Assembly: GCA_025055755.1 (NCBI GenBank)
Contig: JANWWF010000002.1
Coordinates: 263,628-327,627, forward strand
Length of the DNA stretch: 64,000 nucleotides
Direction: 5' to 3'
Source: Candidatus Kapaibacterium sp.
GTDB taxonomy: Bacteria; Bacteroidota; Ignavibacteria; Kapaibacteriales; NICIL-2
Positions 1-64,000 of this stretch are shown in pieces (within the stretch, counting starts at the first letter, position 1; every line of letters begins with the position of its first letter). The notes beneath the pieces were generated by a model. It did not search any database. It worked only from the letters and a program-made list of their open reading frames with translations, and was not told the origin of the DNA. A program made the translations under genes and the position numbers.

Positions 1-684
1 GAATTAGCGCCACGGCTTGCAGTTTTGATAGAGGCTGCATACATTCCTGACTGCACGGAACTTGATCGCGATGAACATGGCAAGCTGCAAGCTAAACATC
101 CACTCTTTGCGGGCAAGGTTATCGCTACGATGCAGCCATTGACAGAGCGCACTGTCGTAACTCTCCGTCCGAACATGTTTACCGCGCGCGCAGTTGAGTC
201 GTCCAGTGAGCCAACAATTACTCAGTTTTCGCCAACGCTTAGCGAGGAGGATCGTAAAGTCGTGGTTGAGCAGGTAGTGCGAAATGAAGGAAAACTCGAC
301 GTCTTAGAGGCAGACATCATCGTTTCTGGTGGACGAGGGATGAAAGGTCCAGAGAATTTCGTCCTAATCGAGCAGCTGGCAAATGTATTGGGCGCAGCGG
401 TAGGAGCATCGCGTGCGGTTGTTGATGCGGGCTGGCGTCCCCACAGCGAACAAGTTGGGCAGACAGGCAAGACTGTTTCCCCTAACCTGTATCTTGCATG
501 TGGAATCAGTGGGGCAGTTCAACACCTTGCCGGTATGTCTTCGTCGAAAGTTATTGCGGCGATCAATAAGGACAAGGATGCGCCGATTTTCAAGGTGGCA
601 GATTACGGTATCGTCGGCGATGTATTCGAGGTTATTCCCAAACTCATCGAGCGAATTGCAGCGCTCAAGCAGACAGGTGCATAG
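1..684 (+). CDS. etfA: Electron transfer flavoprotein subunit alpha, C-terminal part
   Basis: The reading frame is open from base 1, so the true start lies upstream of the window and about 227 residues are visible. ETF alpha, with ETF beta, carries electrons from acyl-CoA dehydrogenases to the quinone pool in the cytoplasm. The C-terminal FAD-binding domain is complete: a GGRGMKGPENF stretch, then the GASRAVVDAGW, QVGQTGKTVSP and LACGISGAVQH signatures, then AINKDKDAPIF and ADYGIVGD near the end. The acyl-CoA dehydrogenase at 38078-39244 and the 3-hydroxyacyl-CoA dehydrogenase at 22621-23481 are likely functional partners, though not adjacent. The family assignment is firm; only the N-terminal domain is missing. 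Confidence 0.96.
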   Translation, partial: ELAPRLAVLIEAAYIPDCTELDRDEHGKLQAKHPLFAGKVIATMQPLTERTVVTLRPNMFTARAVESSSEPTITQFSPTLSEEDRKVVVEQVVRNEGKLDVLEADIIVSGGRGMKGPENFVLIEQLANVLGAAVGASRAVVDAGWRPHSEQVGQTGKTVSPNLYLACGISGAVQHLAGMSSSKVIAAINKDKDAPIFKVADYGIVGDVFEVIPKLIERIAALKQTGA

Positions 685-722
685 TAATTTTGTAATGATT
701 TGTAGCCATTTGCCATATTCCT

Positions 723-1361
723 ATGGCGAAAATTGAAGTTGAAATCCTTGGACTCACTGCCAGTGCGGGAAGCAATGGCGCATATGCCCTCATCCTGAAG
801 GAAACAGGAGGCGAGCGCAGGCTGCCAATTGTTATTGGCGCTCCTGAAGCGCAAGCTATTGCTGCTGAACTGGAAGGAGTGCGTCCAACTCGCCCGATGA
901 CTCACGACTTGCTCAAAAACATAATTGAGCAAGCAGGCGGAACTGTCAGTGAAGTGTGCATTGTTGACTTGCGTGAAAGTATTTTCTACGCGCAAATAAC
1001 GATAGAAGGGCTAGACCTTCATGTCGATGCGCGTCCCAGCGATGCAATTGCATTAGCGGTCCGCTTCCGCGCACCAATTTATGTCATGGACACTGTCTTG
1101 GATGAAGCAGGCATCACACCAGAACACGAAGAAGAATTCATCGACGAAGACGATGACGACGATGACGATCAAGACGAGTTGATGCGGTTGCTTCAGCAGC
1201 AAGAAGAGCAGGAAGACGAACCACGTCCTGCGCGCCGGGGTCCAACCAGCCGTTTGGAGCAACTCCGTCGAGAGCTCGATCAAGCCATTCGCGACGAAGA
1301 CTACGAGCGTGCCGCCCGTATCCGAGACGAAATCCAACGCCTGGAGGGTTCAGACCGCTAA
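723..1361 (+). CDS. Bifunctional nuclease family protein (DUF151) with C-terminal UVR motif
   Basis: This 212-residue protein has a DUF151/BFN domain at about residues 3-125 (VIGAPEAQAIA and DARPSDAIALAVR are visible). A run of Asp/Glu follows at about 135-152, then a UvrB/UvrC-type coiled-coil motif at about 177-209 (LEQLRRELDQAIRDEDYERAARIRDEI). The DUF151-plus-UVR layout is known in Bacteroidota/Chlorobi and Actinobacteria; nuclease activity has been reported for plant and some bacterial members, but the role here is not established. The UVR motif suggests contact with a UvrB-like or Clp-type partner (inference). It starts at ATG 38 bases after etfA and is followed closely by tRNA-Met. The long acidic linker is the only unusual feature. 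Confidence 0.9.
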   Translation: MAKIEVEILGLTASAGSNGAYALILKETGGERRLPIVIGAPEAQAIAAELEGVRPTRPMTHDLLKNIIEQAGGTVSEVCIVDLRESIFYAQITIEGLDLHVDARPSDAIALAVRFRAPIYVMDTVLDEAGITPEHEEEFIDEDDDDDDDQDELMRLLQQQEEQEDEPRPARRGPTSRLEQLRRELDQAIRDEDYERAARIRDEIQRLEGSDR

Positions 1362-1371
1362 ACGTATTCAA

Positions 1372-1445
1372 GCCGAGGTAGCTCAGGTGGTTAGAGCAGC
1401 GGAATCATAATCCGCGTGTCGGGGGTTCGAATCCCTCCCTCGGCA
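1372..1445 (+). tRNA. tRNA-Met (anticodon CAT)
   Basis: A 74-nt cloverleaf. The seven-base acceptor stem GCCGAGG pairs with CCTCGGC, the D-arm starts TAGCTCAG, the anticodon stem GCGGA/TCCGC holds loop ATCATAA (anticodon CAT), and the T-arm contains GGTTCGAATCC. The discriminator is A and CCA is not encoded. The CAT anticodon could mean elongator Met, initiator Met or lysidine-modified Ile2. The paired acceptor end argues against initiator, and the body resembles elongator Met tRNAs, so Met is preferred. Confidence 0.93.
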
Positions 1446-1449
1446 CTGG

Positions 1450-2739
1450 GTGGAGGTGCTCCATCCGTCGAAATACATGCACCACCACACGTTGCCACAC
1501 GCGATGAAACGTCCTCGCCTTCGTCCTGCCACGCGGTTGGAAGACGCTTTCTTTACTTCGTACAATTTTGAAGGACGCTTTGTAACCTTTTTCGGTGATA
1601 CTCATCCCTTCTACGCAGGAAGTGTTGTCCGGGCAATGGCAAGCGCACGGAAAGGATATCGGCACATTGCAGCGCTTTTTCAGGAAGATATCCAACGAGC
1701 TGAGGAAGGTGTGACTTCTGCAGCACCGCATGAGCTGGATGCATTTTTCGAAGATTTACGCCTGCGGTATAGTGCATATGTAGTTGCTGTTGAGCGGCTC
1801 ACCCCAACGATAGTCGAACTTGTTGTTCGTGCCCCTGCAGCAGCGCAGAAGTTCCATCCAGGGCAGTTCTACCGTTTGCAGAACTATGCTGCAACAGCCC
1901 CAACAGTCCAAGGACATGCGTTGGTGATGGAGGCGTTAGCAATGACGGGAGCATGGACTGACCCCGATGCCGGATTGCTCTCAATGATTGCATTGGAAGT
2001 AGGAGCCTCCACGCAGATGATTGCTCACCTACGTCCTGGGGAAAAGATTGTAGTTATGGGACCAACAGGAACACCAACGCACATTCCAGAGAAAGAAAAT
2101 GTCCTTCTTTGTGGAGGGGGATTAGGAAATGCGGTTCTTTTCTCGATAGCATCAGCACTGCGTGCGAATAACTGCCGAGTTCTCTACTTTGCTGGCTATC
2201 GGGATGGCAAAGATGTATTCAAAATGGCACACATTGAGCAGTCCACTGATCAAGTTATCTGGTGCACAGACCGCGGCATTCCAATTACACCGCGTCGTCC
2301 ACAGGACCGGCACTATCGTGGGACCATCATCGAGGCAATGGTTGCATATCATCGTGGTGAACTGGGGGAACAACTTCTACCATTTAGAGAAATTCACCGC
2401 ATCATTGCTATTGGAAGCGATGGCATGATGCATGCTGTCAAGCGTGCACGGCATACCGTTCTGCGCGACGCATTCGGTCCACATGTTGCCATTGGCTCAA
2501 TAAACTCGCCAATGCAATGCATGATGAAGGAAATTTGCGCCCAATGCTTGCAAAAGCATGTTGACCCAGCGACTGGGCGAGAGTGTATTCCGGTGTTTTC
2601 TTGCTTCAACCAAGATCAAGAGCTTGACCGAGTAGATTTTGATAATCTCCATGACCGCCTTCGAATGAACAGCGTGCTTGAGCGACTGGGTCGCTCCTGG
2701 CTGGAGTATTTGCTCAGCTATGAGCAGTCAGTTTGTTGA
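1450..2739 (+). CDS. PyrK-like FAD/NAD(P)-binding reductase subunit with C-terminal Fe-S cysteines
   Basis: A protein of up to 429 residues. About 110 N-terminal residues are of unclear origin (FFGDTHPFYAGSVVRAMASA is the recognisable part). A ferredoxin-reductase-like FAD domain follows (HPGQFYRLQNY), then a nucleotide-binding loop (NVLLCGGGLGNAVLFS), and last a cysteine cluster (CMMKEICAQC, then CIPVFSC) at the place where PyrK of dihydroorotate dehydrogenase B binds a 2Fe-2S cluster. It probably passes electrons between NAD(P)H and a partner flavoenzyme. No pyrD lies next to it, so a pyrimidine role is not supported here. The N-terminal part resembles the junction of large proteins fusing a GltD-like domain to a PyrK-like domain, so this may be the detached C-terminal half of such a fusion. 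Possible starts are GTG 1450, ATG 1477 and ATG 1504, all just after the tRNA; none has a decisive ribosome-binding site. Confidence 0.78.
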   Translation: MEVLHPSKYMHHHTLPHAMKRPRLRPATRLEDAFFTSYNFEGRFVTFFGDTHPFYAGSVVRAMASARKGYRHIAALFQEDIQRAEEGVTSAAPHELDAFFEDLRLRYSAYVVAVERLTPTIVELVVRAPAAAQKFHPGQFYRLQNYAATAPTVQGHALVMEALAMTGAWTDPDAGLLSMIALEVGASTQMIAHLRPGEKIVVMGPTGTPTHIPEKENVLLCGGGLGNAVLFSIASALRANNCRVLYFAGYRDGKDVFKMAHIEQSTDQVIWCTDRGIPITPRRPQDRHYRGTIIEAMVAYHRGELGEQLLPFREIHRIIAIGSDGMMHAVKRARHTVLRDAFGPHVAIGSINSPMQCMMKEICAQCLQKHVDPATGRECIPVFSCFNQDQELDRVDFDNLHDRLRMNSVLERLGRSWLEYLLSYEQSVC

Positions 2740-2759
2740 GATGTACGCACCAAGCAGCG

Positions 2760-4280
2760 ATGGAACCACGTCAAGCGTATGAAGAAATCCTCCAGCTTAT
2801 GCATACAGCCACCGATCTCAACGCGGCTGCAGCGTTGCTAAGCTGGGACCAAGAAACATACATGCCACCACTGGCAGCAGATGCACGTGCAGAGCAAATA
2901 GCTACTATTGCAAGCATCACCCATTCGATTCTCGTAGGGGAAAAGGCACAACGGCTTGCTGAATACTTTCGCGAACATCTTTCCTCGGCTGATGGTGAAC
3001 TTAGTGAAACAGAAAAAAGAATTGCTCGTGTCTTTACGCGGGAGGTACAGCGCGCAACAAAGCTGCCAGAAGAATTTGTCCGCAGAAAGGCACGGATTAC
3101 CTCATTAGCGCAGCAGGCGTGGAAAGATGCTCGTGCTCGCTCTGACTTTGCACTCTTCCGAGACTATCTTGCTCAAATTGTTGACTTGATGGTGGAGGAA
3201 GCTTCACTTCGCGGTTTTTCTGAGCATCCCTACGATGCATTGCTTGATGTGTATGAGCCCGGACTGACCAGTAGTGTTCTCGACCCCATCTTTGAAAAGC
3301 TCGAGCGCGCAACACGATCAATGCTGGATTATGTGCGCACTGCGAGCACGATACCAGAGGATGCCTTCCTTCGTGGGTATTTTCCGCGTCAAGCCCAGCT
3401 CGATGTTGCATACCGTATTGTTGCTGCCTTGGGATTTGATTTTAAGGCGGGACGGGTAGATTTGTCCGCACATCCATTCTGCACCTCCTTCAGCATTCGA
3501 GATGTTCGGCTTACTACTCGTATTGATGAGTCTGATATTCGCCCGTGTTTGTTCGGTCTTATTCATGAGGCAGGGCATGGACTCTACGAGCAAGGAATCG
3601 ATGTGGCACTGGAACGAACATTTGCTCGGGATGGGGCTTCCATGGGGATACACGAGTCACAATCGCTATTCTGGGAAAACATCATCGCACGATCTGAGGA
3701 GTTTTGGCACTGGGCGTTACCGATTCTCCAGGAGCATTTCCCAAGCCAGTTTGGCTCAATTTCGCCACGCCAGTTTTACGCAGCTATCAATCGAGTGCAG
3801 CCCTCATTGATCCGAATAGAAGCCGATGAAGTCACCTATAATCTTCACATCATCGTGCGCTATCGGATAGAGAAGGCATTGATCGGTGGCGAGCTGGTGG
3901 TGGATAGTGTCCCTGCTGTGTGGAATGCGATGAGTACCGATTTACTGGGGATTGAAGTTCCTGATGATGCCCGCGGCTGCCTGCAGGATATTCACTGGTC
4001 ATTCGGGGGCTTCGGGTATTTTCCCAGCTACACGCTTGGAAAACTCTATGCAGCGATGTTTCGTACAGCATTGCTCAATGCAATGCCCCAAGCACCTGAA
4101 TACGTGCAACAGGGGAGATTTGCTCCCATCCGCGAGTGGTTGCAAGAGGTAATACATCGGTGGGGGCGTACTGTAGAACCAGCTGAGTTAGTCAAGCATG
4201 TAACAGGCCGAAGTCTCAGTGAAGAGGATTTCGTGGAGTACGCCTGGCAAAAAATCCGTCGTGTGTATGGTGACTCCTAA
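2760..4280 (+). CDS. M32 family carboxypeptidase (Taq carboxypeptidase type)
   Basis: A cytoplasmic zinc metallocarboxypeptidase of 506 residues, the usual length for family M32 (about 500). The zinc-binding motif HEAGH is at residues 269-273. The family signatures HPFCTSFS and DVRLTTR precede it and the IHESQS glutamate region follows. C-terminal FGGFGYFPSYTLG is also typical. It releases C-terminal amino acids from peptides, with broad specificity in characterised members. The ATG at 2760 is chosen because homologues begin close to the conserved helix AYEEILQLM; an in-frame TTG at 2733 would add nine residues and overlap the preceding stop. The gene starts 20 bases after the PyrK-like gene, so co-transcription is likely. 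A TATATTTG element follows it and may serve the tRNA. Confidence 0.93.
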   Translation: MEPRQAYEEILQLMHTATDLNAAAALLSWDQETYMPPLAADARAEQIATIASITHSILVGEKAQRLAEYFREHLSSADGELSETEKRIARVFTREVQRATKLPEEFVRRKARITSLAQQAWKDARARSDFALFRDYLAQIVDLMVEEASLRGFSEHPYDALLDVYEPGLTSSVLDPIFEKLERATRSMLDYVRTASTIPEDAFLRGYFPRQAQLDVAYRIVAALGFDFKAGRVDLSAHPFCTSFSIRDVRLTTRIDESDIRPCLFGLIHEAGHGLYEQGIDVALERTFARDGASMGIHESQSLFWENIIARSEEFWHWALPILQEHFPSQFGSISPRQFYAAINRVQPSLIRIEADEVTYNLHIIVRYRIEKALIGGELVVDSVPAVWNAMSTDLLGIEVPDDARGCLQDIHWSFGGFGYFPSYTLGKLYAAMFRTALLNAMPQAPEYVQQGRFAPIREWLQEVIHRWGRTVEPAELVKHVTGRSLSEEDFVEYAWQKIRRVYGDS

Positions 4281-4300
4281 CAAAAAACTTTTGAGTGCAG

Positions 4301-4308
4301 TATATTTG
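4301..4308 (+). promoter_or_regulatory. Possible Bacteroidota-type -7 element before tRNA-Thr
   Basis: TATATTTG matches the TAnnTTTG -7 consensus known from Bacteroidota and lies 17 bases before the tRNA. No convincing TTTG -33 partner is seen at the expected distance, so the call is tentative. Confidence 0.35.
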
Positions 4309-4324
4309 CGCCGCACTATAAAAC

Positions 4325-4397
4325 GCCAACATAGCTCAGCTGGTAGAGCAGCTCACTCGTAATGAGCAGGTCACCGGTTCGAGTCCGGTTGTTGGCT
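4325..4397 (+). tRNA. tRNA-Thr (anticodon CGT)
   Basis: A 73-nt cloverleaf. Acceptor stem GCCAACA pairs with TGTTGGC. The anticodon stem GCTCA/TGAGC holds loop CTCGTAA (anticodon CGT), and the T-arm carries GGTTCGAGTCC. The discriminator base is T and CCA is not encoded. The CGT anticodon reads ACG codons. Confidence 0.95.
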
Positions 4398-4405
4398 CCT
4401 GCTGG

Positions 4406-4434
4406 CGCCCACCAAGGTAGTGGTGGGCGTTTTT
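4406..4434 (+). terminator. Rho-independent terminator after tRNA-Thr
   Basis: An eight-base-pair stem CGCCCACC/GGTGGGCG with an eight-base loop, followed directly by five T residues. It begins nine bases after the tRNA 3' end and sets the tRNA apart from the phosphatase gene downstream. Confidence 0.88.
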
Positions 4435-4508
4435 CGTTCGTGCTTGCAACAAATTCGGGGATGAATACGTAGCTTGCAAGTGTCCAAAGAGTAGATGTTT
4501 TGTTGGGA

Positions 4509-6617
4509 ATGTGGCCTCGTTGGACCAAACCATTTGCATGGAAAATGGCCTCTGTGACTTTTCTTATAGGAGGGGGTGGAGTGCTCTATGTGTTGCTGGA
4601 TGCGGGATTTAGCTATGGACAGAGTTGGCTCCCCCGTTGGATTGTGACAGGGGGTATGCTCATTACCAAAATAATAGCTGCTGTGATTGTGGTCTCAATT
4701 GTCTGGTGGATCCATCGGGCAAGCAGTGGTATACAGCAGCTGGATGTAGTCACCTTTCAGCAATGGCTGCGGTATAGTGCGATAATCAGTGTTGGGATTT
4801 TCCTACTCCCCCAGTTTTCACTACTTCCAATTCCCGGTAGAATGGGAAAAGCGATGTTCACTGTGTTGTTATTGTATGCAGCAGGCTGGATTACTTCAAG
4901 AGTTATTGGGGCATTCCATGCTTATCGAACAAAGAATACTCCCGCTCTTCTTCGGAGTTTGGGATTGGTCGTGACCGCTCCGTTGATTTTGAGCTGGATG
5001 GAACAATTCTATCCGACGGATGCTCTGGGTATTGTATACTTTTTCATCGCTATAGTTATCGCGTCACTGGTTTTTCTCCTTGCACGACGGCGACGATGGC
5101 TTAGTGTACTCAGTGGTGCTCAGCGATGGTCTATTGCAGGATGGTCCGTGGTTTTTTCGATAATCTCTCTTGGAATAGTTGCGGTGTCATTCGATCACGA
5201 AAGTGCACATGCAACTTTGCTCGATAGTTTTCTGTGGGGGAGCCGATACCTGTTGGGATACAGCTTTCTGATCAGTGGCACCTATGCGGTGATTGTTGCG
5301 TGGACTGTAATGACAAGCGGAAGTGGTGCCGAGCGAACGCAATTTGAGTTTGACTCAATAACCTTTTTCAACACTGTTGCTGCTGATTACTCTGCACCCC
5401 AGAAGTTGTACGACACAATCACAACTTTGGCGGTTGCCCTAACGAATGCGAATGCGGGTTGGCTGATTGTTCCCATGAATAACACCCTACGAGAAAATGT
5501 CATTGTTTCATGTGTCGGGGTCGATCATCGCCGTGCAGCAGCACTTGAAATAGAGCGGCTGCTTTCGCTTGCGGAGCTGAATGAACCTATTGTGTTTCCG
5601 TACTTGCGTGATGATGAACGGTTGTTCCGAGTAGCACGCTCTGTGGAGTCATATGCCCAGTCGGCTATTGTAATGCCCTTTCGCGACAGGGATAGCTTCA
5701 ATGGTGCTCTTGTTGTCGTCAGTTCCCAGCCGTATGGCTTCGAACAATGTGACTTAGACTCTCTTATTGCTTTTTCGACGGCAGTAACAATTGCTCTGTC
5801 CAATCGGCGCTTGATGCAGAAAGCGTTGGAGCGTGAACAGCTCCAGCGTGAATTACGCATAGGACGAGAGATTCAGCAACGTCTCATACCGCGGAGTATC
5901 CCCTTGCTACACGGTTGGGAGGTGGTGGGGCTATGGGAACCCGCGTTCGAGGTAGGAGGCGACTATTTTGATTACTTCTACTTAGGGGACGGATCATGTT
6001 GTGTGCTTGTAGCTGATGTTAGCGGAAAAGGAATTGGTGCTGCACTTTACATGGCAAAGCTCAAAGGGGTTTGTATTGGAATTGCGCCCCATGTGAAAAG
6101 CGTCCGAGAGTTTGTGCTCTCTATTCATCGAGCGCTTGAAGATGTGTTGGAAAAACATGTGTACATAACGTTAGCAGCGGTAGGTATCCATGCGGATGGA
6201 ACGTTGAGTATCGTCCGATTAGGACATCCTCCGCCGTTTCGCCTTACTTGCAGTGGAGAAGTTTCACCGATTTTTCCTCAGGGAGCTGCAGTGGGGCTAA
6301 TGACTACAGAGCAGTTCAGCAATGTTGTTGAGGTCGCTTGTGTCATGTCAAGGGATACGTGGGGAGTGGTTCTGTACACCGATGGTTTAATTGAAGCTGG
6401 GGTAATGGAGAATTCAGCGTTAGGCGTTGACGGTTTGCATCAGGTTCTCGCAAGTGTGGGCACGAATCTCTCTGCAAGCGAGCTCGTACAGCATCTTCGC
6501 AATGTTGTTGTACAGCGTATCCGAAGCAATAGTTTCGACGATGATGTTACTATCGTTGTTATTCAACGACCGCATCCACATACAGAGACGTTAGAATGGA
6601 ACGAGGATTCCATGTGA
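4509..6617 (+). CDS. Membrane-bound GAF-SpoIIE (PP2C-type) serine phosphatase
   Basis: About 702 residues. The N-terminal half (to about residue 275) holds seven or eight hydrophobic membrane segments. A GAF-like domain (roughly 285-440) and a short coiled coil (REQLQRELRIGREIQQRL) follow, then a SpoIIE/RsbU-type PP2C phosphatase domain. Its metal-binding acidic residues are seen in VGGDYFDY, ADVSGKG, YTDGLIEAG and DDDVTIVVI. Enzymes of this class dephosphorylate STAS-domain antagonists, and the next two genes encode such an antagonist and its probable kinase, so the three form a partner-switching module. The membrane part or GAF domain probably senses a signal (inference). ATG 4509 is chosen over TTG 4500. 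The 3' end overlaps the STAS gene by 22 bases. Confidence 0.9.
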   Translation: MWPRWTKPFAWKMASVTFLIGGGGVLYVLLDAGFSYGQSWLPRWIVTGGMLITKIIAAVIVVSIVWWIHRASSGIQQLDVVTFQQWLRYSAIISVGIFLLPQFSLLPIPGRMGKAMFTVLLLYAAGWITSRVIGAFHAYRTKNTPALLRSLGLVVTAPLILSWMEQFYPTDALGIVYFFIAIVIASLVFLLARRRRWLSVLSGAQRWSIAGWSVVFSIISLGIVAVSFDHESAHATLLDSFLWGSRYLLGYSFLISGTYAVIVAWTVMTSGSGAERTQFEFDSITFFNTVAADYSAPQKLYDTITTLAVALTNANAGWLIVPMNNTLRENVIVSCVGVDHRRAAALEIERLLSLAELNEPIVFPYLRDDERLFRVARSVESYAQSAIVMPFRDRDSFNGALVVVSSQPYGFEQCDLDSLIAFSTAVTIALSNRRLMQKALEREQLQRELRIGREIQQRLIPRSIPLLHGWEVVGLWEPAFEVGGDYFDYFYLGDGSCCVLVADVSGKGIGAALYMAKLKGVCIGIAPHVKSVREFVLSIHRALEDVLEKHVYITLAAVGIHADGTLSIVRLGHPPPFRLTCSGEVSPIFPQGAAVGLMTTEQFSNVVEVACVMSRDTWGVVLYTDGLIEAGVMENSALGVDGLHQVLASVGTNLSASELVQHLRNVVVQRIRSNSFDDDVTIVVIQRPHPHTETLEWNEDSM

Positions 6618-6958
6618 GTGTCATACGGCGCATCCAGCCGGTAGCAATCGTTGAGCTCTACGGGTATTTAGATGCTTCAACGGCAAATGAACTTGACAAC
6701 CTCCTTGCGCGGCTCCTTGAGGAAGGGTACATTAAGATTGTCTTGAACTGTGCTGGGCTGGAATACATCTCCAGTGCAGGCTTGGGGGTGTTTATGGGTC
6801 ATATTGAATCCTATCGTGCAGTAGGGGGCGACTTGCGTTTCTGTTCCCTTCGTGAACGGATAGCAACTATTGTTGAGATGCTAGGATTTCCATTGATTTT
6901 CCATTTTTTTCCGGATTGCCAGACAGCAGAAGCGTCGTATTCAAATAGCAAGTCATGA
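6596..6958 (+). CDS. STAS-domain anti-sigma factor antagonist
   Basis: A 120-residue single-domain protein of the SpoIIAA/RsbV type. The helix start YISSAGLGVFMG at residues 57-68 matches the conserved phospho-acceptor loop. Ser60 aligns with the phosphorylated serine of SpoIIAA, while the preceding Asp of the DSSGLG motif is Ser here, a common variant. The phosphorylated form would be the substrate of the phosphatase upstream, and the kinase downstream would phosphorylate it. The gene overlaps the phosphatase gene by 22 bases and the kinase gene by four (ATGA), indicating translational coupling. An alternative GTG start at 6614 would lose six residues. The sigma factor or other final target is not encoded nearby. 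Confidence 0.92.
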   Translation: MERGFHVSVIRRIQPVAIVELYGYLDASTANELDNLLARLLEEGYIKIVLNCAGLEYISSAGLGVFMGHIESYRAVGGDLRFCSLRERIATIVEMLGFPLIFHFFPDCQTAEASYSNSKS

Positions 6959-7386
6959 AACATGAAGAAAACAAAATAGAAGTGTTAACAATACACGCAC
7001 GGCTTGATGAGCTTTCGCGGTGTAGGGAGTTTGTCGAACAGGTATGTCGGATGTGCGGGCTTGCTGAAAAAGAACTACTTGGATTGGTCCTCGCATGCGA
7101 TGAAATGTGTGCAAATATCATCGAGCACGGTTACCGTTTCGATGCAACCAAAGTGATTCAAGTGTTTGTACACTGCAATGCAGGGAACTGCATTGTCGAG
7201 ATTCGCGATAGCGCAGAGCCGTTTGACCCAACCGGCATAAACTTGCCGCCGCGCCCGACTATCTCGAAACGGGGGCATGGCATATACCTGGCGCGTCGGA
7301 TGGCACAGATAACATATGAACCAAAAACAGGGACCATTCCCTACAACATAACGCGTATTCAGCTGGAGAATGCGTGTGGTCGCTAA
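6955..7386 (+). CDS. RsbW/SpoIIAB-like serine kinase (HATPase_c anti-sigma factor)
   Basis: A 143-residue GHKL-fold protein. The N-box is EMCANIIEHG (Glu50, Asn54, His58), the G1 box is EIRDSAEPFDP (about 82-92), and the G2 region is RGHGIYLARRM (about 106-116). These fit stand-alone serine kinases that both bind a sigma factor or other partner and phosphorylate a STAS antagonist. It starts in an ATGA overlap with the STAS gene, completing the phosphatase-antagonist-kinase set. It has no membrane segment and should act in the cytoplasm. No sigma factor gene adjoins, so the output of the switch is unknown. Confidence 0.92.
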   Translation: MKHEENKIEVLTIHARLDELSRCREFVEQVCRMCGLAEKELLGLVLACDEMCANIIEHGYRFDATKVIQVFVHCNAGNCIVEIRDSAEPFDPTGINLPPRPTISKRGHGIYLARRMAQITYEPKTGTIPYNITRIQLENACGR

Positions 7387-7411
7387 TAAAGGTCAAGAAT
7401 AATGACCTTTA
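7387..7411. terminator. Hairpin between convergent genes
   Basis: TAAAGGTCA and TGACCTTTA form a nine-base-pair stem with a seven-base loop, exactly between the RsbW-like gene and the convergent Rrf2 gene. It overlaps the last bases of the latter. It lacks a clear T-run on either strand, so its role as a terminator is probable but not certain. Confidence 0.5.
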
Positions 7412-7894
7412 CTGGTGATGAGGGGCCATCAGCCGACCATTTTGGAATGTCGCGTCTGCAACAAGATCAGCCAACGTACGGTCACGAATAATCTCGAAGA
7501 TTCGTTGGCGGATTTTTTCCCACTCGTAGTGCAAAGGGCAGGGATGGTCGGGGCTGCACTTTTCGTACCCGATAACACAATCAGTGACATATTGAAGGTT
7601 GTCCACTGAGCGTGCAACATCGAGCACAGTAATTTGCTTTGGATCACGAGCAAGTCGTATTCCCCCTCCAGGGCCTTTGATTGAGCTTATTAGGCCAGCT
7701 CGTGTGAGGTCTTGCACAAGTTTTGCGAGAAAATAGTAAGGTATGCCGTGAGCTTCTGCGATTTCCTTCGTTTGAATGTATGAATGATTCACATGGGCTT
7801 CGTTGGTTCTTCTTTCTTTTGTCTCATCGAGCCAATGTTTCGCTAAGTAGAGCATCGTTTGTATAGCATACTCCGAAGCACGAGAGAAGATCAT
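7409..7894 (-). CDS. Rrf2-family transcriptional regulator with Fe-S cysteine motif
   Basis: A 161-residue protein with the Rrf2 start MIFSRASEYAIQTMLYLA, a winged helix-turn-helix (TKEIAEAHGIPYYFLAKLVQDL and the wing GPGGGIRLA), then the triad C-x6-C-x5-C (CVIGYEKCSPDHPC). In IscR, NsrR and RirA three cysteines in this place bind an Fe-S cluster that senses iron, NO or redox state, so cluster binding is likely here. The exact spacing does not decide between these subgroups. It is divergent from dnaB across about 110 bases, and its own promoter region is a natural autoregulatory site. The target genes cannot be told from the window. Confidence 0.92.
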   Translation of the reverse strand: MIFSRASEYAIQTMLYLAKHWLDETKERRTNEAHVNHSYIQTKEIAEAHGIPYYFLAKLVQDLTRAGLISSIKGPGGGIRLARDPKQITVLDVARSVDNLQYVTDCVIGYEKCSPDHPCPLHYEWEKIRQRIFEIIRDRTLADLVADATFQNGRLMAPHHQ

Positions 7895-8007
7895 CGTTGC
7901 CTATCGAGAGTATAACGTTGGGATTACATATCTGCAAAAGTATGCTAAACAAGGTTTGTGGAGATAATTCAATTTTGTAGTTGTGGTTGTACCTTATCCG
8001 CCAACAG

Positions 8008-9462
8008 ATGTTCCCACAAGAAGAATACGGCTACCCATTAGAGAAATTTCTTGGAACCCAACGTGTACGTTCCATTCCAAGTGAGCATCCGTTTCTCAGC
8101 GGTAAAACGCCACCGCATTCTACGGAAGCAGAAATTGCCCTCCTGGGTGCAATGTTTCTCGATCGAGGAGCTATTGCACGAACGATCGAAATCCTCGATG
8201 CAGCAGCATTCTACCACGACACACACCGAAAAATTTTTGAGGCGATTCTTGCTCTCTTCGAACGGGGTGTGCCTGTTGATGTGATAACAGTTGCCGATGA
8301 ACTACGCCGGCGAGGACAGCTCGAATATGTAGGCGGGACAGAGAAGCTTGTTCAAATTTCAACGAATGTTGTTTCTGCTGCTGCCGTCGAACATCATGCT
8401 CGGATAGTATTAGAACGCCACCTCAAGCGGCAACTCCTCTATACAGCGGCCCAGATAGTCGAGCAGTCATTTGACGAAAGCAGTGATGCACTCGAACTGA
8501 TTGATCATGCTGAGAGCCAAATTTTCTCGTTAGCAGAGAAGCGGTTGGGGAAATCCTATACCAGTATTAATCGCCTTGCGCGCGCAACATTTGAGCTCAT
8601 AACGCGCTTACACGAACGTGGTCTGGAGCACGGCATATCTGGGTTACCTACTGGCTTTGTTAAGCTCGATGAACTGCTCGGCGGATTGCAACGCTCTGAC
8701 CTTATCATCATCGCTGCACGCCCATCAATGGGAAAAACAGCTCTGGCATTGAGTATTGCACGGAATATGGCTGTTGAGTTCAAAATACCCGTTGGTTTTT
8801 TCTCCATTGAGATGGCGGGGGTGCAAATTGTCATGCGGCTGCTTAGTGCGGAGGCTAAAGTTAATGCTCATTCAATACGGACAGGGCGTCTTACCCATGA
8901 CGACATAACCAAGATCGTGAAAACAATAGGTCGCATTGCCGATGCGCCGATTTTTATTGATGATTCTCCCTCTCTAACGTTGATGGAGCTCCGCGCAAAA
9001 GCACGTCGCCTGAAGGCTGAGCACGATGTGCAGGTAATTTTTGTGGACTATTTACAGCTTATTCATGCTCCAAAAGCAGAAAGTCGTGAACGAGAAATTT
9101 CAATAATCTCTCGCACTCTTAAGCAAATTGCCAAAGAACTTGACATACCAATCGTCGCGCTGGCACAGCTTAACCGAAGTGTAGAGTCGCGAGCAGATAA
9201 ACGCCCCATGCTCTCTGATTTACGCGAGTCAGGCTCAATCGAACAAGACTCCGATGTGGTCATCTTTGTTACGCGCCCCGAGGTGTATGAAATAACCACC
9301 TATGATGATGGTTCTCCGACAGAAGGGACAGCAGAGCTTATTGTAGCAAAACAGCGAAACGGTCCTATCGGGACTGTGCGCACGGCGTATCTAAAAGACT
9401 TTGCGCGATTTGAAAACTTGGCATTAAGCTTCGACGAGCCAATGCCAGGCACCAGTTTTTGA
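8008..9462 (+). CDS. dnaB: Replicative DNA helicase DnaB
   Basis: The hexameric 5'-3' helicase of the replication fork, about 484 residues. The N-terminal DnaB domain begins at PHSTEAEIALLGAMFLD. The RecA-like C-terminal domain carries Walker A RPSMGKTALAL, the conserved FSIEMAG, FVDYLQLI (Walker B) and LAQLNRSVE with SDLRESGSIEQDSDVVIF. No intein is present at the Walker A site, a frequent insertion point in DnaB. ATG 8008 is preferred over the in-frame TTG 7981. The gene converges on the DsbD-type gene with only eight bases between the stops and no hairpin there. Confidence 0.96.
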   Translation: MFPQEEYGYPLEKFLGTQRVRSIPSEHPFLSGKTPPHSTEAEIALLGAMFLDRGAIARTIEILDAAAFYHDTHRKIFEAILALFERGVPVDVITVADELRRRGQLEYVGGTEKLVQISTNVVSAAAVEHHARIVLERHLKRQLLYTAAQIVEQSFDESSDALELIDHAESQIFSLAEKRLGKSYTSINRLARATFELITRLHERGLEHGISGLPTGFVKLDELLGGLQRSDLIIIAARPSMGKTALALSIARNMAVEFKIPVGFFSIEMAGVQIVMRLLSAEAKVNAHSIRTGRLTHDDITKIVKTIGRIADAPIFIDDSPSLTLMELRAKARRLKAEHDVQVIFVDYLQLIHAPKAESREREISIISRTLKQIAKELDIPIVALAQLNRSVESRADKRPMLSDLRESGSIEQDSDVVIFVTRPEVYEITTYDDGSPTEGTAELIVAKQRNGPIGTVRTAYLKDFARFENLALSFDEPMPGTSF

Positions 9463-9470
9463 AGAATGGA

Positions 9471-11543
9471 TTATGGACTCCCTATATTGGCAAAAGCTGT
9501 GCCGGTAGCACGCTCAAGGAACTGAATAAATTCATCTTCGCTGGAAGTATAGGTTGCTGTTGCGATAGTGCGCCCGGTGGGAGAAAGCAGAACATAGAAT
9601 GGGAGCAAAGTCGAGCCGAATCGCTCTTGCTGATACTGCTTATAATAAGCATCTCGGGGGTTGTTGCGGCGGTCAGTATATGCACGAACTAACATCATGC
9701 GATTGAAATACGATCGCACGCGCTCCCGTGTGAAAATGTTTTTTTCCATCCAGAGACAATTAGTGCAGCTGACGCCTGTAAAGTCGATAAACACCGGTGC
9801 ATTATACCGACGGGCGTATGTCAAGGCAGCATTCAGGTCTTCGGTCCATTGTCCCGGAACAATCTCCGAACCTGCTGTTGGAGTAGATGCATTCGAAATT
9901 TCATTCTTAGGCCGGGAAGACTCTACGTACACGAATGCTTCAAGTGGCCCGATGGTTCCTCCGAACATTCCTTGTATCAGGTACAGTGTCAGCGCGACAA
10001 ATATTGTTGCAAAACTTGCCCGCAGACCTCCCACATACTCAAGAGGCGTATCGAGCTTTGTTCGGAAAAAACCGAGGAGGTAGAGTGCAATAAGCAATGT
10101 ACAACCTGCCCATGTTGCCAGAACGAACTCACGCGAGAGAATATGCAAGCCTAAAAGGCTATCCACCCGGGCAAGGTAACTAACAGCAAACGCGAGCTCG
10201 ATAAATGCAAAGGAGACTTTCAAATGATTCATCCAGATTCCTGAGCGAGGTAAGCGTTGAATGTATGTGGGGAATATCGCAAGGACAAAGAAAGGGAGGG
10301 CAAATACTGCAGCATACAAAGTCATTGCTACCAAGGGTCGGAACCACTGCCCACCAGCAGCCATCTTGCCAATAAGGTCCACAAACGGTACTGTACAGGT
10401 AAAGGAGGTAAGAGAAAACACCATCCCCATGAGAAAGGAGGAGCGGTAGCCGTGGAGTCGAGAGGATTCCTTGTTCAGAGCATTTATCCACCGGGAAGGT
10501 AACCGAAGTTCGTACATGCCGAAAAGGTTGCCGGCAATGACCAAAAAGAGTAGGGCTAAGAAAAGATTCAACCACGGATTCGTTGCAATGTCACGCCCTG
10601 CTGTTGCACCCCAAAAGATGGCTGCAATCGCACCAAATACAATGAATGTGCTCATAATTCCAAGCGAGTATATCGCAGAGTCAAAGACAGGGTGCGTGTG
10701 TTCTTTTTCTGCTCGCTTGGTGAAGAATGAGACGGTAATAGGAATCATAGGATAAACGCAGGGCATGAGCCACGACCCTATGCCGAGAAGAATTGCGAGC
10801 AATAATAGTCCGTTCCAATCGGATGATTGATCGGGCGGGGAGGTCTGCTCTTGGGGTTGCTTAGATATCAAAGGGGAGGAAGGAGGTGTCCCAGTGGTGA
10901 CTGGAGGTGTGGGTATGTTTTTTCCTCGTGCTGTATCCAGGATAGTCGAACGTGAAGGGGCATGGATCTCAATTTCAAATGGTAAGGTAACATCCTCCGG
11001 CGGTAAACAGTTTTGGCTTGTACAAAGCTGATGGTATATGTGGAGAGTATCCCGGTGAATGCCTTTTGCGTTTCCCCGAATTACGACAGGGATCGAGAAT
11101 CGTACTGTGCCTTTGAGTTTTTCGACCTTGATTTCGAACGCTGAATCGTACTCAACGATAGGGAGCGGATTTATCCGAATGTTCTGCTCCAAGATTGCCA
11201 GACGAGAGGATGACAATGTGAACTCTGTCCGCTGAGGCCCGATACCGTCTGGGGTAAGGTATTGCTTGATACCGTACATGTGCCATCCTTTTTCAATACG
11301 AGCAGTGAGAGCTATAACCACTGTATCTCCTGGGGTAGCTACTCTCCGTGATAGCGAAAGAGACCAGGTGACAGGTGTGGGACGGTTATCTACCTGGGCA
11401 AAGCTGGGCATACAAGAAATTATACACATCATCCACCAAAGCAGTAGCTGCCATCCTTTTGATCTTCGGTTGTTGGAGAACCGAAGCCGTGGTACAACCG
11501 CTCGCAGTTGGTGGGGGCAGTGGCTGATGGGTTGAGTGTGCAT
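9471..11543 (-). CDS. DsbD-type thiol:disulfide interchange protein
   Basis: A 690-residue inner-membrane reductase that moves electrons from cytoplasmic thioredoxin to periplasmic thiol partners. A signal segment ending PSFAQ is followed by a DsbD-alpha-like periplasmic domain with the cysteine pair CTSQNC. Next comes the multi-helix CcdA-like beta domain (WLMPCVYPMIPITVSFF and FTCTVPFVDL supply its two cysteines). A C-terminal thioredoxin-like gamma domain has the CxxC pair SCTNC (Cys593, Cys596). A Pro/Ser/Thr-rich linker separates the alpha and beta parts. It is divergent from porU, with which it shares a 290-base upstream region; secreted T9SS cargo often carries disulfides, but a functional link is inference. 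The start ATG 11543 is kept because the basic stretch RRSKGW is needed ahead of the hydrophobic segment. Confidence 0.93.
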   Translation of the reverse strand: MHTQPISHCPHQLRAVVPRLRFSNNRRSKGWQLLLWWMMCIISCMPSFAQVDNRPTPVTWSLSLSRRVATPGDTVVIALTARIEKGWHMYGIKQYLTPDGIGPQRTEFTLSSSRLAILEQNIRINPLPIVEYDSAFEIKVEKLKGTVRFSIPVVIRGNAKGIHRDTLHIYHQLCTSQNCLPPEDVTLPFEIEIHAPSRSTILDTARGKNIPTPPVTTGTPPSSPLISKQPQEQTSPPDQSSDWNGLLLLAILLGIGSWLMPCVYPMIPITVSFFTKRAEKEHTHPVFDSAIYSLGIMSTFIVFGAIAAIFWGATAGRDIATNPWLNLFLALLFLVIAGNLFGMYELRLPSRWINALNKESSRLHGYRSSFLMGMVFSLTSFTCTVPFVDLIGKMAAGGQWFRPLVAMTLYAAVFALPFFVLAIFPTYIQRLPRSGIWMNHLKVSFAFIELAFAVSYLARVDSLLGLHILSREFVLATWAGCTLLIALYLLGFFRTKLDTPLEYVGGLRASFATIFVALTLYLIQGMFGGTIGPLEAFVYVESSRPKNEISNASTPTAGSEIVPGQWTEDLNAALTYARRYNAPVFIDFTGVSCTNCLWMEKNIFTRERVRSYFNRMMLVRAYTDRRNNPRDAYYKQYQQERFGSTLLPFYVLLSPTGRTIATATYTSSEDEFIQFLERATGTAFANIGSP

Positions 11544-11836
11544 CAGTTATCTTCTCAACAAGTGAAACAAGTTCGATAGTTTGCTAATACAAATAACTTC
11601 TACTGCGATGTAGTGTTTATGCGATGCATGAAAAAGAATACTGATTCGTTCCTACGAACGAAACAAGTGACTTGCTGGTGTAGTGCGAAAATCAGTAGAA
11701 ACACGGATTTTTTCCCACTCCCCAATTTTGAGTAACTGTACTGCTGTATGTTTGCGATTGAGATTGATGTACAACCACTGTCGGTTGATTTATCGCGCCT
11801 GTTTGATACCTGTTTAGTGTTTTGCACTCTTGTCGG
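11544..11836. other. Intergenic region between divergent dsbD-type gene and porU
   Basis: About 293 bases with no credible gene; frames crossing it are short and lack family features. It should contain the promoters of both divergent genes. A TAnnTTTG match for porU is listed separately. A short inverted repeat TTCGTTCCTACGAACGAA lies at 11645-11662 (TTCGTT/AACGAA); it could be an operator or a chance palindrome. Confidence 0.5.
11726..11754 (+). promoter_or_regulatory. Candidate promoter of porU (TTTTG-N16-TATGTTTG)
   Basis: TATGTTTG at 11747-11754 fits the Bacteroidota -7 consensus TAnnTTTG, and TTTTG at 11726-11730 stands 16 bases upstream, somewhat nearer than the usual 17-19. A transcript starting about 11761 would have a leader of roughly 75 bases before the porU ATG. 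Confidence 0.4.
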
Positions 11837-14800
11837 ATGCATACGCGTTGTGCATTGCAGCACCTACGGGTGGTTGTACGCTGTGTAACGGTATTCTTAA
11901 TATGGACAGTGGGAGCTGCTCTATCAGCCGAGAAAGAGAGCTCTCCATATCAGGTCTTGAAAGAAGATTCTCGCTTCATAGTTATTGCATTTACTTTGCC
12001 CGCTTATACGCTTGATACAGTGGAAATCTCAGAGGGGATAAAAGCGATACAGATTCACAGTGTAGGGGAGATTTTTCCTGCCCATCGAATAGCTGGTGCC
12101 CCGATGGCACAAGAAATGGTTGCTCTATTGGCATTGCCTTCGCGAACGTCACGGTGGAAGCTTCGGGTGGACAGCATTCAAGAACAGTGGAGCAATCTTC
12201 CCCTTCTTCCTTATCCTGCGGGAGATAGGGACACTGGCACGTTAGGGGTACAGTTTTCTCTTGATCAGTGTAAATACAGCTATCACACTCTCTCCACAGT
12301 TCGGTTAGAGTATGTAGGAATAAGTCGTGGCATTCCACTTGGCCGTTTATCAATTCCAGTGATTGATTATGATCCAAAGCGGAAATCAACACGCATTCTT
12401 GAGCGGTGTATAATACGGATTGAATTCTTTGGGCAGCCAGAAGGGTGGGCAGATATTGAACAATCTGCCCCGGTTCTAAACGTGCGACAGCTTCACCTTT
12501 GGCAAAGGGAGACAAAGGCGACTCGACTCCTGCGACGCAAGACGCCTCCGCTTCCGTTTATCAGCGGTATGCCTATCGTGAAGATCACGGTTGCAGAAGA
12601 AGGTATTTATGCGATTACCGCGGAGCAGCTTGCATCTATTGGAGTGCGGATACCCCCTGACTTAGTGCATACAATCAAAGTATTTGGATATGGTGGGCAG
12701 CCCTTATCTGAGCTACCCACCGATGGCATGAGTAACACACCTGTTGAGCAGCCAATTATTGTTGAGACAAATACTGATGGAAGCTTACGTGCGGTGCTAC
12801 TGTATGCGGCACCTCCACGGGGCTTTTTGTTCGACACCGCATTAGGCCGCTGGCGTCGGTACATCAATCCATATACAACAAAGACGAGCTACCTGCTTAC
12901 GTACGGCGGTGCACCTGGGTTACGGTATGAAGCAGACCCACCACCGTCTCAAACTCCGACGGTGATACCGCAGTTTTTTCTTCAGCGACTGCTATTTGAG
13001 GAAGAGAGGGTCAATGCGTATAGTTCTTGCAGTGGACGTCGGTGGCTGGGTGATCCATTCGATGGATCAACAGGGATAACATTTACTGCGCCCCTTCCTG
13101 GACTAGCGATGAATGGAACCCATGTTGAATACACATTGTGCTTTGCCCATCGCGATGATGCTGGTGCTGCAGTTGCAGTACAAGAACATGGGGTCCCTGT
13201 TCGTTCATTGTCCATTCCTGGAAAAGCCGCGGGGAGATATGTAGAGTATATCTCGCTTGTTGACACTGTTCGCGTCCCCATAAGTCTTTTCTCTGATGGC
13301 AGAATGGGGCTTCGTCTTTTGTACCGCAATCAGCTTAATGCTGCCGCAACAGGGATAGTCGATTACGTCGAAGTGTGTTATCCTGCTCATTTTGTTGCTC
13401 ATAGCAATTCTTTGCATCTCTATACTGAGCCTACTGACAGGGGCGTAGTGGAATTCTCAGTCAGTGGTTTTTCAAGCCGTCCACTATGTTTGGATATTAC
13501 TGATCCAGTCCGTCCAAGGCTCCTCACAAATTTGTCTTCAGTCAATCAGCAGGCAACATTCCGTGTCGTGCTCGACAGTACGCAGGCAAAGCGTCCGCGT
13601 CAATATTACGTTAGTGCTGAACGGCGTCGGCCAGAGCTCAGTATCGTTCAAATTGGGGAGGCGCGGAATGTGGAACTGTCAGCAGATTTAGTGGTTATTA
13701 CGCCCTTAGAATTTTTCAACAGTGCACGAGCATTTGCGGAGTATCGAGCAGCCCATTCCGGGATCCAGGTGATTGTTATGCCGCTTGAGCACATCTATAC
13801 GGCATTTGCGGCAGGGATGCCAGACCCCACAGCCTTACGAGATTTTCTTAGCTATGCATACTTCAATTGGCAGCGACGTCCACGTTATGTTTTGCTCTGG
13901 GGAGATGGACACTGCGACTATCGTGGAATAGCCGCAACGGCCCCCAATTGGATACCGCCATACGAAAATGACAATGTCGAGACAGCTCTTGGAAGAGTCT
14001 ATTACTGGTCATATGCAGACGACAGCTACGTCACAGACGACTATTTCGTATGGGTAGATGGGAATGATCAAATCCTTGACTTAGCGATTGGACGAATGCC
14101 CGTTACTTCTGAAGCAATGGGCATGCAGCTGCTTTCGAAAATCAAAGCATATGAGATGCAATCCTCCCGGGATGCGTGGCAGACGACTGTAACATTGGTG
14201 GCTGACGACGGTCCTACCTCTGGAGGAAGGACCGACGGTGCTTTACATGTGAACTCGTCGGAAACATTATCGGCGGTTCTCTCTGCTCGCCTGCCAGCAC
14301 TTATCCAGCGGAAAGTGTACATGCCAGAGTTTCCTCTTTCCTCTGCCTCGGGGGGAAACCGAAAACCAGCAGCTACAGAAGCGATGCTTTCTATCATCAA
14401 TGGACAAGGAACGTTGTTTCTCAATTGGATGGGGCATGGCAATCCGCGCGTGTGGGCACATGAGGAAATCTTTGATCGGGACCGCACGATTTCCTTATTA
14501 CGGAATGAGCGGAAGAACTTCTTTCTCATTGCTGCGACCTGCGATTTTTCCCGCTTTGATATGCCCGATGTGCAAAGTGGAGGTGAACTTCTTGTGCAAT
14601 GGCCCAGTGGAGGAGCAATTGGGGTTTTTTCGGCAGCACGAGTCGTGTACACTTTTGCTAATGAAGCTATCAACCGCCGATTTTATGAAGAAGTAGCAAA
14701 GCGGAATGCTGACGGCAGACGGCGTACGTTAGGGGATGTAATGTTCGCGGTCAAACAGGTCTCGTTCAGTGATAACGACCGCCGCTATCTTCTCCTTGGG

Positions 14801-15928
14801 GATCCATCTCTTCGTCTGCTTTTACCGGATTTGCTTGTCACGGTAGATTCTGTAGAGCAGTCGCCGGTCGTTGAACATTCGATAACCTCGGTTTGTGCAC
14901 TGTCTCGCATACGCATTGTTGCGACAGTTCGAGATCCTCTCTCGTTGTCTCCGTTGGAAAACTTTAATGGGATGGCAATTGTCTCGCTCTTTGATCCTGA
15001 CGTCTTTCTGCGGTTACAAGACCAAAGTGCACTGGCGATGATTGGAGATGCCACTGTTTTTCAGTTTTGGAAAATGGGAGGAATGCTCCATCGAGGGACC
15101 TACACCGTAAGTGCTGGGCGCCTCATCGCAGAGTTTATCATTCCAAAGGATGTGACCCTCAGTGATAGTAGCTGCCGTATCCATCTTTTTGCATACAATA
15201 CCAGCAACTACCTCGATGGAATGGGCGTAAGTCGTGCTGTTCGCATAAATTGCGTCAATGCTACATCGGTAGAAGACCGTACGGGTCCTCAGATAGCAAT
15301 TTGGCTGGATTCACGGCGGTTCCGTCCTGGGGATATTGTGCGTCGTAACCCTATTGTAATTGTGGACTTATGGGATGAATCAGGGATCAATACAGCAGGT
15401 ATCGGCATTGGGCACAAGATTGAGGCATGGTTGGACGATAATTTAGATGCGATAGATCTGACCGAGTTTTTTGAGACATTACCGACCGATTCGCGTGGTG
15501 GTACGGTCAAGAAACAACTATTCGACTTAGCGCCCGGTATCCATACGCTGCGGGTGCGCGCGTGGGATGTGTGGAATAATTACAGTCAGGCTGTGACGTC
15601 CTTTGTAGTCGCGCCGAATGATTCAATCATTCAAACAGGTTGGGTAACGGTCTACCCGCATCCGTTTAGTCAGCAGGTAACGATCACATATAATCACAAT
15701 CAAAGTGCACCAGTGAATGTGCGGCTTACAATAACTCAGCTGGATGGACGGACAGTATGGCAAACCGAAGCGATATCCAATCAGGTGCACAATGCAAGCT
15801 TCGTGTGGGATGGACGTTCGCTGGATGGGCAGTCACTATCGGCTGGTGTCTATTGCTACACATTAGAGCTGGAAAACCCATATGGCTCACACCGTGTTAT
15901 ACGTGGTTTACTTGTGAAAATTCAGTAA
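11837..15928 (+). CDS. porU: PorU-like C25 (gingipain-type) sortase of the type IX secretion system
   Basis: A 1363-residue secreted protein. A signal peptide (ending near GAALSA) leads a long N-terminal beta-rich region and then a C25 peptidase domain. The catalytic histidine is in NWMGHGNPR (His867) and the catalytic cysteine in ATCDFSRFD (Cys902), with YVLLWGDGHCDYRG upstream as in gingipain-like folds. The final 90 residues form an Ig-like/sorting-type domain (VYPHPFSQQVTITY, LDGRTVW, SAGVYCYTLEL). PorU removes the C-terminal signal from T9SS cargo at the outer membrane and links it to lipopolysaccharide. The neighbouring porV, 26 bases downstream, is its known partner and supports the call. 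ATG 11837 is chosen over TTG 11822. Another secreted C25 protease is possible, but length and context favour PorU. Confidence 0.87.
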   Translation: MHTRCALQHLRVVVRCVTVFLIWTVGAALSAEKESSPYQVLKEDSRFIVIAFTLPAYTLDTVEISEGIKAIQIHSVGEIFPAHRIAGAPMAQEMVALLALPSRTSRWKLRVDSIQEQWSNLPLLPYPAGDRDTGTLGVQFSLDQCKYSYHTLSTVRLEYVGISRGIPLGRLSIPVIDYDPKRKSTRILERCIIRIEFFGQPEGWADIEQSAPVLNVRQLHLWQRETKATRLLRRKTPPLPFISGMPIVKITVAEEGIYAITAEQLASIGVRIPPDLVHTIKVFGYGGQPLSELPTDGMSNTPVEQPIIVETNTDGSLRAVLLYAAPPRGFLFDTALGRWRRYINPYTTKTSYLLTYGGAPGLRYEADPPPSQTPTVIPQFFLQRLLFEEERVNAYSSCSGRRWLGDPFDGSTGITFTAPLPGLAMNGTHVEYTLCFAHRDDAGAAVAVQEHGVPVRSLSIPGKAAGRYVEYISLVDTVRVPISLFSDGRMGLRLLYRNQLNAAATGIVDYVEVCYPAHFVAHSNSLHLYTEPTDRGVVEFSVSGFSSRPLCLDITDPVRPRLLTNLSSVNQQATFRVVLDSTQAKRPRQYYVSAERRRPELSIVQIGEARNVELSADLVVITPLEFFNSARAFAEYRAAHSGIQVIVMPLEHIYTAFAAGMPDPTALRDFLSYAYFNWQRRPRYVLLWGDGHCDYRGIAATAPNWIPPYENDNVETALGRVYYWSYADDSYVTDDYFVWVDGNDQILDLAIGRMPVTSEAMGMQLLSKIKAYEMQSSRDAWQTTVTLVADDGPTSGGRTDGALHVNSSETLSAVLSARLPALIQRKVYMPEFPLSSASGGNRKPAATEAMLSIINGQGTLFLNWMGHGNPRVWAHEEIFDRDRTISLLRNERKNFFLIAATCDFSRFDMPDVQSGGELLVQWPSGGAIGVFSAARVVYTFANEAINRRFYEEVAKRNADGRRRTLGDVMFAVKQVSFSDNDRRYLLLGDPSLRLLLPDLLVTVDSVEQSPVVEHSITSVCALSRIRIVATVRDPLSLSPLENFNGMAIVSLFDPDVFLRLQDQSALAMIGDATVFQFWKMGGMLHRGTYTVSAGRLIAEFIIPKDVTLSDSSCRIHLFAYNTSNYLDGMGVSRAVRINCVNATSVEDRTGPQIAIWLDSRRFRPGDIVRRNPIVIVDLWDESGINTAGIGIGHKIEAWLDDNLDAIDLTEFFETLPTDSRGGTVKKQLFDLAPGIHTLRVRAWDVWNNYSQAVTSFVVAPNDSIIQTGWVTVYPHPFSQQVTITYNHNQSAPVNVRLTITQLDGRTVWQTEAISNQVHNASFVWDGRSLDGQSLSAGVYCYTLELENPYGSHRVIRGLLVKIQ

Positions 15929-15954
15929 AACTTTTGTCTTAGGAGGCTTTTACC

Positions 15955-17016
15955 ATGAAGTCGGTAGCAAAGCAAATCCTACAACTGAGCGTTGTACTGG
16001 TGGCATGCTCGACTCTGCTACATGCTCAAGCAGGTGGTTCAGCAGTGCCTTTTTTGCTCATTTCTCCCGATGCACGAGCAAGTGGTATGGGTGAGTGTGG
16101 CACTGCAGTTGCAGATAATCTGTACGCTGTTCACTGGAATACAGGGGGATTAGCCTTCCAGCGGAGCCAGCAAGTAGCGCTTTCATTTTCCCGATGGCTC
16201 CCGCAGTTCAACGCAGATCTTTTTTACAGTTACGGTACATATGGCCGGTATTTCGAGGCGATCGATGGTACGGTGGCAGTCAACTTCATCCTGATGAATC
16301 TTGGACAGTTTGAGCGCCGTAACATCAACGGTGATAAGCTGGGAACATTTCGATCAAATGAATTTGCGATTGGGTTATCATATGGTACGTTGATTGCAGA
16401 CGATCTCGGAGCGGGGGTTCAACTCCGCTACATACAATCGAATCTTGCCCCTGCGCAACCAGGGCAGACAGCTCCTGGCGTTGGTGTCAGTGGCGGTTTT
16501 GATTTTGGCTTACTGTGGAAGCCGTCTCAATTGAATATCGGAGGACTGGACCTGGGATCTCGGATAGGCCTTGGGTTCAATCTTCAAAATGTCGGTCCGA
16601 AGATGACCTATCGAAGTGAAGCTGACCCCTTACCGACAATGCTCAAAATTGGAATGGCAATCAATCTCGTTCGAGATGAATTCAACGATCTGACCTTTGC
16701 ATTTGACGTAGGCAAGCTGCTGGTCCGGCGTGATCAATTTGGCTCGGATCCATTGCCACGATCATTTGTAACTGCTTGGCAAAACCCGGGAGTAGAAACG
16801 GCAGTTGGTGCGGAATACTGGTATGAGAAAGTTATAGCGTTGCGAGCGGGTTACTTTAGCGAGCCTACACGAATAGGAGGTCGACGGTTTTGGACTTTTG
16901 GAGCGGGTGTCCGCTATGATATTTTCACCTTGGATTTCAGCTTCATCAATACGATCGAGCAAAATCACCCGCTGGCAAACACAATGCGATTTTCCTTGCT
17001 TATCAACTGGGATTAG
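15955..17016 (+). CDS. porV: PorV/PorQ-family outer membrane protein of the type IX secretion system
   Basis: A 353-residue beta-barrel protein with a signal peptide (cleavage likely after LLHAQ). The family start PFLLISPDARASGMGECGTAVADN is followed by YAVHWNTGGLAF, as in PorV and the FadL-like UPF0164 group. It ends in an aromatic-rich strand (MRFSLLINW) typical of outer membrane barrels. PorV shuttles cargo from the translocon to PorU, and its place directly after porU makes PorV more likely than PorQ. A strong ribosome-binding site AGGAGG at 15941-15946 stands eight bases before the ATG. Transcription probably ends at the hairpin 17067-17091. Confidence 0.9.
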   Translation: MKSVAKQILQLSVVLVACSTLLHAQAGGSAVPFLLISPDARASGMGECGTAVADNLYAVHWNTGGLAFQRSQQVALSFSRWLPQFNADLFYSYGTYGRYFEAIDGTVAVNFILMNLGQFERRNINGDKLGTFRSNEFAIGLSYGTLIADDLGAGVQLRYIQSNLAPAQPGQTAPGVGVSGGFDFGLLWKPSQLNIGGLDLGSRIGLGFNLQNVGPKMTYRSEADPLPTMLKIGMAINLVRDEFNDLTFAFDVGKLLVRRDQFGSDPLPRSFVTAWQNPGVETAVGAEYWYEKVIALRAGYFSEPTRIGGRRFWTFGAGVRYDIFTLDFSFINTIEQNHPLANTMRFSLLINWD

Positions 17017-17066
17017 TTCGTAACTTTGCCGTACCGTTTGTACTAAAGTGTACAAACAAAATGCGC

Positions 17067-17091
17067 AGGGCGTGGCAATATGCTACGCCCT
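17067..17091. terminator. Bidirectional terminator between porV and cystathionine beta-synthase
   Basis: AGGGCGTGGCA and TGCTACGCCCT pair over 11 positions (one G-T) around the loop ATA. On the minus strand the hairpin is followed by a T-rich run (read as CGCATTTTGTTTG). It overlaps the stop codon of the convergent minus-strand gene, so the last codons of that gene are part of the stem. Confidence 0.72.
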
Positions 17092-18453
17092 GTTTATGTA
17101 TTCCAGAATATCTTCTCGTGTAAGAATACCGGTGGGGTAGCCATAAAGGGTAACAATAAGAGCAGGATGAGTGCGAAGTTTCTCTCGGACCTCTTCGAGC
17201 GGCTGATGAGCATCAATAGTCTGAAGAGGTGGCTGCATGAAATCAGCGACAGGGGAGTCGAGAATGGAAGTGTTCACAACAACGTGATGAAGAAGTGTCT
17301 CCTTTACTGCAGTTCCGATGAGCGTATGGTTTTCCAGCACAGGTGCACGATCCAGGTCGTATCGTTCTAATAACTCCAATACCTGTGCGACAGTGAATGA
17401 AGGCTGGACGCTAACCAATGCTGGCAGTAATGCACGGTTCCGCTTACGTTCAAGGATAAGACCGGCAGTGAGATGAGCATCGAGCAAGATCTGTTGAGAT
17501 CGTAGCCAGTCTTCTGAGTGGTGCTTTGTTAGGTAGCGCTCTCCCGTGTCACAGATGATTGTTACTACACAAGCATCGGAATTCAACCGTTGGGCAATAC
17601 GTAACGCAACAACAACGTTCATACCGGACGAGCCCCCGCAAAATATTCCTTCTTCGCGGGCAAGGCGTCGTGCCATCGCAAAGGATTCTTGGTCACTGAC
17701 CAGTTCAATGTCATCAATCAAACTTAAGTCAAGGTTAGCAGGGATTCGGTCCTGTCCGACTCCTTCGACCAAGTATGGTGCTCCTTCGGCAAGCTCTCCC
17801 GTCTCTTTGTAGGTTTTGATAATTGAACCAATCGGATCAGCACCGATGACTTGAATTGCAGGATTTTGTTCTTTCAAGTAGCGAGCAGTGCCCGTGATAG
17901 TTCCTCCTGTTCCCATACCTGCGATGAAATGCGTGATGCGACCATCGGTTTGCCGCCATATTTCAGGTCCTGTGGTTCGGTAGTGGGCTTCAGCGTTGGC
18001 GGGATTGTCGTACTGATTGAAAAGCACTGCATTGGGAATTGTCTTGCTCAGTTCAATTGCGATGTTCACATAGTAATCGGGGGAAGTCGGCTTTGCTTGC
18101 GAGGTGGTGATTATGACATCTGCGCCTAAAGCTTTGAGATAGCGTACCCGTTCCTGCGAGGCTTTGTCGGTTGTGACAAACAAGCATCGATATCCCTTGA
18201 CAGCTGCGGCTAAGGCGATACCGATGCCAGTATTACCGCTTGTTGCTTCTATGATAAGCCCACCTGGTTTGAGCCGCCCATCTTTTTCGGCTGCTTCGAT
18301 CATAGCAATGCCGATACGGTCCTTGATAGAGCCACCGGGGTTGCGCGTTTCCAGTTTAACAAAAACTGGTGCCGAGATTCCTGCTGTGACTTTATTTAGC
18401 TTGATGAGAGGAGTGTTCCCTATCAACTGGAGGACATTATCCAAGTATTCCAC
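17083..18453 (-). CDS. Cystathionine beta-synthase (PLP enzyme with CBS-domain pair)
   Basis: A 456-residue fold type II PLP enzyme. NPGGSIKDRIG holds the Schiff-base lysine (Lys44), ATSGNTGIG binds the phosphate/substrate side, and GTGGTITGTARYLKE and GGSSGMNVVVALR are further signatures. The last 120 residues are a tandem CBS (Bateman) domain, as in cystathionine beta-synthase and absent from ordinary CysK. It condenses serine (or an activated serine) with homocysteine in transsulfuration. A cysteine synthase with regulatory CBS domains cannot be excluded by sequence alone. It starts three bases after the ABC exporter stop on the same strand, so the two are likely co-transcribed. Confidence 0.9.
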   Translation of the reverse strand: MEYLDNVLQLIGNTPLIKLNKVTAGISAPVFVKLETRNPGGSIKDRIGIAMIEAAEKDGRLKPGGLIIEATSGNTGIGIALAAAVKGYRCLFVTTDKASQERVRYLKALGADVIITTSQAKPTSPDYYVNIAIELSKTIPNAVLFNQYDNPANAEAHYRTTGPEIWRQTDGRITHFIAGMGTGGTITGTARYLKEQNPAIQVIGADPIGSIIKTYKETGELAEGAPYLVEGVGQDRIPANLDLSLIDDIELVSDQESFAMARRLAREEGIFCGGSSGMNVVVALRIAQRLNSDACVVTIICDTGERYLTKHHSEDWLRSQQILLDAHLTAGLILERKRNRALLPALVSVQPSFTVAQVLELLERYDLDRAPVLENHTLIGTAVKETLLHHVVVNTSILDSPVADFMQPPLQTIDAHQPLEEVREKLRTHPALIVTLYGYPTGILTREDILEYINRA

Positions 18454-18456
18454 TGT

Positions 18457-20223
18457 TTATCTGCTGGTGGATGGTGGAACATGGTAAAATTGCTCGATAC
18501 TCTGCCGCTCAAGCAATAGCTGGTAGAAAGGATTCGTGTGACGTAGCATCGTGTGTGTTCCTTGAGCCGTGATTTTTCCATTCTCAAGGACAATGATGTT
18601 ATCACAATGCTCAACCGAAGAAAGGCGGTGTGATACGATCACTGTTGTGCATTCGAGCTGTCGAAGGTGATAAAGAATCCGTTGTTCAGTTGACGTATCC
18701 ACAGCACTTAATGCGTCGTCGAGCAATAGAATACGCGGTTTCCCAACAAGAGCACGGGCAATAGCGAGTCGTTGGCGCTGACCTCCTGACAGAAGGATAC
18801 CTCGCTCACCGACAATGGTAGCTAACTGTTGAGGAAAATGTTCTACCTCGTCTAGGAGTCCTGCGGCTTCCAGAGCTGCTATAATTTCCTGTTCGGTAGC
18901 AGCTGGATTTCCCACACGGACATTTTCAGCGACACTTAGGGAGAAAAGAAACGGCTCCTGGGGAACCATCCGAATGATCGTTCGGAGGTCATTTATGGCG
19001 AATTCAGTAAGCGGGATATTCCCAATAGTAATTCTTCCTTGATCGGGATCATAAAGTCGGGCAAGCAAGCGGAGAAGGGTGCTTTTTCCTGCGCCTACCG
19101 GTCCAACTATGCCAACGTGTATCCCTTCCTCAATTTGAAAGGTAATGTCCTGGAGAATAGTTCGGCCGTCCCCGTAATGGAAAAAAACATGCTGGCAGCG
19201 TATGTCATACCTAATCGGCTGGTGAATTGATACGCGGGGGTAAGTCAGTTCTGGTTTGTGGTCAATGATGGCATAAAATCGGTCAAGTGATGCTGCAGAA
19301 CGCTGAATAATTCCGCTCACCCATCCAATCGCTGCAACAGGCCAAATCAACTGACCGATGTAGAGGAAAAACTGCGTTAGCATACCTATTGTAAGCGTTC
19401 CATTCAAAACTCGGTAGCCTCCAAAAACGAGCACCAGTAACTGGGACAAACCTACCAGTATCATCATTGTTGGCATAAAAAGAGCTTGGAGCCGAGCCAA
19501 GCGCAGATTGCTTTCAATGTATTGCTTACTCTGGTTGGCGAAAAGACTACTTTCGTGCCTTTCTTGCACAAAGGCACGGAGTATCCGAACACCTGAGAAA
19601 GCTTCCTGCACAGTGCGGGTGAGCTCGCTGTATCCTTCCTGTACCTGCTTTGAGGCTGAGTAAATTCGCTTGCCAATCCTGAATGTGGTCCATGCAATGG
19701 CGGGTAATGGTAGTAATGCGACAAGAGTTGTGGGCACATCCAGCTTTGCCATGAACACCAGTACAAATGCGAATGTTGTCAGGGTATTTGCCGAATACAT
19801 TATTGCAGGACCGAGAAATTCCCTAATAGCAGCGATATCATTGGTGGCATGTGCCATGAGTACCCCGGTGGGCATGCGGTCGTAGAATCGCTGGCTTTGT
19901 CGTTCAAGTGCCGCCAGAAAATCGCGCCGTAATTCGTATTCGATCTTGCGGGAGGCAACGATAATGGTTTTCCTGGTTGCGAACATGAAAAGTCCGCTTC
20001 CTATCGTCAACGAAAGTATTGATGCAAGGTTTAACGCCAGACTACGCCATGCTGCCTGCCCTGAGGCAATCAAATCAACCGATTGACCGATTAGCCGAGG
20101 ATAGAGGGAAGAGCATAGGTTGGAGATGGTAACAAAAACAGCCCCTGCTAATAACAGCCACTTGCGAGGTGCCAGATATTCAGAAAAAAGACGCTGGAAA
20201 TTTGTTGAAGTCTGGCGAGTCAT
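18457..20223 (-). CDS. ABC exporter, fused permease-ATPase (MsbA/BmrA-like half-transporter)
   Basis: A 588-residue half-transporter. A six-helix type I exporter domain (about residues 20-310) is followed by an ATPase domain with Walker A GPVGAGKSTLLRLL, Q-loop MVPQEPFLFSLSVAENV, signature LSGGQRQRLAIARAL, Walker B ILLLDDALSAVD and switch IVSHRLSS. It would work as a homodimer exporting a hydrophobic substrate, lipid or drug. The substrate is not shown by the neighbours (CBS synthase downstream, fructose-bisphosphate aldolase upstream). The gap to the aldolase gene is 32 bases, so an operon is plausible. Assignment to MsbA itself is not justified. Confidence 0.93.
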   Translation of the reverse strand: MTRQTSTNFQRLFSEYLAPRKWLLLAGAVFVTISNLCSSLYPRLIGQSVDLIASGQAAWRSLALNLASILSLTIGSGLFMFATRKTIIVASRKIEYELRRDFLAALERQSQRFYDRMPTGVLMAHATNDIAAIREFLGPAIMYSANTLTTFAFVLVFMAKLDVPTTLVALLPLPAIAWTTFRIGKRIYSASKQVQEGYSELTRTVQEAFSGVRILRAFVQERHESSLFANQSKQYIESNLRLARLQALFMPTMMILVGLSQLLVLVFGGYRVLNGTLTIGMLTQFFLYIGQLIWPVAAIGWVSGIIQRSAASLDRFYAIIDHKPELTYPRVSIHQPIRYDIRCQHVFFHYGDGRTILQDITFQIEEGIHVGIVGPVGAGKSTLLRLLARLYDPDQGRITIGNIPLTEFAINDLRTIIRMVPQEPFLFSLSVAENVRVGNPAATEQEIIAALEAAGLLDEVEHFPQQLATIVGERGILLSGGQRQRLAIARALVGKPRILLLDDALSAVDTSTEQRILYHLRQLECTTVIVSHRLSSVEHCDNIIVLENGKITAQGTHTMLRHTNPFYQLLLERQSIEQFYHVPPSTSR

Positions 20224-20255
20224 GAATTCTGACTGTGGATGCGATAACCAATCAC

Positions 20256-21326
20256 CTACGCAACTGTGATTTCAGGCGTTAAGTACACGTCCTGTATTGT
20301 ATGTAATAGTGCTACTCCTTCTGCCAAGGGTCGTTGAAATGCTTTTCTGCCAGCGATAAGCCCTGCACCACCAGCACGCTTGTTGATTACCGCTGTCCAT
20401 ACGGCTTCGAACATGTCGTTGGCACCCGAAGGACCACCACTGTTAATAAGAGCAATTTGCCCCATGTAACAGTTGGCCACCTGGTAGCGGCATAAGTCTA
20501 TTGGATGCTCACTTGCGAGCTGCTCATACATTCGTTTGTCGAACTTGCCGTAGCTTATTCCGTTGCTGTTAAGTGCAATGTAGCCCCCATTGTTTTCAGG
20601 GAGTTTTTGCTTGATGATGTCCGCTTCAATTGTCGCCCCAAGATAATTTGCCTGTCCAGTTAGATCAGCACTTACGTGGTAATCTTTCTCGGCGGTTTTG
20701 AATGCAGAATTTCGAAGGTAACACCACAGCACTGTTGCCATACCCAGTTCATGGGCGATTGCAAATGCTGCGCTGATTTCCTGAATTTGCCGTGTACTTT
20801 CTGGTGAACCAAAGTAAATTGTTGCACCCACCGCCACAGCCCCCATATCGTAGGCTTGTTTGACTGTTCCGAAAAGGATTTGATCGTACTTGTTAGGGTA
20901 GCTCAACAGCTCGTTGTGATTGATTTTGACAATGAAAGGAATCTTGTGCGCATATTTACGGGAATATAATCCCAGCACACCAAATGTGGAGGCTACAGCA
21001 TTGCATCCTCCCTCGATAGCAAGTTCGATTATACGCTCAGGATTGAAATATGCTGGGTTTTTCGCAAATGATGCCCCTGCACTATGTTCAACACCTTGGT
21101 CAACAGGTAAAATCGAAAGATAACCAGTTTTGCCTAACCGTCCATGTGCGTACATCCGCTCCAAGCTCGCCAAAACACGGTTGTTGCGGTCGCTATGGGC
21201 AAAAACTTTATCTACCCAGTCTGGAGATGGGAGAGTGAGCATCTCTTTTGAGATTGTTGAACAACGATGGTCCAATAGGTATGATGCTTTGTCACCAAGT
21301 ATTTCGACTATTCGATCAATTGCCAT
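20256..21326 (-). CDS. fbaB: Class I fructose-bisphosphate aldolase (FbaB/DhnA type)
   Basis: About 356 residues, closely similar along its length to E. coli FbaB as remembered: [77 protein letters not shown] and [18 protein letters not shown]. It cleaves fructose 1,6-bisphosphate to triose phosphates through a Schiff base and needs no metal. ATG 21326 is chosen because homologues begin right there (helix [17 protein letters not shown]); the longer frame from TTG 21407 adds 27 unconserved residues. It sits 92 bases after the permease stop in a run of minus-strand metabolic genes. Confidence 0.95.
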
Positions 21327-21418
21327 AGAACGTCTCGAGATGGTGGAACAGAGATCTTGATGTGCGTTGTCTTGGAAAGAGGGAACAAAAGCACCTTCCA
21401 ACTCCAAAATACCGAAGC

Positions 21419-22624
21419 CTACTTGATTCGAAGGAGGGAAAGGGGGCTAATCCGCGTAGCTGCATATGCAGGAATTGTAGTAACGGCAAGTGTTAGTGTG
21501 AGCACAACAGATCCAACTGCAGCACCGTGCCACCATGCAAATTCCACTGGTAAGCGGTCTATAAAGTACACCTGGGCGTCTAATCGAATTATTCCCGTTT
21601 TCTGTTGAATCAGACCAAAAAGCAGACTCAAAATCATGCCAAGTACAAAACCGATGCTGCCCACCACCGCACCGTACAGTGTTATCATTCGCATAACATG
21701 AGCCCGCTGCATACCCAGTAGCCGAAGTGTTGCAATAGCAGCTCGCCGTTCAGCCAGCGTGACAAAAAGCAGAGTAAGTATGTTGAACGCAGCTACGATG
21801 CTTAGGATGCCGACAACAATAGGAATCGGTCGCTTTTGGAGTGTTATCCAGGCAAACATTGCGGGATTGCGGTCTGTGTAGGTGCGGACAAATAGCCATC
21901 GGCCAAAAAGTGAATCAATGTACTGTGCTATATGGCGGCTCTCGGAAGGAGGATCAACCCAGATACTCAAGCCTGTCAGTGCCTGTTGGGTATCGCCAAG
22001 CTGCCGAAGAAACAATGGTGGTGCGAGGATAATTGATTCATCGAATTGATGCATTCCGCTTTCAAAGAGTGCCTCAATCTTCATGCGAAGAACTTTTGTT
22101 TGTAGAGAATGGGGAGTATTTTGCTGGCCAACAAATACCACGACGCTATCACCTGGCCGTACTCCTAAGCGTTCAGCAAGAGGTAACCCTATGATAACAG
22201 AGGCAGACTCCCTGTCCCATCCTTTGGGAATACCGAAAGCGGAAAGTCGTGCTGGAACGACCGGCATGTCGATGTGTAATAAAGCAGCTTCGACGTTCTC
22301 ACGATGCGTGATAAGTACCTCAGTTTCGCTATATGCGGTTATATGACGTATGGAGGAGTGGCTGGTTCGTATGTATGTAATCCATCGTTGCAGAACTATC
22401 GAGTCCACTGGCTGAAGGAAGCGAGCATCTACATGAGCTACAAAGAGAGAGGACTTATTTGTTAATTCTCGTTCAAACCCTTCCAGTACACTAAAGGTAA
22501 TCAGTAGTGCGGCGCTACTTAGTGCGATACTGCCAAGCGCAATGATATGCGTAAATCGCAAAAGACCTTTTCGCTGTCCTCCCAGTATGCGGCGGCTAAG
22601 CCTTATGCTTTCCGCATAGTTCAT
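21419..22624 (-). CDS. LolC/LolE-like ABC transporter permease
   Basis: A 401-residue membrane protein with one helix near the N-terminus (about residues 25-48, [21 protein letters not shown]), a large periplasmic domain, and three C-terminal helices in the FtsX/MacB fold ([25 protein letters not shown], a second at [20 protein letters not shown], a third before the end). This is the layout of lipoprotein-releasing permeases. It would extract lipoproteins from the inner membrane with a LolD-type ATPase, which is not encoded here. The start ATG lies inside the four-base overlap with the upstream dehydrogenase gene, so the two are translationally coupled even though their functions differ. Confidence 0.88.
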
Positions 22625-23481
22625 GTGTTGTTTTCGTAGGTATAGAATCCTCGTCCACTTTTTTTTCCGAGAAGCCCAGCATCAACGTAGGATTGCTGAA
22701 GAGGTGATGGCTGGTATCGTGGCTCGTAAAAGTATTGCTCGTAAATGGATTTTGTTACGTTCAAGTTTGTGTCGATCCCAATCAGGTCCATCAGACGGAA
22801 TGGTCCCATCCGGAAACCTGCGCCCTCCATGAGGCGATCAACTTGTTCGATTGTTGCAGCACCTTCACTGACAATACGAAGCGCTTCGTTATAGTAATTC
22901 CGAACAACGCGGTTGACTAAAAATCCAGGAACATCTCGGACGACAACTGGTTCTTTATTCAAATTCCGAGCGTATTCGATCGCTGATTCTATCACTGATT
23001 GGTCGGTGTAGTACGACGGGATAATTTCAACAAGCTTCATGATGTGGGCGGGATTGAAAAAGTGAATTCCAATGAATCGTTGGGGATAGCGTAGCGGAGC
23101 AGCTAATGAATTAATCGAGATTGAAGAGGTATTGGTGGCTATGATTGTAGTTGATGGCAGTATTTCCTCCAACTGCTTCAGCAATTCCATCTTTGCTTGG
23201 CGCTGCTCGATGATGGATTCAATCACCAGTGAGCTGTTATGATGGATGCCAATCCTTGTACTTAGTGTGAGCGCATTTTGTGCTTGGGATGATTGTTCAG
23301 GAGAAATTTTGCCTTTGCTCACAAGAGATTCAAGCTGAGACTTAATGTACTGTTGAGCATTTGCAAGTGCTTCATCAGTTGTGTCACTAAGCGTGACACG
23401 AAAGCCGGAGAGAAGGGACGCAAGTGCAATACCACGTCCCATTGTCCCGGCTCCAACGATCCCAATCCTCCCATTTCCCAT
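22621..23481 (-). CDS. 3-hydroxyacyl-CoA (3-hydroxybutyryl-CoA) dehydrogenase
   Basis: A 286-residue stand-alone NAD-dependent dehydrogenase. The Rossmann motif GIVGAGTMGRGIA starts at about residue 7. The catalytic histidine is in IGIHFFNPAHIMKLVEI, TNTSSISI precedes it, and VRDVPGFLVNRV leads the C-terminal domain. Members oxidise 3-hydroxyacyl-CoA to 3-ketoacyl-CoA in fatty acid or butyrate metabolism; short-chain specificity is common for this length. It overlaps the permease gene by four bases and follows kbl by 11 bases, so a kbl-dehydrogenase-permease operon is likely. With etfA and the acyl-CoA dehydrogenase elsewhere in the window it fits acyl-CoA oxidation. Confidence 0.92.
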   Translation of the reverse strand: MGNGRIGIVGAGTMGRGIALASLLSGFRVTLSDTTDEALANAQQYIKSQLESLVSKGKISPEQSSQAQNALTLSTRIGIHHNSSLVIESIIEQRQAKMELLKQLEEILPSTTIIATNTSSISINSLAAPLRYPQRFIGIHFFNPAHIMKLVEIIPSYYTDQSVIESAIEYARNLNKEPVVVRDVPGFLVNRVVRNYYNEALRIVSEGAATIEQVDRLMEGAGFRMGPFRLMDLIGIDTNLNVTKSIYEQYFYEPRYQPSPLQQSYVDAGLLGKKSGRGFYTYENNT

Positions 23482-23492
23482 AGCTTCTTTTG

Positions 23493-24695
23493 CTAAGAGA
23501 TGACACCATACTTTCGTCCAACTTTTGCGAAGGCCTCGAGTGCACGGTCCATGTGCTCCTGGGTGTGGGCAGCGGATATTTGCACACGAATGCGTGCTTG
23601 CCCCTTGGGCACAACTGGATAGAAAAAGCCTACCACGTAGATTCCTTCCTCTAACATGCTTTGGGCAAAATCTTGAGATAGCTTTGCATCATAAAGCATG
23701 ATGGGAATAATTGGGTGATTGCCGGGCTTGACATCAAATCCTAAGTTGACTAATGCCGTGCGGAAATAGTGAGTGTTTTTCTCTAATCTATCGCGTAATT
23801 CCGTCGTGGAGCTAAGTAATTCAAAGACAGCGATACTTGCGCCAACAATACTGGGGGGGAGAGAATTGGAAAAAAGGTATGGACGCGAGCGTTGTCGGAG
23901 CATCTCGATGATCTCTTTGCGCCCAGTTGTAAATCCGCCAATGCCTCCTCCCAGCGCTTTCCCAAGAGTTCCCGTGATGATATCCACTCGCCCGGTTACG
24001 TTACAATACTCAACAATACCGCGTCCATGTTTGCCCATAAATCCCATGGAATGGCATTCATCAACCATTACAAGAGCTTCATACTTTTCTGCTAGGTCAC
24101 AGATGCGATCGAGCGGGGCTATTGTACCATCCATTGAAAAAACAGCGTCAGTTGCGATGATGATATGCCGTGCCCCGTCTTTGCGAGCTTCTTGAAGCTT
24201 TTGCTCGAGATCCTCAACATCGCATGATTTGTAGCGATATCGTTTCGCTTTACAAAGGCGTATGCCATCAATGATGGAAGCATGGTTCAGTTCATCGCTG
24301 ATGATAGCATCTGCTTCATTGAACAGGGGCTCGAAGACACCACCATTGGCATCGAAGCAGGCAGCATAGAGGATTGTGTCATCTGTTTGACAGAATTCTG
24401 CGATTACACGCTCAAGTTTTTTGTGAAGGTCCTGAGTGCCGCAAATGAATCGAACACTCGACATACCGAAGCCATGGGTATCCATGGCTTCTTTTGCAGC
24501 TGCAATGACCTTCGGATGGGAGGACAGACCTAAGTAGTTATTAGCACAAAAGTTCAAGACGGGCTTATCAATACCCTCAACCCGTATTTCTGGACCTTGC
24601 GGAGAAGTGATGATTCTTTCTTCCTTGTAAAGACCTGCTTGCCGCAAGGAATCCAATTCGGAGCGTAGTTGCTCTGCAAAATGCTTCGGTAGCAT
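23493..24695 (-). CDS. kbl: Glycine C-acetyltransferase (2-amino-3-ketobutyrate CoA ligase)
   Basis: A 400-residue PLP enzyme of the alpha-oxoamine synthase family. It agrees closely with E. coli Kbl as remembered: LYKEERIITSPQGPEI, FCANNYLGLSSHPKVI, FGMSSVRFICGTQDLHK, FSMDGTIAPL, GTLGKALGGGIGGFT (PLP lysine) and FFYPVVPKGQARIRVQ. It converts 2-amino-3-ketobutyrate and CoA to glycine and acetyl-CoA in threonine breakdown. The usual partner tdh (threonine dehydrogenase) is not beside it. Some family members in this phylum are annotated as serine palmitoyltransferase-like, but the Kbl-specific stretches favour Kbl. ATG 24695 is preferred over GTG 24719. Confidence 0.93.
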   Translation of the reverse strand: MLPKHFAEQLRSELDSLRQAGLYKEERIITSPQGPEIRVEGIDKPVLNFCANNYLGLSSHPKVIAAAKEAMDTHGFGMSSVRFICGTQDLHKKLERVIAEFCQTDDTILYAACFDANGGVFEPLFNEADAIISDELNHASIIDGIRLCKAKRYRYKSCDVEDLEQKLQEARKDGARHIIIATDAVFSMDGTIAPLDRICDLAEKYEALVMVDECHSMGFMGKHGRGIVEYCNVTGRVDIITGTLGKALGGGIGGFTTGRKEIIEMLRQRSRPYLFSNSLPPSIVGASIAVFELLSSTTELRDRLEKNTHYFRTALVNLGFDVKPGNHPIIPIMLYDAKLSQDFAQSMLEEGIYVVGFFYPVVPKGQARIRVQISAAHTQEHMDRALEAFAKVGRKYGVIS

Positions 24696-24754
24696 ACCGA
24701 TCCAGTGTGCATATACCACTTGCCGACTGCAAAAGTAGGGCTGGAGGCTAACTT

Positions 24755-25855
24755 CTAATCAAAACGGCCTGTGATGATACCGCCTGCCACAACGTCGTCT
24801 CCCTCATAGACAACCGCAGATTGACCTGGTGTAATGGCTCTTCGTGGGAAGTGAAAATCAACTTGCAAGATACCATCCTCACTGATCCAGCATTTTGCTG
24901 GTGCTCCATCGTCCTTGTAGCGAATTTTTACCTCGAAGTCCCTTGGTTGTTCGATTGAAGAATACTTTATCGTATTGACAGATTCAGCAATCAAGCGACG
25001 ATGGTACAATTCATCCTCGGTGCCGACAACTACTGCGTGGTGTTCAGGGAGTATATCGAGGACATAAAGTGGTTCTGGAGAGGAAAGCCCTAATCCTCGC
25101 CGCTGCCCTATTGTGTAGAATGGATAGCCTTGGTGTTCACCGATAACTTGTCCATTTCGTAAGATAGGTCCTTTTGTTTCCTTGCTTTCGGGAGCCACTT
25201 CAGAAAGAAAGCGCCTATAGTCATTGTCAGGCACAAAGCATAGCTCGAAGGATTCGTGTTTGCGTGCAATTGGGATACCTTTCTGTTCAAGGTAACTCCG
25301 AGTTTCTTCTTTAGTCCATTCAGCTAAAGGGAAGAGGGTGCGTGATAGTTGTTCCTGAGTCAATGCCCAGAGAGCATACGATTGATCTTTTCGCTTGTCT
25401 CGTCCACGTGAAAGGATATATCGGCAGCTTGTTTCATCTCGACGGATACGAGCATAGTGGCCAGTTGCAATGTATGCTGCGCCTACCATATCCGCTTTGC
25501 GGAGAAGTTCACCCCACTTGATATGCCGATTGCATTGGACACATGGATTTGGTGTTCGTCCTGCCATGTATTCTGCGGTGAAGTAATCGATCACACGAGA
25601 TTTGAAGGGAAGGGTAAAGTCTACAACGTAGTGAGGAATGCCTAGATATAACGCAACACGACGCGCATCGTTGATACCATCGAGCGAGCAACACGACGAT
25701 TCATTACCTACATTTCCTCCGGTAAGTTCGTAATCGTATGTTTTGATGGTGATACCAATAACTTCGAAGCCCTGCTCAACAAGGAGGGCTGCTACTGCGG
25801 AGGAATCTACTCCTCCACTCATACCAACAAGAACTCTGCGTTCGGAGAGTTTCAT
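24755..25855 (-). CDS. mnmA: tRNA-specific 2-thiouridylase MnmA
   Basis: A 366-residue enzyme that places sulfur at position 2 of the wobble uridine in tRNA Lys, Glu and Gln. The PP-loop motif VGMSGGVDSSAVAAL is at about residues 10-24, the catalytic cysteine is in NPCVQCNRHIKW, the second active cysteine is in FELCFVPD, and YTIGQRRGLGLS is conserved. The C-terminal beta-barrel (ARAITPGQSAVVYEGD-like end) is present. It is divergent from folC across about 120 bases, which probably hold both promoters. Confidence 0.96.
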   Translation of the reverse strand: MKLSERRVLVGMSGGVDSSAVAALLVEQGFEVIGITIKTYDYELTGGNVGNESSCCSLDGINDARRVALYLGIPHYVVDFTLPFKSRVIDYFTAEYMAGRTPNPCVQCNRHIKWGELLRKADMVGAAYIATGHYARIRRDETSCRYILSRGRDKRKDQSYALWALTQEQLSRTLFPLAEWTKEETRSYLEQKGIPIARKHESFELCFVPDNDYRRFLSEVAPESKETKGPILRNGQVIGEHQGYPFYTIGQRRGLGLSSPEPLYVLDILPEHHAVVVGTEDELYHRRLIAESVNTIKYSSIEQPRDFEVKIRYKDDGAPAKCWISEDGILQVDFHFPRRAITPGQSAVVYEGDDVVAGGIITGRFD

Positions 25856-25979
25856 TGAAATTTCCTGAAGATTTTACTTAAAAAGACGATGCTTCGCCAG
25901 AATTCATGCCACATTTCCCTTGCAGTGTGTCCCTCAGATTTTTGCAGTCGAATAAGTTGAGCAATACGCGAGGCGGCAG

Positions 25980-27263
25980 GTGGAAAAAATTTTGGAGAAA
26001 CTTTATAGCCTTCATCGGCGTGGTATAGCACCAGGTTTAGAACGGATGCAGGAAATGCTTCGTCAGCTGGGCAATCCTCATTTAGCGTTGAACTCTCTGC
26101 ATGTAGCAGGGACTAACGGTAAAGGTACTGTTACAAGTATAATCGCTTCTGTACTTCGAGAGGCGGGGGAAGATGTAGGCATCTATACCTCGCCCCATAT
26201 TCGTGCCTTCAACGAGCGTATTCGTGTCAATGGGACTCCAATTACCGATGAGGAAATCATAGAGCTCTACCACAAGGTTGAACCTATTGCAGATCAAGTT
26301 GGGGCGACCTTTTTCGAAGTTACAACTGTTATGGCATTTTTGAAATTCCAGCACTCAACAACCTCATGCAGCATAGAATGCGGACTCGGAGGGCGGCTTG
26401 ATGCAACAAACGTTCTCTTGCCCCGGGTTGCAGTTATTACCAGCATTGACTACGACCATCGCGAGTGGTTAGGTGATACACTGGAGCAGATAGCTAAAGA
26501 AAAGGCGGGGATTATGAAGCGCGGTATCCCTGTAATTATCGGAGAACCGCGCAGAGAACTTCGCGATGTGTTCGTTGCAAAAGCGGAAGAAGTTGGTGTG
26601 CAGCGCCTTGTATTTCTCGATGACCTTGAATGGGATTATAAACTGCTTGAGCATACCTACGAAGGTATGCACCTTGAGTTAAGGATCGGAAGTACAAGTT
26701 TTCGCGATCTTTTTTTGCCTTTCCATGGAGAGCACCAGGTGCGCAACTTAGCGATCGCAATACTTGCGGTCATGGAGTACTTCGGATACGACAAAGCTAG
26801 TGTCTATACCGATGCAATAGTCCGAGGAGTAGCTCGAGTCAAGCACAATAGCGGTTTATATGGGCGCATTGAAGTAGTACGACAAGAACCGCTCGTCGTA
26901 ATTGATGTTGCCCACAATCCTGCTGGATGTCGTGCATTGGCAGCAACGATAAGAAATAGGCCATTTCCAGCTCGGTGGAATGTCGTATTTGGGGCTATGC
27001 GTGATAAGGAGATTCCGGCTATGCTCAAAGAATTGGCGCCGATTGCAGACCGTTTCTTTCTCGCTTCTCCTCAACAAGATCGGGCGGAAAGTACAGAGCG
27101 ATTGTTGGAAATATGTCAAAAACTTGGATTAGTAGCGACTTCTATGAGAACAGTCGAAGCGGCTGTGACCGCTGCGCTAAATGAAGGCAAACCTACTTTG
27201 TGTGTTGGCTCATTCTTTGTGATCGAGGAAGCGCTTCGTGCACTTAACAGTTCTCAGGACTAA
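25980..27263 (+). CDS. folC: Folylpolyglutamate synthase / dihydrofolate synthase
   Basis: A 427-residue Mur-ligase-fold enzyme adding glutamate to folates. The P-loop VAGTNGKGTVTSI is at about residues 43-55, IYTSPHIRAFNERIRVNG follows, ECGLGGRLDATNVL marks the central site, and ITSIDYDHREWLGDTLEQIAKEKAGIMKRG is the family block (shown here in overlapping short parts only as YDHREWLGDT and KEKAGIMKRG). DVAHNPAG opens the C-terminal domain. The start is GTG with a GAGG-containing stretch upstream. No neighbouring folate gene is seen; a 300-base gap separates it from the next gene. Confidence 0.94.
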   Translation: MEKILEKLYSLHRRGIAPGLERMQEMLRQLGNPHLALNSLHVAGTNGKGTVTSIIASVLREAGEDVGIYTSPHIRAFNERIRVNGTPITDEEIIELYHKVEPIADQVGATFFEVTTVMAFLKFQHSTTSCSIECGLGGRLDATNVLLPRVAVITSIDYDHREWLGDTLEQIAKEKAGIMKRGIPVIIGEPRRELRDVFVAKAEEVGVQRLVFLDDLEWDYKLLEHTYEGMHLELRIGSTSFRDLFLPFHGEHQVRNLAIAILAVMEYFGYDKASVYTDAIVRGVARVKHNSGLYGRIEVVRQEPLVVIDVAHNPAGCRALAATIRNRPFPARWNVVFGAMRDKEIPAMLKELAPIADRFFLASPQQDRAESTERLLEICQKLGLVATSMRTVEAAVTAALNEGKPTLCVGSFFVIEEALRALNSSQD

Positions 27264-27566
27264 GTGAGCAATCCACCATCTCATCTGATTGATGTGCTCT
27301 AATGATGCGTTTATAGTTCTTCACAGAATTGGCAACATAGGTCTCTACGTAAAAAACGTATGCATCATGCTCTTTCCGGAACAACTATCCACTTCCCCAC
27401 CTCCTCCATAACACTACCATTTTAACAGTACTCCATCGAAGGGGCAGTCTCTTTATGTTCCGAAAGGGCTCCTCGGTCAACGAAAACTCACGTGCACAAT
27501 GATACCTTAAACAGGAGTCACTGTAATTTTGCTTTTGCTTTTTCTACCTGCCAGTGCCTTTTACGT
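27264..27566. other. Gene-free interval between folC and the carbonic anhydrase gene
   Basis: About 300 bases without a plausible protein gene. It contains a short inverted repeat (TACGT-AAAAA-ACGTA near 27347-27361) and a pyrimidine-rich patch after it. I see no tRNA, known riboswitch core or strong terminator. It may hold a promoter or an unrecognised small RNA. Confidence 0.4.
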
Positions 27567-28109
27567 ATGCAAGCATTGATACTGCCATATCATAACTCAA
27601 CTCCGCTGTTACATCCTACTGTTGTCGTAATGCCAGGTGCGGTGGTGGTTGGCGACGTCGTGATTGGAGAACATTCGTCAGTATGGTTCAATTCTGTTAT
27701 TCGCGGAGATGTTCATTTTATTCGCATTGGGGCACGGACAAACATTCAAGACCTATCTATGCTCCATGTAACAAATGGCAGATATCCGTTGACGATTGGC
27801 AATGACGTGACAATTGGACATCGAGCGATTATTCACGGATGCACAGTAGAAGATACTGTGCTCATTGGGATGGGAGCAATACTGCTTGATGGTTGTAGGA
27901 TTGGTTCTGGTTCGATTGTTGCAGCTGGCGCAGTTGTTCGAGAGGGAGAGCATGTGCCATCTGGGGTATTAGTTGCAGGAGTACCGGCACGGATTGTACG
28001 GGAGTTGAGTCAAGAGGAACGAGATAACATCGCAAACATTGCAGCACAGTATGTAGAATATGCCACAAGCTACCGCTCCTTGCATACACCACAACCAGCA
28101 AGCGCATGA
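27567..28109 (+). CDS. Gamma-type carbonic anhydrase family protein
   Basis: A 180-residue left-handed beta-helix protein made of hexapeptide repeats (VVMPGAVVVGDVVIGEHSSVWFNSVIRGDV). The zinc-ligand region of the Cam/YrdA family is visible in IGHRAIIHGCTVED, with the HVTNG loop before it and the C-terminal helix RELSQEERDNI. It assembles as a trimer. Members include gamma-carbonic anhydrases and homologues of uncertain activity. ATG 27567 is chosen because the family begins a few residues before the first repeat; an upstream in-frame ATG at 27492 adds 25 residues of unlikely composition. It overlaps the uracil-DNA glycosylase gene by four bases (ATGA). Confidence 0.92.
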   Translation: MQALILPYHNSTPLLHPTVVVMPGAVVVGDVVIGEHSSVWFNSVIRGDVHFIRIGARTNIQDLSMLHVTNGRYPLTIGNDVTIGHRAIIHGCTVEDTVLIGMGAILLDGCRIGSGSIVAAGAVVREGEHVPSGVLVAGVPARIVRELSQEERDNIANIAAQYVEYATSYRSLHTPQPASA

Positions 28110-29008
28110 GGGCACCGCTGAACAAATCGCCTCTCAGTAAGGCGATTGCATTATTACAACATCTTCAAGCCATTAGTGGCGGTTACGTCCTGGCGAAGAG
28201 AAATAACCAACATCAACCTTCGAAGGAGACTCTTGTCCGGGATTATCCTGCGCTTGCCAAGGACGACGTACCAATCATACCGTTATCGTCGTCATCAAAT
28301 ACCCCCTCAATGCCGGAGGTAATAAAAGTGGAACAGTCGCGGCAAAAATCGTTTACTCTTCAGATACCCCTGGTTTACGAGCCAGTCGGCATGTTTGATG
28401 CTGCTCCTGACTTTATGCAAGCGCAAACACTCGAGGAGCTTTACAACCGTATCCACACATGCACAAAATGTCCGTTGGGGAGCACACGGACAAATTTTGT
28501 GTTTGGAGCAGGTAACCCGCATGCAGAAATTGTTTTCATTGGCGAGGCACCAGGGGCAGATGAAGATCTGCAAGGAGAGCCATTTGTTGGTCGTGCTGGG
28601 CAATTACTGACGAAAATCTTGGCGTCTATAAACCTATCTCGAGAGGAGGTGTACATCTGTAACATACTCAAGTGTCGCCCTCCGAACAATCGTAAACCGC
28701 TCCCAAGTGAGGTTGAGCAATGTCAACCGTATCTGTACATGCAGCTCAAGCTCATCAATCCACCTTTCATTGTCGCGCTTGGATTGACCGCAGCCGAAAC
28801 ATTATTGCGACGAAAGCTTCGCATGGCAGAAGCGCGAGGACGTTGGTATGATTTTTATGGTGCAAGAATGCTGGTGACGTATCATCCTGCAGCCCTCCTT
28901 CGCAATCCTGAATTGAAGCGAGATACATGGGATGATGTGCGCATGCTCCGCAAGGCATATGATGAATACCGGCAATCTGGTAGGTTACCCGAACCAACGG
29001 TGAGCTGA
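28106..29008 (+). CDS. Type 4 uracil-DNA glycosylase (Fe-S, UdgA-like)
   Basis: A 300-residue DNA repair enzyme that removes uracil from DNA. The first 105 residues are a poorly conserved, probably flexible extension. The catalytic domain has [20 protein letters not shown] (motif with the active-site glutamate) and HPAALLRNP. Its four Fe-S cysteines are in CTKC and in [12 protein letters not shown]...CQPY, the arrangement of family 4 glycosylases. It overlaps the carbonic anhydrase gene at ATGA and is followed at once by ddl, so it belongs to a four-gene run (carbonic anhydrase, UDG, ddl, PfkB) without a shared pathway. Confidence 0.93.
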
Positions 29009-29009
29009 T

Positions 29010-30017
29010 ATGACCAAAGTTGCAGTTCTTCTGGGAGGCATATCTCCCGAGCGGTACATCTCCTATCGCAGTGGTTGGGCAGTCGCTTCTGCCTTAGAAT
29101 CGCTTGGCTATAAGGTGTACCGCTTCGATCCAGCGTTCGGTAAGGACTCGCTCATAGATCAGCTTCCTCCGCTTCCTGATGAAGCGCCCACTCCTCAACA
29201 GCTTGCTGCATTCGATCCACGGAATTACATCGCCTGTATTACAGATTCCGATCTTTCCTCGTGTGAGCTTGTTGTTAACATGCTTCATGGACCGTATGGG
29301 GAAGATGGGGTAGTGCAGACGCTGCTCGAACTATGTGGAATACCATACACGGGCAGTAACGCACTTGCGTGTCGGTTAGCAATGGACAAAGCACGTGCGA
29401 AGCTTCTCTTCGCTGCAAGCGGTATTCCTACGCCTGCATGGGTAACAATTGAGCAGGGAACAGCGCTCACGAATGAACTTCTCGACGAGTTACGAGAGCA
29501 GTTTCGGATGGGGATGGTCGTCAAACCAAATTCTGGTGGTTCAACCATCGGTATCAGTATCGTAACAAGCGGAAACTTCGACGACATTGAAGAAGCTATC
29601 CGTTATGCATGGAGCTATGATCATACAGCGCTGGTAGAAGCATACATTCCTGGCCGGGAATTGACTGTTGCCGTTCTCAATAATCAGGCGCTGCCAATTG
29701 TGGAGATTATTCCCCAAGGTGGATTCTACGACTATGCCCACAAGTATCGAGCAGGTATGAGTGAGTACATCGTACCTGCGCCGTTGGATGAAATGGTTGC
29801 TGAGTTTATTGGTATGCTTGCAGTCTCAGCGCATCGAGCCCTTGGATGTCGTGGGATAACGCGGGTTGACTTTCGACTTGATGAGGACAACCAACCTTGG
29901 TGCTTAGAGGTAAACACTATTCCAGGTATGACCGAGACAAGTCTTGTGCCCAAAGCTGCACAGGCAGCAGGAATATCTTTTGTTGAGTTATGCCAACGTT
30001 TAATTGAAGTGCACTAA
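29010..30017 (+). CDS. ddl: D-alanine--D-alanine ligase
   Basis: A 335-residue ATP-grasp enzyme making the D-Ala-D-Ala dipeptide for peptidoglycan. Signatures in order: VAVLLGGISPER near the start, MLHGPYGEDGVVQTLLEL, YTGSNALACRLAMDKARAK, VVKPNSGGSTIGIS, and WCLEVNTIPGMTETSLVPKAA, which carries the metal-binding residues. The gene starts one base after the UDG stop. Its stop shares one base with the ATG of the PfkB gene. With dacB nearby it indicates standard D-Ala-containing peptidoglycan. Confidence 0.95.
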   Translation: MTKVAVLLGGISPERYISYRSGWAVASALESLGYKVYRFDPAFGKDSLIDQLPPLPDEAPTPQQLAAFDPRNYIACITDSDLSSCELVVNMLHGPYGEDGVVQTLLELCGIPYTGSNALACRLAMDKARAKLLFAASGIPTPAWVTIEQGTALTNELLDELREQFRMGMVVKPNSGGSTIGISIVTSGNFDDIEEAIRYAWSYDHTALVEAYIPGRELTVAVLNNQALPIVEIIPQGGFYDYAHKYRAGMSEYIVPAPLDEMVAEFIGMLAVSAHRALGCRGITRVDFRLDEDNQPWCLEVNTIPGMTETSLVPKAAQAAGISFVELCQRLIEVH

Positions 30018-31081
30018 TGGCTGGACGTATTCAGCTCTTAGGTTTAGGAAATGCCTTGGTGGATATCGAGTTTGCGATTACAGAAGAAGAGCTCCAGCAA
30101 ACTCATTTGCGAAAAAGCGGAATGACACTTGCCGACAAAGCAGCGCAACAGAGGTTGCTTTCCCGTCTTCTGACGCATAAACGGGGACGCTTATCCAGCG
30201 GTGGCTCAGCAGCAAATACCATTGTTGCATTTGCGCAGTTTGGAGGAAAAGCAGGTTATGTTACTGTCCTTGGTGATGACGAACACGGTGATTACTTTAC
30301 ATCAGACTTTGCCGATTTGGGTATTGCACTCCATGCTCCACGTTTGCCAGGCGAAGCGACAGGCACATGTATAGTGCTTGTGACACCTGATGGTGAGCGG
30401 ACGATGCAAACATGCTTAGGCGTAAACGAGCTGTTTAACCGCTCCATGTTCAACACCCAGTGGCTTGATTATACAGATTGGTTATACGTGGAGGGATACA
30501 AACTCACTAATAATTCTGGTGCAGAAGCTGCTGTTGATGCGATCTTTAGTGCACGCAAAAAGGGTGTGTTTGTAGCGCTTAGTTTGTCGGATGCTTTTGT
30601 TGTAACTGCGTGTCGAGACGTTGTCGAAGAACTTTTGCCTATGGTTGATTTACTGTTCTGTAACGACCGGGAAGCAAGTGCTTACACAGGTCTCCCTGAC
30701 AGCGCCGAGAATTTCAAACTACTTTTGTCGAAGGTACCTCATTTGGTTTTCACCCTTGGTCCGCAAGGATCAATGCTCTTTGTCGAGGGAAAGTATGCCC
30801 GCATTCCGGCATATCCAACAGCTGTTGTAGATACAAACGGCGCTGGGGACATGTATGCAGGGGCATTTCTTTACGGCATGCTGCATCGATGGGATATTGA
30901 ACGTGCTGGACATGTTGCAGCACGAGCAGCTGCGCGCATTATCGCGCAGTACGGTGCTCGTTATCACGGAAATTATCGTGAATTGTTAGAAGCCGGCGAG
31001 GATGGAAGTGAGGCATCAGAGTTGCTGCTGGGAGCAGGTGGGGAGACTAATCCAAAAGATGCTACCAGCTCGCCGAGTTGA
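30017..31081 (+). CDS. PfkB-family carbohydrate/nucleoside kinase
   Basis: A 354-residue ribokinase-fold kinase. The N-terminal di-glycine switch is SSGGSAANTIVAFA, followed by YVTVLGDDEHGDYF. The ATP/catalytic loop is VDTNGAGDMYAGAFLYGM with the base Asp in GAGD. The overall layout (early LGNALVDIE, late YGARY) resembles adenosine kinase/sugar kinase members common in Chlorobi and proteobacteria, but substrate cannot be fixed. The conserved fold ends near residue 318; the last 35 residues (EAGEDGSEASELL and a Ser/Pro tail) are low-complexity. They lie antisense to the dacB 3' end, overlapping it by 109 bases. Confidence 0.9.
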   Translation: MAGRIQLLGLGNALVDIEFAITEEELQQTHLRKSGMTLADKAAQQRLLSRLLTHKRGRLSSGGSAANTIVAFAQFGGKAGYVTVLGDDEHGDYFTSDFADLGIALHAPRLPGEATGTCIVLVTPDGERTMQTCLGVNELFNRSMFNTQWLDYTDWLYVEGYKLTNNSGAEAAVDAIFSARKKGVFVALSLSDAFVVTACRDVVEELLPMVDLLFCNDREASAYTGLPDSAENFKLLLSKVPHLVFTLGPQGSMLFVEGKYARIPAYPTAVVDTNGAGDMYAGAFLYGMLHRWDIERAGHVAARAAARIIAQYGARYHGNYRELLEAGEDGSEASELLLGAGGETNPKDATSSPS

Positions 31082-32598
31082 TTTTCAAGTTGCTTATAAA
31101 TGCCAACGTTATTGCCATTCCACAATGCTGCAAGAAGGAAACGTTCACCATTAGCAGCACGCACGATCCCAGCAAGCCCACTGACGTTGCGATGAGTCCC
31201 CGTTTTTGCCCGAAGATTCCCACGAGCTTCACCATGTCGCATACGGCGGTAGAGAGTTCCATCTTCTCCTGCTACAGCAAGAGTGCCGAAAAACAGTTCT
31301 CCCCAGGGTTGGCGAGCACAATACTTCAATAACCCGATTAATGAGGATACAGTAATGCGGTTACGACGGGAGAGCCCAGACCCATCATAGAAGATGCATC
31401 CATTGCTCTCGATACCAGCTGAATCAAGCATCGCAACAACTGTACGATATGCATTGACATTACAAGAGACATTTCCGCAGCAATAGGCTCCAAGAATTTT
31501 CATAAGATGTTCAGCAGCGAAGTTATCGCTGTTTTTGTTGCACACTGCTACAATATCCCTAAGCAGTCGTTGCCATCCTCCAATTTCTTTTACCGTCGGT
31601 GGAGCACTGCCAGTGGTGACTCGTCCGTCAATTGTAATACCACTTGCCTCAAGGCATCGCTGTAATGCACCAGCAGCTGCAAGGGGAGGATTGAGCATCG
31701 TTACCGCAAAAGAAACACTCGAGTTTACCGGTGGTGTCCCTACAACTCGAATCTCCTGAATGCCGTCAGTGCGGAGACTGCTACTGACACGGATAGGGTG
31801 AATAACGCTTGTTCTATGCGCACGCCGTGGTCGTTGGCGGTAAAGTACGCGATCTCCGTAGCGTTGGCGATATCGACGGCGTGGGTAGAGCTGTTTCGGC
31901 TGTGATGAGGGGACCCTTACCGGCAAAGGTGTCCACGTAACAGTAATGGCACTGCTGCTGGGCAAGGTGCGTACTTGTACACGGTTACCACTGCCACGAG
32001 TGACAATGACGGTGAATTTGTTACCATCGACGCCTAATGCAGAGATTGGCGGTAAATCTTCCATTCTCTCGTTGTCGCCACTATATTGCTGCCGATCAGT
32101 AACCGGGTCAAAGTAGGTTGCATCAGCGATAATCGAACCTTGGATACGCCGTATTCCAAGCGCATATATTTTCTCAGCAAGAGCTTCGAGCTCGGTAGAG
32201 CGAAGTAAACAGTCTCCATGCCCAATCAAGTATAGGTTTCCTTCCAGTACACCGTTGCGGATATTTCCATCGGTTGCAAGGAGAGTTCGAACTGGGAAGT
32301 CCGCTCCCATCGTGGTAAATGCTGCAGCGGTGAAGTAGAGCTTGGTAAGAGAAGCTGGTGTAAGGAGCTCTTGTGTTCCTATGGCGTAGATGGTTGTATC
32401 CCGGTCAAGAGCATGAATGACAACTCCGTAGCGAGTTCCCCGGAGCATAGGAGTATAGAGAAGTTCGCTGATCCGCGCAGCAAGTTTTGAGTAGTCTACC
32501 CCGCTACTTGGGGAAGGGTTTCCTTGTCGTGCCGCAGCGTACAGCAGTGCTATGCACCCAATGAAGCATACCAATGTCGCTATACGCCACCACACCAT
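30973..32598 (-). CDS. dacB: D-alanyl-D-alanine carboxypeptidase/endopeptidase (PBP4 type)
   Basis: A 541-residue periplasmic penicillin-binding protein of peptidase family S13. An N-terminal signal/anchor segment precedes the active-site serine motif SLTK (in TPASLTKLYF). The SxN motif is SDN (NKNSDNFAAEHLMK) and the KTG motif is in RAKTGTHRNVSGLAG. It trims and cleaves peptide cross-links. Odd features: a strongly Arg-rich stretch near residues 240-265 (YPRRRYRQRYGDRVLYRQRPRR) inside the domain between SLTK and SDN, and a C-terminal Ser/Pro/Asn-rich tail that overlaps the PfkB gene on the other strand by 109 bases. It abuts rseP (start and stop share a base). Confidence 0.93.
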   Translation of the reverse strand: MVWWRIATLVCFIGCIALLYAAARQGNPSPSSGVDYSKLAARISELLYTPMLRGTRYGVVIHALDRDTTIYAIGTQELLTPASLTKLYFTAAAFTTMGADFPVRTLLATDGNIRNGVLEGNLYLIGHGDCLLRSTELEALAEKIYALGIRRIQGSIIADATYFDPVTDRQQYSGDNERMEDLPPISALGVDGNKFTVIVTRGSGNRVQVRTLPSSSAITVTWTPLPVRVPSSQPKQLYPRRRYRQRYGDRVLYRQRPRRAHRTSVIHPIRVSSSLRTDGIQEIRVVGTPPVNSSVSFAVTMLNPPLAAAGALQRCLEASGITIDGRVTTGSAPPTVKEIGGWQRLLRDIVAVCNKNSDNFAAEHLMKILGAYCCGNVSCNVNAYRTVVAMLDSAGIESNGCIFYDGSGLSRRNRITVSSLIGLLKYCARQPWGELFFGTLAVAGEDGTLYRRMRHGEARGNLRAKTGTHRNVSGLAGIVRAANGERFLLAALWNGNNVGIYKQLENQLGELVASFGLVSPPAPSSNSDASLPSSPASNNSR

Positions 32599-33968
32599 TA
32601 GCGGGTAAGGTCGTTGTAGAACACTACCACCATCAGCGCGATTATGAGTGCAACACCAATCTGTTGATAGATGAGTTTGACTTTGGTTGAAAGCTCACGG
32701 CGAAGTACGCCTTCGATAAGGACGAGTACTAAGTGTCCACCGTCAAGTGCGGGGATGGGAAGGGCATTCATTACTGCCAGTGTCAATGAGAGCATTGCCA
32801 TAAAGTTCAAAAACGCTGCAGCACCGACATCAGCTGTTTGTGTCGCAATGCGTGCGATCATAATTGGTCCGCCAGCTGATTGCTTGAGAGACTGCTCTCC
32901 ACTGAGCAGAAGGCCAATTGAGCGAAACAGCAGAGTAGTGTAGGACCACAACTGTTCGGCGCCTAATTGCGCTGCTTCGACAAATGAGTAATGCGTTTCA
33001 ACGACCTGCCCCGTGATTGCATTTGTAACCTGGACGCCAATTTTTCCATTTTCATCTGGAGTTACCGTGACGCGATGAACACCATCACTCCGCTTGAAGA
33101 CAATGACCGTAGGTGTACTCTTGCGTGCTTCCAGTAACTCGATCAGGTGCTCTACCGAAGCTACTGGTATACCATCAACCGACAAGATAGTATCGCCGGG
33201 GGCAAGTCCTGCCTTACCTGCAGGACGGAGAGTCTCCACCCCAAGAAGCGTTGGGCGCATGCCATCGGGGACAATTCCTAAATCGTTGCGTCCGACAAGA
33301 AGCGTCCGAATGCGCTGGGAAGAAAGAAGTAGCATCGTGTCCTGTCCATTGCGGCGAAGATGAACTTCTACGTGTGATCCATAGGCTGCGCGTGCCATTG
33401 CTTGCATGAAGTCTGCGAAGGACTGAACTTGATGGTTCCCAACGCGGAGCAGTTCGTCTCCTGCGCGAAATCCCAATTGCTCTGCAGGAGATTGGCGAAC
33501 AACATGCGCAATTGTGCGTGTTGCAAGTTCCTTCTTCCCTACCGCAAGACTAATGCTCACCAGCAGTATGTATGCAAAAAGAATGTTCATGATGATTCCC
33601 CCCAGCACCATCAAGATTTTTTGTCCGGTTTTTTTGGCTCGAAATTCCCACGGCTGGGGAGGTGCAGCAATAGTGCTTGTATCAAAACTTTCATCGATCA
33701 TCCCCGCGATTTTGACGTATCCGCCAATTGGAAGCAAGGAGAGACGATAATCCGTTACACCGTCAGAGCGCCAAGTAGGGGGAAGTGGTCCCCACGAAAA
33801 GCCGTCACGCTTGTTCCAACCAAAAAGGCGCGGTCCCATGCCGATGCTGAACACTTCTGGGCGGGTCCCTGTTATTTTCGCCGCTAAGAAGTGCCCCAGC
33901 TCGTGGATGAGAATCAGCGGAACGATTGCCAAAATGAAATAGCCAACTATTTGGAGTGTCTCTATCAT
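32598..33968 (-). CDS. rseP: RIP metalloprotease RseP (site-2 protease)
   Basis: A 456-residue intramembrane zinc protease. HELGH in the first membrane helix (LILIHELGHFLAAK, about residues 19-32) and the LDG motif (PIPALDGGHLVLVLIE) near the C-terminus supply zinc ligands. Two PDZ domains lie between (QSPAEQLGFRAGDELLRVG and GKAGLAPGDTILSVDG). RseP cuts anti-sigma factors or signal-peptide remnants within the membrane. It overlaps dxr by four bases and runs into dacB, forming the rng-dxr-rseP-dacB minus-strand operon; dxr-rseP adjacency is widespread in bacteria. Confidence 0.95.
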   Translation of the reverse strand: MIETLQIVGYFILAIVPLILIHELGHFLAAKITGTRPEVFSIGMGPRLFGWNKRDGFSWGPLPPTWRSDGVTDYRLSLLPIGGYVKIAGMIDESFDTSTIAAPPQPWEFRAKKTGQKILMVLGGIIMNILFAYILLVSISLAVGKKELATRTIAHVVRQSPAEQLGFRAGDELLRVGNHQVQSFADFMQAMARAAYGSHVEVHLRRNGQDTMLLLSSQRIRTLLVGRNDLGIVPDGMRPTLLGVETLRPAGKAGLAPGDTILSVDGIPVASVEHLIELLEARKSTPTVIVFKRSDGVHRVTVTPDENGKIGVQVTNAITGQVVETHYSFVEAAQLGAEQLWSYTTLLFRSIGLLLSGEQSLKQSAGGPIMIARIATQTADVGAAAFLNFMAMLSLTLAVMNALPIPALDGGHLVLVLIEGVLRRELSTKVKLIYQQIGVALIIALMVVVFYNDLTR

Positions 33969-35128
33969 CGGCGTTGCTGCAAATGTGATACAAGCGCTAT
34001 GGCTTTGTGTCGAGCATGTCGGTCGACGTCAATAACAATTTCCAAAGACGTGAGCGCTACAGAAGGGATTGCATCGAGTGTACCAGCGATAACAGCGGGA
34101 ATGTCAGAAAAACGAATTCGGCGTTGGATAAAAGCTTCAACGGCGACCTCATTTGCTGCGTTGAGTACTACGGGGGCACTTTTGCCCTCGTGCAATGCAT
34201 CAAGAGCAAGTTTCAAGCATGGAAAACGCGTAGTGTCCGGGGGTTCAAACTCCAGACGTGAGAGCTGTTCCCATTGAATTCGGGGTAACGCGGTTGGACG
34301 CCGGGAAGGATAGGTGAGCGCATAGTGAATGGGGAGACGCATATCGGGCACACCAAGCTGTGCCTTCACCGAGCCATCTGTGAATTCCACAAACGAGTGC
34401 ACGATACTTTGTGGATGAATGAGCACGGAAATTTGCTCTGGGCTCAATCCAAATAGCCAATATGCCTCGATGACTTCGAAGCCTTTATTCATTAGCGTTG
34501 CGGAGTCAATCGTGATTTTAGCGCCCATATTCCAGGTAGGATGACGCAGTGCTTGTTCTGGGGTGACCTGCTCCAGCGCTTCCAGGGGAAGGTTACGGAA
34601 CGGTCCACCACTGGCAGTTAGAACAACACGTTCAATCGAGTCAGGATGCTCTCCTACGGTGCATTGTAAGATTGCACTGTGCTCGCTATCAACTGCCAAT
34701 AGGGGGACATTGTGGTGTCGTGCTTTTGCCATTACGAGTTCACCGGCAACAACGAGTGCTTCCTTATTCGCCAGGGCAACAGTAATCCCACGCTCAATAG
34801 CTGCCAGTGTTGGTTCAACGCCAGCGAATCCTACCAGCGCAGACAGAACAATGTCGTTACCTTCCCATGCAGCAGCAGCTCGTATGCCCTCTTTCCCGCA
34901 GAGGACTGGACCGTCGAACGAGGAAATTTGGCGGAATCGCTGGTATGCCTCGGGGGCGCACAAAGCCACGCCATACGGCTTGTACCGTTCTACCTGCTCT
35001 GCAAGAAGCTCTGCATTCGTGTTCGTTGTAAGGAAGCCCAATTGTAAGTCCCCATGATAAGTTGCAATGACATCGAGTGCCTGCCTGCCAATAGAGCCAG
35101 TTGAACCGAGGATAGAGATGGTTTTCAT
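33965..35128 (-). CDS. dxr: 1-deoxy-D-xylulose 5-phosphate reductoisomerase
   Basis: A 387-residue enzyme of the MEP isoprenoid pathway, converting DXP to 2-C-methyl-D-erythritol 4-phosphate with NADPH. The nucleotide motif ILGSTGSIGRQALDV opens the protein. ALANKEALVVAGE and LAVDSEHSAI carry the metal-binding and substrate residues, LTASGGPFRNLP is the flexible active-site loop, and TIDSATLMNKGFEVIEA is the conserved C-terminal region. Its coding start overlaps the RNase G stop by four bases and its end overlaps rseP. The MEP pathway fits a Chlorobi/Bacteroidota member. Confidence 0.97.
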   Translation of the reverse strand: MKTISILGSTGSIGRQALDVIATYHGDLQLGFLTTNTNAELLAEQVERYKPYGVALCAPEAYQRFRQISSFDGPVLCGKEGIRAAAAWEGNDIVLSALVGFAGVEPTLAAIERGITVALANKEALVVAGELVMAKARHHNVPLLAVDSEHSAILQCTVGEHPDSIERVVLTASGGPFRNLPLEALEQVTPEQALRHPTWNMGAKITIDSATLMNKGFEVIEAYWLFGLSPEQISVLIHPQSIVHSFVEFTDGSVKAQLGVPDMRLPIHYALTYPSRRPTALPRIQWEQLSRLEFEPPDTTRFPCLKLALDALHEGKSAPVVLNAANEVAVEAFIQRRIRFSDIPAVIAGTLDAIPSVALTSLEIVIDVDRHARHKAIALVSHLQQRR

Positions 35129-36750
35129 AGACCGTTCACCAGAGCAGTAACGTCTTTCCCTGTGCGGGGCGAAATGACACGAAACGTGTGCTGAGGAAGG
35201 AGAGAGTCCGGCACAACCTGGAGGCGAATAAAATGGCGCAGCATCAACTGCACCAAACGGCTAACCGTAGAACCAGTTCCCAAATACTCTGCAATGACAG
35301 GGTGAACGTGTACGAGTAAGCGCCGTTCTGGAGCGATTTTTTTGTACCGGGCAAGCCACTGATCGAGCCTACTTACAACGCTTGATTGATTGGCAATCCG
35401 TCCAAGTCCCGCACAAATGGGACATGGCTCGGTAAGCCACTCGAAGAGATTTTGCCGAACACGTTGTCGTGTTAGTTGCAATAGCCCCAACTGCGTTATT
35501 GGGTAGATGACAGTCTTTGCTCGATCACGCCGCAATTGTTGTCGCATGTGGCTGAGCAATTGCTGGCGGTGTTTAGGGTTTTTCATGTCGATAAAGTCCA
35601 CAATGATTATGCCGCCAATATCACGCAGGCGAAGTTGTCGAGCAATGGCTTCTGCTGCTTCCAAATTTGTGCGGAGGGCGTTTACTTCTTGCTCTGCATC
35701 TGTTGTTGCTCGACCGGAGTTAACGTCAATGACGAGCATTGCCTCTGTGTGATCGAAAACTATCGAGCCACCACTGGGCAATGGAATTGTTCTCGCTGTG
35801 ATAAGAGACAACTGCTTATCTATCCCAGCATACTCAAACAGAGGGATGCTCCCTCGATAGAGATGCAGACGGGGTAGCAGATCGGGATCAGTCTCTGCAA
35901 GGTACGTTTCGATGGTGCGGTAGAGGCGGGTACTATCAACAACGACTTTTTCGACATTTGGAGTTAGGAGGTCGCGTACTACGCTGCTGGCAATGTTTTC
36001 CTCGCGATAGAGAAGTCCTGGGCGCTGTCGAGTTGCTAATTGCTGCTCAATTTTCCGCCATTGCGCAAGAAGATTCTCCCAGTCTTGGCGGAGTTCCTGC
36101 TCGGTCTGAAATTCAGCTGCTGTCCGGATAATGCATCCTGCTCCTGGTGGTAACACCTTTCGTGCAAGACTCCGTAACCGGCGGCGTTCAGCCGGTGAGG
36201 TAATCTTTCGCGATATACCGATAACGTTCTCGAAAGGAAGAAAAACAACATAGCGTCCTGGAAGCGTGATTCGGGTTGTGACCCGGACACCTTTGTTTGC
36301 GTAAGCCTCGCGAATAACCTGCACGAGGACTAATTGGCGAGGTTGCAGATTGATGACAACTTCGCCTGAGCGCTTGGTGTGGAAAACAGGTTTTGCGCGA
36401 GCCCATTGCTTCGGTCGCGCAAGTCGCAGAGCTTCCCGTGCAGCAGGCGAGAGTTCTTCCGAGGATGCGATAAGGGAGTAGCTGTCACCATCCTCCTCTG
36501 CTGTGTCGTAGCGTTCTTCTAACGACGTGTCCACATCGGAAAAATGGAGGAAGGCATCCTGCTCTAAACCGATGTCAATGAACGCTGCATTCATCCCTTG
36601 CACGATCTTTTGCACACGCCCTAAAAAGATGCTGCCGACCAGCCGTTCGCGGTCGGGAACATCGGCAAAGTATTCAACCAGCTCTCCCTGCTCGGTGATC
36701 GCTATGCGAGTTTCGTCGAGCGAGTGACTCATGTAGATAACTTGTTTCAT
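35125..36750 (-). CDS. rng: Ribonuclease G/E family protein
   Basis: About 541 residues. An S1-type RNA-binding region with GSIFLGRVQKIVQGMNAAFIDIG, then the RNase H-like and catalytic part with IDVNSGRATTD and IIIVDFIDMKNP (catalytic aspartates). A zinc-link motif CPICAGLGRI replaces the classical CPxCxGxG block with one Ala. There is an extra stretch inside the S1 region (about residues 56-95, rich in Glu/Asp/Ser). It lacks the long C-terminal scaffold of RNase E, so RNase G is the better name. It processes rRNA and mRNA. ATG 36750 is preferred; an in-frame start at 36801 lacks conservation and ATG 36732 is also possible. Confidence 0.92.
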   Translation of the reverse strand: MKQVIYMSHSLDETRIAITEQGELVEYFADVPDRERLVGSIFLGRVQKIVQGMNAAFIDIGLEQDAFLHFSDVDTSLEERYDTAEEDGDSYSLIASSEELSPAAREALRLARPKQWARAKPVFHTKRSGEVVINLQPRQLVLVQVIREAYANKGVRVTTRITLPGRYVVFLPFENVIGISRKITSPAERRRLRSLARKVLPPGAGCIIRTAAEFQTEQELRQDWENLLAQWRKIEQQLATRQRPGLLYREENIASSVVRDLLTPNVEKVVVDSTRLYRTIETYLAETDPDLLPRLHLYRGSIPLFEYAGIDKQLSLITARTIPLPSGGSIVFDHTEAMLVIDVNSGRATTDAEQEVNALRTNLEAAEAIARQLRLRDIGGIIIVDFIDMKNPKHRQQLLSHMRQQLRRDRAKTVIYPITQLGLLQLTRQRVRQNLFEWLTEPCPICAGLGRIANQSSVVSRLDQWLARYKKIAPERRLLVHVHPVIAEYLGTGSTVSRLVQLMLRHFIRLQVVPDSLLPQHTFRVISPRTGKDVTALVNGL

Positions 36751-37057
36751 CGAATAGCGGCTATGCTGGTTGCGCAAAATAAAAACGGTCAAGTTTGCCA
36801 CGCGCTCTTCGCTCTATCTGACCGTTGCTTTCTTCCGAACCTGGCGGAGTTGGGATAGGCGAAGCCGCATGGAACTTGACCGCATGCGAAAATACGCAAT
36901 TATCCCCAGCTGGTTAAAAATCTGTAGAAATGAGGGAATATTATCCGAAAGTTTTTTGTTTATACCGATTGGGCCAAAGGAAATCGGCTACGGGCAGAGA
37001 ACTCCTCTCAATCGAGAACAGTATTTTCGCAGGTGTTCTATTTCAAACAGAGTGGCG
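36751..37057. other. Divergent intergenic region between rng and lipA
   Basis: About 300 bases. An open frame runs through it in phase with lipA from 36770, but the 96 residues it would add are unlike lipoyl synthases and are rich in Arg and aromatic residues, so I treat it as non-coding. A short inverted repeat CCGATT/AATCGG lies at 36965-36987. It must hold the promoters of both genes; none is clear. Confidence 0.45.
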
Positions 37058-37933
37058 ATGTTCGAGCTTCCTGTCCTTAATCCTCCCACCGAGGTAGAAA
37101 GGCGTCCCCCATGGCTGAAAGTACGTGCTCCAGGGGGCGAATCCTACTCGCGGCTCAAAGCAATGATGCGCTCAAAGGCGCTCCATACTGTATGCGAGGA
37201 AGCACGGTGCCCAAACATCGCAGAATGTTGGGGAGCAGGCACAGCTACTTTCATGATTGGTGGGGATACCTGTACGCGGTCTTGTGGATTCTGCGCAGTC
37301 AAAACGGGCAGACCACTTCCGATCGACTGGGATGAACCTCGGCGCGTCGCAGAAGCAGTCCGAGCAATGAACTTGGTGCATTGTGTGATTACGTCAGTCA
37401 ATCGGGATGAGCTTCCCGATGGTGGGGCACACCTGTGGGCTGAAACAATTCGGGCAGTACGTCAGCTCAATCCGGACACAACCATCGAGGTCCTGATTCC
37501 CGACTTCAAAGGGAGACATGATGCACTTCAAATAGTCCTTGATGCTACCCCTGATATACTCGGACATAACACTGAAACGGTTCCTCGTTTATATCGGCGC
37601 GTGCGCCCCCAGGGAAAATACCAATGGACGCTCGAGGTACTCCGCTATGCAAAAGAACAGCATTTCCGTACAAAAAGCGGCTTAATGGTGGGGCTCGGCG
37701 AGACAAAAGAGGAGGTTTTTGCTGTCATGGAGGACCTTCGCGCGGTAGGATGTGATATCTTGACTGTGGGGCAATACCTTCAGCCAACAAAGAATCATTT
37801 GCCAGTTGAGCGGTATGTTCATCCCGATGAATTTGCTGAATATCGCGAACGGGGAATAGCAATGGGATTTCTGCATGTAGAGTCCGGTCCCCTTGTTCGG
37901 AGCTCCTATCACGCCGAGCGCCATGTCGGTTGA
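37058..37933 (+). CDS. lipA: Lipoyl synthase
   Basis: A 291-residue radical SAM enzyme that inserts two sulfur atoms into octanoyl groups on lipoyl domains. The radical SAM motif C-x3-C-x2-C is in [17 protein letters not shown]. The auxiliary cluster cysteines are in [14 protein letters not shown], and the C-terminal serine ligand region is [13 protein letters not shown] 37058 gives the normal family length. No lipB or lipoate-dependent dehydrogenase gene adjoins. A perfect 13-base palindrome CCATCATTGATGG lies just after the stop at 37938-37950. Confidence 0.97.
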
Positions 37934-38077
37934 CCGTCCATCATTGATGGTTCTCCTCATGCAACGCTTTTTTGTGCGGAGTTGGTTGTACTACAAGCCG
38001 AATGCCGACATGAGTATTTGTTTTCTCTTCTTGCATGCGTAGAATGCAACACGTGTTCACTACTGGTGAGGTTTGCT

Positions 38078-39244
38078 ATGCCCTTTGATGGAGTTGACTA
38101 CTACAGTGTTGAAGATCTCTATACCCCAGAAGAGCGAATGGTGCGGGACACGGTTCGAGATTTCGTGGAGCGTGAGGTAATTCCAGTTATCGAGGATGCC
38201 TATCAGAAGGCATATTTCCCCATGGAGCTGGTGCCCAAAATGGCGGAGTTAGGATTGTTCGGCATGACTCTACCACAGGAATATGGTGGTGGGGGGATGA
38301 ATAATGTGTGCTACGGTCTAGCGATGCAGGAGCTCGAGCGAGGTGATTCTGGTGTCCGTTCGTTTGCTTCAGTACAAAGCTCGCTGGTGATGTACCCTAT
38401 CTACACTTACGGCTCAGAAGAGCAGCGTCGTAAGTGGCTTCCTCGGCTTGCGCGTGGTGAGGTTATAGGATGTTTCGGCTTGACAGAACCGGACTATGGT
38501 TCCAATCCGGCAGGTATGATTACGACGGCGAAAAAAATCAACGGGGGATACCTGCTCAACGGCGCTAAAATGTGGATTACAAATGGCTCGATTGCGGATG
38601 TCGCCGTTGTGTGGGCAAAGCTCGATGGCGAGGTTCATGGATTTCTCGTCGAAAAGGGGATGAAAGGCTTTTCTGCACCCGAGATGAAAAACAAACATTC
38701 GCTCCGTGCATCCATTACTTCTGAGCTCATCTTCCAGGATGTCGAAATACCTGAAGAAAACATCTTGCCCAATGCCAAAGGATTGAAAGCCCCTTTGTCC
38801 TGCCTTACCCAGGCACGGTATGGAATTGCATGGGGTGCTATTGGTGCTGCCATGGCATGCTATGATGCAGCGGTTAAGTATGCAAAAACGCGCATCCAAT
38901 TTGGTAAGCCCATAGGAGCATTTCAACTCATCCAGGAAAAGCTTGCCTACATGCTCACGGAAATCACTAAGGGGCAGTTGCTCTGCTGGCGGCTTGCAAA
39001 GCTTAAGGATGAAGGCAAGCTCCGCCCTCAACATGTTTCTCTTGCCAAGCGTAATAATGTTGCCGTTGCATTGGAGATCGCACGCCTGGCGCGTGATATT
39101 CATGGTGCCAACGGCATTATCAGCGAATATCCCGTCATGCGGCACATGCTCAACCTTGAGTCGGTCAAGACATACGAAGGAACCCATGAAATACATACCC
39201 TTATTCTCGGGGCGGATATTACAGGAATTCAGGCTTTCTCGTAA
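38078..39244 (+). CDS. gcdH: Glutaryl-CoA dehydrogenase-like acyl-CoA dehydrogenase
   Basis: A 388-residue flavoenzyme. FAD-binding signatures CFGLTEPDYGSNP and MWITNGSIADVAVVWAK are clear. The catalytic glutamate lies in KTYEGTHEIHTLILG near the C-terminus, and the end (ITGIQAF) matches GcdH proteins as remembered. It would oxidise and decarboxylate glutaryl-CoA to crotonyl-CoA, passing electrons to ETF, in lysine/tryptophan or aromatic degradation. Another short-chain acyl-CoA dehydrogenase is possible. ATG 38078 has GGTGAGG a few bases upstream; the longer frame from 37982 adds 32 Cys-rich residues with no similarity. It is separated from recN by about 60 bases. Confidence 0.9.
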   Translation: MPFDGVDYYSVEDLYTPEERMVRDTVRDFVEREVIPVIEDAYQKAYFPMELVPKMAELGLFGMTLPQEYGGGGMNNVCYGLAMQELERGDSGVRSFASVQSSLVMYPIYTYGSEEQRRKWLPRLARGEVIGCFGLTEPDYGSNPAGMITTAKKINGGYLLNGAKMWITNGSIADVAVVWAKLDGEVHGFLVEKGMKGFSAPEMKNKHSLRASITSELIFQDVEIPEENILPNAKGLKAPLSCLTQARYGIAWGAIGAAMACYDAAVKYAKTRIQFGKPIGAFQLIQEKLAYMLTEITKGQLLCWRLAKLKDEGKLRPQHVSLAKRNNVAVALEIARLARDIHGANGIISEYPVMRHMLNLESVKTYEGTHEIHTLILGADITGIQAFS

Positions 39245-39304
39245 TACTACTCACGTTGCGTGCTCTTGTAATTTCGCTGCCAACGACCAGCTTTAACACA
39301 GCGC

Positions 39305-41038
39305 ATGCTTTGCTTGCTGCGTGTTGAAAACTTCGCCGTGATAGAAAGCGTCGAACTTGAGTTCGGCCCTGCATTCAATGTCATCACCGGCGAAACGGGA
39401 GCGGGAAAATCGCTGTTAGTGGAAGCACTTATGGCAGTGCTGGGAGAGCGCGCCTCGGGCGATATGGTTCGTAGTGGTGCGCGCCGTGCAGTCATCGAAG
39501 CAAGCTTCATCATCGAGGGGAATAGCCAACTGCAGTCTCTTTTAGAGTCAAACGGCTATGCAGAGCCAGGCGCTGGTGAACTCATTCTCCGGCGAGAAAT
39601 AAGCCAACACAGCTCACGAGCATTTGTGAATGATTCTCCTGCCCCGGTGCATGTTGTTCGACAGCTGGGAGAAATGCTGGTTGATTTTCACGGACAGCAC
39701 GAGCACCAATCTTTGCTGAAAGTATCGCTGCATCGGCATCTGCTTGACTCCGTTGGGGGGCTTGACTCGATAGTAGCAGAGTACCAAGAGGCATATCATA
39801 CACTCCGCCGTGCGATCGAACAATACCAACAGCTGGTTGAGCAAGAGCATCGCCTTCGAAGCGAACGCGATTGGAAGCAGTTCCGCTTGGAAGAAATTGA
39901 TGCAGTTGCACCGCAACCGGGAGAAAAGCAATTGCTCGAGTCTGAACTACGCCGCATTGAATACGGGGAACAGCTCTTCGAGGGCTCCAGCGCAATTTAT
40001 GGGCTGCTTTATGGCCAGGACCACTCTGTCCACGACGGCTTAGTCCGAGCACGTAATCTTGCCGAGCAACTCGCTACGCTCGATGACTATTTCCGCACTG
40101 CTGCTGCTGAGCTGCGTGACCTTATCATTCGGACCGATGAGCTTGCAAAGGACGTTCAACGGTACAATGCACAGCTGGAGTGGTCTCCAGAGCGTGCGGA
40201 GTACATCCGTGACCGTCTTGCCCAGCTCGTACGGTTGGAAAAACGTTATGGTAGCATCGAACAAGCACTCGAGGAGCGCGAACGCCTTCAACGAGAATTA
40301 GCCTTGGCAGAAAATTTTGAACATGAACTAAGCCAACTGCGGGATGCCATTGTCAAAGCACGAAAGCAGCTTGGCATTCTGGGGGAGCGACTCTCGGCAA
40401 AACGGCAGCAAACAGCACGTCGTATCGAACAAGCCATCGGCGACATTTTAGCTCGGCTTGGGATGCCGGATGCTCAATTTCACGTTGTCATCGAGCGTCG
40501 CTCTGCGTTGACGCCGGAGGTGACCGATATTGTCGCTGAGTGTGACCATGGCTGCTACCATGCTTTTGAGCATGGCATTGACGAGATAGCCTTTCATATT
40601 CAAACCAACAAGGGAGAACCACCAGCGCCGCTCCACCGCATCATTTCTGGTGGAGAAGCCTCGCGCGTTATGCTAGCGCTTAAAACGATTCTCGCCAAAA
40701 GCGACCGTCTTCCTATCCTCATTTTCGATGAGATTGACACAGGGGTCAGCGGTCGCATTGCACATCGAGTAGGAGTGGCATTGGAAGAATTAGGCGCTTA
40801 CCATCAAGTGATTGCAATAACACACCAACCGCAAATAGCTGCTCGGGCACAAACGCATATCGTCGTTGAAAAGACTGTCGAAGGAGAGCGAACTTTTGTA
40901 ACAGCCCGCCGTGTTAGCGGTAGAGAACGCGTTGAGGAATTGGCAAAACTGATTGCAGGGGAGCATGTGAGCGATGGTGCTCGTAAAATTGCCCGCGAAT
41001 TACTCGACAATAGTTCCACTTACGCAACAACACCATGA
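39305..41038 (+). CDS. recN: DNA repair protein RecN
   Basis: A 577-residue SMC-like ATPase in double-strand break repair. Walker A GETGAGKS is at residues 29-36 near the start. A long coiled coil of Glu/Arg/Leu-rich sequence fills the middle, and the signature HRIISGGEASRVMLALK is followed by Walker B LIFDEIDTGVSGRIAHRVG and the ITHQPQIAA histidine switch. Its stop overlaps the phnC start (ATGA), so the transporter genes downstream are probably read from the same transcript, an unexpected pairing. Confidence 0.96.
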   Translation: MLCLLRVENFAVIESVELEFGPAFNVITGETGAGKSLLVEALMAVLGERASGDMVRSGARRAVIEASFIIEGNSQLQSLLESNGYAEPGAGELILRREISQHSSRAFVNDSPAPVHVVRQLGEMLVDFHGQHEHQSLLKVSLHRHLLDSVGGLDSIVAEYQEAYHTLRRAIEQYQQLVEQEHRLRSERDWKQFRLEEIDAVAPQPGEKQLLESELRRIEYGEQLFEGSSAIYGLLYGQDHSVHDGLVRARNLAEQLATLDDYFRTAAAELRDLIIRTDELAKDVQRYNAQLEWSPERAEYIRDRLAQLVRLEKRYGSIEQALEERERLQRELALAENFEHELSQLRDAIVKARKQLGILGERLSAKRQQTARRIEQAIGDILARLGMPDAQFHVVIERRSALTPEVTDIVAECDHGCYHAFEHGIDEIAFHIQTNKGEPPAPLHRIISGGEASRVMLALKTILAKSDRLPILIFDEIDTGVSGRIAHRVGVALEELGAYHQVIAITHQPQIAARAQTHIVVEKTVEGERTFVTARRVSGRERVEELAKLIAGEHVSDGARKIARELLDNSSTYATTP

Positions 41039-41799
41039 CCATCCTCGAAGTACGTAATCTGTCGAAAGTATATCCCAATGGGACGCAAGCATTGAAGTCG
41101 GTGACGTTCTCTGTTGAGAAAGGGGAGTTTCTCGCTGTCATTGGGCTAAGTGGCTCAGGTAAGTCGACGCTGCTCCGATGTATCAATCGGCTCATTGAAC
41201 CAACGAGCGGCACAATACTTTTCGAGGGACAAGACGTCACGCATATCAAGGGAGAAGAGCTTCGGCGGTATCGGCAGAAAATTGGCATGATCTTTCAGCA
41301 GTTCAATCTCATAGGGCGATATTCGGTGTTGCACAATGTGCTCATGGGTTCTTTAGGAAGCATTCGAACGATTGATTCATTGCTCGGACGCTTTCCAGCA
41401 TCTTTGCGTCAGTTGGCGTTGCAGAACCTGGAAATTGTTGGTATCGCCGACAAAGCGCATGTTCGTGCCGATTCGCTGTCCGGTGGACAGCAGCAACGGG
41501 TGGCAATAGCACGCGCCCTCATGCAGGAGCCGCTCATGCTGCTGGCAGATGAGCCTGTTGCATCCCTGGATCCAGCTACCTCGCACAGTGTCATGCGATA
41601 TTTGGGATACATCAACCGCGAAATTGGAACAACGATCATCTGCAATCTTCACTTCCTTAGCCTAGTGCGGGAGTATGCGACACGGGTTATTGCTCTAAAA
41701 GAAGGGGAAGTGGTCTTCGAAGGAGCACCTACTGATATTACCGAAGAGTGGTTCCGTCACATCTACGGCGATGAAGCGGTAGAGGTGGAAATTCAATAG
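41035..41799 (+). CDS. phnC: PhnC-type ABC transporter ATP-binding protein
   Basis: A 254-residue ABC ATPase. Walker A IGLSGSGKSTLLR is at about residues 36-48, Q-loop MIFQQFNLIGRYSVLHNVLMG follows (the NLIGR stretch is typical of PhnC), then the signature LSGGQQQRVAIARAL and Walker B LLADEPVASLDP. The switch His is in CNLHFLSL. PhnC proteins energise import of phosphonates or, in related systems, phosphite or hypophosphite. The permease gene follows after 22 bases. No phnD-like binding protein gene is in the window, and neighbours are not phosphonate-degrading, so the substrate is open. Confidence 0.9.
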   Translation: MTILEVRNLSKVYPNGTQALKSVTFSVEKGEFLAVIGLSGSGKSTLLRCINRLIEPTSGTILFEGQDVTHIKGEELRRYRQKIGMIFQQFNLIGRYSVLHNVLMGSLGSIRTIDSLLGRFPASLRQLALQNLEIVGIADKAHVRADSLSGGQQQRVAIARALMQEPLMLLADEPVASLDPATSHSVMRYLGYINREIGTTIICNLHFLSLVREYATRVIALKEGEVVFEGAPTDITEEWFRHIYGDEAVEVEIQ

Positions 41800-41821
41800 C
41801 TGTAGAGCGGACGTTTCACCA

Positions 41822-42886
41822 ATGTGCGGTATCCCAATGTCTTCCATCAAAGCGCGGGCAGCACAGTTTGCTATAGATTGGCTTGCGGGTACATACTTAG
41901 TAGCCATGCTTCATCGTATCCTATGGGCTGAGGTTATTATGGGAGTGCCTATACCGTTTGCATGGGGCGGTCCAGAGAGCGCGTCACTTATCGAGGGCGT
42001 TCCTGATTGGCTATTGTACTTAACGGTGGGAAGCGTGATTGCTGCATTTGCATCTGTTACAAAGGCATCTCTTGCATTGGTAGTGCAAGGGAAACTTCCT
42101 CATTCCTCATGGCAACGGACTGTGGCACTTCATCAAGGGGCACTGCTTGTGTCTTTGACCTTCATTACGGGATGGGTGGTGACCAAAATTTCTCTTGTGG
42201 ACATGTTCAGTGGGGAGCGCTTGCAGGCTGCCGGACGCATCTTTTCCAGCATGTTGCAACCAGAATGTTCTATTCTTCCCCAAGCACTCAATGCAATTGT
42301 GGAAACGGTGTACCTTGCGTTTATGGCAACGGTCCTGGCAGTGCCTGCATCCTTTGTGCTTTCGTTCCTTTCGGCGCGGAACTTAATGAAATCAAAGTTC
42401 TGGACGCGTGCCGTGTATTTATCGCTCCGAACACTTACAAACTTTACGCGCTCGATTGAACCGCTTGTGTGGGCAGTGATTTTCACAGTGTGGGTAAAGG
42501 TTGGTCCTTTCCCAGGTATGCTTGCTCTGATGGTCCACACGATTTCCTCCTTGACAAAGCAGTATTCAGAACAAATTGAGGACATTGATCCAGGTCCGCT
42601 GGAGGCAATTGCGTCAACGGGTGCACGCCAGCTTCAGATCGTGTGGTTTGGTGTCGTGCCACAGGTGTTTATCCCCTTTCTGTCGTTTACCATTTATCGC
42701 TGGGATATCAATGTCCGCATGGCAACAGTAATTGGTCTTGTCGGTGGGGGTGGTATTGGGACGATGCTCAATCAGTATCAAATGCTTGCGCAGTGGCATG
42801 AAGTCGGATTGATTGTCCTGGTGATTGCTGGAGTGGTGTGGGTGATGGATTATGTGTCAGCTCGTATCCGGGAGGCGTTGGTCTGA
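41822..42886 (+). CDS. phnE: PhnE-type ABC transporter permease
   Basis: A 354-residue membrane protein, longer than the usual 260-290 residue PhnE because of an N-terminal extension with two extra hydrophobic segments. The core has the PhnE features LRTLTNFTRSIEPLVWAVIF, QYSEQIEDIDPGPLEAIASTGA (EAA-type loop contacting the ATPase) and INVRMATVIGLVGGGGIG. It forms the membrane channel with PhnC. Its stop and the guaD ATG share one base, showing tight coupling to guanine deaminase. The substrate is unknown without a binding protein gene. Confidence 0.9.
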   Translation: MCGIPMSSIKARAAQFAIDWLAGTYLVAMLHRILWAEVIMGVPIPFAWGGPESASLIEGVPDWLLYLTVGSVIAAFASVTKASLALVVQGKLPHSSWQRTVALHQGALLVSLTFITGWVVTKISLVDMFSGERLQAAGRIFSSMLQPECSILPQALNAIVETVYLAFMATVLAVPASFVLSFLSARNLMKSKFWTRAVYLSLRTLTNFTRSIEPLVWAVIFTVWVKVGPFPGMLALMVHTISSLTKQYSEQIEDIDPGPLEAIASTGARQLQIVWFGVVPQVFIPFLSFTIYRWDINVRMATVIGLVGGGGIGTMLNQYQMLAQWHEVGLIVLVIAGVVWVMDYVSARIREALV

Positions 42887-44157
42887 TGCCAGCGATGATT
42901 TATCGCGGAGCGATCCTGCATGCAATTGACCGCGATACCATAGCCTTTTTCCCCGATGGTGGCTTGCTTGTTGAACGTGGTCGAATTGTTGCCTGCCAGC
43001 AGTTCGAACAGCTTCACGAGCAATGTCCGCGGGTTGCGGTTGCCGATTGGCGTGGAAGTCTTATCATTCCGGGGCTCGTAGATGCTCATGTCCACTTACC
43101 GCAAACAGAAGCCATTGGAGCTGAGCGCGACAACCTTCTCACATGGCTAGAGGAAGTCATATTCCCGACTGAGCGAAAGTTCCGGGATAGTAGCTACGCC
43201 GAGCTTATTGCGCATGCTTTCTTCCAGCAGGCACTAGCAGCAGGGGTTACGGCTATGGTAGTCTTTGCCCCACCGTATGAGGAAGCGACAGAAGTTTGTT
43301 TCCACGCTGCTTACGAGCGGGGCATTCGGGTAACGATGGGGATGACGCTCATGGATACCAATGTCCCTGAGGATTTGTGTGGCACACCGGATGAGCTTAT
43401 TGCTGCCTCTGAACGGCTTGCTGCACGATGGCACAACAAGGGAAGATTGCGGTATTGCATTACGCCACGCTTTGCGGGCAGTTGCTCACTCGAGCTGCTC
43501 AAGCGATGTGGAGAAACAGCCCAGGCGATGGGGCTCCCAATCCAGACACACCTTGCCGAATCTCCATCGGAACTGCAGCTTATCAAGTGCTTGTTCCCCT
43601 TGCACCGGGATTACACTAGTGTCTACGAGGACACTGGTATCCTTAGTGAGCGCACGCTGCTTGCCCATTGCATTTACCTAACTTCAGATGAACTCGAAAA
43701 AATCGAGCAGAGTCGCGCCGCTATTGTGCATTGTCCGTCATCGAACGTATACTTACAAAGTGGTATCATGCCGCTGGCTGAGTATCTGGATAGCTACAAC
43801 ATTCCCATCGGAATTGGCAGTGACATTGGAGCAGGGTACAATTGGAGCATGCTCCGGGAAGCCCGTGCAGCCAGGGAATGCAGCAAGATTCGGCACATTC
43901 AGGGGCATAGCCGGCGCATCATTAGCTTGGAGGAAGCTTTCTATTTGGCGACCTTAGGGGGAGCGCATGCTATTGGTCTTGCGCATGAAGTGGGGAATTT
44001 TGCGGTAGGCAAAGCTGCAGACTTTGTCCGCGTGTCTGTGCCGTCGTATCGTTCCTTAACGACGGCGCGGCAAGCACTTGAATACCTTCTTTATGCTGGC
44101 ACAGAGGCGATTCTTTCGACAACTATCGAAGGAGAGTGTGTATGGCAGAGACCTTGA
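42886..44157 (+). CDS. guaD: Guanine deaminase-like amidohydrolase
   Basis: A 423-residue metal-dependent hydrolase. Zinc ligands are visible in PGLVDAHVHLPQ (HxH), THLAESPSE, LAHCIYLTSDELE and GIGSDIGAGYN (Asp). The HVHLPQ and HCPSSNVYL blocks are typical of guanine deaminase, which converts guanine to xanthine and ammonia. Related enzymes act on other aminated heterocycles, so guanine is likely but not proven. Its ATG overlaps the phnE stop by one base and its 3' end overlaps the flavoenzyme gene by 16 bases. The operon context suggests the linked ABC transporter could bring in a purine or related compound (inference). Confidence 0.87.
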   Translation: MPAMIYRGAILHAIDRDTIAFFPDGGLLVERGRIVACQQFEQLHEQCPRVAVADWRGSLIIPGLVDAHVHLPQTEAIGAERDNLLTWLEEVIFPTERKFRDSSYAELIAHAFFQQALAAGVTAMVVFAPPYEEATEVCFHAAYERGIRVTMGMTLMDTNVPEDLCGTPDELIAASERLAARWHNKGRLRYCITPRFAGSCSLELLKRCGETAQAMGLPIQTHLAESPSELQLIKCLFPLHRDYTSVYEDTGILSERTLLAHCIYLTSDELEKIEQSRAAIVHCPSSNVYLQSGIMPLAEYLDSYNIPIGIGSDIGAGYNWSMLREARAARECSKIRHIQGHSRRIISLEEAFYLATLGGAHAIGLAHEVGNFAVGKAADFVRVSVPSYRSLTTARQALEYLLYAGTEAILSTTIEGECVWQRP

Positions 44158-45206
44158 ATGTTAGCGCTCTTGCTGAGCAAATGCGTGAGCGGTCGCACCA
44201 ATGGAGCAACACCCCTACTTTGCCTCCCGACATTGTTGATCTTCTCGTTAATAATCGGTTGTTCAAGCTGTTTGTCCCCGCAGAGCTTGGTGGCTGGGAG
44301 AGTAACTTAGAGTATGCGGCCCATATTTATGCAGAACTCGGTGCTGCAGATGGGAGCATAGGATGGCTTGTCCAGATTGGGTCAGGAGGGGGATTCTTTG
44401 TTCCATCGTTTCATCCGAGCATAGCAGAAGAACTTTTTGGACCTTCTACTGCTGTCGTCGCAGGGTCTGGCTATCCTACAGGTCGTGCACGGAAAGTTGT
44501 TGGAGGCTACATCGTCCGCGGGCAATGGAAGTACGCCAGCGGGGCACAATATGCAAGTGTCTTTACAGCCAACGCAGTTGTGGAGGAAACAGGGGCAATC
44601 CGAGCATTTGCATTTCGCCCAGAACAAGTAGAGCTTGTCCATGATTGGCATGCGATGGGCATGCGCGCTACATCAAGCTGGACATTTCGCGTTCACGATG
44701 TCTTTGTACCCGAAGAGCTGAGCTTCGTGGTTGGTGAGAAAGTATGGGAGCCTGGTGGAACTGTCTATGATGTTCCCTTTCTCACGTTTGCGATCATTTC
44801 GATGGGAGCAGTTTCTATGGGCTTGGCGCGAGCATTCTTTGCAGAAGCTATAGCAGTCCTCTCCGATGCCCCTGAACGTACAGCTTCCATAGCCGAGTAT
44901 CATCAGAAAAGCCAGACTGCTGAAGAGACTTTCTTTGCGTTGGTCCGACAGGTTGAGAATAGGGCTACCGGTAGGGGGGTAGAGCAAGCACTAATAGAGC
45001 AGCAATTACTGCAGTCTATTCACCAGCAGCGCATGTATGTTCTGGAGGCTGTGCCCTACTGTGGAATGCGCATCGTCGATGAGCAGTCGCGGCTAAATCG
45101 AATTTTACGGGACATGATGGTGCTCTATCAACACGAAATTCTCCGCCCTCGTATGGCAGTGGAGGTGCCGGGAGTCGAACCCGGGTCCGAAGTACCAGTC
45201 GCGTAG
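44142..45206 (+). CDS. Acyl-CoA dehydrogenase-fold flavin-dependent oxygenase-like protein
   Basis: About 354 residues. It has the acyl-CoA dehydrogenase fold (LPPDIVDLLVNNRLFKLFVP, GGYIVRGQWKYASG, MGMRATSSWTFRVHDVFVP) but lacks the usual catalytic-glutamate block. This pattern is shared with two-component flavin monooxygenases such as HsaA and the dibenzothiophene oxygenases, so a hydroxylase using reduced flavin is the best guess. No flavin reductase gene adjoins. It is last in the recN-phnC-phnE-guaD run, overlapping guaD by 16 bases, with GGAG seven bases before ATG 44142. Family sequences end near QHEILRPR; the last 15 residues here are read from DNA that is the antisense of the tmRNA 3' end. 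Confidence 0.8.
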   Translation: MAETLNVSALAEQMRERSHQWSNTPTLPPDIVDLLVNNRLFKLFVPAELGGWESNLEYAAHIYAELGAADGSIGWLVQIGSGGGFFVPSFHPSIAEELFGPSTAVVAGSGYPTGRARKVVGGYIVRGQWKYASGAQYASVFTANAVVEETGAIRAFAFRPEQVELVHDWHAMGMRATSSWTFRVHDVFVPEELSFVVGEKVWEPGGTVYDVPFLTFAIISMGAVSMGLARAFFAEAIAVLSDAPERTASIAEYHQKSQTAEETFFALVRQVENRATGRGVEQALIEQQLLQSIHQQRMYVLEAVPYCGMRIVDEQSRLNRILRDMMVLYQHEILRPRMAVEVPGVEPGSEVPVA

Positions 45207-45556
45207 CGTCTCCATGCTCAGTCGCTCTATGGAGCTTTACTCCACCGGTAGCGGAGCGACACGCGCGGTGGAGCTATCGTTCTTGTGAGCAGTTCCTGCA
45301 GCGGAACGATACACTGCAGAAACCGGCCATCAGGTGTCCGATGCTGCATCCGCATAGGTGATGGCGCCTATGCAGGCAGCAGGGAGCGGAGCTTCGCTCA
45401 ACGCATCCCAACAATGGCGCCCTAACTATTAGGCTGCCATTGCGTAGCTGTACGAGTTGGCATTTTGCCTTTGCTGGTTGTATTTACGAGCATCACCAGC
45501 AAGCTCGGCATGCAGCTACGTCGGCTGTCGTACTCCGTCGAAACCACGTCACCCCC
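45160..45556 (-). ncRNA. ssrA: Transfer-messenger RNA (tmRNA)
   Basis: A 397-nt tmRNA. The 5' end reads GGGGGTGACGTGGTTTCGACGG, and the 3' tRNA-like half has GGGTTCGACTCCC and ends CACCTCCA, which pairs with the 5' GGGGGTG. CCA is not encoded. The tag-reading frame at 45461-45429 encodes ANSYSYAMAA followed by TAA and TAG. This is very close to the Chlorobium tag ADDYSYAMAA as I recall it and is the best lineage marker in the window. tmRNA rescues stalled ribosomes and marks the nascent peptide for proteolysis. It lies 46 bases after the truncated clpB, and its 3' end overlaps the flavoenzyme gene on the other strand by 47 bases. Confidence 0.97.
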
Positions 45557-45602
45557 TCAAGGCATCATTGCAAGACGTAGTTAGCTCAGCGATATTTTGA
45601 GT

Positions 45603-46934
45603 TTAGGGACGCCCGTCGCTTGTCTCGATACCGGTTGCTTGCAACTCTCGGAGAAGAGCCTGCCGCTCAATTTCCAACTGGCGAATGCGTCGTTCGAGCA
45701 AGTCCAGCTCCTCGGGCAGTGAATCAATTTCCATCCGCAGCTTTGCTGCCGCTTCGTCAATGAGATCGATTGCTTTATCGGGAAGGAAGCGGTCAGTGAT
45801 GTATCGGTGGGAAAGCTGTGCAGCTGCAACTATTGCTGCATCGGTAATGCGGACACCGTGGTGAACCTCATACCGCTCTTTTAAGCCACGCAGAATAGAA
45901 ATAGTGTCTTCAACCGATGGTTCATCAACAAACACTTTCTGGAAGCGCCGCTCAAGGGCAGGGTCTTTTTCGATGTACTTCTGGTATTCGTCGAGAGTAG
46001 TAGCGCCGATGCATCGCAGCTCACCTCGAGCGAGTGCAGGCTTGAGAATGTTTGCGGCGTCCATGCTTCCTTGAGTGGCTCCTGCACCGATGAGGGTATG
46101 GATTTCATCTATGAACAGGATGATTTCACCATTTGACTCGGAGACCTCCTTGACCACTGCTTTAAGGCGTTCCTCAAATTGTCCGCGGAAACTTGTCCCT
46201 GCAACCAATGCTCCCATATCAAGAGCTACAATTGTCTTTGTGCGAAGTGGCTCCGGAACATCCCCACTGACAATACGTTGCGCTATGCCTTCGACGATTG
46301 CGGTTTTTCCTACGCCCGGTTCACCGATAAGCACAGGATTATTTTTTGTCCGTCGAGAAAGAACTTGAAGGACACGACGAATCTCATCCTCGCGGCCTAT
46401 GACCGGATCAATTTTCCCTTTGCGTGCTTCATCGTTGAGGTTTCGGCCATACTTCTGAAGAGCCTGGTAGCGTTCCTCAGGGTTTTGGTCTGTAATGCGG
46501 CTATCTTTACGGATGTCACGAATGATCTTAAGTACCGAATCACGGGTGATACTCTGGTCCAAAAGCAGGCGCTGCGCAGTCGATTTTTCTGTAACTAACG
46601 CCAATAGCAAATGCTCTACACTGATGTATTCATCTCGCATTTGTTGAGCTTCCCGGAATGCTTGTTGCAGCACGCTGCTTAGTGAACTGGAAAGGTAGGT
46701 TTCCCCTCCGCTCACCTTGGGAAGACGTTCGATTTCTTCCTGTACCTTTGTTCGAAGATAGTTGACATTCCCACCGATTCTTCCGATTATCGTTGGGACA
46801 AGTCCTTGTGTGTCCTCCAGCAATGCAGCAAGCAAGTGCACCGGCTCCAGTGACTGGTTACTCGCGTTGATTGCGATCTCCTGGGCACGCTGAAATGCTT
46901 CTTGCGATTTGAGAGTGAGTTTGTTGAAATTCAT
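45603..46934 (-). CDS. clpB: ClpB-type chaperone truncated after the first ATPase domain
   Basis: A 443-residue protein, half the usual ClpB length (about 860). The N-terminal Clp repeat domain is intact ([31 protein letters not shown]). The first ATPase domain is complete: Walker [11 protein letters not shown] at about residues 204-213, Walker [15 protein letters not shown], and [13 protein letters not shown] arginine-finger region. The middle coiled coil has only begun ([24 protein letters not shown]) when the frame ends in [11 protein letters not shown] and TAA. The M domain and second ATPase domain are absent from the window, and the tmRNA begins 46 bases on. It could be a functional short form, half of a split gene, or a decayed copy. 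ATG 46934 is the family start. Confidence 0.88.
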
Positions 46935-47001
46935 GGCGAAAATCAAACAATGTCTTACAAAGCACTGGTTCAAGACGAATCCAATTGCGGTGTAGCGTTT
47001 T

Positions 47002-47754
47002 TTAGAAGCGTTCTTTGAGACGCTCTATAGCCGCTCGATCGGTCAAATCGTAGTGAATCGGTGTGATGGCGATGTATCCCTGCTCGACGGCAACGTCATC
47101 AGCGTTGGGATCGCTATCGAGGTGGTTATAAGTGCCCCGAAGCCAGTAGTATGGGCGTCCCATTGGGTCAAGCCGCTCTTCGTACTCGTCATTCCACACG
47201 CCTTGTCCCTGACGGGTAATGCGAACACCTTTGATTTGATGCTCCGGTAGGGGAGGGACGTTGACGTTCAACAGAGTCGTAGGTGGTAACTCAAACTCAT
47301 GGTAGCGCTCGACGATATACGCTGCAGTGCGTGCAGCGACGGAGCAGTCGGCATTCTCGTCGAATGTGCCTAATGATATTGCCACTGCGGGGATTCCAAG
47401 GAGCATTGCTTCTGTTGCAGCCGATACAGTGCCTGAATAAAGAACGTTGATACCAGTGTTATACCCGTGGTTAATACCGGAGACGACAATATCTGGTTTT
47501 GTTGGCAATAGCCGGGCAACAGCAAGCTTAACACAATCGGCAGGTGTTCCACTAACTGCATAGCCAAAGAATTGTTCATCGCGCCAAAAACGTACAACAC
47601 GCAAGGGTTCACTAACAGTCAATGCGTGCCCAACGGCACTTTGTTGCCGATCTGGAGCAACAACGGTTACCGAGCCCAATGGACGAAGGGCTTCTACAAG
47701 TGAGTAAATTCCCTGAGAAGTGATGCCATCGTCATTTGTCACCAGAATATTCAT
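47002..47754 (-). CDS. surE: 5'/3'-nucleotidase SurE
   Basis: A 250-residue metal-dependent nucleoside monophosphatase. The N-terminal [14 protein letters not shown] holds the paired metal-binding aspartates, [14 protein letters not shown] the conserved serine, and [27 protein letters not shown] the remaining active-site residues. It dephosphorylates nucleotides and exopolyphosphate. It overlaps the 3' end of miaA by 23 bases and follows it as the last gene of the phoH-cdaA-pcm-miaA-surE run. SurE and Pcm genes are neighbours in many bacteria, as here with miaA between. Confidence 0.96.
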
Positions 47755-48730
47755 AGCCGTACTGGACAGAGTGAGCGATTATATCATGTGCACGGATAGT
47801 AGCATCGCCTCCGAAGCAATGGAATGCTATGCCTAAAGTGGCTGAATGACGGAGCCAGGTGTACTGCCGCTTGGCATAGTGCCGAGAACGCTTAGCGCAT
47901 AGCTCTATGGCTGTAGCCTGATCCATTCGTCCATCTAAGACTGCGAGCGCTTCTGCATAGCCAATGGCTGTAAAAGCTGGGATCGTTCTGTCAAAACCAG
48001 CTTGCAGAATACGCTGTGTTTCTTCCAACAGTCCACTGTGCCACATTTGATATGTTCTTTGATTGATGCGGCGGTAGAGCAACGAGCGCTCCGGCAAAAG
48101 CGTTAAGTGTATAATGCGCATGGGGGGCGGCATGCGACGAAATTGCTGCTGAGCTTGAGAAAGCGGCAGTCCGTGCGTGTAGTAAAACTCAAGTGCACGG
48201 AGAATTCGGCGGGGATTGCGATCAGGGATACGCGCTGCACTTTGGGGGTCTATTTGGCTTAGCTCCTTGAATAACGCTTCACGCCCTTCGATGGCAAGTC
48301 GTTCGATGAGACGGGCACGGACATGGGGGTCCACTGCGGCAGGTTCATCAAACAATCCCTCCGTTATGGCACGGACATACAATCCACTGCCCCCAACAAT
48401 CAAAGGGATTGCTCCACGCGATGCAATCTGTTCAATCCACTCCCATGCTTGGCGTGCGAATTGTCCCGCGCTTAGCTGTGTGTCCGGAGGACAGAGATCA
48501 AGCCCGTGGTACCGATAGCGGGAGCGCTCTTCCATGGTTGGCTTAGCAGTACCGATATCGAGCCCCTGCCATACTTGACGGGAGTCGGCGGAAATGATCT
48601 CGATAGGAAATCGTTCCGCCAAAGCGTGTGCAAGTTCGGTCTTACCCGATGCTGTTGGTCCTTGCACTACGATCACAAGCGGCGGAGAGCTATATGCTTG
48701 AGCTGCATATTGCACTGCGGGTGTCTGCAT
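47732..48730 (-). CDS. miaA: tRNA dimethylallyltransferase MiaA
   Basis: A 332-residue enzyme that adds a dimethylallyl group to A37 of tRNAs reading codons beginning with U. The P-loop VVQGPTASGKTELAHAL is near the N-terminus. ISADSRQVWQGLDIGTAKPT, LIVGGSGLYVRAI and RNPRRILRALEFY are family blocks, and KRSRHYAKRQYTWLR is the C-terminal tRNA-binding motif. ATG 48730 is four bases after the pcm stop; the open frame upstream of it overlaps pcm in another phase and adds 53 unconserved residues. It overlaps surE at its 3' end. Confidence 0.94.
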   Translation of the reverse strand: MQTPAVQYAAQAYSSPPLVIVVQGPTASGKTELAHALAERFPIEIISADSRQVWQGLDIGTAKPTMEERSRYRYHGLDLCPPDTQLSAGQFARQAWEWIEQIASRGAIPLIVGGSGLYVRAITEGLFDEPAAVDPHVRARLIERLAIEGREALFKELSQIDPQSAARIPDRNPRRILRALEFYYTHGLPLSQAQQQFRRMPPPMRIIHLTLLPERSLLYRRINQRTYQMWHSGLLEETQRILQAGFDRTIPAFTAIGYAEALAVLDGRMDQATAIELCAKRSRHYAKRQYTWLRHSATLGIAFHCFGGDATIRAHDIIAHSVQYGYEYSGDK

Positions 48731-48734
48731 GCTT

Positions 48735-49403
48735 TTATGATGCAGCGTGTACGTGGTTGTTGTCCGGAGGTTGGGTGCGGACAAACGGGACAAAGCGAAA
48801 TCGTTGGGCAGAGCTATAGACGTCGAACTCGTTTTCGTTGATACGGATGATGCGGTACATGTGTTGGTCTTTTTGTCCCACAGGAACAACCATTTTTCCC
48901 CCGACTTTAAGCTGTCGTGCCAAGCTCATTGGGATTTCCGGTGCAGCAGCAGTGACGATAATGCGATCATACGGAGCAGCGGGGGGATAACCTTCCCATC
49001 CATCACCTACAATGACAGTCGGATACAATCCTAATGCATGGAGTGTCTGGCGCGCCTGTTCGGCCAAATCACTAAATCGTTCGATAGTCCAAACGTGTGC
49101 ACCCAGTGTGCAGAGAATTGCTGTTTGGTATCCACTACCGGTTCCGATCTCCAGCACTCGCTGTCCAGGATGGACATCGAGAAGGTCGGTCATGTATGCA
49201 ACTGTGTAGGGCTGTGAAATTGTTTGTCCGTGTCCAATTGGAAGGGACGTGTCTTCGTATGCGCGGAGTTGGAGTGCCTCAGGGACAAACCGCTCTCGCG
49301 GAACTGTTGCTAAGGCTTGAAGGACAGCTGGACTAATACCTCGCTGCTCAAGAGAGGAGAGTAATTCTTGTTTGGCTTGTTCAAGAATGTACCGATGACT
49401 CAT
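48735..49403 (-). CDS. pcm: Protein-L-isoaspartate O-methyltransferase
   Basis: A 222-residue SAM-dependent repair enzyme that methylates abnormal isoaspartyl residues. GHGQTISQPYTVAYMTDLL and the SAM loop LEIGTGSGYQTAIL are diagnostic, with IIVTAAAPEIPMSL and GGKMVVPVG following. The start overlaps the cdaA stop by four bases and the stop is close to the miaA ATG, so it is translationally linked to both. Confidence 0.96.
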   Translation of the reverse strand: MSHRYILEQAKQELLSSLEQRGISPAVLQALATVPRERFVPEALQLRAYEDTSLPIGHGQTISQPYTVAYMTDLLDVHPGQRVLEIGTGSGYQTAILCTLGAHVWTIERFSDLAEQARQTLHALGLYPTVIVGDGWEGYPPAAPYDRIIVTAAAPEIPMSLARQLKVGGKMVVPVGQKDQHMYRIIRINENEFDVYSSAQRFRFVPFVRTQPPDNNHVHAAS

Positions 49404-50203
49404 ACTGTGGCGGTGATAGGGCTTGGTCGTTCTAACGATGGTTTGAGATGTTCCAACAATTGCTCGCGGAGAGCACTAAGTGGAATATTGCTTATGAGCG
49501 TACCACGTTCAGCAATGGAGATTGCCCCTGTTTCCTCCGAGACAACTAAGGTTAGAACATCAGATTGCTCTGATATGCCGAGTGCAGCTCGATGGCGAGT
49601 GCCCAGGTTCTTATTTCCATGTTTGCGTTGGCTGCTCAATGGGAGTATGCAGCGTGCTGCAACAATTGTAGAGCCTTCGATGACAACAGCGCCATCGTGG
49701 AGAGGTGAACGGGGGTTGAAAATAGCCACCAGCAGTTCTGCAGAGACGACTGCCTTAAGTGGAATGCCTGTTTCAATGGTAACCTTGATGTTCTGCCCCC
49801 GGGTGAAAATGATGAGCGCACCGATATGCTTTTCGGAAAGTTCTTTGACAGCTTCAATGACTTCTTCAACTGTTTGGGTGATGCTACTTCGAGCAAAGAA
49901 CTGAAACAAGCGGCTTTGTGTTATTTCTGTCAGCAGTCGTCGAAGCTCTGGCTGGAAGAGCACGATAAATGCAATAAGCCACACGCTCATGATTGAACTA
50001 ATGAGCCAACTGAGCGCTTTCATGTTGAGACTGCTGACGACAAAAGAAAAAGCAACCAGTACCACTAATCCCAAAAGAATCTGGACTGCTACTGTTGCAC
50101 GCAGCGCCCGATAAACAGTGTAGATGACGGCAGCGACAAGAAGGATGTCAAGGACGTCAATGGGGGTGACACTGATAAAACCGATTCGAAAAAGCTCTGT
50201 CAT
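49400..50203 (-). CDS. cdaA: Diadenylate cyclase CdaA
   Basis: A 267-residue membrane-anchored enzyme that makes the second messenger c-di-AMP from two ATP. Three hydrophobic helices fill residues 15-85, then the DAC domain has its DGA motif (SPLHDGAVVIEG, residues 170-172) and RHR motif (GTRHRAALGI, residues 203-205). In Firmicutes cdaA lies with cdaR and glmM; here it instead overlaps phoH (four bases) and pcm (four bases). No regulator CdaR or phosphodiesterase is in the window. Confidence 0.95.
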   Translation of the reverse strand: MTELFRIGFISVTPIDVLDILLVAAVIYTVYRALRATVAVQILLGLVVLVAFSFVVSSLNMKALSWLISSIMSVWLIAFIVLFQPELRRLLTEITQSRLFQFFARSSITQTVEEVIEAVKELSEKHIGALIIFTRGQNIKVTIETGIPLKAVVSAELLVAIFNPRSPLHDGAVVIEGSTIVAARCILPLSSQRKHGNKNLGTRHRAALGISEQSDVLTLVVSEETGAISIAERGTLISNIPLSALREQLLEHLKPSLERPSPITATV

Positions 50204-51210
50204 GATAGCGGTTGCTCACTTGACGAAGATTGCTGCTGGCGCTGACTCCGTTCGTATGCATCGATGATGTCCATAACGAGTTTGTGACGCACCACGTCGG
50301 ATTTATCGAAGTACACAAACTCGATACCTTCGATTCCACGGAGAACTTCCTGAACATCCAGTAAACCAGATTGTGCCCGTGAGGCAAGGTCAATTTGTGT
50401 AACATCACCGGTGATGATAGCTTTTGATCCATGTCCCAGGCGTGTCAAAAACATCTTCATTTGCCCAATCGTGGTGTTCTGCGCTTCATCGAGAATAATG
50501 AAAGCATTATTCAGAGTGCGTCCCCGCATGTATGCCAGGGGAATTATCTCGATGAGCTGTTTTTCGTTGAGACTTTTGAGCTTTTCTGGAGAAACCATAT
50601 CTGCTACTGCATCCAGCAGTGGCCGCAGGTAGGGATGTACCTTCTCATAGAGATCACCGGGCAAGTAGCCCAGTGATTCTCCAGCTTCCACGGCAGGGCG
50701 AGTGAGAATGATACGATGAACTTGGTTAGCACGAAGTGCTGCCAGCGCCATGGCGACAGCAAGATATGTTTTCCCAGTGCCTGCAGGACCTATTGCAAAA
50801 ACAATGTCTGAACGGTGTACTTTCTCGACATACTCACGCTGACGTGCAGTGCGAGGGCGTATAGGGTCTTTGCGTCCCCATAGAATCACATCGTTATTCG
50901 ATGCTCCTTTGGCATGGCTTCGTTCTGCTGCATCCTTCGGGGCTGGAGTACCATTGACTAACTCGATGATTTCCTCAACATCGGACGTCGTTAGTGCTCC
51001 CTTTCTTTTGAGAACATAAAGCATTTCGCTGATTACATGCTCCAGCTGTGTGATTTCCTCCGGCGAGCCCCGAAGAGAGAGTGTATTGTTCCGAAATATG
51101 ATAGTTGCAGGAAATCGGCTCTCAAGAATGTGCAAGTGTACGTCATTTGCGCCTAAAAGGGCAGCAGGATCAGCTTCTCCGATTTTGATACGTCGTTCGA
51201 TATACTCCAT
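50200..51210 (-). CDS. phoH: PhoH family ATPase
   Basis: A 336-residue protein with an N-terminal KH-like region and a P-loop ATPase domain (IGPAGTGKTYLAVAMA; Walker B FIILDEAQNTT; ITGDVTQIDL). PhoH-like (YbeZ) proteins are linked with ribosome biogenesis and RNA processing, usually beside ybeY. YbeY is not here; the next gene is cdaA, overlapping by four bases. A possible promoter upstream is TTTTG-N15-TATATTTC on the minus strand (about 51266-51239). It is the first gene of the five-gene run ending in surE. Confidence 0.94.
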   Translation of the reverse strand: MEYIERRIKIGEADPAALLGANDVHLHILESRFPATIIFRNNTLSLRGSPEEITQLEHVISEMLYVLKRKGALTTSDVEEIIELVNGTPAPKDAAERSHAKGASNNDVILWGRKDPIRPRTARQREYVEKVHRSDIVFAIGPAGTGKTYLAVAMALAALRANQVHRIILTRPAVEAGESLGYLPGDLYEKVHPYLRPLLDAVADMVSPEKLKSLNEKQLIEIIPLAYMRGRTLNNAFIILDEAQNTTIGQMKMFLTRLGHGSKAIITGDVTQIDLASRAQSGLLDVQEVLRGIEGIEFVYFDKSDVVRHKLVMDIIDAYERSQRQQQSSSSEQPLS

Positions 51211-51300
51211 TCAGTGAAACAGTTGTTCGACTTGCTAAGCGAAATATAACGAAGAAGCCATTACAAAAATGTAGAACCCATTATATCTGCACAAAAACGA

Positions 51301-51327
51301 AAGAGCACGGGATAACTCCGTGCTCTT
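51301..51327 (-). terminator. Rho-independent terminator after the LysM-like lipoprotein gene
   Basis: AAGAGCACGG and CCGTGCTCTT form a ten-base-pair stem with a seven-base loop. Read on the minus strand the stem is followed by TCGTTTTTGTG, a T-rich tract, so it ends transcripts of the lipoprotein pair. Confidence 0.85.
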
Positions 51328-51353
51328 TACCTGTTAGCAAATGTCGTGGATAA

Positions 51354-52208
51354 TTACGGCTTCCGCTCGCCCCGTTCAGATTGCTCACCTGTTGAGGGGG
51401 GAGGGGAGGGAGAGGTTGTTGGCTGCGACTGCTCTTGGGCAGCCATTGCCTCACGTTTTTTCCGCCAGTAGCGACGCTCTGCTCTTTTTTCTTCGGGGGT
51501 AAGCTCTCCTTTCGGAGGGACGCTTAGTTCCCAGCCTGGTTGAATAATGTCTGGGTTGCGAATAAGATCGGTGTTCGCCTGCCAAATCTTGGGCCACAAG
51601 AATGGATCTCCATAAACCTCTGTGTTACCGGCGATATTCCACAGACAATCACGCGATTCGCTCCAGGGACGAACAACATACTTGTTCTTCGCGGCAGGCT
51701 TCCGATCTAAGAGCGACTGAATATCACGACGTGCAGTAATCATACGATCAAAAAATTCAGGCAGGACGGCAATCTTTTCATTTCGCAATCGGTTCCATTC
51801 TGCTGCAAGTGCGTAAACTTCTCCCCGTCGTGGCTCAAATTCATTGTCGCTCAGACCGCGGAGCTCGCGGATTCTGCCCTCGAGCCGTCCAAGCCGTTCG
51901 CGGAATTGATTGATTTGCGCATCGGTGGCGCCAATGAGACGATTGTTCTCATCTTGGCATCGTTTTAGGTCAGCGACAGCTGCATTGAGTCGTTCTTCCA
52001 TTAGCTTGATTTCCCCTTGTATTTTTTGTTCGTCATCTTCCAGTTTCCGTATTCGCATGCGCCAGTCATCCAAGCGAAGAATTGCTTCATCATAAGTGAG
52101 CAGACTGTCGGGCTTGCTTTCTGGTGCACGGACAACTTGCGATGAACCGCAGCTCATGATAAGCATCGCTGCAAAAGGCATCAGTATAAATGAGAGTATG
52201 CGGTACAT
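51354..52208 (-). CDS. Coiled-coil lipoprotein with LysM-like C-terminal domain
   Basis: A 284-residue predicted lipoprotein. The signal ends in the lipobox LIMSC near residue 20. A long coiled coil (about residues 45-160) is rich in Glu/Arg/Leu. A LysM-like segment follows (YVVRPWSESRDCLWNIAG, DPFLWPKIWQAN, IIQPGWELSVPP), as in periplasmic peptidoglycan-binding proteins. The tail is charged and then Pro/Ser-rich. It is likely an envelope protein tethered by lipid and touching peptidoglycan (inference). ATG 52208 is chosen because AAGGAGA stands just upstream at a good spacing. A smaller lipoprotein gene lies 20 bases ahead. Confidence 0.85.
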   Translation of the reverse strand: MYRILSFILMPFAAMLIMSCGSSQVVRAPESKPDSLLTYDEAILRLDDWRMRIRKLEDDEQKIQGEIKLMEERLNAAVADLKRCQDENNRLIGATDAQINQFRERLGRLEGRIRELRGLSDNEFEPRRGEVYALAAEWNRLRNEKIAVLPEFFDRMITARRDIQSLLDRKPAAKNKYVVRPWSESRDCLWNIAGNTEVYGDPFLWPKIWQANTDLIRNPDIIQPGWELSVPPKGELTPEEKRAERRYWRKKREAMAAQEQSQPTTSPSPPPSTGEQSERGERKP

Positions 52209-52228
52209 TGTTGTCTCCTTCATAGTTG

Positions 52229-52570
52229 TTACTTACGACCTTTCTTCTTTTCAACGGGTGGAGCAGGGGGTGCCTCCGGCAGGGGGTCACCTAAGTTGCC
52301 AGGGAAACTGTTAAGCCGCGACTGAAGAGTTGATTGAAGGTCCTTGCAGCGTCGTAGTTCATCTTGACGCGAGGCCACTTCACGCTCAATACGCTGCTTA
52401 CGTGATTCTGCATCACGTATTGCCTGTGCTAATTGGACCTCACGAGCGCGGAGTTGTTTGAGTTCGGATAGTTGGTCGGGCTGGATCATTTTAGTACAAC
52501 CGGAAACGCCCACAACCAGCACTGTGATGACTCCTGTGCCGAGCCATTCCCGCCTGCCAATGCGGATCAT
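52229..52570 (-). CDS. Small coiled-coil lipoprotein, function unknown
   Basis: A 113-residue predicted lipoprotein. The signal sequence ends in the lipobox GVSGC (Cys25). The mature part is a charged coiled coil (LRAREVQLAQAIRDAESRKQRIERE) followed by a Pro-rich stretch and a Lys-rich end. It has no recognised domain. It is the first gene of a two-gene operon with the LysM-like lipoprotein, and the two share the lipobox-coiled coil plan, so they may work together in the envelope. Confidence 0.8.
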   Translation of the reverse strand: MIRIGRREWLGTGVITVLVVGVSGCTKMIQPDQLSELKQLRAREVQLAQAIRDAESRKQRIEREVASRQDELRRCKDLQSTLQSRLNSFPGNLGDPLPEAPPAPPVEKKKGRK

Positions 52571-52605
52571 ACAAGCCCCACAGAGTTAGTTCAACATAGA
52601 CGTCA

Positions 52606-52613
52606 CAAATATA
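52606..52613 (-). promoter_or_regulatory. Candidate -7 element of the lipoprotein operon
   Basis: TATATTTG on the minus strand fits TAnnTTTG and lies 36 bases before the ATG of the small lipoprotein gene. A -33 TTTG partner is not clear. Confidence 0.4.
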
Positions 52614-52674
52614 CGGGAGGGCAAGGACGAAAGACGTTACTAACCAGCAACAGGTAAAAGTAGCGTGTCCATAC

Positions 52675-53607
52675 TTAAGTTGAATTCTTCTGAAGGGATG
52701 CTTCTAATTGCTCGTTGAAAAATCGACGAAGAACACCATGCCGCAGTCCTCGGGCACTGACCACAATCCCAGGAACTTCCAGGAAATCCATCACGGTGCG
52801 CAAAATAAGCGTGCCGGCCGGTAGAATATCCGCGCGCTGTGGATGTACTCCAGGGATGGTGCATAGCTCTGAGAGAGTTGCGTGTGCAATCTGTTTCCAA
52901 ATTGATTCAATTATCTCTCTGGTGAGGTAATAACCATCGACAAGATCCCAGTGGAATGTCCGAATTCCCTGAGCAATTAGCGCCAGCGTCGTCGGCGTGC
53001 CTGCCACACCATACATGCGTTCCAGCGGCGGTGGCTTATGTAGGGACTTGAGTACTTGCTCAATCTGTGCGCGAGCATACTCGATAGATGATAGCGGCGC
53101 AGGAAAAACTGTCCAATAACGCTCCGCAAGACGTACTGCTCCAATCTCTAAACTCCATTGGAAGTCGATCTTGGCTGAATTGCCAGCAATTAGCTCTGTG
53201 CTTCCGCCCCCAATGTCAAGAACAGCTGAATATCCTGCAGAATCGACTGTCCCCAAATACGTAAGATGCGCCTCTTCAGCTCCCGTAATCACTTTCACTG
53301 GTCCCCCCCAGACCTCTGCTATGTCAGCAGCAATCTTCTCAGCATTCCCTGCTCTCCGAAATGCACTTGTCCCTACTGCAAGGCGATGTTGAACCCCCAA
53401 CGAATCTGCAATAGTGCGGTAGTGCCGGACGATTTCAATAGCCCGTTGTGCAGCTTCAGGAATGATAAAGCCAGTCTGGTCGAGCTTTTCCCCTAATCGT
53501 GCAATACGGTGTTCGTCGGCAAGAATACAGTAGGATTGCTCTCGAAATTCGGCAATTGTCATAAGCAGTGTGTTTGTACCAATGTCGAGCGCCGCAGCTC
53601 TTATCAT
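52675..53607 (-). CDS. ppx: Ppx/GppA family exopolyphosphatase
   Basis: A 310-residue ASKHA-fold phosphatase. The phosphate-1 motif AALDIGTNTLLMTIAE is near the N-terminus, GTSAFRRAGNAEKI and VITGAEEAHLTYLG follow, and AVLDIGGGSTELI is the second phosphate loop. The C-terminal GVHPQRADILPAGTLIL is typical. It degrades polyphosphate or the pentaphosphate form of (p)ppGpp. It is shorter than E. coli Ppx (about 510) because it lacks the C-terminal HD-like region. ATG 53607 overlaps the prmA stop by ATGA, which fixes the start. Confidence 0.94.
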   Translation of the reverse strand: MIRAAALDIGTNTLLMTIAEFREQSYCILADEHRIARLGEKLDQTGFIIPEAAQRAIEIVRHYRTIADSLGVQHRLAVGTSAFRRAGNAEKIAADIAEVWGGPVKVITGAEEAHLTYLGTVDSAGYSAVLDIGGGSTELIAGNSAKIDFQWSLEIGAVRLAERYWTVFPAPLSSIEYARAQIEQVLKSLHKPPPLERMYGVAGTPTTLALIAQGIRTFHWDLVDGYYLTREIIESIWKQIAHATLSELCTIPGVHPQRADILPAGTLILRTVMDFLEVPGIVVSARGLRHGVLRRFFNEQLEASLQKNST

Positions 53608-54464
53608 AGCCGAACAAACCGGAATGCTGTCCATTCATCCGTGCGAAGTTGACGGTCAAGTTCAAAACCAGCATTGCGAAATGCGTGCACGACAGTGTCT
53701 GCTTGACTTGTAAGAATGCCGCTTACGATTGCATGGCCTCCAGAGCGAATCCACTGAGCAAATGAGCCTGCAAGACGCTCCAGAAGAGTATCGTACAAGT
53801 TGGCGACGATTCCATCCATTTTCGGTGATTTGTAGGTAAAAATGTCTGCTACATAGCATTCGACTGTTGAAAGGCAGCAATTTCGTGCTACGTTATCCTG
53901 ACATTCCGTAATAGCATCCGGGTCACTATCGATTGCCAATACACGCTTCGCACCGAGTTTAGCAGCAATGATTGCTAAAACTCCACTACCACATCCCACA
54001 TCCAGCCAGTCTTCGTTAGGGCGCACAGTATCAAGCAGCAGAAGGGCACACATTTGAGTTGTTGGATGGTGACCTGTCCCAAATGCCATTCGGGGTTCGA
54101 TTGTAATGACAAGAGGGTAGCGGTAATCGGCAAGAGCGTTGTCCTTACGCTCGTGCCATGGCACAATCAAGAGTCGCTGATCAATAACAACAGGTTGGAG
54201 TGTTGCTTGCCAGGCTTCGTACCAGTCAACCGATGGGACATTTTCCGTCGTGATTTGCCCAACAGGGATGTGTAAGCGATGAAGACATTGTTCGATGAAC
54301 TTCTCCCATCGAGCTGTTACGTTACTATTGTGCTCAAACCAAAGATGAAGTTGTTCGGCCTGAGATTCTGCGCCACGGAAAGCTGGATCATCAATGAGCG
54401 ATGCCACGAGTTCATGATATTCCTCGGGCAAGTGCACAGTCACCTTTGCGTACTGACGACTCAT
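53604..54464 (-). CDS. prmA: Ribosomal protein L11 methyltransferase
   Basis: A 286-residue SAM-dependent methyltransferase. The N-terminal domain recognises L11, and the catalytic domain has FGTGHHPTTQMCALLLLD, the SAM loop DWLDVGCGSGVLAIIAAK and AIDSDPDAI, then IVANLYDTLL near the usual NPxY position (here NLYD). ATG 54464 gives a normal start (GTG 54476 is the alternative). The gene begins 12 bases after the M28 peptidase stop and overlaps ppx by four bases. Confidence 0.92.
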   Translation of the reverse strand: MSRQYAKVTVHLPEEYHELVASLIDDPAFRGAESQAEQLHLWFEHNSNVTARWEKFIEQCLHRLHIPVGQITTENVPSVDWYEAWQATLQPVVIDQRLLIVPWHERKDNALADYRYPLVITIEPRMAFGTGHHPTTQMCALLLLDTVRPNEDWLDVGCGSGVLAIIAAKLGAKRVLAIDSDPDAITECQDNVARNCCLSTVECYVADIFTYKSPKMDGIVANLYDTLLERLAGSFAQWIRSGGHAIVSGILTSQADTVVHAFRNAGFELDRQLRTDEWTAFRFVRL

Positions 54465-54476
54465 TGTTTTGTGCAC

Positions 54477-55496
54477 CTATAATGGGAAAGGAGTATCGGA
54501 GTATAACAGGGCAAGTACAACGCGTGCAACACTTGCCAAGGTGTTGCCAGAAATGTTATCCAAAGTGTCTTTTGTTGTGTGCCAGTAGCGGCGGCGTGCC
54601 GAAGGAGATGAGTTACCAACAAGCTCCAGGTCGATGATATTCACCGTTGGAATTCCAGCCTCGATGAGAGGGAGATGATCATCAACGACACTTCCACCAA
54701 TCTGATCAATGAAATGACCTCCGCCATAAAGTTTGCCGAGCCTCCAGAGACGCTCGACCACCGAAGCTGCAGCTTGGTATGAGTTGTATTCCATGGGGAA
54801 CCGTGCATCACGATCACCAACCATGTCAAAAAGAATTCCATACCGTGGACGGGGAGAAAGTGGCATGTATGTGGCGAAATGCTTTGAGCCAAGGCAGAAC
54901 ATCTTTTCATCAGAAGGGGCCCCCATGTCTTCTGCATCAAAGAGAACGACGTCGATTCCAACAGCTGGAGGGGGGCTTTGGCGCAGAAGGGATACAAGCT
55001 CGAGAATAACCGCAACGCCGCTTGCACCATCATTTGCTCCCGGCACTGGACGTGTACGGTGTTCAGTGACGGGATCTTCATCCGCATAGGGCCGGCTGTC
55101 CCAGTGAGCACAAAGAAGAATACGCTGGGGCTGTTCAGGGAAAAGTCGTGCGATGATGTTTGTGCATTGGTACGTTCGACCGTACACATTAGCACGAAAC
55201 GGCTGCTCGAAGACGGTATCGGCTATTCCCCGAAGCTGTGCAAGCAGCCACACTCGACATGAGTCGTGTGCAGCAGTGTTCGGTACTCGAGGACCCCATT
55301 GCAGTTGAGCTCGCACAAGTTGAACTAAACGCTCTGGATCAGGTGCAGGGATAACGGGAGCGTGTATTGGTGACAGCGAGGTATCGGCTGACTGCGGGGA
55401 ACGCGCTGAGCTGCAGCTGCCGCTACAGCCTTCCCCATGGAGGCACGTAGAAACAAGCGCAATTAGCCAGAATAATGCATGCCACTTTTTAGTCAT
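54477..55496 (-). CDS. M28 family peptidase, glutaminyl cyclase-like, predicted lipoprotein
   Basis: A 339-residue exported protein with a signal segment and a possible lipobox (GEGCSG). Zinc-binding blocks of the M28 family are AHWDSRPYAD, NDGASGVAVILEL, DAEDMG, VVDDHLPLIEAG and YWHTTKDTLDN. This plan and length fit bacterial glutaminyl-peptide cyclotransferase-like M28 proteins, which in Bacteroidota act in the periplasm and cyclise N-terminal glutamine. An aminopeptidase role is also possible. It is divergent from the YtxH gene and leads a three-gene run with prmA and ppx. Confidence 0.88.
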   Translation of the reverse strand: MTKKWHALFWLIALVSTCLHGEGCSGSCSSARSPQSADTSLSPIHAPVIPAPDPERLVQLVRAQLQWGPRVPNTAAHDSCRVWLLAQLRGIADTVFEQPFRANVYGRTYQCTNIIARLFPEQPQRILLCAHWDSRPYADEDPVTEHRTRPVPGANDGASGVAVILELVSLLRQSPPPAVGIDVVLFDAEDMGAPSDEKMFCLGSKHFATYMPLSPRPRYGILFDMVGDRDARFPMEYNSYQAAASVVERLWRLGKLYGGGHFIDQIGGSVVDDHLPLIEAGIPTVNIIDLELVGNSSPSARRRYWHTTKDTLDNISGNTLASVARVVLALLYSDTPFPL

Positions 55497-55654
55497 GCAG
55501 CAAAACTACGCAGTATTTCGATGGGCATTCCATTTAAGGCTTGCGAAAATGTCTTGTCTATTGTCTCCATTTACATGCTTCAGAATGAGCACGAAAACGC
55601 TTGCGCTATCGTCTCAACAACTGTCAATCATTGTTCAACTGCGGAGATGTACTG

Positions 55655-56080
55655 ATGGAACGACTAGATAGCTCGAACTACACACGCGGTTTTTGGGCGG
55701 GTGCACTTCTTGGTGGAGTGGCGGGAGCTATCATTGCGCTCCTGTTTGCACCAAAAAGCGGTAGAGAGTTACGGCGAGATATTGCCGAGCGTACCAGTGA
55801 CCTTTATGACCGGGCACAGGAAGCACTTAATCCGAAAACGGCAGGAGAGGAGCTTCCGCCAGTGACAATCAACCAAGGGAAAATTCGTGCTCAAAACATC
55901 GTGCAGGCTGCTCGCGAACAAGCGGAGCAGTTACTTTCTGATGCGGAGCAAATCCTTCGTGATGCTCGGGAAAAAGCTGCGTCTGCGAAAGAACACATTC
56001 AGGAAAACATCAATCGTGTTCGAGAAGCCGCAAAAGCAAGTGTAGAAGCCTTCAAAAGCGAACTACAGAGTGATAAGTGA
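55655..56080 (+). CDS. YtxH domain protein
   Basis: A 141-residue protein. After a short start, one hydrophobic helix (FWAGALLGGVAGAIIALLFAPKSG) carries the YtxH signature ending APKSGRELR. A long charged amphipathic coil with Ala/Glu/Arg repeats fills the rest. These are small membrane proteins of unknown function, often linked to general stress. ATG 55655 has GGAG eight bases upstream. It overlaps the DUF948 gene, making a two-gene membrane operon. Confidence 0.88.
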   Translation: MERLDSSNYTRGFWAGALLGGVAGAIIALLFAPKSGRELRRDIAERTSDLYDRAQEALNPKTAGEELPPVTINQGKIRAQNIVQAAREQAEQLLSDAEQILRDAREKAASAKEHIQENINRVREAAKASVEAFKSELQSDK

Positions 56081-56490
56081 TGGATATCGTTCTTTTTAGC
56101 ATAGCGGGTGCAGTGCTGATTGCACTGCTGCTGTTGAGCATAGTTGCCATTCGTTTGCTTAGGCGAATCGAGGGAGTTGTCGAAAAAGCAAACCGTGTAT
56201 TGGAACAGTCCCATGATTTGATTGCATCGCTATCGGGGAGATTGCCAGCCGCACTTGAAAATCTTGAAAAGCTCTCTGATCAGGCAGCCCGTACGTTGGA
56301 TAACGCGGACCGCAAGCTAACAATTCTTGGTGATGCGCTCGATCAATTTCGGCAGATTTCGCAAAGGATCAATTATCTCGAGCAACGAATTCAAGCAAAA
56401 GTAGAAGGGCCGCTAATGGACGCCGCTCGTGTCATCGCAAGTGTTTCTAAGGCAATAAAAACCTTTGCCGAAACATTTAATCGGCGGTAA
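56077..56490 (+). CDS. DUF948-like membrane coiled-coil protein
   Basis: A 137-residue protein with one N-terminal helix (FSIAGAVLIALLLLSIVAIRLL), followed by a chain of amphipathic helices (LSDQAARTLDNADRKLTIL, FRQISQRINYLEQRI). The pattern is that of DUF948 proteins, which often neighbour YtxH genes, as here. Function is unknown. GTG 56077 is directly followed by ATG 56080; either could start translation. Confidence 0.8.
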   Translation: MMDIVLFSIAGAVLIALLLLSIVAIRLLRRIEGVVEKANRVLEQSHDLIASLSGRLPAALENLEKLSDQAARTLDNADRKLTILGDALDQFRQISQRINYLEQRIQAKVEGPLMDAARVIASVSKAIKTFAETFNRR

Positions 56491-56514
56491 CGGATCGACA
56501 AAAAGTCAACACAA

Positions 56515-57114
56515 CTAGCGCGCACGCTGCAGTGTCGGGACAAAGATTGTCTGGAGCCCCCACTGAAGGCTGAACAACATACCCCCATACAAAAGGTCTG
56601 CTGCTAAAGCATTACGGACTAATTCAAAAGGCGCAAGACCATTGGTGTGATAAAAAGGCACAGCCATCGCATAACACGTAAGTAATCCTTCCCACGTGTG
56701 TGGATAAAACGTGCCCAATGCCCACACGAAAAAGTTTGTCACTACAAAGAAAATAGTTGACCCAAGGAGCAACGAACCAATGCCCCGAATGAAAGAACGT
56801 CGGACCGAGGCGACGATGCGGGAGATGGTGATGATGAGAACGAAAGTTCCATAGACAACCGGAAGCATGCTGTGGAACAAGTATCCCCAATCATTGTGCA
56901 CAAGAGCGAGAGCAGTATCACTTACGAGCATAGTTCCTAATACAGTTATGACTCCACTGCCAAATGAGGGGAATGTCCACCCAGCGAAAACAGCCATTGC
57001 TGTTACCGGTGCAAAGTTGGGTGGATGGGGAATAAGTCGGCTCATAGCTGCAGCAAAGAGTAAAACTCCTGCAATTCCTGCAGGAAGATGTATTTCAAGG
57101 CGTTGATTACGCAT
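56515..57114 (-). CDS. DUF6580-like integral membrane protein
   Basis: A 199-residue protein with five or six membrane helices. The N-terminal LIPHPPNFAPVTAMAVFAG is the hallmark of this small family, which resembles the membrane component of ECF vitamin transporters. Other family blocks are DWGYLFHSMLPV and VTNFFVWALGTFYPHTWEG. The substrate is unknown. It converges with the DUF948 gene (24 bases between stops) and is followed upstream on the same strand by pgeF after 40 bases. Confidence 0.8.
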   Translation of the reverse strand: MRNQRLEIHLPAGIAGVLLFAAAMSRLIPHPPNFAPVTAMAVFAGWTFPSFGSGVITVLGTMLVSDTALALVHNDWGYLFHSMLPVVYGTFVLIITISRIVASVRRSFIRGIGSLLLGSTIFFVVTNFFVWALGTFYPHTWEGLLTCYAMAVPFYHTNGLAPFELVRNALAADLLYGGMLFSLQWGLQTIFVPTLQRAR

Positions 57115-57154
57115 AACTGAGTCTGAGAAGAGCTACTCCAATACTATCGCAAAA

Positions 57155-57898
57155 TTACACGGTAGAGTTATTGCTCTGAGGAAGGATACCAATAAACGCA
57201 GCCATTCGTCCAGCATGTGCTCCATCTCGACGATAAGAGTGGAATCGCTCATCGCTGATGGTACAGTATTCCGCACCGGTGATGTTATCTTCCCTTAGTC
57301 CACTGGAAAGAAGCTGGCGCCGAATCTCTGCCGCATTATCGAATAGGAACTTACCATCGGATAATGGGCTGATACTATTGGGGAATAATTGTGCGACATC
57401 TCTTCCTACAACGTAGCGCTTTCCAGAAGCACAGGGAGAAAGCCATGCTCGCAGTTGAGCAGGTGGAATGCCAAATACCTGCTCAATAAGCTGAACACCG
57501 CGTTGAACAATCCCTACAGCAGTACCACGCCAACCCGAGTGAAGAGCTGCAACAATTGTTTTTTGAAGATCCCACAAGAGTACTGCACAACAATCAGCAA
57601 CAGAAATGCACAGCAATACACCAGGACGGGCAGTAATCAGCCCGTCGGCAGGCTCTGAAGGAGGGTGCCGATCAACAATTGCGATTGTGCTCCCGTGTAC
57701 CTGATTTGCTGTAACAAGAGCGTTTTCATCAAAACCGAGCTGTCGGGCAAGGGCATCTCGGGCATTCCTGACGTGTTCAATCGAAACATCGGGTGCTGGC
57801 TGCAGCGTCCATCCTCGTGGTGACCATCGCCCTGCGTTGCGCAGAGTGATGCCGTAATGCACTGAACCGTCCCGGTAGTGTAGCATCTCCACAGTCAT
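57155..57898 (-). CDS. pgeF: Peptidoglycan editing factor PgeF (YfiH/LACC1 family)
   Basis: A 247-residue copper/zinc oxidoreductase-like protein. Metal ligands are in ANQVHGSTIAIVD (His), SVADCCAVLLWD (Cys) and AALHSGWRGTAVGIVQRG (His). The C-terminal SDERFHSYRRDGAHAGRMAAFI is the family end. YfiH removes wrongly inserted amino acids from peptidoglycan precursors; mammalian LACC1 acts on purine nucleosides, so either activity is possible. Its start overlaps comEC by four bases. Confidence 0.93.
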   Translation of the reverse strand: MTVEMLHYRDGSVHYGITLRNAGRWSPRGWTLQPAPDVSIEHVRNARDALARQLGFDENALVTANQVHGSTIAIVDRHPPSEPADGLITARPGVLLCISVADCCAVLLWDLQKTIVAALHSGWRGTAVGIVQRGVQLIEQVFGIPPAQLRAWLSPCASGKRYVVGRDVAQLFPNSISPLSDGKFLFDNAAEIRRQLLSSGLREDNITGAEYCTISDERFHSYRRDGAHAGRMAAFIGILPQSNNSTV

Positions 57899-59754
57899 GG
57901 TGGAAGCACAACAGTTTTTGATACCTTCCCTGATGCATGAATAAACGTCTCAGTAAGGGCTCTACACATTTTGCCTTTGCACCGAAGGTAAATGCGTTGT
58001 CCCCCCTGCATGGAACAATGCCGAGCAACAGCACGGACAAACGATGGCGCTACCTCGCTACCAGCATGTACATCGAATGAGACGAAGAAAGTTGACCTGT
58101 CAAGACGCTGGACGGTGGCTGCAATGCCAATGTCTTTGAATGTTTGAGTCTGTGGGAGCGATGCATATCGCCATGCCGCATAACCAACGGTTGCCAGAGT
58201 AAGTATAGAGATGCTTCCACGGAAAAGACCGTGGCGCAAGGACGTAGCATTGAGTGTGTACCACAAAGCAACTGCGCTCAATGCTGCAAGGATGGGAAGT
58301 TCCACTCCGCTGATAACCCAATCAAGGGAGGCAAAAAGCTCAACCACCCACAGCATGCCACGACATGTTGCCTCTGCTACTGAAGCGTAGAATCGGCCAA
58401 GGCTAATGCTTAGCATCCCTGCTCCAAGACTTATGCTGCTTGTTATGATAAAAACCGTTGCAACAGGCACAACGACAAGGTTTGCCGGAAGCGAAAGCAA
58501 AGGGATATAACCAAAAGCCCATGCAGTAATAGGTGCAGTTGCAATAGAAGCACCGAGTGTGATTGATCCACTTGAGCGAAGAAAACTAACAACGCTGGAT
58601 TGGGTGGTGCGCCATAGAGGAAGCCTAGTTATTTGAGCTCCGATCGTTGTAATACCGATTACGGCTGCAGCAGAGAGCTGAAAGGAAAGAGAAAAGACAA
58701 GGCGAGGCTCAACTATGAGCATAAGCCACAGTGCTATAAACACCGCCTGGAGAGGATGAATCCATCGTTGTGCAAGCATCAAAGAAGCTGCAAGTGTGAT
58801 AGCAATTCCTGCTCGTAGGGCAGGTGGCGATGCACCGGTAAACAATACGTAAATCCAGACTGCTATACAAAGCAAGACATATCGAATTCCTCGGTTCCCA
58901 AGTGGGGTAGTTAGCAAAAAAATGATTGAGGCAATCACTCCAACATGAAAACCACTTACTGCAAGTAAATGCGCGGTTCCAGTTCGCGAGAACTTTTCAC
59001 GGAGGTCGTGTTCCAGGTTTTGTCGCTGACCAAGGATGATCGCTTCTACCAATGTACGGGTAGCTTGATCGGAAAAAATGTGCTTGCATGTAGACCGTGT
59101 AAAGGCGCGTAACGCATCGAATGCGGCATCAATGGAAGACGGAGGGGAGGAAAGAAATGCAGGAGGGTTCCCTACAGTGTAGCCGACTAAGTGGATGTGG
59201 TGAGATAATGCCCTTAGCCACTCAACAGTTCCATTCGGATACTCCGGTGTATGAACAGGTCGGAGCATTGATGTGGCGATTATTCTCTTTCCTCGAAGCT
59301 GTTCTTTGTCGGCGGTGAAATTCTTCAGATAGAGCAAAAGGCGAATCCCAGAGCGAGGAGGTAACCATTGTGGATCTACGGTTGCTTCGACTATGCAGCG
59401 TGTTGCAGTAGGTGAATTGGAAACGATGTCAATGATCTTGCCATCAATCCATGCCAGTATTTGAAGTGTGTGCTTAGAAACGATTGGAAGATCGGCAGTA
59501 ATTCTGCTGCACGTAAGAACACCAATTCCAATACAAGCTATGGAGTAAGCGAGACTACGAAGTTTTACTATGCGGATCGATAACATGCAGAGCATCAGCG
59601 CTGCACAGCTTGGTATGATGAGTTCATCTATACTCACTTGAGCATACCATTCGACGATTCCTCCAAGGGTGGAAAGCCCCAGTAGAGTTGTAAGCCGTCG
59701 AGGAATTGCCGGTTCACGTGTATTGGTAATAATGCCGTAATTTTGTGCAGTCAT
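57895..59754 (-). CDS. comEC: ComEC/Rec2-family DNA uptake channel, without beta-lactamase domain
   Basis: About 619 residues. N-terminal helices lead a DUF4131-like soluble part (about 100-200), then the Competence domain with many membrane helices. SRTGTAHLLAVSGFHVGVIASII and FTGASPPALRAGIAITL are the recognisable blocks. Many ComEC proteins have a C-terminal metallo-beta-lactamase domain; this one ends before it. The protein imports single-stranded DNA during natural transformation. ATG 59754 is preferred; ATG 59775 would overlap rpmB on the other strand. Confidence 0.88.
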   Translation of the reverse strand: MTAQNYGIITNTREPAIPRRLTTLLGLSTLGGIVEWYAQVSIDELIIPSCAALMLCMLSIRIVKLRSLAYSIACIGIGVLTCSRITADLPIVSKHTLQILAWIDGKIIDIVSNSPTATRCIVEATVDPQWLPPRSGIRLLLYLKNFTADKEQLRGKRIIATSMLRPVHTPEYPNGTVEWLRALSHHIHLVGYTVGNPPAFLSSPPSSIDAAFDALRAFTRSTCKHIFSDQATRTLVEAIILGQRQNLEHDLREKFSRTGTAHLLAVSGFHVGVIASIIFLLTTPLGNRGIRYVLLCIAVWIYVLFTGASPPALRAGIAITLAASLMLAQRWIHPLQAVFIALWLMLIVEPRLVFSLSFQLSAAAVIGITTIGAQITRLPLWRTTQSSVVSFLRSSGSITLGASIATAPITAWAFGYIPLLSLPANLVVVPVATVFIITSSISLGAGMLSISLGRFYASVAEATCRGMLWVVELFASLDWVISGVELPILAALSAVALWYTLNATSLRHGLFRGSISILTLATVGYAAWRYASLPQTQTFKDIGIAATVQRLDRSTFFVSFDVHAGSEVAPSFVRAVARHCSMQGGQRIYLRCKGKMCRALTETFIHASGKVSKTVVLPP

Positions 59755-59767
59755 TTCTGGAGGCACT

Positions 59768-59989
59768 ATGTCCAAGCGTTGTCAAATTAGTGGTACGACC
59801 GTTTTATACGGAAATCACGTCTCGCATGCAAACAATAAGCGGCGTCGGCGTTTTCTTCCGAACTTGCAGTATAAACGGGTATGGGACGACGAAGCAAAGC
59901 GCTTTGTTCGCTTGCGGTTAACAGTGCGTGCGCTTAAGACGGTTACGAAGAAAGGACTCCAAGCAACTCTGCGCGAACTTGCGCGGTAA
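59768..59989 (+). CDS. rpmB: 50S ribosomal protein L28
   Basis: A 73-residue basic protein. MSKRCQISGTTVLYGNHVSHANNKRRRRFLPNLQ is the L28 start (given in short as RCQISG and HANNKRRRRFLPN), followed by VRLRLTVRALKTVTKKGL. GGAGG stands at the proper spacing just before ATG 59768. It stands alone rather than with rpmG, and is divergent from comEC, whose start lies 14 bases away. Confidence 0.96.
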   Translation: MSKRCQISGTTVLYGNHVSHANNKRRRRFLPNLQYKRVWDDEAKRFVRLRLTVRALKTVTKKGLQATLRELAR

Positions 59990-60066
59990 TTCCCCGCATA
60001 TTACGCTGAGCTTTGAGTTGTTCAGAAGTTGATCCTCCTCCTGCCTACAAAGTGGCAGGCACTCCC

Positions 60067-61665
60067 ATGCAATCGCTCAGCAAGCGCCACTTGCATTTAG
60101 CACTATGGCAAAAATGCATAAGTGCCAGTATAGCGATTGCAGTCGTAGGGGGGTATGCTTATGCCCAAGTTGAACAAGGAAAGGGGAAATGCCGCGGTAA
60201 TGCACCTATTGCGTCAATTATTGTTCGAGCTACTGCCTATCGTGTTGCAGGATATCCCCACCGTGCACTCACTGAGCTTCGGCATGCAATTGAGCAAGAT
60301 TCGACATGTGGGGATTTATGGTTGCTCCTTGCTCAAGCATATTACGACGCAGGAGACGTCGCCAGCAGTATTGCTGCAGCATATCAAGCTTTAGCATTTG
60401 ATAGCACGTTAACAGAAGCTTATTCTCTCCTGGCGGACGCACTTGCATTGCGTGATCCGCCGAAGGCAAGCTACTTTGCGCTACGAGCATGGGAGATAAA
60501 TCCGACGCTTTCTAACCAGCTCCGGGCAGCGTACTTGCTTCGCACAGTTGACACTGTACGCGCAATCAGTCTTCTTCGGGAGGTGTTTGAACGGACATCT
60601 GCCGAGGAGGTAGCAAATGAGCTGGTTGCGCTCTGCCTAAGCTACCGCGATACTACTCAAGCCATAGCTCTTCTCCGGCGACTCCTATTTGAATATCCCG
60701 AAGCTGTGGATGTAGCACGTGCGCTGAGTTCACTTTATGTCCAGCGAGAGCAGTGGGATTCGGCGTGGTACTTTGTGCGCTATGCTTTTTACCATATGGA
60801 AACGCTCGATGTCAACGTTACGCTGCGGGAGTGGCTCGCAACACTACGTTCTGGAGCACCGGCTAATCTGCTCATTGAAGTAGGTAGTTTTCTCCAGCGC
60901 CGCGCAGATGTACATCCCGAGTATCTTATTCAGGTTGCTAGGATGTTAAGTGAACGGCACTTGTGGAATGCGGCACAAATATTAATCGAAGAAGCGATTC
61001 TCCATCGCAAAGTAGAGCGAGCTCATGCCATTGCTGCAATGGAATTGGCTGCACAATACAATAGTCCTGCATATGCAGACCTTTTACTCTCCCTGCGTGA
61101 TAGTGTATGGCATGATTCGTGGATACCAGCTCTCCGTTTGCACATAGCTCGGACATATGGCACTTATTCCCTTGCAGAGCAAGAGCGATTGGTACATCTT
61201 GCTCTTGCCCGTGATAGTTCTGACTCCTATGCCCTATTTTATGCTGCTTACTTTGCCCATACTGCGGGATTGCAGGAGCGGGCTCTTGAATTCTATAATC
61301 GACTTGTATTCTTTGAACCGGACAATGCAGCCGCAGCGAACAACTTGGCATACCTTCTTGCAGAGCGAGGTGAGCGCTTAGGGTATGCGCTTGAATTAGC
61401 TCAACGTGCGCTTGATAGTGACAGCACGAATCCTTCATTCCTTGACACATACGGGTGGATCCTTTATAAGCTTGGGAGATATCGCGAAGCTGGTGATTAC
61501 CTGGAGCGGGCAGTGGCGCATAGCCCTCATGCATCGGCTACACTTTTTGAGCATTTGGGCGATAATTACAGTAAACTCGGCGTAGTCGATCGCGCACGCT
61601 ATTGGTGGCGGCGCGCACTTGATGCTGATCCCACTCGTTTGTATTTACGAAGTCGGCTTCGCTGA
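60067..61665 (+). CDS. Exported tetratricopeptide-repeat protein
   Basis: About 532 residues. A signal-like segment (SIAIAVVGGYAYAQ) is followed by TPR-like helical repeats through the whole length, clearest at AYDAGDVASSIAAAYQALAFD, near residue 130, and in the C-terminal set NLAYLLAERGERLGYALELA, LDTYGWILYKLGRYREAGDYL and LGDNYSKLGVVDRARYWW. TPR proteins mediate protein contacts; the periplasm or outer membrane is likely. It lies 65 bases before motA. No enzymatic domain is seen. ATG 60067 is chosen for the signal peptide. Confidence 0.86.
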   Translation: MQSLSKRHLHLALWQKCISASIAIAVVGGYAYAQVEQGKGKCRGNAPIASIIVRATAYRVAGYPHRALTELRHAIEQDSTCGDLWLLLAQAYYDAGDVASSIAAAYQALAFDSTLTEAYSLLADALALRDPPKASYFALRAWEINPTLSNQLRAAYLLRTVDTVRAISLLREVFERTSAEEVANELVALCLSYRDTTQAIALLRRLLFEYPEAVDVARALSSLYVQREQWDSAWYFVRYAFYHMETLDVNVTLREWLATLRSGAPANLLIEVGSFLQRRADVHPEYLIQVARMLSERHLWNAAQILIEEAILHRKVERAHAIAAMELAAQYNSPAYADLLLSLRDSVWHDSWIPALRLHIARTYGTYSLAEQERLVHLALARDSSDSYALFYAAYFAHTAGLQERALEFYNRLVFFEPDNAAAANNLAYLLAERGERLGYALELAQRALDSDSTNPSFLDTYGWILYKLGRYREAGDYLERAVAHSPHASATLFEHLGDNYSKLGVVDRARYWWRRALDADPTRLYLRSRLR

Positions 61666-61730
61666 GCACATTACGTCTGCTTCCGCAGATGGCATAGTAG
61701 TGGCGGTAGAATATCCTTCATCGGTCGCCC

Positions 61731-62585
61731 ATGTTTGTTCTGATAGGGTTTATTGTCGTTATCGCAGGCGTGCTCTTGGGATACACTCTCCACGAGGGGC
61801 AAATCATACTTCTGTGGCAACCAACAGAATTTCTCATTATTGGGGGCGCTGCTATAGGGGGAATGCTTATTGCTAACCCACTGCCGACAACCATAGGGAT
61901 TATTAAAGGCATCCTGCAGTCAATAAAGGGAACAGGAATAAGCAAAGAGACCTATCTCGACTTGTTGAAGTTGCTTTACGAATTATTTCAGCTTGCTAAG
62001 CGGGATGGCTTGATTGCCCTTGAGCCACATATTGAAAATCCCGAGGGCTCGCCAATCTTTTCTAAATATCCGAGTTTCTTAGCTAACAAACACGCAGTGG
62101 ATTTCTTGTGTGACACAATGAAAGTAGTTCTCAATGGGGGAATTCCTGCCCATGATTTGGAGGAGTTGATGGACATAGACCTAGAGGCAGCTCAGCATGA
62201 GATGCTCAAGCCACCAGCTGCTTTAGCTACCGTTGCCGATTCATTCCCGGGATTGGGCATTGTAGCAGCAGTACTGGGGGTTGTCATAACCATGGGGAAA
62301 ATAGACCAGCCTCCAGAAGTCATTGGGCATAGTGTTGCGTCTGCTCTAGTGGGGACATTTCTTGGAGTGCTTTTGTCCTATGGATTTGTTGGTCCCTTAG
62401 CTCGTAATCTTGAGAATGCAGCCCGGTCAGAGCACCATATGCTCGTATGTATTAAAGCGGCAGTATTGGCATTCGCACGGGGAGTACCATCGGTAGTAGC
62501 TATAGAATACGGCCGCCGTGCCATCGAGCCCCACGAGCGACCAACTTTCCAGGAAACTGAAGAAGCTGTCAAATCAGTGCGGTAG
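61731..62585 (+). CDS. motA: Flagellar motor stator protein MotA
   Basis: A 284-residue membrane protein with four helices. Helix 1 (LIGFIVVIAGVLLGYTL), GGAAIGGMLIANPL, a large cytoplasmic loop containing RDGLIALEPHIENP, and TVADSFPGLGIVAAVLGVVITMG with the GTFLGVLLSYGFVGPLA final helix match MotA. With MotB it forms the proton channel turning the flagellum. motB follows after 11 bases. This implies a flagellated or once-flagellated cell; no other flagellar gene is in the window. Confidence 0.95.
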   Translation: MFVLIGFIVVIAGVLLGYTLHEGQIILLWQPTEFLIIGGAAIGGMLIANPLPTTIGIIKGILQSIKGTGISKETYLDLLKLLYELFQLAKRDGLIALEPHIENPEGSPIFSKYPSFLANKHAVDFLCDTMKVVLNGGIPAHDLEELMDIDLEAAQHEMLKPPAALATVADSFPGLGIVAAVLGVVITMGKIDQPPEVIGHSVASALVGTFLGVLLSYGFVGPLARNLENAARSEHHMLVCIKAAVLAFARGVPSVVAIEYGRRAIEPHERPTFQETEEAVKSVR

Positions 62586-62596
62586 CGGGAGCAGCT

Positions 62597-63502
62597 ATGT
62601 CAGGTGAACATCCGGTAATCATCAAAAAGAAAAAGCGAGCTGAGCATCACGGCCACCACGGTGGGGCATGGAAGGTCGCATATGCAGATTTTGTTACCGC
62701 CATGATGGCTTTTTTTCTGGTAATGTGGATTTTAGGGCTTAGCCCAGATAACCGACAACGGATTGCAAGTTTTTTCAGAGAACCAGGGTTGTTTAGTTTC
62801 TTAACTGGCAAGAAAATACCGATTGATCAGAACCTTATAGCGGGAAGTTACGGTACGCGTGGTAATAATCCTGGGGTGCAGGATAGCTACATTGAATCCC
62901 AACGCCGTTGGGAGCAGGCACTGTATGATACACTTCAGCGATACATTCGCGAGCGTGCTGTTCAGGATAGCATTGCAGCAGCGAAGAAGCTCCAGGAGGC
63001 AGCGGAAGCTATCAAAGCAAAGCTGGCGGAATTATCAAATGATTCCCGCTACCGAGAACTCTTGCAAAACGTTGAACTAACACTTACTCCGGAAGGATTA
63101 CGTATCGAATTACTGGAAACAAAGGAAAGTGTTTTTTTTGAGGTCGGGAGTGCTCGATTGCGTCCTGCTGCTGTAAGACTTCTCCAAGAGATCACCCCTA
63201 TCCTTCGACAATTGCCCAATCCGGTCATTGTTGAGGGACACACTGACAGTCGTCCTTACGCAAATTCTCACCACTATTCGAATTGGGAGCTTTCTGCCGA
63301 ACGTGCAAATAGCGCCCGCAAAGTTCTCGAAGCAAGTGGTTTGCAGCCCGGGCGTATTAGTGGAGTGCATGGATACGCAGATCGGCGGCTTCGAAATCCA
63401 CTCAATCCATTTGATTTGGTCAATCGCCGTGTCAGTATAGTCGTTGCAAACTTCCGTTCAGAGGATTTCCTTCGTCAGTACACACAACCAGTCTTGCACT
63501 AA
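62597..63502 (+). CDS. motB: Flagellar motor stator protein MotB
   Basis: A 301-residue protein with the MotB start HHGHHGGAWKVAYADFVTAMMAFFLVMWILGL (here given in short: WKVAYADFVTAMMAFF), in which Asp31 is the proton-carrying residue. An OmpA-like peptidoglycan-binding domain ends the protein (IVEGHTDSRPYAN, NWELSAERANSARKVL, VNRRVSIVV). The basic KKKKRAE start lies in the cytoplasm. It follows motA closely and is followed after two bases by the partial receiver-like gene. Confidence 0.96.
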   Translation: MSGEHPVIIKKKKRAEHHGHHGGAWKVAYADFVTAMMAFFLVMWILGLSPDNRQRIASFFREPGLFSFLTGKKIPIDQNLIAGSYGTRGNNPGVQDSYIESQRRWEQALYDTLQRYIRERAVQDSIAAAKKLQEAAEAIKAKLAELSNDSRYRELLQNVELTLTPEGLRIELLETKESVFFEVGSARLRPAAVRLLQEITPILRQLPNPVIVEGHTDSRPYANSHHYSNWELSAERANSARKVLEASGLQPGRISGVHGYADRRLRNPLNPFDLVNRRVSIVVANFRSEDFLRQYTQPVLH

Positions 63503-63504
63503 GC

Positions 63505-64000
63505 ATGGATGCCTTCAGTGTCCTCCTCATTCCTGGAGCTCAGGAGAGCACATTATTCGAGCAGATTCTTGTTCATAGCACACCAAACGTGCATGTTGTT
63601 ATTGTCAGCGAGCAGCAGGAGATTGAACGCTTGTGTTCCTCCGGGGGTCCTGCATGTATCATGCTTGATTGGGCAACAGAGATAGTTAATCCTGAATTGT
63701 TCCCGAGACAACTCCGGCGAGACGTTGATGAAACGAACACATATCTGATAGCACTCGTATATCAGTATGATCAACTCTATACTGCATACCGCGTTGGATA
63801 CAATTACGTAATTACCATAGAATACACACGGGCAACATATTACACAGTTACGAGCATCCTGCATTTGCTTGAGCGTCTATGGCAAAGTACAAAAAATTAT
63901 CACCAACTCCAGCTAGAACTGCAAGCTGTCACTACCAAAGCAGAGCATTGGATCAATGTTCTTGAACGCCTCATGTATCAGCGCATACCAGAAGCACCAT
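63505..64000 (+). CDS. Receiver-like protein, N-terminal part, runs off the window
   Basis: An open frame of 165 codons from ATG 63505 to the window end with no stop. The first 115 residues look like a degenerate response-regulator receiver: beta strands with VLLIPG, HVVIVSE, CIMLDWATEI (the Asp of LDW is at the phospho-acceptor place), YLIALVYQYD and NYVITIEY. A helical linker follows (LERLWQSTKNYHQLQLELQAV). The final visible residues (VLERLMYQRIPEAP) could begin a second domain such as an HD-type hydrolase, but that is a guess. It starts two bases after motB and is probably in the same operon, suggesting a motility-signalling role. Confidence 0.7.
   Translation, partial: MDAFSVLLIPGAQESTLFEQILVHSTPNVHVVIVSEQQEIERLCSSGGPACIMLDWATEIVNPELFPRQLRRDVDETNTYLIALVYQYDQLYTAYRVGYNYVITIEYTRATYYTVTSILHLLERLWQSTKNYHQLQLELQAVTTKAEHWINVLERLMYQRIPEAP

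Follow-up and report, generated by a model that had tools for sequence, protein, structure and literature searches.

Introduction

Integrative elements classically attach at the 3' end of ssrA, the gene for tmRNA. A coding gene can also be the site of such an event, as in Escherichia coli, where a phage integrating at icd replaces the 3' end of that host enzyme gene.

Islands at tmRNA genes are common. The Islander survey found tmRNA genes to be the most enriched target, ahead of every type of tRNA gene. Although this survey discards fragments lying over the domain part of a coding gene, an overlap with a RefSeq CDS is recorded for 626 of its 3919 islands (PMC4383910). Coding sequence that runs into ssrA is described for Dehalococcoides, where the islands have a 20-bp repeat and the 3' end of the integrase gene dsiB is antisense to the 3' end of ssrA over about 70 bp; the dsiB stop codon is reached only past the island edge, and the authors deem a functional C-terminal region there unlikely (PMC3146451). 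The same paper refers to an earlier report that in some bacteria small ORFs lie opposite ssrA and overlap it. In the literature searched, partly available as excerpts, dsiB was the one described case of coding sequence antisense to ssrA besides these cited small ORFs, and the accessible part of PMC11915505 holds nothing on antisense genes.

Here we describe a metabolic enzyme gene of Candidatus Kapaibacterium sp. that ends inside ssrA. The window (the whole stretch of DNA analysed, 64,000 nucleotides) belongs to genome G000, an assembly of 136 contigs; related genomes are designated accordingly.

Results

A flavoenzyme gene ends within ssrA

The flavoenzyme gene (44136–45206, forward strand) encodes a protein of 356 aa and stops with a TAG at 45204–45206. 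On the reverse strand, ssrA (tag peptide ANSYSYAMAA) occupies 45159–45556 according to ARAGORN and 45157–45556 according to Rfam, where it matches RF00023 at full length (model positions 1–374 of 374, 157.4 bits, E 4e-62). Residue 342 starts at 45159, and the stretch common to the ORF and the tmRNA is 45159–45206, or 48 nt, comprising the 15 codons of the tail VEVPGVEPGSEVPVA and the TAG, all opposite the tmRNA 3' end. The first 12 bases of this stretch, GTGGAGGTGCCG (45159–45170, forward strand), correspond to the acceptor 3' strand and the first T-stem bases of the tmRNA and serve as codons 342–345 of the enzyme. The initial annotation had seen 15 codons and a stop opposite the T-arm and acceptor stem; they are indeed present, but the overlap is slightly larger, as it continues for about 20 nt beyond the acceptor 3' strand and T-arm. 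The suggestion that the stop codon is borrowed from the tmRNA antisense holds for the TAG as well as for the last 15 codons, judged by the ARAGORN, Rfam and ORF coordinates.

Upstream, the start of the flavoenzyme gene is overlapped by the end of a guanine deaminase gene (42838–44157, forward strand; NCBIfam PRK09228 with 401 bits and TIGR02967 with 383.3 bits, both above the cut-off), and a gene for a PhnE-type permease is the other upstream neighbour. The enzyme is acyl-CoA-dehydrogenase-like, scoring just above the cut-off of Pfam Acyl-CoA_dh_N (25.1 vs 22.9 bits). Its scores against the NCBIfam equivalogs HsaA, SfnB and hydroxyphenylacetate hydroxylase (91.6, 65.6 and 68.2 bits) do not reach the respective cut-offs (450, 430.9 and 650 bits), and it is a distant relative rather than a member of these families. 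Three homologues within the genus share 52–54% identity with it, and the copies in G001 and G004 differ from each other by a dN of 0.092 and a dS of 0.356, purifying selection thus having kept acting on the enzyme in that line. Since the Pfam match, the NCBIfam relatives, the identity to homologues and the low dN/dS agree, we consider the ORF a real gene, and its end inside ssrA is confirmed.

How exceptional such an arrangement is was assessed with two sets of tmRNA loci. The first consists of 58 loci of the order, 53 of them flanked by 900 nt or more, and the window is the only one where ssrA is entered by a convergent ORF at least 300 codons long. The enlarged set comprises 142 loci, of which 137 were located by a motif and 130 have at least 330 nt of flank; seven of those located had less, and five of the 84 added class loci (L192, L193, L229, L231 and L236) were missed by the motif. 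The 84 are a non-random sample, as 60 were hand-picked among the best-ranked entries of a list, skipping several close to contig ends and some others, and 24 were further loci. An ORF with at least 80 codons outside ssrA enters the gene at nine of the 130 loci, including the window, with ten such ORFs in total. None of the nine ORFs other than that of the window matches a Pfam family at E 0.01, so a supported gene runs into ssrA at one locus in 130. We also considered whether the window ORF is a chance open frame like those at the eight other loci, and rejected this because theirs lack a Pfam match while that of the window has one.

The tail derives from the tmRNA

The initial annotation had proposed that proteins of this family end near the residues just before the overlap, and had named the same tail in homologues away from ssrA as the finding that would count against a tmRNA origin. 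We compared the C-termini of 11 distinct homologues after a conserved QH motif. In the window protein 23 residues follow QH, 8 of them before ssrA and 15 from ssrA. The corresponding lengths are 14 in G005, 17 in both G004 and G001, 13 in G011, 14 in G038, 25 in G033, 8 in both G027 and G020, 4 in G028, 15 in L076 and 4 in L081. The family therefore ends only roughly where proposed, as the homologues vary from 4 to 25 residues past QH, against the 8 pre-ssrA residues of the window. As G033 carries an unrelated tail of 25 residues, such lengths arise without ssrA.

The 15-residue tail itself is absent from all 11 homologues, none of which contains VEVPGVEPGS. This includes the six (G011, G020, G027, G028, G033 and G038) in which the gene and the tmRNA gene lie on separate contigs and no part of the tail occurs, so the adverse finding named beforehand did not materialise. 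Its first four residues, VEVP, are present in two homologues, G004 and G001. Conversely, the antisense frame of the four ssrA genes of the genus that were examined, whether overlapped or not, reads VEVPGVEPGSxxPxA followed by the same TAG, and hence the tail sequence belongs to the tmRNA and not to the protein family.

An AlphaFold2 model of the enzyme computed from 18 sequences (mean pLDDT 89.2, pTM 0.89) places the last helix of at least four residues at 319–330 and has a pLDDT below 50 at residues 340–345 and 347–356. Residues 342–356 are thus predicted to lie outside the enzyme fold and, with nearly all of 340–356 below 50, the tail is probably tolerated by the enzyme.

A putative integrative element separates the gene from ssrA in a relative

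In G004, a species of the same genus, an element of 5.5 kb lies between the flavoenzyme gene and ssrA. It is bounded by a 14-bp direct repeat, TTGTGGAGGTGCCG, of which the 11-kb locus contains exactly two copies, one within the gene (L043:3454) and one at the end of ssrA (L043:8954), 5500 bp apart. This repeat, which contains the 12-mer GTGGAGGTGCCG of the window, forms the ssrA 3' end and at the same time supplies in-frame enzyme codons (GTG GAG GTG CCG). The G004 enzyme ends in ...PVVEVPSTVVER and a stop. When the flanks are joined in silico at the repeat, an ORF of 382 aa results that ends in ...HELLRRPVVEVPGVEPGSGAPVA and a stop; its tail, VEVPGVEPGSGAPVA before the stop, has the same frame, the same length and the same stop as that of the window. 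The element has swapped 11 enzyme residues for six and a stop.

The VEVP of G004 is shown by its position in this repeat to be a remnant of ssrA, and that of G001 would be one too, given its identical sequence.

Adjoining ssrA, the element encodes a tyrosine integrase (L043:7605–8792; PF22022, PF13356 and PF00589, with 77.9 bits for Phage_int_M and 40.5 bits for Phage_integrase; phrog_1, E 3.9e-52). It also holds an AlpA-like regulator/excisionase, an AAA/helicase-like ATPase, a weak primase match and two ORFs with no matches. The ssrA gene is intact (ARAGORN tmRNA c[8956,9350]), and a 3' fragment of it, although a short one, lies downstream in the same orientation with the integrase gene between the two. 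The 5500 bp fall within the Islander size range of 2–200 kb and, as that survey demands, the fragment is outside the domain part of the coding gene: the sole Pfam domain of the G004 enzyme covers residues 17–84 and the fragment lies at codons 367–371. These features point to a site-specific integration of the element at ssrA, although a naturally empty site was not seen in that species. A search of the other 60 genomes at E 1e-20 gave no match to the integrase, and the repeat is short compared with the 20 bp of the Dehalococcoides islands.

The 12-mer occurs 0–3 times per genome of the genus, compared with 0–2 times for a reversed control pattern. It is not rare by itself, and the case therefore rests on position, frame and the 14-bp repeat. 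In the genome of the window it is found at window position 45159, at window position 12818 on the reverse strand and on contig C43; the copy at 12818 is distant from tmRNA matches and probably due to chance. An island in the window itself was considered and rejected, as nothing in G000 matches the G004 integrase at E 1e-20 and the 12-mer is present three times in the genome. From this distribution and the missing integrase match, the window looks like an empty site.

The ssrA locus in other members of the genus

In G005 the flavoenzyme gene stops 115 nt short of ssrA, and downstream of the ssrA 3' end lies a hairpin with a T-run that resembles a terminator. G002 gave no match to the flavoenzyme, and its guanine deaminase gene ends 64 nt before ssrA. 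In G003 neither a guanine deaminase nor a flavoenzyme match was obtained and the tmRNA model gave only weak matches below the cut-off, which makes this genome uninformative on the overlap.

In G001 the gene carries the same VEVP codons, and 40 of the 54 bases that follow are identical to the end of the G004 element, as compared with 24 of 54 for the best of 2000 random placements in that element. The G001 contig ends 489 nt past the core and the assembly has no tmRNA match, so the far side of this junction is out of view; what follows the core may be not an element but old chromosomal DNA. Judged by eye, the contig end itself (L046 4050–4555) seems to repeat the contig's own sequence in inverted orientation, which is probably an artefact of the assembly.

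The surroundings of ssrA are rearranged within the genus. On the ssrA 5' side in G005 (L045, right of ssrA) there is an inverted pair of genes for an acyl-CoA dehydrogenase and lipoyl synthase, not clpB. In G007, too, an acyl-CoA dehydrogenase homologue is found just before ssrA.

A split clpB gene beside ssrA

The other neighbour of ssrA in the window is an incomplete clpB (45603–46973, reverse strand), which is split into two distant genes. The N-terminal half (456 aa; Clp_N, AAA and lid) adjoins ssrA and ends near the start of the middle domain, while the C-terminal half (445 aa; L156:654–1991 on G000:C48) consists of the middle domain and the second ATPase. Such C-terminal halves, for which the search was limited to the genus, were also read in G002 and G005 (L158:702–2132 and L159:859–2196). 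The G004 counterpart (L157, G004:C1:983500–987000) consists of two overlapping frames of 338 and 224 aa, which suggests a frameshift or a sequencing error. Frames for N-terminal halves of about 450–500 aa exist in G003, G005, G007, G011, G033 and G038, and the match is broken or partial in G006 and G001. No natural split ClpB was found in the literature searched. Only 46 nt (45557–45602) separate the stop of the N-terminal half from the 5' end of ssrA on the same strand; co-transcription of ssrA with clpB, or an ssrA promoter within clpB, is possible.

Terminators and antisense transcription

A transcript of the enzyme operon that passes the stop codon must be antisense to the tmRNA. A consensus scan of the forward strand, from the last third of the flavoenzyme gene to the 5' end of ssrA, revealed no strong terminator, which makes antisense transcription across the tmRNA plausible as far as sequence can indicate. 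The scan likewise gave no convincing terminator-like site for ssrA within the flavoenzyme gene of the window, and a search for a hairpin with T-run in the 150 nt past the ssrA 3' end was negative in the window, G002 and G004 and positive in G005. The consensus scan performs near chance, with 3 candidates in the window vs 2.7 expected. By a lax ad hoc rule, 43 of 56 loci have some terminator candidate within 150 nt, and it is the contrast of the window with G005 and these loci that lends weak support.

Discussion

Origin of the overlap

The overlap looks real and old, and is probably passive. The account we favour, and hold to be probable, combines a deletion, a passively acquired tail antisense to ssrA and the later arrival of an ssrA-targeting element that rewrote this tail in the G001/G004 line. 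We infer a direction of change in which a deletion, most simply in an ancestor common to the window species and the G001/G004 lineage, would have removed the DNA between the coding region and ssrA, including the last codons and stop of the enzyme and the terminator of ssrA. The frame would then have continued into the opposite strand of ssrA up to the TAG that the tmRNA sequence imposes, adding a tail outside the enzyme fold that was probably tolerated. The same bases would then act at once as tmRNA end, attB core and enzyme codons, a triple role that arises because the ssrA 3' end is where integrative elements attach. Insertion in the G004 lineage would have left ssrA whole, with element DNA now supplying the enzyme's short new tail and its stop.

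The same picture might come from a chimeric contig or from a frame that is open by chance. The window genome is indeed fragmented into its 136 contigs, and open frames are frequent antisense to ssrA, the other two running for at least 42 codons in the window; yet the in-frame junction recurs independently in G004, on one contig, and in G001, and synteny extends on both sides in G002 and G004, so that an artefact of assembly or annotation is hardly credible. A single deletion is harder to separate from two, one in the window lineage and one in the G001/G004 lineage. Trees were built from RecN, a concatenation of four proteins, the flavoenzyme and the tmRNA. G000 is basal in the RecN tree (support 56), groups with G001/G004 in the flavoenzyme tree (71) and receives no placement in the tmRNA tree (37, 41), the firm groups being G001 with G004 (100) and, in RecN alone, G003 with G005 (93). 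The phylogeny of the genus is almost a star and the trees do not place G000, so that one fusion and two are not firmly told apart. Besides the near-star phylogeny, a one-codon difference in the spacing from QH to the core would fit separate deletions, but the frame is the same and the junction nearly so, and as a single event is simpler we regard two as rather unlikely.

The remaining alternatives assign the overlap a function. If the tail VEVPGVEPGSEVPVA served the flavoenzyme itself, an open frame both in the window and in the reconstructed empty site of G004 would be expected, as found. However, its letters are dictated by the tmRNA, the same frame being present in four ssrA genes of the genus regardless of overlap; it is missing from all 11 homologues, has a low pLDDT and was swapped out in G004/G001 though the enzyme remained under purifying selection, which leaves a functional tail very improbable. 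A regulatory device, in which read-through from the guanine deaminase–flavoenzyme operon or polymerase collision would tie the tmRNA level to the operon, gains from the 48-nt convergent overlap, from the want of a strong terminator-like site near it for either transcript in the window, and from the reconstructed empty site, which implies a former overlap in the G004 lineage as well. Against a conserved role of this kind, the overlap is absent or interrupted in the three further genomes of the genus that show the locus on both sides, G005 having a gap and a terminator-like site, G002 no flavoenzyme match and G004 5.5 kb of intervening DNA; we consider such a device doubtful. About as doubtful is an extension of this idea, in which one short stretch would be tmRNA acceptor end, attachment core and enzyme codons, and the arrival of an element would act as a switch, swapping the C-terminus and parting the operon from ssrA, thereby ending antisense transcription. 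If this were true and elements come and go, a mobile element would couple and uncouple ribosome rescue and the operon.

Comparison with known systems

On the account of a deletion followed by element insertion, the locus would be a natural case where the opposite strand carries a non-coding RNA gene that sets the C-terminus of a host protein, and where an element then rewrites this C-terminus in a relative. It would illustrate how neighbouring proteins can be altered in a simple way by islands that sit at tRNA or tmRNA genes and are not aimed at these proteins. It would also make convergent transcription through an important RNA gene open to testing, and annotators should be warned that the tail is tmRNA antisense and not sequence of the protein family.

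The exchange resembles the icd case in its outcome and differs in its logic. At icd the phage targets the enzyme gene and brings a homologous end, whereas in G004 ssrA is the target, the enzyme is a bystander and the new tail is unrelated.

The G004 element is similar to the islands of the Islander survey in having a tyrosine integrase, an intact ssrA and a displaced 3' fragment in direct orientation, within a total of 5.5 kb. It is unlike them in that the fragment falls within the final codons of an enzyme gene, whose C-terminus it sets. In the window as in dsiB, a protein gene has its 3' end opposite the 3' end of ssrA, and its frame enters ssrA and stops there. However, dsiB encodes a serine integrase on a mobile element, while the window gene encodes no site-specific recombinase but an acyl-CoA-dehydrogenase-like flavoenzyme, and the element of the relative came on top. 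What is new compared with dsiB and the known islands is that the gene is that of a metabolic enzyme, and that an element landing in the ssrA of a relative has altered its end.
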